Source: Dehalococcoidia bacterium
GTDB taxonomy: Bacteria; Chloroflexota; Dehalococcoidia; Lucifugimonadales; GCA-2712585
Direction of reading: 5' to 3'
Assembly (NCBI GenBank): GCA_002712585.1
Contig: PAUC01000002.1
Span: 44,932 to 88,366, forward strand
DNA: 43,435 bases
Under the pieces are notes generated by a model, which was not told the DNA's origin, did no database searches, and worked only from the letters and a program-made list of their open reading frames with translations. Both the position numbers and the translations under genes were made by a program. Positions 1 through 43,435 of the stretch are shown piece after piece (within the stretch, counting starts at the first letter, position 1; the number at the start of each line of letters is the position of its first letter).

Positions 1-77
1 ACCCATTCTAACCAATCGTATGCACTCCCTTTTCCAAAACAACAGGACCAATTTTTTTTGAATAGAATTGGTTGCCT

Positions 78-1460
78 TCATACTGACTCCAACGCACGCT
101 TCAGGCCGACTATCAAGTCCTCATCCTCTCCCACTAAAACCGTCCGAGCATCCAAAAATAGTTTGTCTTCCGAAATTTTCCCGATCACCGGTTTAGGTAG
201 ACGTCTTAACTCCCGTCCAAGTGATTCTACCTTTCCTGGCTTATCAATACACAGAGACCAAGATGGTAACAAAGCCCCAGGGAGACTACCTCCTCCGATT
301 GTAGATTGCGATGAAATTACCGTAGCAAGTTCGCCTCCGATCTGGTCTTTCCAAGCCTGCACTCGTTTCTTCAGTTTATATGGATGTTCCGATATCATCT
401 TCCATACTGGGACCTTATCCAATGCCTCTCCCTTAACGTAATGCAATAGAGTCGCTCGTAGTGCTGACAAACTTAGTTTATCAATCCTCATTGCCCTCAT
501 TAGAGGATGTTCGGACAATGTCGCAATTAAATCTCTTCTTCCTACGATGATCCCTGATTGAGGTCCACCCAAAAGCTTGTCTCCCGAAAAAAACACCAAG
601 TCAGATCCATCCCCTATGCTCGCTTGAACTGTTGGTTCGTAATTCAGTCCAAACGCCCTGGTATCCAATAGACAACCACTTCCTATATCATGAAACATGG
701 GTACGTCATGCTCCCTGCCTAAATCCGCAACTTCTTTGACAGTGGGAGCATGCGTGAAGCCCATGACAATAAAATTACTAGAGTGAACCGTCAATAAGGC
801 AGCGGTATTTTCATTCAATCCTCTTCTATAATCTTTCAAATACGTCCTATTAGTAGACCCTACCTCAACCAGAACAGCCCCACTCTGGGCCATCACTTCA
901 GGAACACGGAACCCACCGCCAATCTCTACTGCTTCTCCACGAGAAACAATGACTTCTCTACCATTAGCTATCGCAGCAAGCGCGAGTAATACTGACGAAG
1001 CATTATTATTTACTACTAATGCTGCCTCGGCTCCTGTAATTCTAGTGAGAAGGCCTTCAACCTGAACTTGTCTCGACCCTCGATTCCCTGACCCCAAGTC
1101 CAATTCTAAATTAGAATAGCCTTGAGAAGAATGGATTATAGCGTTAGCAGCTTCCATACTAATGGGAGCACGACCCAAATTGGTATGTAATACCACTCCA
1201 GTAGCGTTAATCACTGGCTTTGGTCCAATTTCTGCGAACGAAGATAAGCTTTCCTTAACTTGATCAATTAGGGAAATGAAACTGGGTGCAGGGGAACCAT
1301 TTAGTAAGCTATTTCGTGCGTGATTAATGGTATCTCTGACTAATTCAGTGACAATTAGTCTATCATAATCTCTCAAAATTTCCTTAAGTTCTGGATTTGA
1401 GAGAATCTTCTCAACACTGGGCAGGTTTCGTAGGTTCATGTTCCTCAATAATTCTATCAT
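78..1460 (-). CDS. selA: L-seryl-tRNA(Sec) selenium transferase (SelA)
   Basis: This PLP enzyme converts seryl-tRNA(Sec) to selenocysteinyl-tRNA(Sec) using selenophosphate. The 460-residue length is typical of bacterial SelA. An N-terminal helical region (about residues 1-75) is followed by the signature VINATGVVLHTNLGRAP near residue 83. The PLP lysine lies in FSGDKLLGGPQSG and falls at residue 295, the same number as the catalytic lysine of E. coli SelA. The ATG start is kept because no better upstream start exists; the ribosome site is a weak GTGAG. Its partner selD lies about 12 kb away and is itself apparently a selenoprotein, so the Sec trait looks functional. selB and the Sec tRNA are not visible here. 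A PIG-L deacetylase lies 104 bp upstream on the same strand. Confidence 0.96.
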   Translation of the reverse strand: MIELLRNMNLRNLPSVEKILSNPELKEILRDYDRLIVTELVRDTINHARNSLLNGSPAPSFISLIDQVKESLSSFAEIGPKPVINATGVVLHTNLGRAPISMEAANAIIHSSQGYSNLELDLGSGNRGSRQVQVEGLLTRITGAEAALVVNNNASSVLLALAAIANGREVIVSRGEAVEIGGGFRVPEVMAQSGAVLVEVGSTNRTYLKDYRRGLNENTAALLTVHSSNFIVMGFTHAPTVKEVADLGREHDVPMFHDIGSGCLLDTRAFGLNYEPTVQASIGDGSDLVFFSGDKLLGGPQSGIIVGRRDLIATLSEHPLMRAMRIDKLSLSALRATLLHYVKGEALDKVPVWKMISEHPYKLKKRVQAWKDQIGGELATVISSQSTIGGGSLPGALLPSWSLCIDKPGKVESLGRELRRLPKPVIGKISEDKLFLDARTVLVGEDEDLIVGLKRALESV

Positions 1461-1564
1461 GACTCACATGTTTAAATCATATATCTTCCTGGATAGAAAG
1501 GCTTCAACTCACCATATCCCAAGGTAATCTAGAAAATCTGGACCCTTTTACCTAATTGTCATAC

Positions 1565-2299
1565 TCAATAAATACCCAACTTATGTGCTTCCTTTTCAAT
1601 TACAATTCTTCTAAATGCTTCCCCGAACTCATAATCATAATTTTCTACTATACGCCTAGCCCGTTCTTGCACATTGGTCGACATCCGATCCATATCGTGT
1701 ATTTGGCTTACATGTTTGCTCAAAGCCTGTATCTTCAAGCCTATAGTGTCACTTATATCCAGGATAATATTCGCATTTTCCGAATTCCAAAGGAGAATCT
1801 CTCTAACATGATGTGGAGACAAACCTTCATCCTTTATCTGATCAGGAAAATGCTGACTAGTCCACGCATAAGTAAACACCGAATCCAAAGTGGCCATCCC
1901 GCTTACACGGTGATCTCTATGTTGGTGAACTTTTCTCCGAAAAGGGTCTATAGCTAAAACAATATCTGGTCGGTAGATGCGAATTTGCCGGGTAATCTTT
2001 CCCCTTAGTTCCATCGTATCTTCCAATTCCCCATCGCCATAGTCCAAAAAAACAACTTCGTTGACACCCAAGATACTGGCTGCTTCAATTTGTTCTCTAT
2101 TCCGTATTTTAGCCAATTTCTTTGGTGTCATACTGCAATCTGATGTCCCTTTGTCACCATTGGTGCAAAGTAAAAAAACCACCCTATCCCCTTGGCTCGA
2201 CCACGTTGCAGCACTACCGCCACCTCCACCTTCCCCATCATCTTCGTGAGGGATAACGAAAAGAACTGTCTTAGACACCAGACCTCCTATAATCAACAT
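1565..2299 (-). CDS. PIG-L/LmbE family zinc-dependent deacetylase
   Basis: PIG-L (LmbE) proteins are zinc enzymes that remove acetyl groups from N-acetylglucosaminyl compounds, for example in thiol-cofactor biosynthesis or natural-product pathways. The 244-residue protein opens with a beta strand and the metal motif PHEDD (His18, Asp20, Asp21), where most members have HPDD. It then has a glycine run and LLCTNGDKGTSD, the usual LmbE second segment. The second metal motif is HRDHR (about residues 127-131). The drawn start is the ATG, with AGGA seven bases upstream. A GTG at 2278 with a perfect AGGAGGT four bases upstream is an alternative that would remove seven residues. The substrate cannot be told from sequence. 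Confidence 0.85.
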   Translation of the reverse strand: MLIIGGLVSKTVLFVIPHEDDGEGGGGGSAATWSSQGDRVVFLLCTNGDKGTSDCSMTPKKLAKIRNREQIEAASILGVNEVVFLDYGDGELEDTMELRGKITRQIRIYRPDIVLAIDPFRRKVHQHRDHRVSGMATLDSVFTYAWTSQHFPDQIKDEGLSPHHVREILLWNSENANIILDISDTIGLKIQALSKHVSQIHDMDRMSTNVQERARRIVENYDYEFGEAFRRIVIEKEAHKLGIY

Positions 2300-2530
2300 C
2301 TCAGATTCCTACGAAATAATAGTTCATCCATAAAGAAATGATCAATCATCCTAGATAGGAACGATTAATTTTACCAAAGTAATTGTAAAGGCAATACTAT
2401 GAACAACGACCGGTTGTAACTTCTTAAACGTTTATATCAAATATTTCTTGTAAACCTTAAGACATTTTAGTTTTATTTGCGTCTACGAAAACCCTCTTTA
2501 AAATCCCATAATCTAGTTTCATTACGTAGG
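2300..2530. other. Intergenic region between divergent genes
   Basis: This AT-rich stretch separates the minus-strand PIG-L gene from the plus-strand amidohydrolases. I see no credible ORF or RNA gene. The only structure noted is a short dyad, ACAAC-N5-GTTGT, at 2403-2417, which might be an operator half-site pair but is too short to claim. The promoter for the downstream genes is listed separately. Confidence 0.4.
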
Positions 2531-2557
2531 TTGACAGAGAAAAACCGCTTCTATACT
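2531..2557 (+). promoter_or_regulatory. Probable sigma70-type promoter of the amidohydrolase pair
   Basis: A perfect TTGACA at 2531-2536 is followed by TATACT at 2552-2557. The spacer is 15 bp, shorter than the optimal 17. The expected transcription start near 2564 lies about 40 bases before the ATG at 2605, which supports that start over the earlier in-frame codon at 2560. Confidence 0.45.
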
Positions 2558-2604
2558 CTTTGCTTTTAGCAACAAACACTCATAATTCAATCAGGGGGAA
2601 CTTC

Positions 2605-3669
2605 ATGAGACCATCTTATGGCGTAGTAGATGCAGACGGACATATCGTTGAATCAGAAGCAAAGCTGATGGACTATCTGGAGGGCCCCTACGCAGAAATT
2701 AAGAGATTCCATTCGTTTTTGCCTGGCCCCGACGGTATAGTTGGAGGTGGAACCATAGCGGGAAAAGATTATTTCGACTCCTCTCTTGGTGGCAAACTGG
2801 GAGCTCATGGCGGACCGGGTTTTCCTTCACCTCAAGAATGGTTAGACAATGCTGACACAGGAAATCTGGAACACATATTCCTTTTCCCTACTACCTTACT
2901 AGGCTATTCGAGAATACAAGACCCAGACTATCTTATAGCTCTAACACGTGCCTACAACAACTATGTCTCTGAAGAATGGCTCAAAGTAAATCCACGCTTC
3001 AAATCTGTAGCCCTTATGCCATTCACGGATATAGAAGAGTCCATAAAGGAAATGCGTCGATGTGTAACAGAACTAGGATTTAGTGGAGTATTTCTAGCCG
3101 CAGTCGGTTTCGGCCTTCTTGGAGAGAAACGAACGCATGCCTTTTACGCCGAGGCCGAACGGCTCGGAACCTTCGTTGCAGTTCACGGAGGACATGCCAC
3201 TAGAGAGCAACGATATACTAAGTTCATTCAACGACACACAATTGGCTTCCCGGTTTCAGCAATGCAGCAAATGATGCACATGACTTACGAGGGAGTATAC
3301 GAAAAATTCCCTGATCTCAGGGTCGGGTATTTGGAAGCAGGAGCCACGTGGGTTCCTTACATGCTAAACCGAATGGACGAAGAATGGGAAAAACGGGGCT
3401 GGTTCGAAGCCGTCGAGTGCAAGAAGAAACCAAGCGACTATATCTGTGGAGGAAATGTTTTTATCCACGCAGAACCCGGAGAACAGTTGCTGCCAGAAGT
3501 AATACGCATTATGGGTCAAAATCGACTCTTCTATGCATCTGACTGGCCACATTGGGATCACGAATTTCCCGAAAGCATAGATCACATTATGGATAGAACT
3601 GACCTAACTGAACAAGACAAAATGGATATACTACGAAATAACGCACTTGAAATGTACGGTATAAGTTAG
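2605..3669 (+). CDS. Amidohydrolase family protein (Amidohydro_2 type), first of pair
   Basis: This 354-residue TIM-barrel metal-dependent hydrolase or decarboxylase belongs to the ACMSD-like amidohydrolase family (PF04909). Visible metal and catalytic motifs are DADGH at residues 9-13 (in place of the usual HxH), VHGGH with His194, YLEAGATWVP around residue 245, and ASDWPHWD with the conserved Asp313. The ATG at 2605 is chosen over the open frame from 2560 because AGGGGGAA lies about five bases upstream and a promoter maps just before 2560. A paralogue follows after 42 bp in the same direction. Family members act on varied carboxylated or cyclic substrates, so the substrate is unknown. Sequence similarity to the next gene is mainly in the metal-site motifs. 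Confidence 0.88.
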   Translation: MRPSYGVVDADGHIVESEAKLMDYLEGPYAEIKRFHSFLPGPDGIVGGGTIAGKDYFDSSLGGKLGAHGGPGFPSPQEWLDNADTGNLEHIFLFPTTLLGYSRIQDPDYLIALTRAYNNYVSEEWLKVNPRFKSVALMPFTDIEESIKEMRRCVTELGFSGVFLAAVGFGLLGEKRTHAFYAEAERLGTFVAVHGGHATREQRYTKFIQRHTIGFPVSAMQQMMHMTYEGVYEKFPDLRVGYLEAGATWVPYMLNRMDEEWEKRGWFEAVECKKKPSDYICGGNVFIHAEPGEQLLPEVIRIMGQNRLFYASDWPHWDHEFPESIDHIMDRTDLTEQDKMDILRNNALEMYGIS

Positions 3670-3711
3670 ATCACATTAACCTTTTATCCATACCATATTT
3701 AGGAGGATTTA

Positions 3712-4851
3712 ATGTACCAAGACTATAAAGTTATCGATGCCGACGGTCACTTCTTTGAACCCATGGATATTTGGGATCGTTTTATTGAGGAAGAATACTA
3801 TGACAAACGACCCCGCGTACGAGAAGTTTATATGAAATCACGTATGGAGTTTGAGCTAGACGGGACATTCTTCACTAAATCCAAACTCCCACCATCTGTG
3901 AAAAAACGCTATGCAAATCAAGAACAGAAATACGGAGACGCCTTTCGTAGTGGATGGAGTCCAAAGAGCCGTATAGACGACATGGATAAATACGGATGGG
4001 ATATCCAAGTCTGCTTACCTACGGCAGGTCATGTTGGGGCCCAAATGTCACGTAAAGACCCTCAGTTGGGTTCTGCTGTAGTCCGCGCATTTAATAACTG
4101 GGCCTACAGCTACTGCCAGGAGGATCCCAAACGAATAAAATGGGTGTCAGTAGTTCCAGGTGGCAATTCTGTAGAGATGGTTAAAGAAGTAAAGCGAACT
4201 CATCGGAAAGGCTCTGTAGCTTTGATCATATCTACTCCATCGGAAGGACATTGGTGGCACACAGAAGAATTCAACCCATTATGGGACGTCTGTCAAGAAC
4301 TCGAAATGCCATTACTCTTACACGGCAATGAAACCAGGACAGGTGGCCCAGCTACATACGACCGATACGCCGGAATGCATGGCCCGTTTGATGCTATACA
4401 TCATGCCATTGGCTTCCCTATGGAAAATATGATAGGGGTCGCGCATTTTATGTTAACTGGTATATTTGACCGCTATCCAAATTTGAAGTTAGCCATATTG
4501 GAGGCCAACTGTGGTTGGCTACCCTTTTGGCTAAGCCGTTTGGAAAACTGTTCTTCTGGGCGACAAGAGGTAACTTTTGATGCCCCTCCACTTGATGCAA
4601 GCCCCTGGGAATATTTTGACCGTCAATGTTTCATTGCGTGTGACGCCGACGAGATAGGAATAAACTTCTGTATAGAGCATGTAGGAGATAACAATATTGT
4701 GTTCAATACGGATTATCCACATGCCGATGCCCCAGACCCTTGGGAACCGGTCCCAAACATGCTAGGCCAACCAATTTCAGACGAATCAAAAAGAAAGATT
4801 ATGTGGGATAATTCAATAGGCCTCTACGGACCCCGCCTGGTCGGAGATTAA
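3712..4851 (+). CDS. Amidohydrolase family protein (Amidohydro_2 type), second of pair
   Basis: This is a second ACMSD-like TIM-barrel amidohydrolase of 379 residues, likely co-transcribed with the preceding paralogue. Motifs are VIDADGH at residues 7-13, LLLHGN with His204, ILEANCGWLPFW around residue 264, and FNTDYPHAD with the metal-ligand-type Asp334. An AGGAGG ribosome site lies just upstream of the ATG. The body between the motifs differs considerably from its neighbour, so the two probably act on different substrates or successive steps, or form a heteromer. Proteins of this type are abundant in bacteria that degrade refractory organic matter. The exact reaction cannot be assigned. Confidence 0.88.
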   Translation: MYQDYKVIDADGHFFEPMDIWDRFIEEEYYDKRPRVREVYMKSRMEFELDGTFFTKSKLPPSVKKRYANQEQKYGDAFRSGWSPKSRIDDMDKYGWDIQVCLPTAGHVGAQMSRKDPQLGSAVVRAFNNWAYSYCQEDPKRIKWVSVVPGGNSVEMVKEVKRTHRKGSVALIISTPSEGHWWHTEEFNPLWDVCQELEMPLLLHGNETRTGGPATYDRYAGMHGPFDAIHHAIGFPMENMIGVAHFMLTGIFDRYPNLKLAILEANCGWLPFWLSRLENCSSGRQEVTFDAPPLDASPWEYFDRQCFIACDADEIGINFCIEHVGDNNIVFNTDYPHADAPDPWEPVPNMLGQPISDESKRKIMWDNSIGLYGPRLVGD

Positions 4852-4945
4852 TCAGGATCCCATAGTTAGGCTGAGAAAGGAACTTCAGCTATTGGGATGG
4901 TTGGTGTAATCCGAATGCGACTGACTCTAACAAAGAACCACTCTA

Positions 4946-6649
4946 TCACCATCCAATAGCATACCCATCCCTTCTAGGATCAGCACCGCCGTGTAAAGCC
5001 CCTGTTTCTTGGTCCACGTAAATCATCATTTCACTACCTGTGGCAGCCCAATCACCTATAACTTTGACTTCGTGTCCTTTAATCATGAGAGCATTCCGAA
5101 TATCATCAGAATATCGTCTCTCCAACAAAAGTTGGTCTGGTACCCTATGCGGATAATTCGACTCCGTACCATCTTGTAGAGATCTCCACCGTGGAGCCTC
5201 TACTGCCTCAACCACATTCATGCCAAAATCCAGCACATGACTTATCACTTGGAAATTCGTCTGCACCTGAGTGTCTGCACCAGGAGTACCACATACAAGC
5301 ACAAGTTTTCGACCTTTGTTACTTGCTTTCTTAAATACCATCACTGGGTTCATAGTATGCCTAACTCGTTTCCCAGGCTCCAATACATCCACGTGGTCTT
5401 TTCCCAAGTGCCAATAACTCATGCGATTATTAAGCAAAATGCCGGTATCTCGAGCCACCAAACTAGACCCAAATGCGCTTTGCAAACTTTGAAGCTGGCT
5501 TACAGAATTGCCCCATCTATCTACCACAACAAAACATGTAGTGTCTTCTAGTGGGATTCCTACAGATTTAATTGACCTAGGTGGATTCAGCCCTTTTTGA
5601 AATTTCCACGGACTCCCACATGTGACATTAAATGCTGCTCGTTCAGGATCAATCTGCTTGGCTCTCTCTCTCGCATATTCCTTCGATAGCAACCCGTCTA
5701 TAGGAATGTCTACAAAGTCTGGATCAGCCATATAAGCTTCTCTGTCAGCGAAGGCAAGTTTCTTTGCTTCTACCATCATGTGAATCGACTCCATAGTGTT
5801 TAACCCCATGTTCTTGATGTCAAACGTTTCAGCTAAATTCAACTCTTGTAAAAGAACATGGCCGCTAGAGTTAGGAGGAGCCTCATAGACCACATAATCT
5901 CTATAGGTCGTAGAAATGGGATCTTGCCACAAGATTTGATGGTCTCGAAGATCTTGAAGTGACAATATACCTCCTTGTTCGTTGGAAAAAGTCGCTATCT
6001 TTGACCCAATCTCCCCAGAATAGAACGTCTCTGGCCCTTCTTCTGAGATCAGTCTAAATGTACGGGCTAAGTCTTTTTGATATAGGATTTCTCCAGGCTG
6101 TAGAGGAGTGCCATTTCTAGTAAATATATCTTTCGAAGTAGGGAATGAACATAGCAAATTGTCTTCAGAAATAGCATTAGATAGGATATTGCTTATAGGA
6201 AATCCGCACTCAGCTAACTCAATAGAAGGGTCCAAAACTTGGCTCCATGGCAACAATCCAAACCGCTTGTGGGCTTCGTACCAACCAGCTAACAATCCGG
6301 GAACTAAGACTGAATTTATCCCTTTATGTGGAATACCCGAAGCTAAATACATTTCTCTGGTGGCGGCCATAGGGGATTTCCCACTAGCATTTATTACTCT
6401 TAGTTCATCAGAGTCCTTCATATAAACCATAATAAACCCGTCACCACCTATTCCAGACATCATGGGCTCTACAACATTTAAACAAGCACCGACAGCTATC
6501 GCAGCGTCTATAGCATTACCTCCCTTTTGTAATATCTGCATTCCAGCCTGGGAGGCAAGTGGATGACCGGAACAAACCATTCCGTTTCTACCCATTACTA
6601 CTGGCCTGTACCCTTCGTATTGTATGCCGTGGGGAGTTTTACTTGTCAT
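4946..6649 (-). CDS. Gamma-glutamyltransferase-family Ntn hydrolase, probably not a true GGT
   Basis: This 567-residue protein has the GGT fold: an N-terminal block with GGNAIDAAIAVGACLNVVEP (residues 43-62) and GGDGF, then an autoprocessing site with the nucleophile Thr370 in EDTTCFVVVD. It therefore should self-cleave into large and small subunits. By manual alignment to E. coli GGT, the Arg114 segment (FREMAP) is replaced by ASGKSP, and the Asp433 segment (NNQMDDF) by NNRMSYW. Both residues normally grip the gamma-glutamyl carboxylate and amine, so another acyl or amide substrate is likely. GGT-family relatives with ASGRAP-like motifs include oxamate amidohydrolase and cephalosporin-acylase-like enzymes. 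No signal peptide is seen, suggesting a cytoplasmic enzyme. It stands alone on this strand between two plus-strand pairs. Confidence 0.9.
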   Translation of the reverse strand: MTSKTPHGIQYEGYRPVVMGRNGMVCSGHPLASQAGMQILQKGGNAIDAAIAVGACLNVVEPMMSGIGGDGFIMVYMKDSDELRVINASGKSPMAATREMYLASGIPHKGINSVLVPGLLAGWYEAHKRFGLLPWSQVLDPSIELAECGFPISNILSNAISEDNLLCSFPTSKDIFTRNGTPLQPGEILYQKDLARTFRLISEEGPETFYSGEIGSKIATFSNEQGGILSLQDLRDHQILWQDPISTTYRDYVVYEAPPNSSGHVLLQELNLAETFDIKNMGLNTMESIHMMVEAKKLAFADREAYMADPDFVDIPIDGLLSKEYARERAKQIDPERAAFNVTCGSPWKFQKGLNPPRSIKSVGIPLEDTTCFVVVDRWGNSVSQLQSLQSAFGSSLVARDTGILLNNRMSYWHLGKDHVDVLEPGKRVRHTMNPVMVFKKASNKGRKLVLVCGTPGADTQVQTNFQVISHVLDFGMNVVEAVEAPRWRSLQDGTESNYPHRVPDQLLLERRYSDDIRNALMIKGHEVKVIGDWAATGSEMMIYVDQETGALHGGADPRRDGYAIGW

Positions 6650-6743
6650 ATCTCATATCCTAATCCTTATGTCAGTATTTTTAACATTCTGTATATACAT
6701 AAGTTTTGTTATTATAGAACAACAACTGTCATGGAGATAGAAT

Positions 6744-7697
6744 ATGAGATTTGGTATGGGGTTACCAGGACAGGGGGAAAGTGCATCCCCAGAAAACCAA
6801 ATTAAGGTAGTACAAAAAGCCGAGGTCCTGGGTTTCCAATATGCATTAATTGGAGATCACATTGTAATACCAAAAAGCTTTGGATCAACGTATCCTTATA
6901 GTCAAACTGGCGAGTTTACAAGTGCAACATCAGGGGAATGCCTGGATCAGTTGATGTTGCTTTCATTTCTGGCAGGATCAACTTCGAGCATACGACTAGT
7001 GCCCAGTGTTATGATAGTGCCACACCGTAATCCAATAGTAGCAGCCAAACAACTAGCAACGTTGGACGTTCTTTCTAAAGGAAGATTGACCCTAGGCGTG
7101 GGAGCAGGATGGCTTAAAGAGGAGTTTGACGCTCTAGGAATACCTCCATTTGAACGACGTGGCTCAGTAACTAATGAATATCTCGACATATTTAAAGAAC
7201 TTTGGTCTAGTGATAATCCCACATTCCAAGGTGAATATTGTTCCTTTTCAGATATCATGTTCGAACCAAAGCCTATTCAGAAACCACATCCACCTATTTG
7301 GATAGGTGGAGAAAGTAAACCTGCAATGCGACGAGCCGCGCGCTATGGAACAGCCTGGCATCCTCTAAATGCCAACCCCAGATACCCATTAACCACAGCA
7401 GCCCAATTAGAAACTTCCATAACATGGTTAAGGAATTATTCAGAAACTTTAGGCCGTAATCCCCTAAATATAGACGTATCCTACAGAGTTTCGAAACATT
7501 CCATCGATCCAGGTAATCGAAAAACGACCTTTACAGGAACTCCCAATGAAATAGCAGAGGATATTGTTGAGTTTAAGAATTTAGGGGTCACTGACATGAT
7601 ATTCGATTTCAGAAATGACGACATAACCCTAATGATTAATCTAATGGAACTTTTTGCTGCAGAGGTGATACCGTTGGTAAGAAAGGCATTGAATTAA
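6744..7697 (+). CDS. LLM class flavin-dependent oxidoreductase, first of tandem pair
   Basis: This is a luciferase-like monooxygenase-fold enzyme of 317 residues, using reduced FMN or F420. Typical features are the first strand MRFGMGLPG, ALIGDHI near residue 36, RLVPSVMIVPHRNPI, the substrate-binding-loop signature GVGAGWLKEEFDALG, and PHPPIWIGGES. The ATG has GGAG seven bases upstream. It is followed after 18 bp by a close paralogue in the same operon. Such enzymes oxygenate or dehydrogenate varied organics, including amines, ketones, heterocycles and sulfonates. The nearby hydrolases suggest a role in degrading a ring or amide compound, but the substrate is not identifiable. Confidence 0.9.
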   Translation: MRFGMGLPGQGESASPENQIKVVQKAEVLGFQYALIGDHIVIPKSFGSTYPYSQTGEFTSATSGECLDQLMLLSFLAGSTSSIRLVPSVMIVPHRNPIVAAKQLATLDVLSKGRLTLGVGAGWLKEEFDALGIPPFERRGSVTNEYLDIFKELWSSDNPTFQGEYCSFSDIMFEPKPIQKPHPPIWIGGESKPAMRRAARYGTAWHPLNANPRYPLTTAAQLETSITWLRNYSETLGRNPLNIDVSYRVSKHSIDPGNRKTTFTGTPNEIAEDIVEFKNLGVTDMIFDFRNDDITLMINLMELFAAEVIPLVRKALN

Positions 7698-7715
7698 ATT
7701 GACGAGGCCAATCAA

Positions 7716-8660
7716 TTGAAATTCGGTATTACAATGCAAACTCGAGGGCCTAACGCTCGAATGCCTAACATAGCCAAAATAGCTCAACAGGCTGAACAGG
7801 CTGGGTTTTACGAGGCAGTATTAGGTGATCACATAATATTCCCCAATAAAATTAGGTCGTCTTATCCATATGCGGAATCAGGAATCCACCATGGAAGCAT
7901 CGAAGGTGAAACACTAGAATGCCTCTCATTATTGACTTTTATAGCGGCAAAAACTTCTGTTCTCCGTATAGTAACTGGAATAATGATTGTGCCTAATCGA
8001 AACCCAATTATTGCCGCCAAGCAACTAGCCAGCATTGACGTATTATCAGAAGGCCGACTTTCAGTGGGCGTAGGAGTGGGCTGGATGAGAGAGGAATTTA
8101 AAAATCTGGGATTAATGCCATTTGAGGAACGTGGCAAGGTCACAGACGAATATATAAGAGCATATATAGAACTTTGGACACAGGAAAACCCTAAATTCGA
8201 AGGTAATTATTGCTCCTTTTCAGACATCAGATTCCGTCCTAAACCAATCCAGAACCCATATCCTCCGATTTGGATTGGAGGGGAAAGTGATGCAGCTCTA
8301 CGACGAGTCGCAACAATAGGGAATTGTTGGCATCCTATAGGACTCAACCGAAAATTTCCTTTAGAGACTTCAAATCAACTAGAAAACAGAATCGAAAAGT
8401 TAAATCAATTCACGCTTGAGGCAGGTCGAGACCCATCAGATATTGAAATAGCTTATAGGGTACCGCACTTTGAATTACGTAATAAAGAGAGTCCAAAACC
8501 CTTCATAGGAACGCAAGAACAGATTTTATCTGATATTAGGAATTTCGAAGATATCGGTGTTAACCATCTAATACTTGATTTCAGATCTTACAACCTTGAT
8601 GAGACTTTAGTCCTGATAGAAGAATTCGCCGATAAAATTGCCCCTCATTTTTTGATGTGA
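7716..8660 (+). CDS. LLM class flavin-dependent oxidoreductase, second of tandem pair
   Basis: This 314-residue paralogue of the preceding gene shares the same motif order: AVLGDHI, IVTGIMIVPNRNPI, GVGVGWMREEFKNLG, PFEERGKVTDEYI and PYPPIWIGGES. Similarity runs the full length, indicating tandem duplication. The start is a TTG at 7716 with GAGG eight bases upstream; it gives the expected MKFGITMQ first strand, and no ATG precedes it in frame. The C-terminal halves and the early loop after the first strand differ most, so the two may have diverged in substrate or act as a heteromer. The flavin donor (FMN or F420) is not decided by sequence alone. Confidence 0.9.
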   Translation: MKFGITMQTRGPNARMPNIAKIAQQAEQAGFYEAVLGDHIIFPNKIRSSYPYAESGIHHGSIEGETLECLSLLTFIAAKTSVLRIVTGIMIVPNRNPIIAAKQLASIDVLSEGRLSVGVGVGWMREEFKNLGLMPFEERGKVTDEYIRAYIELWTQENPKFEGNYCSFSDIRFRPKPIQNPYPPIWIGGESDAALRRVATIGNCWHPIGLNRKFPLETSNQLENRIEKLNQFTLEAGRDPSDIEIAYRVPHFELRNKESPKPFIGTQEQILSDIRNFEDIGVNHLILDFRSYNLDETLVLIEEFADKIAPHFLM

Positions 8661-8703
8661 TAGCAAGTTTACATTGATTTTAGCCTAAGCTATAAAGACC
8701 TCT

Positions 8704-10056
8704 TTAGGCCATTAACATCTCTGTCAGTTCATTCATGTCATCTATTTGTTCCAAATTATCAATCTTGGAGAGAATTTCATCTGAACGACCCTCTGTAAAT
8801 ATTCCTTTAGTAACCGCCCGAAATTTTTTGTCCAAAACTTCGTGAGCGCAGGGGTTTTCAAAATCCCCACTGACGTGACAGATAGAAGCTTTCAGTATAC
8901 GTCCTCCACGCAGTATTAATTGAACCACCGCGGATGGATAACTTGATTTCCTCATATCCATTTTTGGATCTCCTTCAATTATTATCTTTTGCGATAATTC
9001 TCTAATCAACGGATCTGATAGGGATGAATCTGAGAAAGCATCTAGGTCTAGGGACCCCCTGACGAGGAGTGCTGACACAGCATAGGGAATATGGAATTTA
9101 GATCCCAACATGTTTTGCGGGTAATCTCCTGCCATACGGTCCGACCCGAAATTCATAGTGGTCACCCTGATTGCCTCTATATCCCGAATAGCAAATTGTT
9201 CTGTGCTCATAAGATGTTCCACAGCACCAAGAGTGGGATGATTAAAAAGGCAACAAGGATAGTATTTGAAATAGTTTTGTTCAATTCTCATTGGCCCAAA
9301 GCCTAATCCTTCAACTGACATTTCCGGGTCAAAAGATCTCGCCAATATTGTCCCATACACATCCAAAGGCCCATCTTTCAGGGAGGTAAATCCGCACTGT
9401 AACAGGTGAACCGCCAGAATACCTTGCATGCCAGATCGACCTGGGTAAACATTTCTGATGGTTGCTCCTTCAAAACAAGGTGTCCAAGTATTAGCGGGAG
9501 CCATAGAAGCAGCTAAATTGATAAGACTCTTTGTCGAATCAAGATCAAGCTCTAGCATCTTTCCAACTGCAATTGATGTCCCAATAGTTCCCCAAGTACC
9601 ATGCGAATGAACATTGGGTCGTAGAATCATGGATCCAGCTATACGGGATAAAATTTCGTATCCTGCTGATAGAGCCTCTATAAGTTTTTTCCCACTTAAA
9701 TGATTATCTTCTGCGAATGCCAAAGAACCAGGAAGGACGTGTATTGCTGGATGTCCACCTCCTAAACGAGTCCCTTCATCCAATTCGAGCGATACTCCTG
9801 CAGTCGCATTTACCAAGGCTGCAAACATCGGTTGGCTTTTATGTTTGTGCCCAACAACAACCGACGTGCCATTAACTGATAAACCAGAAACGAAGTTTGC
9901 TAACTTAGTATTTTGAGGCAACCTACTGCCGGCAACCATAGCACCTATAGTATCCTTTATAACATTCTTGGCAGAAATCCTAACACTAGGTGATAAATCA
10001 TCATATCTCAGTCCTACTGAGAACTTGGCTAACTCGTGTACATAGTCTTTCATCAC
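8704..10056 (-). CDS. MmgE/PrpD family protein
   Basis: MmgE/PrpD proteins include 2-methylcitrate dehydratase, cis-aconitate decarboxylase and many environmental relatives acting on small carboxylates. This 450-residue member has the typical N-terminal helical domain with DTIGAMVAGS, the glycine-rich HGTWGTIGTSIAVGKMLELD segment, and the C-terminal small domain. The drawn start is GTG, with GGAG five bases upstream; the next codon is an ATG at 10053 that is equally usable. It sits 49 bp downstream of a hydantoinase-type gene on the same strand, likely one transcript, suggesting the pair handles successive steps of the same catabolic route. A classical methylcitrate-cycle role is unlikely because no prpB or prpC homologue is nearby. 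Confidence 0.9.
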   Translation of the reverse strand: MMKDYVHELAKFSVGLRYDDLSPSVRISAKNVIKDTIGAMVAGSRLPQNTKLANFVSGLSVNGTSVVVGHKHKSQPMFAALVNATAGVSLELDEGTRLGGGHPAIHVLPGSLAFAEDNHLSGKKLIEALSAGYEILSRIAGSMILRPNVHSHGTWGTIGTSIAVGKMLELDLDSTKSLINLAASMAPANTWTPCFEGATIRNVYPGRSGMQGILAVHLLQCGFTSLKDGPLDVYGTILARSFDPEMSVEGLGFGPMRIEQNYFKYYPCCLFNHPTLGAVEHLMSTEQFAIRDIEAIRVTTMNFGSDRMAGDYPQNMLGSKFHIPYAVSALLVRGSLDLDAFSDSSLSDPLIRELSQKIIIEGDPKMDMRKSSYPSAVVQLILRGGRILKASICHVSGDFENPCAHEVLDKKFRAVTKGIFTEGRSDEILSKIDNLEQIDDMNELTEMLMA

Positions 10057-10105
10057 GAAATCTCCATCAAAGAAAATGTGCCCAATCCAAATTCATTCAA
10101 ACCCG

Positions 10106-11524
10106 CTAGGTAATTGGTCCACCAACTGGCATAGATGGGGATTCACAAGGTATCCACTGACCATATCCAGGTTTTTGTTCCAATTTCCCTTGGTTCAATA
10201 CTACTTGTCCACGTATAAGTGTCATCCAAGGAGATCCCTTAATATTCCAGCCTTCAAATAAACTAAACCCAGAATTGCCATGATGGTTCATCGCCGTTAC
10301 CACCGAGTCCCCATTTGGATCTATAACGAGTAGATCAGCGTCAGATCCCACTTGTATAACGCCCTTTCTCGGGTATATGCCAAAGATACGAGCGGGATTC
10401 TCTGCCATAACCCTAGCGAGCCACCAAATCGGTAGTCCTCTTTTAACGACTCCCTCACTATAAGCCAATCCGACTAGAGTCTCGATACCAGGAGCTCCAT
10501 ATGGTATTGGTTTGCCTTTAGCATCAACAAATATATTGTCCCATCCAGGCATTTTGAGATCTCTTGGATACGGAGAGTGATCACTTGCAAGGGTTGAAAT
10601 AAACCCATTTTTAGATCCCCACCACATAGCGGGTTGATGAGGGCCGTCTTTCTCTCTAAGTGGTGGGCCGATCTTAGCCAATGGACCAACTTCCGCCATT
10701 TTAGCATCAGATAACAGAAGATATTGAGGGCAAGTCTCGGTCCACACCCGCTTACCTTCCATTTGAGCCCTTATAATCCTTTTGAGTCCATCTTCACTGC
10801 TCAAGTGAACAACATAAATAGGACAACCAGTCACTTCCCCCATACGAACTGCCCTATTTATAGCTTCTTCTTCTGCCCAAGGAGGACACGATAAAGGGAA
10901 ATCTGTGGGATGAGTATGGCCTTCTTCCATAAGCTTATTTTCAAGATAATCTATTATATTCCCACTTTCGCAGTGCAATTGCATGACTCCTCCACCTCTG
11001 GAGACTAATTCCATCGCCTCACATAAATAATCATCACTACAGAATCGTGTGGGATTTTTCTTGTATGTCATAAACATTTTAAAAGATTTGATTCCCATAT
11101 CCATAGCGGCAGGTAAAGATTTCAATATAGCTGGCCTGTTCGCAAGAATATAATGAAAACCCATATCTACATAAGCCTGTGAATTAACTTCTTCTGCATG
11201 TCTGTTAATAGCGGTTGGCAAATCCTCATCAGATTCCACGTCGTAGGTACCAAAAGGCAATAAAGTTGTTATTCCAGAATATGCGGCTGCTTTGGAACCA
11301 AGCCCAATGCTGTCACACTTATCTAGATGGACATGGCAATCAATCAGGCCTGGAAGTACAAACCTTCCTTTTACGTCGATATAACGATCAGCGACTGGCA
11401 ATAATTCTTCACGCCCAATCGCCACAATCTTTTCTCCATGAATCGCTATACCTACATTACTAACATGGTTAGAAATAACAACCTGCCCTCCACAAACTAC
11501 TGTATCCACTCTATCTACTGTCAT
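10106..11524 (-). CDS. Dihydropyrimidinase/hydantoinase-type cyclic amidohydrolase
   Basis: This 472-residue binuclear-zinc amidohydrolase should open a cyclic amide or ureide ring (hydantoin, dihydropyrimidine or allantoin type). All metal ligands are visible: HVH at residues 64-66, the probable carboxylated Lys149 in SFKMFMTYK, His184 in QLH, His240 in VVHLSS, and Asp315 in ASDHSPYP. The Lys position matches that of characterised dihydropyrimidinases. The start is the ATG at 11524 with GAGAGG seven bases upstream; an in-frame TTG at 11557 would add 11 residues but lacks support. It leads a two-gene unit with MmgE/PrpD and is divergent from an MFS transporter. The true ring substrate is unknown. 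Confidence 0.9.
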   Translation of the reverse strand: MTVDRVDTVVCGGQVVISNHVSNVGIAIHGEKIVAIGREELLPVADRYIDVKGRFVLPGLIDCHVHLDKCDSIGLGSKAAAYSGITTLLPFGTYDVESDEDLPTAINRHAEEVNSQAYVDMGFHYILANRPAILKSLPAAMDMGIKSFKMFMTYKKNPTRFCSDDYLCEAMELVSRGGGVMQLHCESGNIIDYLENKLMEEGHTHPTDFPLSCPPWAEEEAINRAVRMGEVTGCPIYVVHLSSEDGLKRIIRAQMEGKRVWTETCPQYLLLSDAKMAEVGPLAKIGPPLREKDGPHQPAMWWGSKNGFISTLASDHSPYPRDLKMPGWDNIFVDAKGKPIPYGAPGIETLVGLAYSEGVVKRGLPIWWLARVMAENPARIFGIYPRKGVIQVGSDADLLVIDPNGDSVVTAMNHHGNSGFSLFEGWNIKGSPWMTLIRGQVVLNQGKLEQKPGYGQWIPCESPSMPVGGPIT

Positions 11525-11638
11525 GAAATGCCTCTCAGTACAAAAATCCCTTTCCAAAATACAAACTTTCCCCCAAAATCTAAGGGATATGAAAATCTTG
11601 ATCTATCTCCTAAATTACAGACCTCCTATAACAACGGG

Positions 11639-11644
11639 TATACT
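11639..11644 (+). promoter_or_regulatory. -10 box placed for a leaderless transcript of the MFS gene
   Basis: TATACT lies only five bases before the ATG at 11650, so initiation at the usual distance would fall on the A of the start codon. No Shine-Dalgarno sequence is present before this ATG. The -35 region is poor. This suggests a leaderless mRNA. Confidence 0.35.
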
Positions 11645-11649
11645 ACCTT

Positions 11650-12936
11650 ATGGATTCTATTACAAAAACACTTAGCAAAATAGAATACCTTCACATAAGC
11701 ATATTGGGTTTTGGTTTGGCTGCGCTATCCACTAGCCTCGCACAGATAATACTACCAATAAGAATACTGGACATTTCCCCAGACCAATTAAAAAACACGT
11801 ATCTAGGAATCTTAACGTTCTCCGGAATGTCTGTAGCCATGTTAACCCAGCCAGTAGTAGGTTACTTAAGTGATCGAACAAGTTTAGGCCTAGGTAGAAG
11901 AAAACCCTATATTCTAGGTGGAGCAATCTTATCGACCACCCTAACTCTTTCTCTCGGTGTCGCATCAAGCTACATTCTCATAGTAATTGTCTATATATTT
12001 ATTCAAGTTGGTATTAACGTAGCTCAAAATCCATACGACGCTATGGTTAAGGATCAGGTACCCCATAATCAACGCGGCCAAGTCTCAGCCACTCGAGCAA
12101 TCAGTGGTGGTGCTGGAGCCATAACACTCGTGCTCCTAACCGGTTTATTGATGGATAATCACCTAAATGGACTACAAGATAAATGGTTATGGATTAGTTT
12201 GATCATACCTAGTTTCACGTTGTGTTTCACTATGGTATGGATTCTAACGAAGGTAGACGACGGCTTTTTAAAACAGCAACCAGAACCTCAGAATCAAGGT
12301 AACCGAGAGGAAACGAATATGCCGCATCCTCATTTTTACGTATTCCTTGTTGCAGGTTTTTTCTTCACACTTGCCGCAGGCATCCTGCAAACATATACAC
12401 TTTTTTTTCTTACGGATGTCGTAAAACTTGATAATCCAGCATCAGCGATAGGAATCCTAGCGGCGGTAGTAGGAGCAACCATATTGATAACTCTCTATCC
12501 CGCCGGCCTACTTTCCGATCGTTTAGGAAGAAGCCAATTATTGATAGTATCTGGAATCAAGGGATCGATCTGCAGTTTACTCCTATGCTTCTCTCAAAAT
12601 CTTACTCACGTATTGTTAATCGGCATCCTCATGGGAGTTTCAATCGGAGTTTTTATGAGTGCTGGTAGGGCCCTAATTACAGATCTGGCAAGCAAGAGCC
12701 AAACAGCAACACATCTCGGGATAGCAAACCTAGTTTTGGTTGGCGGTTTAGCTGTATCTAAGCTCGGAGGAATAGCCATAGACAGTTTAAACAATATACA
12801 GGTTGATCTGGGATATTACGTCCTATTAGGAATATCTTCTGCCTCATTTGCAATCGGCACCGTCTTAGTCTCAATCCTTAATAAAAAAGTTGGTACAAAT
12901 TTTAAGGAAATAAGCCACTCCTCAATTGACGCATAA
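11650..12936 (+). CDS. MFS transporter
   Basis: This 428-residue integral membrane protein has about twelve hydrophobic segments and both MFS loop signatures: GYLSDRTSLGLGRRKPYIL between helices 2 and 3, and GLLSDRLGRSQLL between helices 8 and 9. The GRRKPY form resembles the glycoside/sucrose-transporter-like branch (GPH or SLC45-like). A cytoplasmic linker with charged and Gln/Glu residues separates the two halves near residue 210. It probably imports a substrate for the adjacent catabolic enzymes, although export cannot be excluded. There is no ribosome site, and a -10 element sits immediately upstream. It is divergent from the hydantoinase gene with a 125-bp gap. Confidence 0.88.
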   Translation: MDSITKTLSKIEYLHISILGFGLAALSTSLAQIILPIRILDISPDQLKNTYLGILTFSGMSVAMLTQPVVGYLSDRTSLGLGRRKPYILGGAILSTTLTLSLGVASSYILIVIVYIFIQVGINVAQNPYDAMVKDQVPHNQRGQVSATRAISGGAGAITLVLLTGLLMDNHLNGLQDKWLWISLIIPSFTLCFTMVWILTKVDDGFLKQQPEPQNQGNREETNMPHPHFYVFLVAGFFFTLAAGILQTYTLFFLTDVVKLDNPASAIGILAAVVGATILITLYPAGLLSDRLGRSQLLIVSGIKGSICSLLLCFSQNLTHVLLIGILMGVSIGVFMSAGRALITDLASKSQTATHLGIANLVLVGGLAVSKLGGIAIDSLNNIQVDLGYYVLLGISSASFAIGTVLVSILNKKVGTNFKEISHSSIDA

Positions 12937-12991
12937 AATTAACCATCTCTTGACTACAATGGGTCTATCTTATTCCCACACTTCTGATGGG

Positions 12992-13030
12992 GGGAGCCAG
13001 TGCCTAAACTAGTTATAAGTTTTGGCTCCC
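12992..13030. repeat. Inverted repeat overlapping the tRNA-Asn 3' end
   Basis: GGGAGCCA (12992-12999) is the exact inverse of TGGCTCCC (13023-13030), the latter being the encoded CCA end plus acceptor stem of tRNA-Asn. The arms are separated by 23 bases. It could be a transcript-end hairpin or a relic of an integration site; there is no T-run to mark it as a terminator. Confidence 0.4.
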
Positions 13031-13097
13031 GAGGTAGGACTCGAACCTACGACCAATCGGTTAACAGCCGACCGCTCTACCACTGAGCTACTCGGGA
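13023..13097 (-). tRNA. tRNA-Asn (anticodon GUU)
   Basis: On the minus strand the sequence folds into a full cloverleaf. It has acceptor stem TCCCGAG/CTCGGGA, D arm GCTC-AGTGGTA-GAGC, anticodon stem GTCGG/CCGAT (one G-U pair) with loop CTGTTAA, and T arm GTAGG-TTCGAGT-CCTAC. The anticodon is GTT (Asn). The 3' CCA is encoded. A strong promoter lies about 20 bases upstream. Confidence 0.97.
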
Positions 13098-13115
13098 ACA
13101 CTTACACGAAGTTAA

Positions 13116-13144
13116 ATTCTAACATTACTAATACACGCTCTCAA
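13116..13144 (-). promoter_or_regulatory. Promoter of tRNA-Asn
   Basis: Read on the minus strand: TTGAGA (13139-13144), a 17-bp spacer, then TAGAAT (13116-13121) preceded by TG, an extended -10. Each hexamer matches consensus at five of six positions. The predicted start falls roughly a dozen bases before the mature tRNA 5' end. Confidence 0.6.
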
Positions 13145-13173
13145 CCAATATAGAACGGTTTCTATATATACAA

Positions 13174-13190
13174 TGATATAATGATATAAC
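13174..13190 (+). promoter_or_regulatory. Extended -10 element(s) of selD
   Basis: TGATATAAT (13174-13182) is a perfect TATAAT with an upstream TG. It is immediately followed by a second near copy, TGATATAAC (13182-13190). No good -35 is present, which is usual for extended -10 promoters. The start would lie about 20 bases before the selD GTG. Confidence 0.5.
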
Positions 13191-13208
13191 TAATTGTTAG
13201 GAGCTACC

Positions 13209-14258
13209 GTGGAACACAAAAAGATACGTCTCACTGCCTTAGCAAATTGCGCAGGTTGAGCTTCCAAATTTCGCGCTGAAGACCTGGTCGAGGTCTTAAA
13301 GTACTTACCACAAGAAATAAGCGATCCGAAACTACTCGTTGGGCTGAATACTGGAGATGATGCGGCCATATATGAATTAGATAAGGAATCAGGCTTAGTA
13401 TTTACATTGGATTTTTTTCCACCCGTAGTCGATGATCCCTTTCATTACGGTGCTATTGCTGCAGCTAATTCCCTTAGCGATGTCTATGCTATGGGAGGAA
13501 CTCCCCTCATGGCCCTCAACATTGTAGGTTTCCCTGCCGACCTTCCCAAATCGATCCTTGGCAGCATACTAAAAGGCGGTCATTCCAAAGCATTGGAGGC
13601 GGGCTGCATCGTCGCCGGTGGCCATACAGTTGATGATAAGGAGCCAAAATATGGTATGGCTGTGATAGGTACCGTAAAACCCGGGGATCACATTTCAAAT
13701 GCTGGATCTCGACCAGGTGACCGATTAATTTTAACCAAACCCCTAGGAACAGGTATTATAACAACCGCTGGAAAGAATGATGCCGTAAGTCAAACATTGC
13801 TAAACAAAGCAATTAGGGTTATGTCTACTCTAAACGACACAGCTTCAAGATTAATGGTTTCCATAGGTGTCAACGCAGCTACGGATATCACAGGGTTCGG
13901 ATTAATTGGACACTTAAAAACCATGATGATACAAAGCAAGGTATCAGCGAAAATTCAGGCTTCAAAAGTTCCAGTAATTGATGGAGTTATAGATCTCATT
14001 AATAGAGGGTTCGTTCCAGGGGGTACGCACAGAAATTTAGCGGATTCAGAATACAATGTAGAATGGAGCAGGCAACTTTCAGTCGCAGAAAAGCTTCTCC
14101 TATCAGACGCCCAAACCTCTGGGGGGTTATTGATATCGGTTCCTGAACACAATACTAAGGCTCTCTTAGAAGAACTCAACTCCAATAACGTTAGGATCGC
14201 AGCTATAATAGGGGAGGTATATGATTCTCCTAACCCTGGAATTCAAGTAATGCCTTAA
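13209..14258 (+). CDS. selD: Selenophosphate synthetase containing selenocysteine (SelD)
   Basis: SelD makes selenophosphate from selenide and ATP. The frame open from about 13260 lacks the N-terminus, but translation from GTG 13209 (AGGAG five bases upstream) gives RLTALANCAG, then UGA (13257-13259), then ASKF, and continues without interruption to a 349-codon protein of normal SelD length. The UGA sits at residue 17, where E. coli SelD has catalytic Cys17, and the following Lys matches Lys20. A SECIS-like hairpin follows. Downstream are GDDAAIY, TLDFFPPVVDDP, the LSDVYAMGG segment and ATDITGFGLIGHL. I read the UGA as selenocysteine, not a nonsense mutation. The stop overlaps the convergent thiS stop by four bases. 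Confidence 0.93.
13257..13297 (+). promoter_or_regulatory. Sec UGA codon and bacterial SECIS hairpin in selD
   Basis: A perfect 7-bp stem, AAGACCT (13279-13285) and AGGTCTT (13291-13297), encloses the loop GGTCG. The loop begins 27 bases after the UGA, within the 16-37 nt window expected for bacterial SECIS elements. It has G at its first two positions, and GGUC matches the loop type recognised by SelB in E. coli fdhF. Confidence 0.85.
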
Positions 14259-14458
14259 CCCCCTCCCACAGGCTTAACCACCTCCAAAACATCACCATCT
14301 CCAATTAAAATCTCCCCTAAACAACCCTTATCCACCACTGATCCGTTATAACCAATAGCAACGAATTTGCTTTTTACCCCCAGAGTCTCAAGTAATTCCA
14401 ATAAAGTCATTGGATACTCCAATGACTTCTGCTTGCCGTTTACAATTAGATTAATCAC
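14255..14458 (-). CDS. thiS: Sulfur carrier protein ThiS
   Basis: ThiS is a ubiquitin-like carrier whose C-terminal glycine is adenylated and thiocarboxylated to donate sulfur for the thiamine thiazole ring. The 67-residue protein starts MINLIVNGK, has the TLLELLETLG helix, and ends in VGGG with the required terminal Gly-Gly. The start is GTG with no obvious ribosome site; translation probably couples to thiE, 31 bp upstream. Order on this strand is thiG-thiE-thiS, matching the partners ThiG (acceptor) and ThiE (ring joining). ThiF, ThiO/ThiH and ThiC are not in the window. The stop codon overlaps that of convergent selD. Confidence 0.93.
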   Translation of the reverse strand: MINLIVNGKQKSLEYPMTLLELLETLGVKSKFVAIGYNGSVVDKGCLGEILIGDGDVLEVVKPVGGG

Positions 14459-14489
14459 TTAAAAATTCATAGCCGAGTAAATTAAGATT

Positions 14490-15122
14490 TCAATCGATTA
14501 CCATAGCTGACCTAATATTAGAAGTCTCGATAACACGATCAGTTGAAGCTAAGATAGATCTCATGACAGCAACGCCAGAAGCCCCTGATTCTATAACTGA
14601 TCGCACATTAGTTCTGTTGATTCCCCCAATACCAATATATGGTATCTCTACCCTACCTTCCAATTTCTTTAACAAATCTATCCCTTGGACTTCCTCCCCT
14701 ATATGTGTAATTGATGAAAATACCGTACCCACAATCAAATAATCAGCTCCAGACTGTTCCGCGTCTATGGCCCCTTCTAGACTATGAACCGATTTCCCTA
14801 TCAAAAAAGATTCTCCGGCAATTCTTCTAGCGTCAGGAATTGATATTCCATTCTCCCCCAGATGAACCCCGTCGGCTTCTCCCAATAAAGCAATATCAAC
14901 CCGTTCGTTAACAATCAATAGGGCGTTGTCTTTCACGCAACTTTTAAACTGCCGAACCTGCGATAAAAGATCCTTTCCAGATAAGTCCTTTTCCCGAATC
15001 TGAACCATATTTATCCCTGCTCCTATGGCTGGTTCAAGGTCTCTGAATAAATTGGCAGAATCACAAATATTCCTATTGGTTACTAGGCACAATATAGGAG
15101 CCAACGGTAATCTCGAAATCAT
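14490..15122 (-). CDS. thiE: Thiamine phosphate synthase (ThiE)
   Basis: ThiE couples hydroxymethylpyrimidine pyrophosphate and thiazole phosphate to thiamine phosphate. The 210-residue TIM barrel shows [15 protein letters not shown] (pyrophosphate and substrate contacts), [39 protein letters not shown] and IPYIGIGGI, all in the expected order. Its ATG overlaps the thiG stop (ATGA), indicating translational coupling. In the [10 protein letters not shown] block, Thr replaces the more usual Pro of GPVF, a variation also found in other members. Confidence 0.95.
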
Positions 15123-15910
15123 GATCTCTTAGGCAATGATTTAGGGACGTTGTCTTGAGGGCTACTAGGTTGTGCATATTCTTTTTTCTCAATTCGTCCC
15201 GCGATAAATGCTTGGCGGCCAGCTTGAACTCCTAATTTAAATGCCTCACCCATTAGTTCAGGTTGCCTTGCCTGAGCTATGGCCGTATTAACAAGAACCG
15301 CCGATGCCCCTAATTCCATTACTTGAGCGGCATCAGAGGGTACACCTAAGCCAGCGTCCACTATTACGGGAACTCTTGCTTGCTCAATAATGATTCTCAA
15401 TTCTTCCGTAGTATGTATTCCCTGGCCAGATCCAATAGCGGAACCTAATGGCATCACAGTAGCACAGCCCACATCTTCCAAATTCTTTGCAAGTACAGGG
15501 TCAGCATTAATGTATGGAAGAACTATAAAGCCTTCTTTCACTAATTGTTCAGCAGCTTTCAAGGTAAGCGTAGGATCAGGAAAAAGATATTTTGGATCGG
15601 GTATAACTTCTAATTTCACCCAATCAGTATTACCCACTGATCTTCCTAAACGAGCAACAAACAAAGCCTCATCTACAGTCTTACATCCGGCCGTATTAGG
15701 CAGGATCTGATATTTGTTCCAGTCCAAATAATCAAGAATGGTCTTTTCTGCAGGATTATCAAGGTCCAGCCTACGAATAGCTACTGTGATCATCTCGGTT
15801 CCCGAAGCCATAACCGTGTTCACCATATCATCCATATCACGGTATTTTCCGGTTCCCAAAATCAATCGCGAAGAAAATTTCTTACCTGCTATATTCAATA
15901 AATCTTCCAT
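15119..15910 (-). CDS. thiG: Thiazole synthase (ThiG)
   Basis: ThiG builds the thiazole phosphate ring from deoxyxylulose phosphate, dehydroglycine and the ThiS thiocarboxylate. Motifs include [29 protein letters not shown], the VKLEVIPDP segment, [13 protein letters not shown] and [21 protein letters not shown] start it at the ATG at 15910 because AGGAG lies six bases upstream and the result, 263 residues, matches the family. The frame remains open upstream to 15979, but those residues are not typical ThiG. The 157-bp leader was checked for a TPP riboswitch (CUGAGA and the pyrophosphate-helix consensus) and none was seen. It is first in the thiG-thiE-thiS unit. Confidence 0.95.
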
Positions 15911-16067
15911 ATAAACTCCTAACGATTCATAACTCGAAATTCCCCTCAGTTGAGTACTAGCATTGGCTCTCTTCAACAATCCGGGCTGATGTAACCCATA
16001 GACGGGGCTAAGCTTTTAAAAATAGCCTTGATTGCGTTATTTCAACATTACCGCAAGAACCATTAGC

Positions 16068-17180
16068 TTAAGACTTCATTTTAGGGTAGTCAACGGATCC
16101 TTCTCCTAATCCTCTAATCGATGGGGCCACCTCGTTCATGAATAATTTCAATGAGTTATATCCGATTTGTGGTGGATCCCAATCATTAAGTTGGAGCAAT
16201 AGTGTCCCGAATCCACCAACTCTGGAATAAAGTTCCTTGATTCGTTTGATAACAAAAGCTGGGTCTCCGACAATAAACGTCTCATTAATCAACCAATCAA
16301 ATGTAATTTCTTCATCAGTCATTTCTTCTGAAGATTTGAACATGGATAAGCTTCCCATCAATGCTTTAAATTGAGGGATCGCATAATCTTCTATACACCG
16401 TCTCATGCCATATTCATTAGCTTCTTTTTGGGCTTTTTCCATAGTCTCAGCAACGTGGATATTACGAGACACCCTCCAAACCTTCCTATCCGAAAACTCA
16501 CCCACATCTGCTGATCCTTTCTTATAAGCATCCCATATAGTCCACAAGAGAGACGGGTGTGTTATACCACTACTCATGACGATCCATCCCTGACCACCGG
16601 CATATTTTGCAGTAGAGGAAAATGGACTCCCTGCCGCCACCGCTATAGGTGGATGAGGAGTCTGATAAGGTTTCATGTGTAGCCCTATCCCCAGATCTGG
16701 CCTAGGATCAGGTCCTTCTATGTTGAAGAATTTACCTTTATAGCGAAATTTACCTTCTGAACACCACATTCCAAGAACTATATCCATAACTTCCATAGCT
16801 CGCTGATGACGATCTGCCTGTTTTATACCAAATAACTCGAATTCCGATGATTGCCCACCTGTGCCTATCCCAAAATTAAATCTGCCTTCGCCCAATTGAT
16901 CTAAAACGGCTATCCTATGAGCCAGCAACACGGGGTCCTGAAATTGCAATAACACAACCCCTGTGCCCAATCTAATCTTTTTGGTTATTCCAAAAAGTTT
17001 GGCAATAAACAAATCTGGAGCGGGTATTGGTTCCGTAATTAGAGTATGGTGTTCGCCAATCCAAGCTTCGTCAAATCCCAACGTATCGGCTAATACTATT
17101 GTTTCAGTATTCTCAGAAATCATTTGTTGCCAAGGTTTCTCAGGCGGGTGGATTGGCATCAAAAATAGTCCGAAGTTCAA
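16068..17180 (-). CDS. LLM class flavin-dependent monooxygenase (limonene-monooxygenase-like)
   Basis: This 370-residue luciferase-fold protein belongs to a different branch from the tandem pair at 6.7-8.7 kb. It opens MNFGLFLMPIHPP, then FDEAWIGEHHTL, APDLFIAKLFG, RLGTGVVLLQFQDP and FNFGIGTGGQSSEFELFG, resembling bacterial luciferase alpha and limonene 1,2-monooxygenase-like proteins. These usually use FMNH2 from a separate reductase, and none is visible nearby. The start is TTG with GAGG five bases upstream. It stands alone, divergent from the aminotransferase gene, with a dyad-rich spacer. Confidence 0.9.
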   Translation of the reverse strand: MNFGLFLMPIHPPEKPWQQMISENTETIVLADTLGFDEAWIGEHHTLITEPIPAPDLFIAKLFGITKKIRLGTGVVLLQFQDPVLLAHRIAVLDQLGEGRFNFGIGTGGQSSEFELFGIKQADRHQRAMEVMDIVLGMWCSEGKFRYKGKFFNIEGPDPRPDLGIGLHMKPYQTPHPPIAVAAGSPFSSTAKYAGGQGWIVMSSGITHPSLLWTIWDAYKKGSADVGEFSDRKVWRVSRNIHVAETMEKAQKEANEYGMRRCIEDYAIPQFKALMGSLSMFKSSEEMTDEEITFDWLINETFIVGDPAFVIKRIKELYSRVGGFGTLLLQLNDWDPPQIGYNSLKLFMNEVAPSIRGLGEGSVDYPKMKS

Positions 17181-17250
17181 TTAATCCTCGCAACGATCGT
17201 TTCCATTAATACCCTGATTATAACTTCTCTAATATTGGGTCATCAATCCT

Positions 17251-17286
17251 GACTATAGACATTTCTAAGATCATGATCGTATAGTC
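17251..17286. repeat. Nested inverted repeats in the divergent LLM/aminotransferase spacer
   Basis: An outer 7-bp inverted repeat, GACTATA (17251-17257) and TATAGTC (17280-17286), encloses a perfect 10-bp palindrome GATCATGATC (17269-17278). It lies 30-65 bases before the aminotransferase ATG and between two divergent genes, a sensible place for an operator. Confidence 0.35.
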
Positions 17287-17314
17287 TCGATACAACATTA
17301 GGTTTAGGGGGACT

Positions 17315-18505
17315 ATGCCAATATCTAAAAGAACTACGAAAGCCATAAAAGAAGGTGGATGGATTCGAAGAATGTTTGAGATAGGTATAGAACTGAAAGC
17401 CAAGTATGGGGAAGCTAATGTTTTTGATTTGTCCCTGGGCAACCCTGTAATCGAACCTCCTGCCCTTTTTACAAAAAGGATGAGGGAATTAGCGACAAGC
17501 ACAGTCACGGGAATGCACAGATACATGCCTAATGCAGGATATGTCTCTACAAGGAGCCGTGTCGCAGAACTACTCTCACGCGAGACCTCAATTCCATTCA
17601 CAGCAAACGAAATTGTGATGACATGCGGTGCCGCGGGGGCATTAAATGTGATATTTGAGTCAATATTAAACCCTGGGGACGAAGTCATCATATTCGCACC
17701 ATTCTTCGGGGAATTCACTTATTACATTGAAAATCATCGAGGCAACCCAGTAATAGCACCTACAGATAATAAATTTCACCCAATATTGTCAGCCCTAAAA
17801 CCATTGATAGGCCCTAAAACTCGGGCGGTTTTGATAAATAGTCCAAATAATCCTTCAGGAGCACTATATCCACAATCATTGATAAGAGATTTAGGATCAC
17901 TGCTTGAGAACAAACAGAAAGAACTTCAAAGTGAAATTTTTCTGATAGCCGACGAACCCTATAGACGTATTATATTTGACGGATTGACGTACCCTTTTAT
18001 ATTTCCACATTATGAGACCACAATTGCCGTTCATTCCCATTCTAAAGATCTTGCACTCCCAGGCGAAAGAATCGGCTACATAGCAGTTAATCCTGACTAT
18101 AAGCATAAAGACCAGCTGATAGACGGCTTAACTTTCTGGAATCGTAGTCTGGGATTTGTAAATGCCCCGGCCGTTATACAAACTGCTATAGAGAGTCTCC
18201 AAGGTATTAGCGTGGACATTAAACAATATCAAGAGAAACGGGATTATCTGTACGACGAACTAACATCCTTTGGCTATGATATTGTCAAGCCTCAGGGAGC
18301 ATTTTACATGTATCCCAAAACTCCTATCAATAATGACCTGGAATTCGTACAGGCCCTACAAGAACAGAATGTCCTGGTCGTACCTGGAAGTGGCTTCGGC
18401 ACACCAGGCTATTTCCGCATATCTTACTGCGTAGAGGATAGAATCCTAGAAGGGTCAATAAAAGGCTTCAGGAAAGTTGCTAAGGATTACGCTATATCTC
18501 GGTAA
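17315..18505 (+). CDS. PLP-dependent class I/II aminotransferase
   Basis: This 396-residue fold-type I aminotransferase shows the substrate-arm region DLSLGNP, GAAGALNVIFESIL (cofactor phosphate side), NSPNNPSG, ADEPYRR (Asp213 and Tyr216 to PLP), the Schiff-base Lys244 in SHSKDLALPGERIGY, and a C-terminal FRISYC carrying the carboxylate-binding Arg. It resembles aspartate/aromatic-type aminotransferases, but the amino-acid specificity cannot be fixed. AGGGGG sits about four bases before the ATG. Its 3' end overlaps the convergent carbonic anhydrase gene by 19 bp, so both mRNAs are antisense there. Confidence 0.92.
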   Translation: MPISKRTTKAIKEGGWIRRMFEIGIELKAKYGEANVFDLSLGNPVIEPPALFTKRMRELATSTVTGMHRYMPNAGYVSTRSRVAELLSRETSIPFTANEIVMTCGAAGALNVIFESILNPGDEVIIFAPFFGEFTYYIENHRGNPVIAPTDNKFHPILSALKPLIGPKTRAVLINSPNNPSGALYPQSLIRDLGSLLENKQKELQSEIFLIADEPYRRIIFDGLTYPFIFPHYETTIAVHSHSKDLALPGERIGYIAVNPDYKHKDQLIDGLTFWNRSLGFVNAPAVIQTAIESLQGISVDIKQYQEKRDYLYDELTSFGYDIVKPQGAFYMYPKTPINNDLEFVQALQEQNVLVVPGSGFGTPGYFRISYCVEDRILEGSIKGFRKVAKDYAISR

Positions 18506-19014
18506 TTGGTCCCTAATCCTTGTTTCTTAAACTTCTTCGCATTTAGAGAATAGTTTGAAGCCCAGTAGCTAATACTCTCGTAAGTTTCGGGTTTCATGGG
18601 CTTTATTTTGCCCGGTACCCCTACGACCACAGATTTGTCGGGAATCTTCGTATGCTGGAGTACTACCGCACCAGCTCCTATCACACAGTTATTTCCCACC
18701 TCGGATCCTTCTAAAAGTACCGCATTGACACCAATTAATACGTTATTACCAACTTTTGCACCGTGGATAACTGCTCCGTGCGCGACGACAACGTTATTTC
18801 CGATTTCTAGTAGATCATCTGTATGAAGCACACAATTATCCTGGATATTTGTGTTGGTCCCGACTCGTATTGCCCCGTAATCTGCACGGGCGACGGACCC
18901 AGGCCAAAAACTGGAATTCGCTCCGACAACTACATCACCAACCAGATATGAGGCCTCGCTGATAAAAGCGGTGGGGTGAACTACAGGTGCTTTGCCATCT
19001 AGCTCTCTAATCAC
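18487..19014 (-). CDS. Gamma-class carbonic anhydrase family protein
   Basis: This 175-residue left-handed beta-helix protein has hexapeptide repeats throughout and three zinc-ligand histidines: His64 (CVLHTD), His79 (VVVAHG) and His84 (VIHG). The pattern matches gamma-carbonic anhydrase/YrdA-like trimers. It lacks the acidic proton-shuttle loop of Cam, so activity may be low or different. The start is GTG with AGGGAG six bases upstream; an ATG four bases earlier is out of frame and immediately stopped. A strong terminator for the upstream gene lies just before it, so it is probably transcribed independently. Confidence 0.92.
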   Translation of the reverse strand: MIRELDGKAPVVHPTAFISEASYLVGDVVVGANSSFWPGSVARADYGAIRVGTNTNIQDNCVLHTDDLLEIGNNVVVAHGAVIHGAKVGNNVLIGVNAVLLEGSEVGNNCVIGAGAVVLQHTKIPDKSVVVGVPGKIKPMKPETYESISYWASNYSLNAKKFKKQGLGTNYRDIA

Positions 19015-19049
19015 ACATTACTCCCTACATCACCCTAAATACACGCCTC

Positions 19050-19087
19050 AAAAAGCATATCACCCCCACGGTTAGTGGGGGTGATAT
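19050..19087 (-). terminator. Strong Rho-independent terminator of the secreted-protein gene
   Basis: A perfect 13-bp GC-rich stem (19057-19069 with 19075-19087) with loop GGTTA in plus-strand sense is followed on the minus strand by GCTTTTTG. It lies 27 bases after the stop of the 132-residue secreted protein. It is the clearest intrinsic terminator in the window. Confidence 0.88.
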
Positions 19088-19113
19088 AACCTTTTAGTTT
19101 TCCTAATAAACTA

Positions 19114-19512
19114 CTACTTATGCTCTACTATAGCTAACGGAGCGGTCGTATATGAATCTCCCCTCTTTGCTTGAAGGGTCAGAACGCCACATTCCGCGAC
19201 GTCCATCTTTATATGATCCATGAAACCACCAGTAGCATTGGGTCTACCTGATCCCACGAAGATCTGCCCCTTGGTAGTTCTAAGTGTGATCAATATGATA
19301 TCCCCATCGTCAAATCCAGCTGCCATGGCATCAAATTCGACTGTACCGTGGCAACCTTCCGCCACTACTTTAGGAGGTTCAACTCTCAGCGAAGGTGCTC
19401 TACCCTCAGACGCTGAGCCTCCAGCCATAGCTACGGAGATACCAGCCATTAGCAACAGGACTCCAACTAGTAAGCCTACAATAGTCACTCTGGAATTCAG
19501 GAAGCGCGCCAT
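19114..19512 (-). CDS. Small secreted protein of unknown function
   Basis: I do not recognise a family. The 132-residue product has a basic start (MARFLNSR), a long hydrophobic stretch (about residues 9-28) and an AMA/GG cleavage site near residue 30, so about 100 residues are exported. The mature part is predicted mostly beta strand and has exactly two cysteines (Cys54 in AEGCHG and Cys108 in AECGV), likely a disulfide. Alternating hydrophobic residues such as DIILITLRTT suggest an Ig-like or beta-sandwich fold. A near-perfect AGGAGG precedes the ATG, and it has its own promoter, a structured ~160-nt leader and a strong terminator. This suggests a monocistronic, highly expressed surface or periplasmic protein. 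Confidence 0.8.
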   Translation of the reverse strand: MARFLNSRVTIVGLLVGVLLLMAGISVAMAGGSASEGRAPSLRVEPPKVVAEGCHGTVEFDAMAAGFDDGDIILITLRTTKGQIFVGSGRPNATGGFMDHIKMDVAECGVLTLQAKRGDSYTTAPLAIVEHK

Positions 19513-19673
19513 CTATCCTCCTCCGAATCACTTGTGATTTTCAATCGACTGCCTAAGGATTCGCCATTAGGCGTCTCGTCATCTGTACTTCTCTTCTATG
19601 CTTACTCTCTACGGTCGAGCCTATCCATACTGGCCAATTTTAGTCACATAAAAAGGCTGCCGAAGGTGTAAGC
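19513..19673 (-). promoter_or_regulatory. Long structured 5' leader of the secreted-protein gene
   Basis: Between the predicted transcript start and the ATG lie about 160 untranslated bases. Visible structures are a hairpin GCCTAA-N10-TTAGGC (19551-19556 with 19567-19572) and the dyad AATCAC-TT-GTGATT (19526-19539) just before the AGGAGG. A weaker GCCG/CGGC hairpin sits at the 5' end. No known riboswitch class was recognised. The function may be mRNA stability, translational control or an unlisted RNA element. Confidence 0.4.
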
Positions 19674-19679
19674 GGCGGA

Positions 19680-19709
19680 ATCGTAGCATAGCTAAAAAGA
19701 CGCTGTCAA
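19680..19709 (-). promoter_or_regulatory. Sigma70-type promoter of the secreted-protein gene
   Basis: On the minus strand a perfect TTGACA (19704-19709) is followed by an 18-bp spacer and TGC-TACGAT (-10 at 19680-19685), an extended -10. This is among the best promoters in the window. Confidence 0.65.
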
Positions 19710-19784
19710 GTAAATACAGGCACGTTTAAACAAGTATACGACAGGTTTTATTCTCTTATTGTCTCCCTATTTACTAAACCCTGG

Positions 19785-20762
19785 TCAATCTATACAAGAT
19801 TGCCTTACAAAAAGTCTCTTCAGCACACCTATTTCTTCAGACGTGATTTTCTTGGCATCGACAGCCGCAACGTGTTCTAAAAGTTCGGCTCTGTTAGCAA
19901 TATTCCCGAGTGCGGAGAGAATTGACACCTGATTAAGATGAACATTTACCTCAAACTGGGTGCTAGTAATCTCAAAGTGATCATACAGGAGTTTATGATC
20001 ACTCGAGTCCCAATTTTTAATTTCCATCTCCTTTATCTTTAGATCAGCTTCAACAAATCTCACATCACAATCGGTAGCTCCATAATGAGCTTCCTGCGGA
20101 TTTTGCATCATTGCATTAGACAGTCTTGCTATCAATCCCGTTTTCTTTTCCTCTGCTAGCGATAATATTTTGTTGTCCTGTTCATAATCAAAAATATTAA
20201 ATGGCACTTGCAGAGCTGCAACATTGGTTCTATTTAATAGCCCTAGCACACCCATCTCAAAATCGACATCTTGCGTTATGGCAGCACCGTAATGCCTAAT
20301 TTTCCCCTCGGCTACTAGATCATCTAGTAACATAAACAACTCGGAAGTGCATGCCACATCATTAGGTGGATCGTGGATTTGGTAAAGGTCTATATAGTCA
20401 GTCTTCAACCTACGAAGGCTCCACTCGCACGCAGACCTGACAAAGTGCTTATCAAACCGCTGGAGAGGTCTATCAAGATTAAGGAGCGACTGCATATCAT
20501 GAAGATCGTACCCAAATTTTATGCCAATAATGACGTCATGCCGGTTTTTTTTAAAAGCCTTAGACAAAAGCTCCTCTCCATACCCTTGCCCATAAACATC
20601 GGCCATATCAAAAAAATTAATGCCAAGATGGAACGCCTCTTCCAACAGCCTGATCCGCTTCCTTTCTTCCATAGCATTTCGCCAATCTGAACCGACTGTC
20701 AAGCCATCAAATCCAACACCTGAAAATTCCAGATCTGTTCCTGGCAATCTTCTATATTTCAT
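19785..20762 (-). CDS. Aldo/keto reductase family protein
   Basis: This 325-residue (alpha/beta)8 NAD(P)H oxidoreductase has the AKR catalytic tetrad visible as Asp52 (NFFDMAD), Tyr57 (VYGQG), Lys82 (IGIKFGYD) and His130 (LYQIHDPP). The N-terminal MKYRRLPGTDLEFSGVGFD is typical of the YajO/YdhF-like group. Its ATG directly follows the stop of the upstream DUF1802 gene (TAA-ATG), so the two are translationally linked. The C-terminal cofactor-binding region is less conserved than usual, lacking an obvious phosphate-binding R/K motif, so cofactor preference is uncertain. Confidence 0.88.
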   Translation of the reverse strand: MKYRRLPGTDLEFSGVGFDGLTVGSDWRNAMEERKRIRLLEEAFHLGINFFDMADVYGQGYGEELLSKAFKKNRHDVIIGIKFGYDLHDMQSLLNLDRPLQRFDKHFVRSACEWSLRRLKTDYIDLYQIHDPPNDVACTSELFMLLDDLVAEGKIRHYGAAITQDVDFEMGVLGLLNRTNVAALQVPFNIFDYEQDNKILSLAEEKKTGLIARLSNAMMQNPQEAHYGATDCDVRFVEADLKIKEMEIKNWDSSDHKLLYDHFEITSTQFEVNVHLNQVSILSALGNIANRAELLEHVAAVDAKKITSEEIGVLKRLFVRQSCID

Positions 20763-21371
20763 TTATCTACCTATAACATTAGGCTCGAAAACTTGGCCAG
20801 TGACATCCAAGAAACAACTCAATTCCCCAATCTTTTTATCAAATGACTCATCATCCAGTGCAAGGGTGCTTTCTTCTAATAACACATCAGTTTCAAGCGA
20901 TACCCATGACCTACATCCTCCATATGTCTCCGAGTATGGAATACTTTGGGGGTTGGCTAGACGATAAACACGCAAACATATTACATAAAGTGGAGATCTC
21001 GGCTTCCATCGGACCTTTTTAACAATGTAATCCTTCTCCCATATATGAAACGGATTTAACCTTTCAACAACATCGGCTTCCGTTATTTTTAAAACCTTGT
21101 GGATACGAGCCCATGAATTGAAATTCACGGTGTCTCCTACTGGATCAGGCTTGACAATACTATTTCTGAACTCCCTCTTCAAAAGCTGGTCTCTTTGATG
21201 TTCATATGTCGGATAGAGAAGAAAATCCCGATACGGTAACGAAAATTCTCTTCCATGTTCACGGATTCCACCTTTTCTAAGGAGAAAAATTAATCTCCCA
21301 GTTTCAAGAGCATTAATAACCACAGCCCATTCCTTCAAACCGATATTAGACATAGACGATGACATCGTCAT
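20763..21371 (-). CDS. DUF1802 family protein
   Basis: The 202-residue protein matches the DUF1802 pattern I know from cyanobacteria and Chloroflexi: an N-terminal LKEWAVVINAL, GRLIFLLRKGGI, EFSLPYRDFLLYPTYEHQ, and a middle VVERLNPFHIW segment. Its function is not established. I start at ATG 21371 because GGGAG lies four to five bases upstream and the product begins just before the conserved block; the longer frame from 21455 adds 28 residues without support. It is directly joined to the aldo/keto reductase gene downstream. Confidence 0.75.
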   Translation of the reverse strand: MTMSSSMSNIGLKEWAVVINALETGRLIFLLRKGGIREHGREFSLPYRDFLLYPTYEHQRDQLLKREFRNSIVKPDPVGDTVNFNSWARIHKVLKITEADVVERLNPFHIWEKDYIVKKVRWKPRSPLYVICLRVYRLANPQSIPYSETYGGCRSWVSLETDVLLEESTLALDDESFDKKIGELSCFLDVTGQVFEPNVIGR

Positions 21372-21489
21372 ATTCTCCCTTTCCTCGAGTATCTTTTTCG
21401 GATTCATGCCTTGATCAACACATATTGCTAAAAGGGGAACAGAAGCTCTTTCCAAGAATACATTAAATTATACCCCACAGTTCTTATAT

Positions 21490-22707
21490 TCAATGTTCAA
21501 GTTCAGCTTCCTGTTGGAATTCTTCATACGTAGAAAATTTCCTGATCTCCCTTATAAAATCACCAACAGAGGTAAAAGATTGTCGATATCTAATTACTTC
21601 GTCCCTAATTGGACTAATCGACGCAGGATTATCTCCGTAAGACCCATAGAAAGCAAAATATGCCTGATTTAGCTTACGTATATAGAAACCTTCGTTTTCA
21701 AATATCAAACGGCGATCTTCCATATACGTTTCAGCTTGATCCACCATGCCATCGGATAGCATTTCTTCCACAATCAATCGCGTATGTCTCATCTCGTACT
21801 TAAAATCAAACTCATTATTGTGTGTCGGGTCGCTGTCATGTTTCGCAATCATGATCTCTTCATTATTGCCTAACGCCTGAAAAACATGGTCTCCTATCTC
21901 ATCTCCTGCAAGACTTGCTGCTGTTTCATTTAAAGTAGTCATGTTTGAATCCCTCCAATAATTACTTCCTAATGAGTGGAAAAACCAATACTGATGGAGC
22001 CATTCGTGGACTAAAGAACGTAAACTTCTCCTAATCCCTTGAGATGGGGGAACTATGCTCGGGTACGTCGCTATACCTCCAATGCCAGTGATCAAGGCAG
22101 ACACGTTATGATCTAGCATAAGACCTCTTTCCAGTTCATCTATGGTTGTCGGACTCAACCTGGGACTTAACGTAAGTGTCATAGATCGCTCAATTTTATC
22201 TCTAGGTGAAACAACCAAAACATTTGGTGCATTGGAAAAATCTACATCTACTGGAGGCCATAAAAACCCCAGCCTAGATTCCAAACCATAACTAGATAAA
22301 ACCATGCTAACTATACCCTCTATATAATCCTCCACTAACGGTTTAAGTTTCGATTGACTTTCATGGAGACTAGCGATCTGCGAAGTTGAACTTGTGTTTG
22401 ATGAACCACTTGATGATGTTTCCTGAACCACTCTGGTCTTTTCAGGTATTTTCTCCAGCTTATATATTTTATGGCTTATATCGAAAAAGGGTACTAGAAA
22501 ACCGTCACTCTGGGCGTTCGATTTGTCGAACGTTAAAGCAGCTTTGACCTTATATATCCATTTGCCCCAAAGGTGAGTAGCCTCCCACGAACCCAAATTC
22601 CATCTGTAGTCAGCTACGTCCTCCTCAATAGGGGAGATCGAAAAACCGCCCTTTGATATTGGGAAAAGTATGAAAACCAACAATATCAATAAACACAATT
22701 TTAACAA
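21490..22707 (-). CDS. Predicted secreted or membrane-anchored HEXXH metalloprotease
   Basis: The family is not recognised. The 405-residue product starts with a hydrophobic segment (MLKLCLLILLVFILF, residues 1-15) typical of a signal peptide or anchor. A Ser/Thr-rich linker spans about residues 94-110. A zinc motif HEWLH (His234, Glu235, His238) is followed by LNETAASLAGDE, whose Glu261 lies at gluzincin-like distance and would be the third ligand. The motif context VHEWLHQYWFFHSLG suggests an aminopeptidase- or DUF-type metallopeptidase. The start is TTG with no clear ribosome site, and an upstream in-frame TGA prevents a longer start. It is divergent from the EF-G-like gene. Confidence 0.7.
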   Translation of the reverse strand: MLKLCLLILLVFILFPISKGGFSISPIEEDVADYRWNLGSWEATHLWGKWIYKVKAALTFDKSNAQSDGFLVPFFDISHKIYKLEKIPEKTRVVQETSSSGSSNTSSTSQIASLHESQSKLKPLVEDYIEGIVSMVLSSYGLESRLGFLWPPVDVDFSNAPNVLVVSPRDKIERSMTLTLSPRLSPTTIDELERGLMLDHNVSALITGIGGIATYPSIVPPSQGIRRSLRSLVHEWLHQYWFFHSLGSNYWRDSNMTTLNETAASLAGDEIGDHVFQALGNNEEIMIAKHDSDPTHNNEFDFKYEMRHTRLIVEEMLSDGMVDQAETYMEDRRLIFENEGFYIRKLNQAYFAFYGSYGDNPASISPIRDEVIRYRQSFTSVGDFIREIRKFSTYEEFQQEAELEH

Positions 22708-22913
22708 CGTGGGGTTCTGTCCACATCAAATCTTTTTTATCAAGCTATCACTTGGATCATCAGTCTCATTATATATAAAAACTTTGCTTGATTTGCTACC
22801 ACCCTATCGATCTCCATTGATAGAGAACACCCTTTGGGCTAAGATAGATGGTATCTATTGGGCTAAAATTGAATAGGGTTTAACGGCAGCTGAAATTTCC
22901 TTGGGAGACTAAA
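22708..22913. promoter_or_regulatory. Divergent promoter region (metalloprotease / EF-G-like)
   Basis: For the plus strand, TTGATA (22817-22822), a 17-bp spacer and TAAGAT (22840-22845) form a reasonable promoter about 65 bases before the EF-G ATG. TTGGGCTAA occurs twice, about 24 bases apart, the second copy followed by AAAT. For the minus strand a perfect TATAAT lies at 22768-22773 without a clear -35. Confidence 0.45.
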
Positions 22914-24920
22914 ATGCCAACACATGATATAGACAAAATTCGAAACGTCGTCCTAATCGGACATAGTGGATCGGGTAAGACATCTTTAGCTGAGTCCATT
23001 CTATTCCACACCAAGTCCATCTCACGTATGGGTACTGTAGAATCTGGAAACACTGTATCAGACCACGAACCTGAGGAAGCAAAAAGGGTATCAAGTATTC
23101 AAACCAGCATTATTCCTTGTAAGGTCAAAGAGCACAAAATCAATTTCTTAGATACTCCTGGGTATGACGACTTCCGAGGAGAGGTCCTTCCTGGACTACG
23201 GATCACCGAATCAGCGGTTATCGTAGTCAGTGCCACAGCCGGCGTGGAAGTAGGTACAGAAACATCCTGGAACCTATGCGAAAACCAGCGTATCCCCAGA
23301 ATAGTTTTTATCAACAAGCTTGACCGTGAAAATGCTGAGTTTGAACGATCTCTAGCCAGTATTGAGTCATCTTTGGGAAGAAAATGTGTTCCATTTCAAA
23401 TACCCATAGGAGAAGCAGAAACTTTTCAGGGCGTAATAGATCTCATTGGCGCTGATGCAAACATACCAGACGACTTAAAACCGGGAGTAGAAACGGCAAA
23501 AAGCCGACTTGTAGAAGCAGCGGCGGAAAATGACGACGACCTAGCGACGAAATACCTGGAAGGCGATGTGTTAACTCCAGGTGAAATCTCTCGTGCTCTT
23601 GCTAGTGCCGTGAGGACGGGGGATTTAGTTCCGGTGTTGATCGGATCCGCTATTCAAAGTAAAGGCATAGATCAACTGATTTCAGCTATAACCACTTATC
23701 TACCTTCACCTCAAAAGGACTCAAATGAACCAATTGTTCCTAGTAATCCACTCTCTGCCATAGTATTTAAAACAAGCGCAGATCCATTTGTTGGCAAATT
23801 GAGTATTTTCAGAGTATACGACGGCAGTTTATCAAGCAATTCGGAGGTTTGGAACGCAACCAAAGAGCAATCCGAACGAATAGGCCAAGTTTTCCATCTT
23901 CAGGGTAAAACCCAACAAAATTCAAATGAAATCGGTCCTGGGGACATTGGAGCAGTCGCAAAATTAACTCATACAACTACTAATGACACCCTGTGTGAAA
24001 AAGGGAATCCTAGGGAATTAGATCAGATACACTTCCCGGTAGGATTTTACACTATGGCTGTAAGTCCAAAATCAAAAGCAGACGTAGACAAAATGTCTTC
24101 TTCCCTATCTCGTATAATCGAGGAGGATCCTAGCCTAACCTTATCTCGAGAATCTTCCACCAACGAAACATTGCTATCAGGCATGGGTGACGTTCATTTA
24201 GAGATCACAACTGACAAGATACGGAGAAAGTTTGGGACAGAGCTTAGCCTAGAACTTCCTCAGGTCCCATACAAAGAAACCATAACAACAGCATCCAAAG
24301 CAGAGTATAAACACAAGAAGCAATCCGGAGGGCATGGTCAATACGGGCACGTTCTTCTGAGATTAGAGCCTGCTGAAAGAAATAGTGGATTCGAATTCGT
24401 ACAAGAAGTGGTAGGTGGGGCTGTGCCAAGAGAATATATACCAGCAGTGGAAAAAGGAGTCGTGAAAGCCCTGGAAGAAGGTTCTTTAGCCGGGTATCCA
24501 GTTGTAGACGTAAAAGTAGTCCTCTATCACGGTAGCTATCACGATGTAGATTCTTCTGGAATGGCGTTTGAAATAGCTGGTTCACAAGCCTTCAAAAAAG
24601 GCATGACTGAAGGCAGGCCTACACTACTGGAACCTATAATGAGGGTATATATCCGGGTCCCAGATGACTACACTGGAGAGATTATTGGAGACATTAATGG
24701 AAAGCGGGGTAGGATCATCGGCATGATCCCAGAAGAAGGTTTGACTACGGTAGAAGCAGATATGCCTCAATCTGAAATGCTTAGGTATAACAGTGACCTA
24801 CGTTCTTTAACTGGTGGACGAGCTAGCTATAAAATGGATTTTAGCCACTACGAACCCGTACCTCCCTTGATAGGGCAGAAAGTAATAGAAAATATACAGA
24901 ATATAAAAGCTGCGACCTAA
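22914..24920 (+). CDS. Elongation factor G-like translational GTPase (EF-G2 type)
   Basis: This 668-residue protein has the five-domain EF-G layout. G-domain motifs are GHSGSGKT (residues 16-23), FLDTPGYDDF and INKLDREN. The C-terminal half has KKQSGGHGQYGHVLLRLEP (domain IV) and GRIIGMIPEEG (domain V). It is shorter than canonical EF-G (about 690-700), and the switch I region (EEAKRVSSIQTS) departs from canonical EF-G, fitting the EF-G-like subfamily. A canonical fusA would normally lie near rpsL/rpsG, so this is probably the second paralogue, acting in translocation, recycling or ribosome rescue. GGGAG precedes the ATG. Confidence 0.9.
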   Translation: MPTHDIDKIRNVVLIGHSGSGKTSLAESILFHTKSISRMGTVESGNTVSDHEPEEAKRVSSIQTSIIPCKVKEHKINFLDTPGYDDFRGEVLPGLRITESAVIVVSATAGVEVGTETSWNLCENQRIPRIVFINKLDRENAEFERSLASIESSLGRKCVPFQIPIGEAETFQGVIDLIGADANIPDDLKPGVETAKSRLVEAAAENDDDLATKYLEGDVLTPGEISRALASAVRTGDLVPVLIGSAIQSKGIDQLISAITTYLPSPQKDSNEPIVPSNPLSAIVFKTSADPFVGKLSIFRVYDGSLSSNSEVWNATKEQSERIGQVFHLQGKTQQNSNEIGPGDIGAVAKLTHTTTNDTLCEKGNPRELDQIHFPVGFYTMAVSPKSKADVDKMSSSLSRIIEEDPSLTLSRESSTNETLLSGMGDVHLEITTDKIRRKFGTELSLELPQVPYKETITTASKAEYKHKKQSGGHGQYGHVLLRLEPAERNSGFEFVQEVVGGAVPREYIPAVEKGVVKALEEGSLAGYPVVDVKVVLYHGSYHDVDSSGMAFEIAGSQAFKKGMTEGRPTLLEPIMRVYIRVPDDYTGEIIGDINGKRGRIIGMIPEEGLTTVEADMPQSEMLRYNSDLRSLTGGRASYKMDFSHYEPVPPLIGQKVIENIQNIKAAT

Positions 24921-24925
24921 CAGAG

Positions 24926-25351
24926 TTGGAACCAAAAGTTATTTCGCTTCAAGTTTCTCCTGCACATAGGACGCGTATGGCGTTTCTTGGTAATATGAAA
25001 GTGGTGGCAAACAAAGGTATCGAAGGCGACCATCATTTTGGAAAAACCATCTCACGCCAGGTTTTATTAATGGATGACAAGAGTTTAATGGCTTTTGGCC
25101 TTGAACCTGGTCAAATCAGGGAAAATATCACTATAAGTGGTATGGACATCCATGGGCTACCTTCTGGCCATAAACTAGATATCGGCGAGGCCACACTAGA
25201 AATAACTGGTCATTGCAAACCATGTAGTCGCATGGACGAACTTAGACCGGGTCTCCAAGTCAAAATTAACAAAAGGCGCGGTATGCTTTGCAAGGTAATT
25301 AAAACCGGCATCATTAACATAGGCGACCCAGTTGCTAGATTAGATGACTAG
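24926..25351 (+). CDS. MOSC domain protein
   Basis: The 141-residue protein is a standalone MOSC (molybdenum cofactor sulfurase C-terminal) domain. It shows KGIEGDHHFG near residue 30, the REN motif in GQIRENITISG, and GHCKPC with Cys97 and Cys100; the Cys is conserved in the family. MOSC domains handle Moco or metal-sulfur transfer or bind small thiolated substrates. The start is TTG five bases after the EF-G-like stop, so it is probably co-translated with that gene; the functional link is obscure. Confidence 0.85.
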   Translation: MEPKVISLQVSPAHRTRMAFLGNMKVVANKGIEGDHHFGKTISRQVLLMDDKSLMAFGLEPGQIRENITISGMDIHGLPSGHKLDIGEATLEITGHCKPCSRMDELRPGLQVKINKRRGMLCKVIKTGIINIGDPVARLDD

Positions 25352-25373
25352 GGCTAATTACTTTAATCAGCCC
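25351..25373. terminator. Possible bidirectional terminator hairpin
   Basis: GGGCTAATTA and TAATCAGCCC form a stem with one mismatch and a 3-base loop, directly at the MOSC stop and between convergent genes. There is no clear T-run on either strand, so it is tentative. Confidence 0.35.
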
Positions 25374-25409
25374 TCAAATTCATGCGAATTTATCATGATT
25401 CCCTGGCGG

Positions 25410-25586
25410 TCAATTATTGTGAGATTTGGCAACAAACCACATACCTGCTACGACGAAAATGCCACCTAGAATCCCAAACAACCATTCTTCATCTAAAAAG
25501 GCCCTATACAAGGAATAAAACCCCAGACAAAGACCACCTATACCCAGAACACACCACACAAGAAGTTTTCCCAAATGTCGTTCCAT
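25410..25586 (-). CDS. Small two-helix membrane protein (58 residues)
   Basis: This was found by translating the gap after gltX by hand. The 58-residue frame begins MERHLGKLLVWCVLGIGG and has two hydrophobic segments, about residues 8-25 and 36-53, separated by a short charged hairpin (RAFLDEEW). It ends in KSHNN. The topology is that of a small integral membrane protein of unknown role. It lies 34 bases after the gltX stop on the same strand, with no strong ribosome site, so coupling to gltX transcription is probable. The overlapping plus-strand frame at 25382 lacks protein character. Confidence 0.6.
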   Translation of the reverse strand: MERHLGKLLVWCVLGIGGLCLGFYSLYRAFLDEEWLFGILGGIFVVAGMWFVAKSHNN

Positions 25587-25620
25587 ATAACTAACTTCTA
25601 ACCATCACAAAGTTGAATGT

Positions 25621-27081
25621 CTACGATAACGAAGACCTAGCCGATTCTAACCGCCTAATACACCTATCTCTCCCAAGAACTTCCATTGTCGCAAATAGGG
25701 GAGGCGAACTCTTCTTACCAGTTAGAGCCATTCGCAACATACCTAGAAATTGCCCGCGAGACAACTCTAATTGACTGTTAAGATCTAGCAAGCATTTCTC
25801 GAGATTTTGAACATTGAAGGAGTCAATTGCTCTAAGTTCCCTTAATGTGACATTAAGAGCGAATAATGTCACATTCACGTCCATACCCTTTTGAAGCAAC
25901 TCCATGATCTCCAAGTTAATATCATCCAAGAAGAAAAATTCAGTCAATTCCTGCGCTTCAGAAAGTAATTTAAGCCTTTCTTGTATCAAAGACACTACCT
26001 TTAACAAATAATCACGACTCACACCAGTCGGTATGCTTAAGGCTTGGTTAGGAAATTCTTTCCAGTAATCTTCTAATCGAACTGTCAAATCATCGAGATT
26101 CATGGACCTTATATATAACCCATTCATCCAATCAAGTTTCTCTTTATTAAATATAGCAGCTGACTTAACTACCCTATCCAATGAAAATTCTTTGACCAGA
26201 GTCTCTTGAGTAAGAATCTCAGTATGGTCATCTAATGACCATCCCAAAAGCGCCATAAAATTAATCATCGTGTCTGGCAAGTATCCCATTTCTTTGTATT
26301 CAAGAGCCGACGTAGCACCATGCCTTTTAGAGAGCTTAGACTTATCAGGGCCCAGTATCATTGGCATATGACCAAACAAAGGAGCATCCCAATTTAAAGC
26401 TTGGTATATCATCAAATGCTTGGGCGTGCTGGGTAACCACTCCTCGGCCCTCAAAACATGCGTTATCTCCATCAAATGATCATCGACAACACTAGCTAAG
26501 TGATAGGTTGGGTATCCATCAGATTTCAGGATTACAAAATCGTCCAAAAGATTACTGTCCCAAGAAACCTTTCCCCTAATTAAATCTTCTAGGATAATCG
26601 ATCTATCATTGGGCATACGGAACCTAACCACCTTTTGCTTAGATGCGCCGTACATGTTTTCTTTTTCGGAAGTAGGCAAATTCAAGCAATGCCTATCATA
26701 TCCCGTGGGTTGTTTGAGGGTTTGTTGTCTTTTCCTCATATCGGTAAGTCTTTCTGGGGTGCAATAGCAATAATAGGCTTGTTCATCTTTTATCAACTGA
26801 TCCGTAATGGATACATAAAGTCTTAACCTTTGAGATTGGAAATATGGGCCATAAGGCCCTTCTACATTGGGCCCCTCGTCCCATTGTAAGCCCAACCAAG
26901 CTAAAGCCTCGAGAATCGAGTCCAATGCCCCACTCACGAGTCTATTCTGATCAGTGTCCTCCACACGGACGATGAACTTACCACCATGGCGCCGAGCAAA
27001 AAGCCAGTTGAACATAGCAGTACGTATATTTCCAACGTGAGGAAATCCTGTAGGACTTGGTGCAAATCTGACTCTAATCAT
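25621..27081 (-). CDS. gltX: Glutamyl-tRNA synthetase
   Basis: This class I aminoacyl-tRNA synthetase charges tRNA-Glu (or tRNA-Glu and tRNA-Gln in non-discriminating forms). The 486-residue protein has RFAPSPTGFPHVGN with the HIGH-type motif at residues 15-18, the conserved EDTD segment, and KLSKRHGA (about residues 249-256) as the KMSKS-type motif. The C-terminal helical domain (about residues 320-486) is the anticodon-binding part. Its ATG overlaps the rluD stop by four bases, indicating coupling within lspA-rluD-gltX. Whether it also charges tRNA-Gln cannot be told here. Confidence 0.97.
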   Translation of the reverse strand: MIRVRFAPSPTGFPHVGNIRTAMFNWLFARRHGGKFIVRVEDTDQNRLVSGALDSILEALAWLGLQWDEGPNVEGPYGPYFQSQRLRLYVSITDQLIKDEQAYYCYCTPERLTDMRKRQQTLKQPTGYDRHCLNLPTSEKENMYGASKQKVVRFRMPNDRSIILEDLIRGKVSWDSNLLDDFVILKSDGYPTYHLASVVDDHLMEITHVLRAEEWLPSTPKHLMIYQALNWDAPLFGHMPMILGPDKSKLSKRHGATSALEYKEMGYLPDTMINFMALLGWSLDDHTEILTQETLVKEFSLDRVVKSAAIFNKEKLDWMNGLYIRSMNLDDLTVRLEDYWKEFPNQALSIPTGVSRDYLLKVVSLIQERLKLLSEAQELTEFFFLDDINLEIMELLQKGMDVNVTLFALNVTLRELRAIDSFNVQNLEKCLLDLNSQLELSRGQFLGMLRMALTGKKSSPPLFATMEVLGRDRCIRRLESARSSLS

Positions 27082-28007
27082 AAAACTTTATCGTCCTTAT
27101 TAGTTTCATTGACTGAAGACATTTTGGCTAATTCATTCAAAATAAATTTTAGGTTGCTTGGAAGACAAGATCTCATTTCAATTACCTTTCCATTATCCGG
27201 GTGTAGAAAAGTCAAACTATGGGCATGGAGAAAATGGTGCGGAAGTAATGAGTTCTGTGTGCCGTATATATAATCTCCGAACAGTGGATGACCTATTGAT
27301 GCCATGTGCACTCTGATCTGATGAGTCCGCCCAGTCTCCGGTTTAATCTCCACGACTGTATGATTATCCAAAACTTTTTGTTTCCAGAAAAAGGTTCGAG
27401 CCTCTTTACCGTCTGCGACAACTGCCATGCGCTTCCTATTGATACGGTCTCTACCGATTGACCCATTAATAAGCCCCTTTTGGGGTTTCAAAATACCTGT
27501 TACCAACGCAATATATCGCTTCACCACAAGTCTTTCCTTGAACTGCTGAGAAATATTGGTGTGGGCTTTCCCTGTTTTTGCTACTACCATTAGACCAGAA
27601 GTATCTTTATCTAATCTATGTACGATTCCCGGTCGCTGTATACCGCCAATCCCCGGCAAATCAGGATACCTATACAACAACGCATTAACCAAAGTGCCAG
27701 TTTCATGTCCAGGGCCGGGATGGGCACTAATTCCAGCAGGTTTATCAACTACCACCAAGCAATCATCTTCGTATAGCACCTTTATGGGTATCGATTCAGG
27801 TATCACGTCGAGTCTCTTGGGTGGAGGTATACTAATAGAGATTCTATCGCCTATCCTAACTTTGTCACTTACCTTAGGCCGCACACCATTCAACAACACA
27901 TAACCTTGGTTTGATAGCTTTTTAATGTGCTCTCTACTCAACCCCAATTCCTTACCATAAAGAAACTGATCGATACGATTAGCATTAACAGTAGCTACTA
28001 TATTCAT
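27078..28007 (-). CDS. rluD: RluA/RluD-family 23S rRNA pseudouridine synthase
   Basis: This enzyme converts specific uridines in 23S rRNA to pseudouridine. The 309-residue protein has an N-terminal S4 domain (residues 1-55; IDQFLYGKELGLSREHIKKL) and the catalytic domain with PGIVHRLDKDTSGLMVVAK (catalytic Asp133) and GRTHQIRVHM. The ATG at 28007 is chosen because AAAGAG, overlapping the lspA stop, lies four bases upstream. The longer frame from 28034 overlaps lspA and lacks a ribosome site. RluD assignment over RluC or RluA is by the usual lspA-rluD neighbourhood. Confidence 0.92.
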   Translation of the reverse strand: MNIVATVNANRIDQFLYGKELGLSREHIKKLSNQGYVLLNGVRPKVSDKVRIGDRISISIPPPKRLDVIPESIPIKVLYEDDCLVVVDKPAGISAHPGPGHETGTLVNALLYRYPDLPGIGGIQRPGIVHRLDKDTSGLMVVAKTGKAHTNISQQFKERLVVKRYIALVTGILKPQKGLINGSIGRDRINRKRMAVVADGKEARTFFWKQKVLDNHTVVEIKPETGRTHQIRVHMASIGHPLFGDYIYGTQNSLLPHHFLHAHSLTFLHPDNGKVIEMRSCLPSNLKFILNELAKMSSVNETNKDDKVL

Positions 28008-28014
28008 AAACTCT

Positions 28015-28548
28015 TTAGTCAGAAAATTTTCCATATATTTTACTACGTATGAACAATTCAGTGGTTGATAGCCTCATTTTCACCTTGCGCCTAGGGAACG
28101 CTAACAACCAGACCAATATAATTATTCCTACTACAACCGCACTATCGGCTATGTTAAACACAGGCCATAGACCGATTTTAATGAAATCAGTCACTCGACC
28201 ATAAAGAACACGATCAAGCAAATTACCAAATGCGCCGCCCAATTGGAGGCCCAAACTCATACGAAATAATATGCTTGGGATATAGTGTGCCCAGTAAACG
28301 TAGAATAATACGCCGATCCCAACTATCGACGCTAATATCAGAATGGTCGTATGTTGTTGAAATAATCCAAATGCTGACCCAGTATTATAAGTACACACCA
28401 ACTGTATGGGGCCACTACTAGGGATTGTTCGAAAAGGACAAAGGTTTTGTTCAACAAATAATTTTGTGAGCTGATCCGATAGATATATGAATCCTATTAC
28501 AACTAATATTATCCAATCATTTTTTCGAGAGCTCAAAGCCTTTACCAA
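28015..28548 (-). CDS. lspA: Lipoprotein signal peptidase II
   Basis: LspA cleaves the signal peptide of diacylglyceryl-modified prolipoproteins. The 177-residue protein has four hydrophobic segments and the family blocks SDQLTKLFV, YNTGSAFGLF, GGAFGNLLDRVLYGRVTDFI (catalytic Asp121) and FNIADSAVVVG (catalytic Asp135). The start is TTG, with GGGGG seven bases upstream and no better codon. It leads the lspA-rluD-gltX unit. It could process the lipoprotein protease encoded about 1.3 kb away. Confidence 0.95.
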   Translation of the reverse strand: MVKALSSRKNDWIILVVIGFIYLSDQLTKLFVEQNLCPFRTIPSSGPIQLVCTYNTGSAFGLFQQHTTILILASIVGIGVLFYVYWAHYIPSILFRMSLGLQLGGAFGNLLDRVLYGRVTDFIKIGLWPVFNIADSAVVVGIIILVWLLAFPRRKVKMRLSTTELFIRSKIYGKFSD

Positions 28549-28691
28549 AAACTATCCCCCAAAACGTCCCTTACAAAATTAATAGTTTGCCCCTAGATTT
28601 TTTTCAGATCACAAGCAAGGCATTAAATCCAAATACAGGTATGGCGCCAAACGAGAATTCCTACTATCATCTTAAAATCGATGATTAGTAT

Positions 28692-28721
28692 TTGGCAAGC
28701 CATATCAGGGTGATGTATGTT
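28692..28721 (+). promoter_or_regulatory. Possible promoter of ltaE
   Basis: TTGGCA (28692-28697), an 18-bp spacer and TATGTT (28716-28721) lie about 40 bases before the ltaE start. The -35 matches five of six positions and the -10 four of six. Confidence 0.35.
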
Positions 28722-28760
28722 GAACCCCGATTCGCGATTTGTATCATGAAGAGGTGATTT

Positions 28761-29810
28761 TTGAACGTTATTGATTTACGAAGCGACACAGTTACATTAC
28801 CTACGGATGAGATGAGGAAAGCGATTGCAACCGCTACCTTGGGTGACGATGTATCTGGAGAAGACCCTACAGTAAACAAGCTTGAACAAAAGGCTGCAGA
28901 TCTCACAGGCAAGGAAGCCTCTCTACTAGTAAGTAGTGGAACCCAAGGGAACCTTATTGCGATATTAGCAAACTGTCAAAACGGTGACGAGATCATTGTT
29001 GGCGAAAACGCTCATATTTTTTGGAATGAATCCGCAGGTGCCGCAGCACTTGGCGGCGTCCAAACACATCTAGTTAGAAATCAACCTCAGGGAGCACTAG
29101 ATCCTTCGGAGGTATCTAGTGCTATTAGACCCAAGGGTAATCCCCATTTTCCGCCCACATCTCTAATATGCCTCGAAAATACCCAAAATATATCTAATGG
29201 TGGGGTACTAACTGTGGACGACACAAAGGATATATGGGACATCGCAAATCAGAACCAAATTAAGGTCCACCTCGATGGAGCCAGGATCTTTAACGCAGCA
29301 GTATACCTGGAGACCCCAGTGAAGGAGCTAGTGAAATATACAGACACCTTAACGTTTTGCCTATCCAAAGGTTTAAGTGCACCTGTAGGGTCTCTCCTAT
29401 GCGGGGATAGGGACTTTATAACAAGGGCACGTAGGTGGCGCAAAATGCTGGGAGGTGGAATGAGACAAGCGGGGATTATAGCCGCTGCTGGAATAGTAGC
29501 ACTTGATTCCATGATAGAAAGACTCCGAGATGATCACACAAATGCCCTTAGATTCTCTGATGGGCTTTCTACCATCCCTGGAATTATCCATGATCCATCT
29601 ACTGTCCAAACTAACATTCTATTTTTTGATATCGATCCGATGGTTGGAACTATGCCTGAATTTGTTAGTGAACTGGAAAAATCGGGTATCAGGGTTCATT
29701 CCATATATGGAAGAATTCGGTTGGTCACTCATCGACATATCACTCACAAAGAGGTAGATATTGCCCTTCAAACAATTGCGAAGGTATTGAAATCCATGGG
29801 ATATAACTGA
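28761..29810 (+). CDS. ltaE: Low-specificity L-threonine aldolase
   Basis: This PLP enzyme cleaves L-threonine or L-allo-threonine to glycine and acetaldehyde. The 349-residue protein starts MNVIDLRSDTVTLPT, the family signature. His85 lies in GENAHIFWNE (stacking on PLP), LDGARIFNAA binds the pyridine nitrogen, and the Schiff-base Lys203 is in FCLSKGLSAPVGS. The start is TTG with AGAGGTG about five bases upstream and yields the conserved N-terminus exactly. Members of this family also include other beta-hydroxy amino acid aldolases. Confidence 0.93.
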   Translation: MNVIDLRSDTVTLPTDEMRKAIATATLGDDVSGEDPTVNKLEQKAADLTGKEASLLVSSGTQGNLIAILANCQNGDEIIVGENAHIFWNESAGAAALGGVQTHLVRNQPQGALDPSEVSSAIRPKGNPHFPPTSLICLENTQNISNGGVLTVDDTKDIWDIANQNQIKVHLDGARIFNAAVYLETPVKELVKYTDTLTFCLSKGLSAPVGSLLCGDRDFITRARRWRKMLGGGMRQAGIIAAAGIVALDSMIERLRDDHTNALRFSDGLSTIPGIIHDPSTVQTNILFFDIDPMVGTMPEFVSELEKSGIRVHSIYGRIRLVTHRHITHKEVDIALQTIAKVLKSMGYN

Positions 29811-29871
29811 GATCCTTTATAGAGACCCTAATTCATGTGAGCTATTGATTTAGGCAAATCAAAAACCTGTC

Positions 29872-30951
29872 ATGCCATATATTCGTGCACCATATTTTTT
29901 TCTCCCTTTACTTTTCTTTATTTTTTCGTCATGCATTAATGAGACTATTCCGAGAACCCATGATCTCCCCACTCCCAAAATAGAAGTAACAGACACCCAA
30001 GCATCAGTACTCATTGATAACAATTCAATCCAACCAACAACTCCGGATATCCGAGCAACAATTTCCGCATTGATAAAAGAAGCCCTTGCTACTACGGTTC
30101 CAGATCCGAATGCGATCCCTAGTCCAACCATAGATATCCTTCCTCAAGAATATATATTAGATCGGCTGTCACAGTTAGAAAACACTGTCTATGTTACTCC
30201 TACCCCCACTATGACCCCTGTGCCAACTCCAACTCCTACACCTACGCCCACACCTACGCCTACACCCACCCCTAAACCTCTACCTACTCCTACTCCTACT
30301 CCTACTCCAAAGCCTATTCCAACACCTACTAAAACATTGCCGAAAATGTTAGAACTAGTTCTTCCTTCTGTAGTAAAGGTGAAAGCTATCAGTTCTACTG
30401 AAGAAGGGGCTGGAACCGGAGTTATATTTTCGGTAGATGAGGAAACGGGCAGAGCCTTTATTCTCACAAATGATCACGTAATTGCAGGTTCAGATCAAAT
30501 CATAGTATCCGGTCAATTCCATGGTTCACTTACTGGGGTCCCCTATCGTCGAAACCAAGTGCAAGATTTAGCTGTGATACACGTATGTTGCGACAAACAA
30601 TTCAGACCTATAGCGTTCGGTGATAGTCTCACATTGGAACTAGGGTCGGATGTAATCGCTATAGGATTCGCCTTAGACTACCCGGGAGCTCCATCGATTA
30701 CTAAAGGTATTGTTTCGGGTATTAGACCCGAGCCGGAGCACGATCGTTGGTTGGTACAGACCGATGCACCGTTAAACCCAGGAAACAGTGGTGGGCCTCT
30801 CTTGACCACAGAAGGTCGCATGATAGGACTAAATACTTTCGGTATAAAAGGAGAACCTGGAGAGACTCCAATAGAAAACTTCGGGTTCGCAGTTGCAGAG
30901 CAGACTATAACAGAAAGTTTGGCCCTTTTATCCCTTGACTTAACCCATTAG
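29872..30951 (+). CDS. Lipoprotein trypsin-like serine protease with Pro-Thr linker
   Basis: This 359-residue S1-type (HtrA-like) protease is exported as a lipoprotein. A hydrophobic signal ends in IFSSC with lipidation Cys21. A low-complexity stalk of Thr-Pro repeats (about residues 108-154) joins it to the protease domain. The triad is His202 (TNDHVIAG), Asp232 (QDLAVI) and Ser306 (NPGNSGGPL). There is no PDZ domain, unlike DegP/HtrA. Cys239-Cys240 in HVCCD are unusual for the family. No ribosome site is visible before the ATG. It probably acts outside the membrane in protein quality control or processing. ltaE upstream is co-directional with a 61-bp gap. Confidence 0.9.
   Translation: MPYIRAPYFFLPLLFFIFSSCINETIPRTHDLPTPKIEVTDTQASVLIDNNSIQPTTPDIRATISALIKEALATTVPDPNAIPSPTIDILPQEYILDRLSQLENTVYVTPTPTMTPVPTPTPTPTPTPTPTPTPKPLPTPTPTPTPKPIPTPTKTLPKMLELVLPSVVKVKAISSTEEGAGTGVIFSVDEETGRAFILTNDHVIAGSDQIIVSGQFHGSLTGVPYRRNQVQDLAVIHVCCDKQFRPIAFGDSLTLELGSDVIAIGFALDYPGAPSITKGIVSGIRPEPEHDRWLVQTDAPLNPGNSGGPLLTTEGRMIGLNTFGIKGEPGETPIENFGFAVAEQTITESLALLSLDLTH
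30193..30333 (+). repeat. Tandem Pro-Thr codon repeat in the protease gene
   Basis: About 140 bases of short imperfect repeats (mainly CCTACN/CCAACN-type hexamers) encode PTPTPTP runs interrupted by PKPLP and PKPIP. Codon third positions vary, so it is selected as protein rather than being a pure microsatellite, but length change by slippage is plausible. Confidence 0.85.
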
Positions 30952-31012
30952 TACAGAATTAACTGGTTGTTCAATTTTTACTATCTATACGACTAGTTAA
31001 TCTCGTTTCAGT

Positions 31013-32302
31013 TTATGGATTATCATGTATACCAGGGAAATAGTACTTCGTTGACTGTAACGATGGTGGAAGATAGTCTTGATCGACAACATTTCCTGGA
31101 AAATCATGTGGATATTTATATGATTTACCATAGTCAATCTGTTGATTAGCCCTATTACTCACATTCCTCATATGAAAAGGAACTGGCTCATGTCGTGTCC
31201 TTTTTGCATCCTTCAAAGCAAGGTCAATCGCCTTGTACACAGAATTACTTTTGTGACTAAGCGCCAGATATACAGTTGCCTCTGCAAGTGGAATCCTCCC
31301 CTCTGGCAACCCTACAAAATGAATGGCCTGTTGGGCAGCAATTGATACTCCCAACGCTCCTGGATTAGCAAGGCCTATATCCTCAGCCGCTAGGACAACC
31401 AGGCGGCGAGCGATAAACATCGGATCTTCTCCTGCCTCCAACATCCTTGCCAACCAGTACAATGCCGCATCTGGATCAGAACCACGAACCGATTTTATAA
31501 AGGCGCTTATGAAATTATAATGATCCTCTCCATCTTTCCTAAATGAGACAATATTGCGCTGTAAGGCATCTTCTATGATAGCGAGATTGACTAGCCTCAC
31601 TTTATCACTTGATAGTTTACTGGCCTTGACCGCTACATCTAATGTGTTAAGTGCAAGCCTAGCATCGCCGTTCACAATATCTGCTAAGAATTTAGCTGCC
31701 TTATCTTCAATAACCGCGGAGTATGACCCCAAACCCCTATGACAGTCTGATATAGCTCGATTTATGAGAATCTCAATGTGATTTGAACCCAATCTATCCA
31801 ATGTGAACACTCTACTTCTAGAGAGGAGCGGAGGAATGATCTCAAAGCCGGGATTTTCAGTCGTGGCTCCGATTAGGATGAATACACCGTCTTCAACATA
31901 TGGCAATATGACGTCTTGTTGAGCTTTGTTAAACCTATGTATTTCATCAATAAATAAAATAGTCTGCTGGCCAGTAGATCTCACTAGCTTTTGGGCTTCC
32001 ATTACTATTTTACGTATCTCTGCCACACCTGACGCCACGCCACTAACTCCAATAAAGTAAGAGTTAGATTTGCCTCCAACAAGTCTCGCCAAAGTGGTCT
32101 TTCCCGAACCTGGTGGGCCCCACAGAACAAAAGAAGGGATATCATCATCTTCAACGAAATTCCTGAAAACACATCCTTTCCCTAACAAATGGTCCTGCCC
32201 TAACATTTCGTCGAGAGTTTGAGGGCGCATCCGAGTAGAAAGTGGTTGATACGTTGACTGTTTGCTTGCATAGGCATCCTCAAACATGTATTGGTGGCTC
32301 AA
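31013..32302 (-). CDS. rarA: Replication-associated recombination protein A (RarA/MgsA)
   Basis: This AAA+ ATPase acts at stalled replication forks and resembles clamp-loader subunits. The 429-residue protein shows RMRPQTLDEMLGQDHLL, Walker A GPPGSGKT (residues 62-69), Walker B FIDEIHRFNKAQQD, sensor IGATTENP and the C-terminal tetramerisation region with LVVLAAEDIGLA. The start at TTG 32302 has GGAGGTG about ten bases upstream; an in-frame ATG at 32287 is an alternative. It is divergent from the CPBP protease and converges on the lipoprotein protease. Confidence 0.95.
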   Translation of the reverse strand: MSHQYMFEDAYASKQSTYQPLSTRMRPQTLDEMLGQDHLLGKGCVFRNFVEDDDIPSFVLWGPPGSGKTTLARLVGGKSNSYFIGVSGVASGVAEIRKIVMEAQKLVRSTGQQTILFIDEIHRFNKAQQDVILPYVEDGVFILIGATTENPGFEIIPPLLSRSRVFTLDRLGSNHIEILINRAISDCHRGLGSYSAVIEDKAAKFLADIVNGDARLALNTLDVAVKASKLSSDKVRLVNLAIIEDALQRNIVSFRKDGEDHYNFISAFIKSVRGSDPDAALYWLARMLEAGEDPMFIARRLVVLAAEDIGLANPGALGVSIAAQQAIHFVGLPEGRIPLAEATVYLALSHKSNSVYKAIDLALKDAKRTRHEPVPFHMRNVSNRANQQIDYGKSYKYPHDFPGNVVDQDYLPPSLQSTKYYFPGIHDNP

Positions 32303-32405
32303 AGTTTATCGCACCTCCATAACATTCTTGGACCGTTTATCTTCTATCCAACTTCCGGTATTGCTCCTTGGTGAAAGGCGTGTTAGGTTGGACTTTCTCA
32401 AGATC

Positions 32406-33146
32406 ATGCAAGACCAGATTAACAGAAAACCTTATTCTTTTGTTCCATGGCAATTAAAAGATGTAACTCTTGCTATATTGTTGTGGTTTATTGGAACAGT
32501 AACGATAGGAATTATCGTCCTTGGGTTAACCGACCCGACTCAATCTCTGGCGATAATCATAACTTTGGTTACGAATAGCTTCATTCTAATTTTTTTGTCC
32601 CTTGGGTTAGGGCCACTACGCTACAGGTCGACTCTACGAACTTTGGGTTTGGTACGACCAACGAAACTCCTACCTTCCCTACTACTCTGGCCAATAGTCG
32701 CCTTATTGGCTAATTCATGCTTTTTGGCACTCTACATATCACTACTATCAGTTCTTAACATAGCACCTCCAGACCCTGTGCCATTCAATACCAATTTGTC
32801 AATTATATCTCTCATAATCATAGGATTATTTGTGATAATCATAGGCCCCCTGGCTGAAGAACTATTCTTTAGAGGCTTTATTTTCCCAGCCATCACAAAA
32901 AGATTTGGTTTATTTTTTGGTGCCGCGGGAAATGCACTTGTATTCGCCCTTTTCCACATTGACCCGGTTCTATATCTTCCAACCTTTGTCGCAGGTCTCA
33001 TTCTTACGTTTCTGTACACTAAAACGCACTCACTAACAAGTAGTTTTATAGCGCATGGAACACAAAATTGCATAGCTTTTTTGGGGACAATCGCCGCCTC
33101 GGATTTGGAGCAAACGACGGCGTTATGGAACCATATGCTATACTAA
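32406..33146 (+). CDS. CPBP family intramembrane glutamic endopeptidase
   Basis: This 246-residue membrane protein (six or more hydrophobic segments) belongs to the CPBP/Abi family related to Rce1. Motifs are AEELFFRGFI (Glu151, Glu152, Arg156), ALFHID (His184) and FIAHGTQN (His217). Such proteins cleave near prenylated C-termini in eukaryotes; in bacteria many are linked to bacteriocin immunity or signalling. The frame is open from 32286 but overlaps the rarA 5' end and adds a non-conserved soluble stretch, so I take ATG 32406, although its ribosome site is weak. It precedes trpA. Confidence 0.85.
   Translation: MQDQINRKPYSFVPWQLKDVTLAILLWFIGTVTIGIIVLGLTDPTQSLAIIITLVTNSFILIFLSLGLGPLRYRSTLRTLGLVRPTKLLPSLLLWPIVALLANSCFLALYISLLSVLNIAPPDPVPFNTNLSIISLIIIGLFVIIIGPLAEELFFRGFIFPAITKRFGLFFGAAGNALVFALFHIDPVLYLPTFVAGLILTFLYTKTHSLTSSFIAHGTQNCIAFLGTIAASDLEQTTALWNHMLY
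33136..33144 (+). promoter_or_regulatory. Possible extended -10 of trpA-aroH
   Basis: TGCTATACT (-10 at 33139-33144) overlaps the 3' end of the CPBP gene. A start near 33151 would leave a leader of about 28 bases to the AUU start of trpA. Confidence 0.35.
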
Positions 33147-33179
33147 TAAATAACTTCTAGGCACACACGGAGTTAACAA

Positions 33180-33995
33180 ATTAACCGTATTCTACATAAA
33201 TTCGCCCAAACACGGATGGAACGGCGAACAGCACTATTTATTTACCTAACAGCGGGCTATCCTGATCTTGTAACGACTCGAGAACTAATACCTGCGCTGG
33301 TAGCCGCAGGAGCTGATGCTATTGAGATAGGAATACCTTTCAGCGACCCATTGGCAGACGGAGCTACGATACAGGAATCTACCTTCCACGCCCTTAAACA
33401 AAAGGTCAACGTGCAGGATTGTCTCAACATAGTCAAGGACTTGCGGGACAAAATCCCAACCACCCCATTAATCTTAATGGGTTATTACAACCCCTTGTTT
33501 AACTACGGTCTTGAGAGATTTTGCCGCGAGGCATCATCTAGCGGATTAGACGGCCTGATTGTTCCGGATTTGCCAGCCGATGAATCACAGCCATTGCTAG
33601 ACCAATGCCAAATAACTGGAATAGATCTCGTGCCTTTATTACCGCCCAACAGTAGTGATAAGAGAATAGAATTCGTTTGTTCTAAGGCTAAGGGTTTTAT
33701 TTACTGCGTAACCGTGACCGGAATTACCGGAACACGTGATTTTCTTCCGGATGACCTAGCTCCGTTTATCAAACGAGTCCGCGCCCATACCAACCTTCCT
33801 TTGGGACTAGGGTTTGGGATATCAACCAGCGAACACATGAAAAAGATCGGGCAAATTGCAGATGCAGGCATTGTCGGAAGTGCCTTGGTGAAAATATTGC
33901 AAAGCTATTCGAAAACCGAGATAAAACAAAAAGCTATGGATTTTGTAAAGGAACTACGTGGATCATCAAATAACTCAGGCGAGGAGGAATCTTAG
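33180..33995 (+). CDS. trpA: Tryptophan synthase alpha subunit, apparent AUU start
   Basis: TrpA cleaves indole-3-glycerol phosphate to indole for TrpB. The first ATG in frame is at 33216, but that would lose the N-terminal helix. Upstream codons from ATT 33180 read NRILHKFAQTR, the normal TrpA N-terminus. This start places catalytic Glu49 (AIEIGIP) and Asp60 (PLADG) at exactly the canonical numbers and gives 271 residues. GGAG lies seven bases before the ATT, and no standard start codon occurs between the upstream in-frame stop and 33216. PLLPPNSSD and GLGFGIS are also present. trpB is not adjacent. aroH starts with a one-base overlap of the trpA stop. Confidence 0.93.
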   Translation: MNRILHKFAQTRMERRTALFIYLTAGYPDLVTTRELIPALVAAGADAIEIGIPFSDPLADGATIQESTFHALKQKVNVQDCLNIVKDLRDKIPTTPLILMGYYNPLFNYGLERFCREASSSGLDGLIVPDLPADESQPLLDQCQITGIDLVPLLPPNSSDKRIEFVCSKAKGFIYCVTVTGITGTRDFLPDDLAPFIKRVRAHTNLPLGLGFGISTSEHMKKIGQIADAGIVGSALVKILQSYSKTEIKQKAMDFVKELRGSSNNSGEEES

Positions 33996-34363
33996 TGACC
34001 AAATGCTTGGCAATAAGAGGGGCTACAACAGCCGAAAGAAACACGAAAGACGCGATCATAAATGCGACTACTGAATTATTGCTAGAGATAGTGCGCGTTA
34101 ACGACCTTGCAATCGAACAGATAGCTGCCGCTTGGTTTTCAACAACGACCGACCTGAATGCCGAATTTCCAGCACTTGCCATAAGAAAACTAGGTTGGAT
34201 GAACGTAGGAATGCTTTGTGCTCATGAAATGTCGGTCCCAAACTCCTTGCCCCAATGTATTAGGGTTCTTATACTCATTAATACTGATAATACCCCAGAG
34301 GACTTGGCATACGTATACCTCAAGGGAGCGGTAGGTCTTAGGACTCAAGGGCTGGACTCTTAA
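33995..34363 (+). CDS. aroH: Chorismate mutase, AroH class
   Basis: This enzyme rearranges chorismate to prephenate, the branch toward Phe and Tyr. The 122-residue protein is the trimeric pseudo-alpha/beta-barrel (B. subtilis AroH) type, not the helical AroQ type. It opens CLAIRGATTAERNTKDAI, then AWFSTTTDLNAEFPALAIR, MLCAHEM and CIRVLILINTD, with a C-terminal YLKGAVGLR. The GTG start overlaps the trpA stop by one base, with GAGGAGG eight bases upstream. It sits between trpA and DAHP synthase, forming a compact aromatic gene group. Confidence 0.93.
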   Translation: MTKCLAIRGATTAERNTKDAIINATTELLLEIVRVNDLAIEQIAAAWFSTTTDLNAEFPALAIRKLGWMNVGMLCAHEMSVPNSLPQCIRVLILINTDNTPEDLAYVYLKGAVGLRTQGLDS

Positions 34364-34376
34364 ACATTTTGTCAAA

Positions 34377-34394
34377 TAATATCGTACGATATTA
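34377..34394. promoter_or_regulatory. 18-bp perfect palindrome before aroF (candidate operator)
   Basis: TAATATCGTACGATATTA is an exact 18-bp palindrome in the 86-bp gap between aroH and aroF. Its right end overlaps a second dyad, ATTAGG (34391-34396) and CCTAAT (34403-34408). TTGTCA (34369-34374) could be a -35 box. It is a plausible binding site for a dimeric repressor; there is no T-run, so a terminator is unlikely. Confidence 0.5.
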
Positions 34395-34449
34395 GGGACT
34401 TTCCTAATAGAAATAGATAGAATGGATTTTTATTGGAAGTGAAATACTA

Positions 34450-35463
34450 GTGATTGTAGTCATGAAACATAACAGTGGCAGCGAAGCGATCGAAAAAATT
34501 CAATCGCACATATTAGGCCATGGCCTTCAATACCACGTGTCACAAGGCGAAGAGAGAACCGTTATAGGGATAGTCGGACAAATCTTCCCCGAATTAAAAG
34601 AGGAAATTGAGCGACTTCCTGGCGTACTCGAGGTTGTACTTATTTCAAAATCGTATAAGCTATCCACTCGTGAATTTAAACCCCAAGACACTACAATAAC
34701 AATCGGTGACACAGTCATAGGCGGAAAAAACAATCCTGTGATAATAGCTGGTCCATGCGCAATCGAATCCGAGAAGCAAGTCATGGATACTGCTGCCATC
34801 GTTAAAGAGTCAGGCAGTCACATCCTCCGAGGGGGAGCTTTCAAACCAAGAACTTCACCCTACAGTTTCCGAGGTATGGGGGTTCAAGGGTTAAAACTTC
34901 TAGCCAAGGCTGGTGAAACTTATGACATCCCTACCGTAACAGAAGTCATGGCAGTAGAAGATATCGGCATGGTAGCATCCTATGCAGATATACTCCAAAT
35001 TGGTACGAGAAGCGCCCAAAACTTCAACCTATTAGATGCAGCTGGTAAAATCAATAAACCAATCCTGCTCAAGCGCGGTTTTTCCTCTACATACGAAGAA
35101 TGGCTCCTTGCAGCCGAGTACATCTTATCTGGTGGCAACGAACAGGTAATTCTATGTGAACGCGGCATTCGAACATTTGAAACTGGTACAAGGTTTACTC
35201 TAGACATAACGGCAATTCCTGTTATAAAAAAACTTAGCCATTTACCGGTGATAACTGATCCTAGCCACAGCACTGGATCCTGGGAGCTTGTCCCTCCTAT
35301 ATCATTGGCTTCTATAGCCGCCGGAGCACATGGAATTATTGTAGATGTACATCCCAACCCATCAGAGGCTAAATGTGATGCCGCACAGGCCTTGACCTTT
35401 AAAAGATTCAAGGCCATGGTTAAAGAGATTAACATCGTTACAGCAGCTTTGAACAAGATTTAG
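34450..35463 (+). CDS. aroF: 3-deoxy-7-phosphoheptulonate (DAHP) synthase
   Basis: This is the first step of the shikimate pathway, joining PEP and erythrose 4-phosphate. The 337-residue type I-beta enzyme has an N-terminal ferredoxin-like (ACT-resembling) regulatory domain (about residues 1-75) as in Thermotoga, then the TIM barrel with VIIAGPCAIES, LRGGAFKPRTSPYSFRG, LQIGTRSAQNF, PILLKRGF, ILCERGIRTFE, PVITDPSHSTG and GIIVDVHPNPSEA. The start is GTG, with GGAAGTG about eight bases upstream. The separate AroH next door recalls the fused or complexed chorismate mutase that regulates DAHP synthase in some bacteria. Confidence 0.96.
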   Translation: MIVVMKHNSGSEAIEKIQSHILGHGLQYHVSQGEERTVIGIVGQIFPELKEEIERLPGVLEVVLISKSYKLSTREFKPQDTTITIGDTVIGGKNNPVIIAGPCAIESEKQVMDTAAIVKESGSHILRGGAFKPRTSPYSFRGMGVQGLKLLAKAGETYDIPTVTEVMAVEDIGMVASYADILQIGTRSAQNFNLLDAAGKINKPILLKRGFSSTYEEWLLAAEYILSGGNEQVILCERGIRTFETGTRFTLDITAIPVIKKLSHLPVITDPSHSTGSWELVPPISLASIAAGAHGIIVDVHPNPSEAKCDAAQALTFKRFKAMVKEINIVTAALNKI

Positions 35464-35695
35464 GGTAATTCTTCTTACCCATCATATATCCAAGCTTTCC
35501 GGAAATATTCAACACAATATCCATATATCCTGCAATCCGTGCTACTAACATGTCTCCAAGCAAGGGTTTAAGGGCGAATTAGCTTTCTGTTTGTTAAGAA
35601 AAGCGTTAAGAATTAATATTTAGTACAGGTACCCCCTCCTAGTTGTTGGATACAGCTATAATTAAGTTTCATTAATAATACTTATAGGAGGATTA
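35464..35695. other. Intergenic region before the 93-residue orphan
   Basis: A hairpin GGGTAA-N6-TTACCC (35463-35480) at the aroF stop may help end its transcript, although no T-run follows. A perfect TATAAT at 35657-35662 is the likely -10 of the orphan gene, with a poor -35. GTTAAGAA is repeated at about 35594 and 35605. No ORF or known RNA was seen. Confidence 0.4.
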
Positions 35696-35977
35696 ATGTC
35701 AGTAGTAAGGGTTACAACAATAACTTTTGATTCAAATGAAGCATCTGATATTGCTAAGCAATCATATGCAGAAAATGCACCAAATGATTTCCCAGAAGCC
35801 GAACAACTTTTAGGGATTCATGCTGAAGGGAACATGTTTATAGCAGTATCTTTATACGCCGACAATCAAGCGATGGAAAGAGCAACAGCTACAAGAGGAA
35901 AAGCCTTGGATTCTATCCAGGGAATTGTCTCAGTAGATACAAAAGTTGGCACTGTGGAAATAAATCACACTAATTAA
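35696..35977 (+). CDS. Conserved-looking small protein of unknown function (93 residues)
   Basis: I do not recognise the family with confidence. A consensus AGGAGG five bases before the ATG, its own promoter and a terminator-like hairpin point to a real, well-expressed gene. The pattern of strand (VVRVTTITF), helix (EASDIAKQSYAEN), strand (EQLLGIHAEGNMFIAVSLY), helix (NQAMERATATRGKALDSI) and strand (IVSVDTKVGTVEI) resembles the ferredoxin-like fold of dimeric alpha-beta-barrel (ABM-like) proteins. No cysteine or signal peptide is present, so it is probably cytosolic. Its neighbours (aroF, tRNA-Val) give no functional hint. Confidence 0.8.
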   Translation: MSVVRVTTITFDSNEASDIAKQSYAENAPNDFPEAEQLLGIHAEGNMFIAVSLYADNQAMERATATRGKALDSIQGIVSVDTKVGTVEINHTN

Positions 35978-36034
35978 ACCTAAGGTAACTGAAATACTTC
36001 CTCAATTTTGCAATTCAGCGCTTTCCCTAGTTTT

Positions 36035-36056
36035 CTAGAAAGAATTCTAGGATTTT
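36035..36056 (+). terminator. Probable terminator of the 93-residue gene
   Basis: CTAGAA (36035-36040) and TTCTAG (36045-36050) pair around an AGAA tetraloop and are followed by GATTTTCC. CCTAG at 36026-36030 can form an alternative stem with CTAGG at 36047-36051. Confidence 0.45.
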
Positions 36057-36103
36057 CCTAGATACGTTTATCTGACGATCTTTGAAACCGTGGTCAAATT
36101 CAA

Positions 36104-36180
36104 TGGTGGGCGATACTGGATTCGAACCAGTGACCTCTGCGATGTCAACGCAGTGCTCTAACCATCTGAGCTAACCGCCC
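36104..36180 (-). tRNA. tRNA-Val (anticodon GAC)
   Basis: On the minus strand the acceptor stem GGGCGGT/ATCGCCC (one G-U), D arm, anticodon stem CTGCG/CGCAG with loop TTGACAT and T arm CTGG-TTCGAAT-CCAG form a full cloverleaf. The anticodon is GAC (Val). CCA is encoded. It lies 83 bp downstream of rpoC on the same strand and has no clear promoter of its own, so it may be cut from an rpoBC read-through transcript. Confidence 0.96.
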
Positions 36181-36263
36181 ACTAAAGGACTTCCAGCCTG
36201 GAATGATGTCCAGGTGTCCCCAAAGCAGACTAAACGACAACTATAGGGCGTCCAATCTACCCC

Positions 36264-39200
36264 CTAAACGGACTCTTGTTCTTCACTCTCTAGTGACGCC
36301 AACTGTTCATCAGTCGGATCATCCATATCTTGTTCCACTACTAGTTCTTCCGTTTGAATAATTGAATCCTGAAGATCGTCAGCTACAACTTGGCCCAACG
36401 GATCGCTCGATATGTCATCTAAAAGACCACTGGATAACAAATCCAATTCCACATCATCTAACGTAAGCTCATCAACTCCCAAAAGGCCTTCCTCTGACTT
36501 ACCTAGGTCCTGATGAGTCCTAGCAGGTATCAGTCTTCCGATTATGACGTTCTCTTTTAACCCTCGTAATTGGTCTACAGCTCCTCCAGCGGAGGCTTCG
36601 GTCAAAACTCTAGTGGTTTCTTGGAATGATGCTGCTGCTAGAAAACTGTCTGTTAAAAGTGACGACCTTGTTACTCCTAACAAAACTGGCCTGGCCGTTG
36701 CCGGCTCTCCGCCTTCTGCAAGAATCTTTGCATTTTTCGCCTGGAAATCAAAGATGTCGATGATTTGTGCAGGTATATAATCTGTATCTCCAGTCGTTTC
36801 CACATGAACTCTTCTCATCATTTGTCTTGTGACTACTTCTATGTGCCTATCATGGATCGAAACACCCTGTGACCTATACACACGTTGCACCTCAGTTACC
36901 ATATATCTCTCTACTTCTTCTCTTCCCTTCACTCTCAATATATCATGAGGATTTAGAGGGCCAACGGTGAGAGCTTCTCCAGCCATAACTTCTTCACCAT
37001 CATTCACCAACAGCATCGCTGAAGACGGCACAAAATATTCACGCTCCTCGACATCCGACCAAATGACAGAGATAGTAGAACCATTAACTGCCACCTTCCC
37101 ACCTACATTAGAAACTACATCTAAACTCTGATCTTCGGAACCTTTCTTAATTTTAGATGGTTGGGCCATTTTTGTACCCGCTTCAATTTCCTGGCCATTC
37201 TTGACTAGGACCTTTGATTTATCGGGCAAAATATAATCCTCACGATAATCCTCACTATTCGTTATCTTTAACCTACGACCCTCAAGCTCCTCAAATACCT
37301 CAAGCCTCCCGTCTATATCCGATAGGACGGCAGCACCTTTGGGAACTCTTGCCTCAAATAATTCCTCTACTCGGGGCAACCCGCTAGTTATATCTATACC
37401 AGCTACCCCACCGGTGTGGAACGTTCTCATGGTCAGCTGGGTCCCAGGCTCACCAATACTTTGGGCAGCTATTATTCCGACAGCCTCACCCATCTTTACT
37501 AAGTGCCCGGTAGCCGGACTGCGACCGTAACACAACTGGCATAGACCCCTGGGAGTTTGGCATGTCAACGGAGACCTTACCAGGATTGCAGTAACATTAG
37601 ATTCTTTCATTCTTTCCAAAACAGATTCGTTTATCTCCTCACTACGATCAATTATGATCTCACCGGTTTCAGGGTTGACTACTGGACCAGCGGACATACG
37701 GCCGAGAGCCCGATCCTCCATAGATGCCAGCAATGGTTCATTTAAGGAGGTAGGTATCAGCGTAACTCCTTCAGTCGTTCCACAATCTTCCATTAGTATT
37801 ATTACATCCTGACTTACGTCTGTTAGCCTACGGGTCAAGTACCCGGAGTCAGCCGTCCTCAGAGCCGTATCAGCCAAACCTTTCCTAGCTCCGTGGGTGG
37901 ATATAAAATATTCCAAAGCAGTCAGTCCTTCCCTAAAGCTAGATTTAATGGGCAAATCAATAATTTTGCCTTTGGGGTTACTCATGAGGCCACGCATTCC
38001 CGCCATCTGTTTAATCTGAGCAATATTCCCTTTGGCACCGGAAAGAGCCATAACGGCAATGCCTCCAAAGCTGTTCAATTCATCTTTCACTATTGCTTCC
38101 ATCTCATCACTAGCATTTGTCCATGTATCTACTGCATGGCTATACCGTTCTTCTTCTGTCATAAGTCCTTGCATATAATCATCGGCAAAGGACTCGATTT
38201 GTTTTTCCGCAGTATCTATTACCTGTTTTTTTCGCGGTGACACTCTAATATCGTTGATAGCAATGGTTATACCTGACATCATCGCGTAATGAAATCCCAA
38301 GCTCTTTATCCTATCCAAAGTAGAAGCGGTCTTGTCAGCACCGATTAATCGATAACATTCTCCGGTAAGATCCTTGAGCGCTCCTTTGTCAACAACTTGG
38401 TTGCGAAAATTAAGTTCCAATGGAAGCATCTCATTAAATAAAACTCGCCCTACCGATGTGTCGATCCAACCATTATCATCCCTAGAGTTCCACACCTTAA
38501 TCTCAGCCTGAAGATCTAAGTAATCCGTAGCAAATGCCAATTTCGCCTGATCAAAGGACATGAAGGTTTTGCCAGTACCAACTGCATTACTTCTAATGTT
38601 GGTAAGATAGTAACAACCTAAGACCATATCAAGAGTTGGTGCTACTAAAGGTTCTCCTGATGCAGGAGAAAGCATATTACGAGTACTCAGCATTGTCTCC
38701 TTCGCTTCTAGAACTGCCATATGCGAAAGAGGAACATGCACAGCCATTTGATCCCCGTCAAAGTCAGCATTAAATGCTGTGCAAACCAAAGGATGCAGTT
38801 GAATCGCACTACCTTCAATTAACACTGGCATAAATGCTTGGATACCTAATCTATGGAGAGTTGGAGCTCTATTTAGAAGTACAGGGCGCTCTCGAATAAC
38901 ATCTTCAAGGATATCCCATACATGATCGGTAGCCCTCTCTACCATACGCTTGGCGGATTTAATGTTTGGGCTCATACCCAAAAGAACCAGTTTATGCATG
39001 ACAAATGGTTTAAAAAGCTCTAATGCCATACGTTTAGGCAACCCGCACTGGTGAAGTTCTAATTCTGGCCCAGCTACGATTACCGAACGTCCCGAGTAAT
39101 CAACTCGCTTGCCCAGCAGGTTTTGACGGAATCTCCCTTGCTTACCTCTCAATAGATCTGACAATGACTTCAGCTTATGATTATGACTCCCTTGAATTGG

Positions 39201-40400
39201 TCTGCCTCTCCGTCCATTATCTATCAAAGCGTCTACAGCTTCTTGCAGCATACGTTTTTCGTTTCTAACGATTATTTCAGGGGCTCCCAATTCCATTAGC
39301 CTTCTCAATCTATTATTACGATTGATTACTCGACGATATAAGTCATTCAGATCACTTGTAGCAAAACGTCCTCCATCTAACTGAACCATAGGACGTAACT
39401 CTGGAGGTAAAACAGGCAAAACCTTCAAAACCATCCAGCCTATTCTATTCCCACTTTTCCTAAAGGCTTCTACTATCCTCAAACGTTTGATTGCTTTCTT
39501 TCTCCGTTGGCCAGATGTAGACTGCATCTCATAAAGCAAGGAGTCCCTGAGGGCAGGCAGGTCAATGTTCTTTAAGAATTCCATAATGGATTCTGCACCC
39601 ATTCCCGCCTGGAATACGTCTCCAAATTTTTCCTTCAGCTCCCTCAATCTTCCTTCCGTGATCAGTTGTAGTGGCCTTAAGCCATCCAATTCATCAACCT
39701 TATTTTCGTATTCCGACTGAAGATCTTCCAATCCTTGTTCCAATCCTTCCAGCAAAACATCCACTTCACTTTTAATCTCTTCTGTGAGGTCTAATTTTTC
39801 CACCACGTTCCGTTCGGTTTCCTCAAGAAGATCTTCTTCTTCTATCGAAACACCGCTAAGTTCGCTAAAGGATTCTCTAAATGTGGTTTTTGCAGTTTCG
39901 ACATTTTGTTCATATGTCTGCTTCTCTTGATCTTTGACAGAATCGCGGAGATCATAGTCAACCTTAATAATTATATGCTGAGCAAAATAGAGCACCCTTT
40001 CTAAGTTTCGCGGCGAAAGGTCCATGAGTAGACCCAACCTACTTGGTGTTCCTTTGCTGAACCAAATGTGAGCAACTGGGGCAGCCAATTCTATGTGTCC
40101 CATTCTTTCCCGTCTTACACGAGATCTGGTCACCTCAACACCACATCTGTCGCAGATTACCCCTCTATATCTAATCCTCTTATATTTACCACAAAAGCAC
40201 TCCCAATCTTTGGTAGGGCCGAAGATGCGTTCACAGAAGAGTCCATCTTTTTCAGGCCGCAGAGTTCTGTAGTTAATCGTCTCTGGTTTTGTGACCTCGC
40301 CGTGAGACCAACTTCGAATTTGTTCAGCAGACGCTATAGATATCCTAATGGCATTAAAGTTAACCGAATGAAGGTCGTTTCTTTCTGCTATTCCAACCAT
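36264..40400 (-). CDS. rpoC: DNA-directed RNA polymerase subunit beta'
   Basis: This is the beta' subunit of RNA polymerase, 1378 residues and complete. The N-terminal zinc site is Cys68, Cys70, Cys83 and Cys86. The catalytic [12 protein letters not shown] motif with three Asp (546, 548, 550) binds the active-site magnesium. The second zinc site includes LMEDCG and [12 protein letters not shown]. The trigger-loop/bridge region with [16 protein letters not shown] is present. The segment at about residues 150-250 is strongly acidic and helical. The final ~80 residues are Asp/Glu-rich and low complexity. It follows rpoB by 33 bp. GAGG lies about 12 bases before the ATG. Confidence 0.98.
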
Positions 40401-40433
40401 TTTTGCGCTTGACCTCTTTATCTAAAAATTATA

Positions 40434-43400
40434 TTACTCTGTAGTATCCGTAGGTCTTTCTGTCTCAGCCAGTGCTTCCGCCTCAGCCAACGCTTCGGCT
40501 TGGACTAAGGCCTCTTCCTCATCTTCACCCACTGAATCCGAGGTCGGGGTCGTTTCATCCAACGTCTCAAGATCCGATATATCTTCCGAATTAGCCGGGC
40601 CACCTAGTAATGCCGCTTCAGCAGATTGTATCTCGTCAGAAAGATCTTCGGCTCCAACCAATGCCTCTATCTGTTCCAACTCGGATAATTCTTCGGTTTT
40701 ATCATCTTCACCCATCAAACCACCTGGTTCTTCCTCATGTAAAAGTTCTACGGCTAAACCGAGACTCTGCAATTCCTTCACCAAAACGTTAAAGGATTCT
40801 GGAATCCCGGGCTGTACAATGTCTTCCCCTTTAACTATTGCTTCGTATGTCTTAACCCTTCCAGACACGTCATCTGATTTTACCGTCAGCACTTCCTGCA
40901 GGTTATACGCAGCGCTATATGCTTCCAAGGCCCACACTTCCATCTCTCCAAAACGCTGACCACCAAATTGGGCCTTACCACCAAGAGGTTGTTGAGTTAT
41001 AAGAGAATAAGGTCCTGTAGATCTTGCATGTATTTTATCTTCCACCAGGTGAACCAGCTTCAACATATAGATATATCCCACGGTTACCGGTTGACCGAAT
41101 GGTTCCCCAGTTTGGCCGTCATAAAGAGTGGACTTCCCAAATGTTGGGGGGGCTACTCGTTCTTCATCTTGTAATCTAAGAGCCTCTGCCCGCAATTCAG
41201 CTCCATCCATATTACCGGAGGAGACGCCCATGTTTTCCAACCAAATCTTTAATGCTACTTGCGCGGCCTCACCAGTTACTGAAAGATCCCAAACCGTTTC
41301 TGAATCATGCCCTTTCGACTCCAGCCAATGACTAGCTCTTTCTAAATCAATCTCTGGATTTTCCAATCCCGGCTGGAACGATAGTGATCCAGATTCCCGT
41401 AAAAACCAAATTCTAGCCAATCCGTCCTCAATGGCTATGTCTGTGGCACCATCAAAAATAGGGGTTACAGCTCTGAAGTTGAGATGTTTCGCTACCCATC
41501 CTAGATGGGTCTCTAAAACTTGGCCCAAATTCATTCGAGATGGCACACCGATGGGATTCAATATGATGTCAACGGGAGTCCCATCCGGCAGATAGGGCAT
41601 ATCTTCAACTGGCAAAACCCGCGCTACTACGCCCTTATTACCATGCCTACCAGCCATCTTATCTCCAACGGAAATCTTTCTTGTTTGCGCAACCCAAACC
41701 CGAACCGCTTCATTCACAGCGGCCGGCAACTCATCTTTATCTTCCTTAGAAAGTATCTTCATCCCGATAACTTTGCCGCGTTCTCCATGGGGCACCCTAA
41801 GAGATGTATCTTTGACATCTCTAGATTTTTCACCAAAAATTGCCCTAAGTAGCTTTTCTTCGGCGGTTAGTTCAGTTTCTCCCTTAGGAGTAACCTTACC
41901 CACAAGAATGTCTCCGGGGCCAACGTTAGCGCCTATACGAATTATTCCTCGTTCGTCAAGGTCCATCAAACTCTCTTCACCAACATTTGGAATATCCTGA
42001 GTAATCTCTTCTGGACCTAATTTAGTTTCCCTCGCTTCCATCTCGTGCTTCTCAACATGAATAGAAGTAAAAGCGTCCCCTTTAACCAAATTCTCACTAA
42101 GTATTATGGCATCTTCGTAGTTGTAACCACCCCAACTCATGAAAGCCACTAAAACATTTCTCCCCAAAGCTAATTCACCCTGTTCAGTGGAAGAGCTGTC
42201 AGCTATAACGTCTCCTTTCTCTACATGTTGTCCCTTTTCGACAATGGCTCGTTGATTAAAACAAGTCCCCTGATTAGTCCTGGAAAACTTGGTCAGTCTA
42301 TGAGAATGGTTATTGCCATTTTGTCCGTTGGAAACAACCACTTCGGTCCCAGTTACAGACGAGACCACACCACCTAATTCAGACAAGATCACCTGACCGC
42401 TATCTTGAGCAACCCTACCCTCAATGCCGGTCCCTATGAGCGGAGCCTGCGGCCTAAGTAATGGCACTGCCTGCCTTTGCATATTGGATCCCATCAATGC
42501 CCTATTTGCATCGTCATGTTCTAGGAATGGTATCAAGGACGCAGATATGCTCATGATTTGCATGGGTGATACATCCATATAATCGATATGATCAGCGGTT
42601 TCTTCCGCATAGTTATCCCCATCCCTAACTTCCACTTTGTCCCCAATTATTTGGGCTTTTTTGTCCAATGGTATGTTAGCCTGTGCAATGATTTGAGTCT
42701 CCTCAATATCAGCCGATAAGTAGACTATATCCTTTTCTTTCAGAGACACGAAAGGACGCACAGCAATTTTGCATTTACTCAGTTCACTTAACTTCTTAAG
42801 AGCTGGTGTAGTGATCTTACTTCCTGCCCTGACGATTGTAACCCCGTCTTCATCTACAATCAGATCGGTAGAATTTCTGCCAAGTAGGTCCTGATCACTA
42901 TTGTTGAGTTCCTTTAAAACCCTTCTATATGGCGATTCTATGAATCCAAATGAATTTATCCGAGCATAACTCGCCAGAGAACTTAAAAGTCCTATATTCG
43001 GGCCTTCTGGTGTTTCGATAGGACAGATTCTGCCGTAATGAGAGAAGTGGACATCTCTAACGTCAAAACCTGCTCGTTCCCTCGACAATCCACCAGGACC
43101 TAGAGCGGATAATCTCCTTTTATGCGTCAATTCTGCTAATGGATTTGTCTGATCCATAAATTGGGACAGTTGAGAGCCTCCAAAAAATTCCCTGACAGAC
43201 GCTACAACCGGCCGTATATTAACCAACGCCTGAGGAGTAGCTTGCTCCGGATCAATAAGAGTCATCCTCTCCTTCACCATCCTCTCCATCCTCAATAGTC
43301 CCACTCGCATTTGATTTTGAACCAGTTCGCCGACCGATCTAACACGCCTATTTCCAAGGTGATCTATATCATCTGGTTTCCCTACACCATTATTAAGCTC

Positions 43401-43435
43401 AATCATGGTTCGTATTATTGCTATTAGATCATCAA
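40434..43435 (-). CDS. rpoB: DNA-directed RNA polymerase subunit beta, 5' end outside the window
   Basis: This is the beta subunit of RNA polymerase; 999 C-terminal residues are visible. The frame remains open to the window edge ([18 protein letters not shown]), so the ATG at 43406 is internal, and the N-terminal protrusion/lobe region lies beyond. Motifs are [11 protein letters not shown]-like ([12 protein letters not shown]), [16 protein letters not shown] with the rifampicin-site segment ending [40 protein letters not shown], and the C-terminal [26 protein letters not shown]. The last ~100 residues form an acidic Ala/Glu-rich tail (repeated [10 protein letters not shown]) not seen in E. 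coli RpoB. Confidence 0.98.

Follow-up and report, generated by a model that had tools for sequence, protein, structure and literature searches.

The selD gene and its in-frame UGA

The window analysed here is a stretch of 43,435 nucleotides (nt) from a SAR202-type Chloroflexota bacterium (G000:C6:44932-88366), whose 1.29-Mb genome assembly consists of 37 contigs and is 79% complete. Among the 16 read-through frames of the window, selD (selenophosphate synthetase) was taken up as a gene and the rest were assessed by eye. The gene extends over 13209..14258 of the forward strand, from a GTG start to a TAA end, and specifies 349 amino acids if UGA is read as selenocysteine (Sec). A likely ribosome-binding site, AGGAG (13199..13203, forward strand), lies 5 nt 5' of the GTG, and translation of the whole 349-residue frame with UGA as Sec finds a single UGA, at codon 17 (13257..13259, forward strand). 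The product matches the TIGR00476 SelD equivalog profile with 373 bits (cut-off 125) over residues 7-314. Its U17 aligns on C17 of PDB 3u0o, which we take to be E. coli SelD, and K20 is kept. When Sec-SelDs and Cys-SelDs are aligned with the product, the UGA falls where homologues have Cys and the frame continues; the residues flanking the UGA are conserved among relatives. These results bear out the original prediction that UGA encodes residue 17, normally a Cys, in a frame that runs unbroken from a GTG with a ribosome site to a full-length SelD. Its estimate of a 66-codon loss under standard gene calling was also correct, since translation table 11 offers only a truncated ORF with a TTG start (13407..14258, forward strand, 283 amino acids). 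Because the standard code drops these first 66 codons, the catalytic site is missing from selD as it would be annotated.

The gene selA, for selenocysteine synthase, is located in the same window, as predicted (78..1460, reverse strand; TIGR00474, 540.6 bits; PF03841). A gene for thiamine phosphate synthase (TIGR00693) and its neighbour (14490-15979, reverse strand) are convergent with selD. A tblastn comparison with plasmids returned 168 records, every one of them below 60% identity.

Sec-SelD is an established selenoprotein family, already well known from PMC4561486, PMC13188914 and PMC1794560 in the text available from each, and the present gene adds a case that is conserved among related genomes. 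It resembles the known Sec-SelDs in its single domain, in the position of Sec at the catalytic Cys site, in the in-frame hairpin downstream and in the presence of Sec machinery genes in the genome. The product can be aligned with E. coli SelD (3u0o, Cys17/Cys19) over 4-322, but differs from it in having Sec for Cys17, Ser for Cys19 and Cys for Gly14. It carries the motif CxxU (CAGU) and lacks a Cys at the second residue past the U. CxxU is found in 46 of the 50 SelD copies described below, as against ~5.6% of the single-domain Sec-SelDs of the GOS set in the available text of PMC2398784, where SelW-like proteins and SelD are the most widespread GOS selenoproteins. A Cys at -3 and a Cys at +2 of the U/C site are mutually exclusive among 117 rows drawn from overlapping sets: 76 rows have just the Cys at -3, 28 just the one at +2, 13 neither and 0 both.

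The hairpin and its conservation among relatives

A candidate SECIS hairpin follows the UGA at 13279..13297 of the forward strand, with a 7-bp stem (AAGACCU/AGGUCUU, 13279-13285 paired with 13291-13297) and the loop GGUCG (13286-13290). The stem and loop are those of the original prediction, which had the stem starting 26 bases after the UGA; the distance to the stem start is 19 nt, and it is the loop that lies at 26 nt. The bSECIS model in the Fig 2A legend of PMC13188914 calls for a loop of 3-9 nt, a stem of 4-16 bp, a spacing of 16-37 nt, a G within the first two loop positions and a minimum free energy (MFE) <= -7.5. With a loop of 5 nt that begins GG, a stem of 7 bp, a spacing of 26 nt and -8.3 kcal/mol for the stem-loop alone, the selD hairpin falls within that legend's constraints. 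Hairpins that comply with the model and have an unbroken run of 7 or more pairs, G-U pairs included, follow 8 of the 1559 TGAs on both strands of the window, selD included. The 47-nt piece by itself folds unremarkably (z -0.32; 64 of 200 dinucleotide shuffles equally good), and single-sequence folding was dropped as proof of a SECIS. Since that fold is not significant, the weight of the case for a SECIS is borne by comparative tests.

SelD was found in 48 of the 60 genomes searched (own genome included), in a total of 50 copies with exactly one TGA apiece. In all 50 copies the TGA is aligned at residue 17, and TAA, TAG or Cys occurs there in none. A Cys or a true stop in close relatives had been put forward as evidence that would speak against a selenoprotein; the relatives have TGA throughout. 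The other matches listed in this search have at most 34% identity and no stops. Among named relatives, those with the closest SelD are an uncultured Dehalococcoidia MAG (92%) and the SAR202 cluster bacterium AC-409-J13 (61%). Among 74 named loci, 67 are readable at residue 17 and have TGA (57) or Cys (10); the named set and the 60-genome set share entries (L110 and L016, for example, represent one match) and are therefore not independent. The motif ECAGCGAK is present in 9 of the 10 Cys-SelDs, and these nine come in part from records of the Firmicutes type.

Synonymous recoding, which leaves the protein sequence unchanged, gave z -2.48 (p 0.021) for the interval +9..+48 of the present selD. 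For the 50 Sec-SelD genes, which as related sequences do not amount to 50 independent cases, the mean z was -1.08 (+3..+42), -1.91 (+9..+48), -1.79 (+15..+54) and -1.41 (+21..+60), and further downstream -0.30 (+45), -0.45 (+90) and -0.34 to 0.13 (five windows from +180). The corresponding means in the first four windows of the 10 Cys-SelDs were -0.77, -0.38, -0.22 and -0.49. A stem score of at least 7 was reached by 42 of the 50 native genes, by 16% of the 3000 synonymous recodings and by none of the 10 Cys-SelDs. The sequences thus indicate selection for structure just 3' of the UGA, with a maximum at the place expected of a SECIS; the signal is far weaker, though not nil, elsewhere and in Cys-SelDs. 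The rule that the loop has GU towards its 5' side fails in 14 of the 50 genes, so this feature of the loop is not universal.

The selD hairpin is like the bSECIS consensus, as given in the part of PMC13188914 cited above, in its 5-nt loop beginning GG, its 7-bp stem and its 26-nt spacing; unlike that consensus, the loops of the 50 copies have their centres near nt 25, 32 or 38, counted from the U of the UGA. We refer to these positions as registers C (nt 25-25.5, 7 genes), A (nt 32, 24 genes, the present one included) and B (nt 38, 19 genes). The centres in the 57 named Sec-SelDs are at 38 (31), 22 (12), 25 (6), 32 (6), 37 (1) and 39 (1), and those in 3000 synonymous recodings scatter more widely, with 32 (1233), 19 (387), 25 (255) and 38 (205). 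This spread implies that the amino acids favour register A yet leave register B unexplained.

Tests of stem pairing, including tests of crossed structures, covered registers A and B. The stems are paired in 97.6% of the cells in register A and 94.4% in register B, percentages that are partly circular because the stem defines the register groups; this circularity affects the double changes and the slid controls less. Cells with changes on both sides of the stem number 14 in register A (shuffle mean 4.0) and 10 in register B (2.8 in shuffles), and the further pair types of register A number 6, which is not above shuffles (6.6). The crossed structures are 61.5% paired, slightly above their shuffles, and 75.4% paired, at shuffle level. 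On a tree built without the hairpin columns, in which 19 of the 47 inner branches are open, the registers require 13 changes versus 20.8 in shuffles. If only branches with good support are counted, the minimum number of changes is 4 for register A, 3 for register B and 4 for register C (each versus the rest), and G011 (A) and G048 (C), which are assigned to one genus, differ in register. As judged from these comparisons, the putative SECIS sits in one of three registers that have been switched repeatedly.

Two genomes have two Sec-SelD copies each. Those of G009 (L024, L090) lie near opposite ends of one contig and are nearly identical, which might point to an assembly repeat. Those of G008 (L044, L094) are in registers B and A, the second on a 3-kb contig, so that a mixed assembly is possible.

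Selenocysteine machinery and other UGA-containing genes

The own genome has a selB gene on another contig (G000:C34; 362.9 bits, cut-off 242.25); neither selB nor tRNA-Sec was found within the window. The original prediction had counted the absence of selB or tRNA-Sec from the complete genome as evidence against it. The gene selB is present; tRNA-Sec was not found in the assembly, which is 79% complete. A search with RF01852 gave 16 matches there, the best 8 of which are tRNAs for Ser, Leu, Gly, Cys and Tyr according to ARAGORN, and the 15 kb around selB yielded no tRNA. In the 48 genomes with SelD, selB was found in 47, selA in 45 and tRNA-Sec in 44, at a threshold (>=59 bits) that we placed in the break separating scores of 59.7 and 54.1 bits. 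ARAGORN recognised tRNA-Sec in all 30 of the loci scanned, those with the highest scores, and displayed the anticodon UCA for 12 of them. In the 12 genomes without SelD, selB is present in 5 and absent from 7. Two of these 5 genomes, G034 and G042, contain selA and tRNA-Sec as well as selB, and SelD was not found in them despite a completeness of 94-95%.

In 27 of those 30 loci (L045-L074), tRNA-Sec is immediately preceded, at a distance of 9-101 nt and in the same orientation, by a gene that carries a thioredoxin active-site motif; the exceptions are L065, at a contig edge, and L070 and L074, not at an edge. In the congener G001, the tRNA-Sec is 23 nt 3' of the thioredoxin gene and adjoins a gene that we have named rlmD-like. 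For the 1870-base segment of the congener that contains this tRNA-Sec, the DNA search of the own genome gave nothing, and congener DNA at selD and selB is 93% and 91% identical to that genome, respectively, over 4 to 5 kb; these two loci served as the positive control of the search for the segment, with a different tool, local blastn. The thioredoxin gene located ahead of tRNA-Sec in relatives likewise has no counterpart in the own genome, whose sole PF00085 match is weak and in a protein that we call TlpA-like. Because the segment and the thioredoxin gene are both missing while the selD and selB loci match the congener at 91-93%, the absence of tRNA-Sec is most likely a gap in the assembly.

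Other genes of the own genome also contain in-frame UGAs. A single UGA is present in 5 of the 7 PF00578 matches listed (8 in all) and in the genome's one SelW-like gene. These six Prx-, TlpA- and SelW-like genes (C5:26212, C2:7615, C12:19110, C9:16553, C6:35247 and C9:52883; L188-L193) have the read-through motifs GGUTNQ, GNUTRM, WUSC, WUPPC, WUTHC and CVPU, in which the UGA presumably occupies the position of the active-site Cys of homologues, with a role in thiol-redox chemistry. The hairpins of these genes provide weak evidence: none of the six passes the strict perfect-stem test, and 4 of 6 pass under looser criteria, as do 64 of 300 random TGAs. In a survey of 20 genomes, TGA occurs in 77 of the 150 PF00578 rows listed (165 matches in all), in 19 of the 20 genomes, and in 24 of 25 SelW-like rows, and TAA or TAG occurs in none of the rows listed for either family. 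Members of the AhpD-like family PF02627 were not found in the own genome, and UGA is present in 3 of 12 rows of that family from 8 genomes; no UGA was found in 16 thioredoxin (PF00085) rows from 8 genomes. Counted by UGA/Cys position, selD, five PF00578-type genes and one SelW-like gene make seven. In the available text of PMC5029168, which names Deltaproteobacteria, Clostridia and Synergistetes, a genome with at least six selenoprotein genes is selenoprotein-rich, and on its predicted genes the own genome may provisionally be placed in that class.

The notion that Sec decoding is retained for the sake of SelD was raised in PMC1794560, as far as its available text goes. SelD as the sole selenoprotein was rejected here in view of the UGA in the PF00578-type and SelW-like genes, which are likely selenoprotein genes as well. 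A use of SelD for selenouridine was rejected likewise, SelU (TIGR03167) being found in 0 of the 60 genomes at E <= 1e-20; control searches gave matches in E. coli and M. jannaschii, above the cut-off in one of them.

Interpretation of the UGA and its wider setting

We put the probability that this selD encodes a selenoprotein, with Sec predicted to enter at residue 17 through SelB and the hairpin, at roughly 0.96. SelB with Sec-tRNA would bind the hairpin whose loop is 26 nt past the UGA, and Sec would be put in at residue 17 as the nucleophile of selenophosphate synthetase. The selenophosphate produced by SelD would then be used by SelA for Sec-tRNA, including the Sec for new SelD. It follows from known biochemistry that an enzyme that needs Sec in order to make the Sec precursor forms an autocatalytic loop. 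The insertion, the catalysis and this loop of dependence are all predictions for the present organism.

An ordinary stop codon at this place would mean that selD has decayed into a pseudogene or that SelD is made from the TTG at 13407, where the table 11 ORF does begin. We regard this as most improbable, since the part of SelD that would be lost contains the catalytic site, relatives conserve the sequence on either side of the UGA, TGA has not given way to another stop in any of the 50 copies and the structure after the UGA appears to be selected. The UGA might instead be decoded without Sec, through low-level near-cognate readthrough in a strain that has lost tRNA-Sec, with the hairpin acting as a general readthrough element. 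The absence of tRNA-Sec from the assembly is in keeping with such a loss, but the assembly is 79% complete and lacks the whole segment in which the congener, a relative that does have tRNA-Sec, carries it, and selA and selB are intact; we consider this explanation very unlikely. The in-frame UGAs in several other genes could also be taken to mean that UGA is reassigned to a standard amino acid, Trp or similar, as in code 4. TGA terminates 10 of the 35 main ORFs of the window (a set of our choosing), the six other UGAs lie at what we take to be thiol-redox active sites and true tRNA-Sec exists in relatives, so that a sense reading of UGA is as good as ruled out. The reading that we prefer remains the insertion of Sec at residue 17.

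The broader pattern across genomes is of more interest than selD alone. We lean slightly towards the view that this SAR202 order has Sec locked in, with no Cys-SelD found, a SECIS that hops among three positions rather than disappearing, tRNA-Sec coupled to the thioredoxin gene as trxA-selC, and Sec present in many peroxidases and TlpA-like proteins of the thioredoxin fold. The order might then represent an unrecognised selenoprotein-rich clade of the ocean in which thioredoxin and the supply of Sec are co-expressed. Standard-code annotation would shorten the other UGA genes as it does selD, and because it cuts such genes the selenium biology of this marine group is likely to be hidden in annotated genomes.

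No report of SAR202 selenoproteins was found in the literature on selenium in SAR202 and on selenoproteins in Chloroflexota and Dehalococcoidia, as judged by titles and the openings of abstracts. The word "Chloroflexi" is absent from the main texts, as far as available, of PMC13188914, PMC4561486, PMC2398784, PMC5029168, PMC12013277 and PMC9402790. In the accessible text of PMC5649159, SelA and SelB are mentioned for sponge symbiont bins of various phyla, and in that of PMC11650866 selenium occurs only in a reference. The pairing of trxA with tRNA-Sec did not come up in the papers found on that subject, in which the word "trxA" does not occur; one of them describes selABC operons in the case of an unusual set of tRNA-Secs. 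A connection between thioredoxin and the supply of selenium can be tested on the trxA-tRNA-Sec pair, and the differing hairpin positions in one orthologous gene amount to a natural experiment on the tolerance of SelB.
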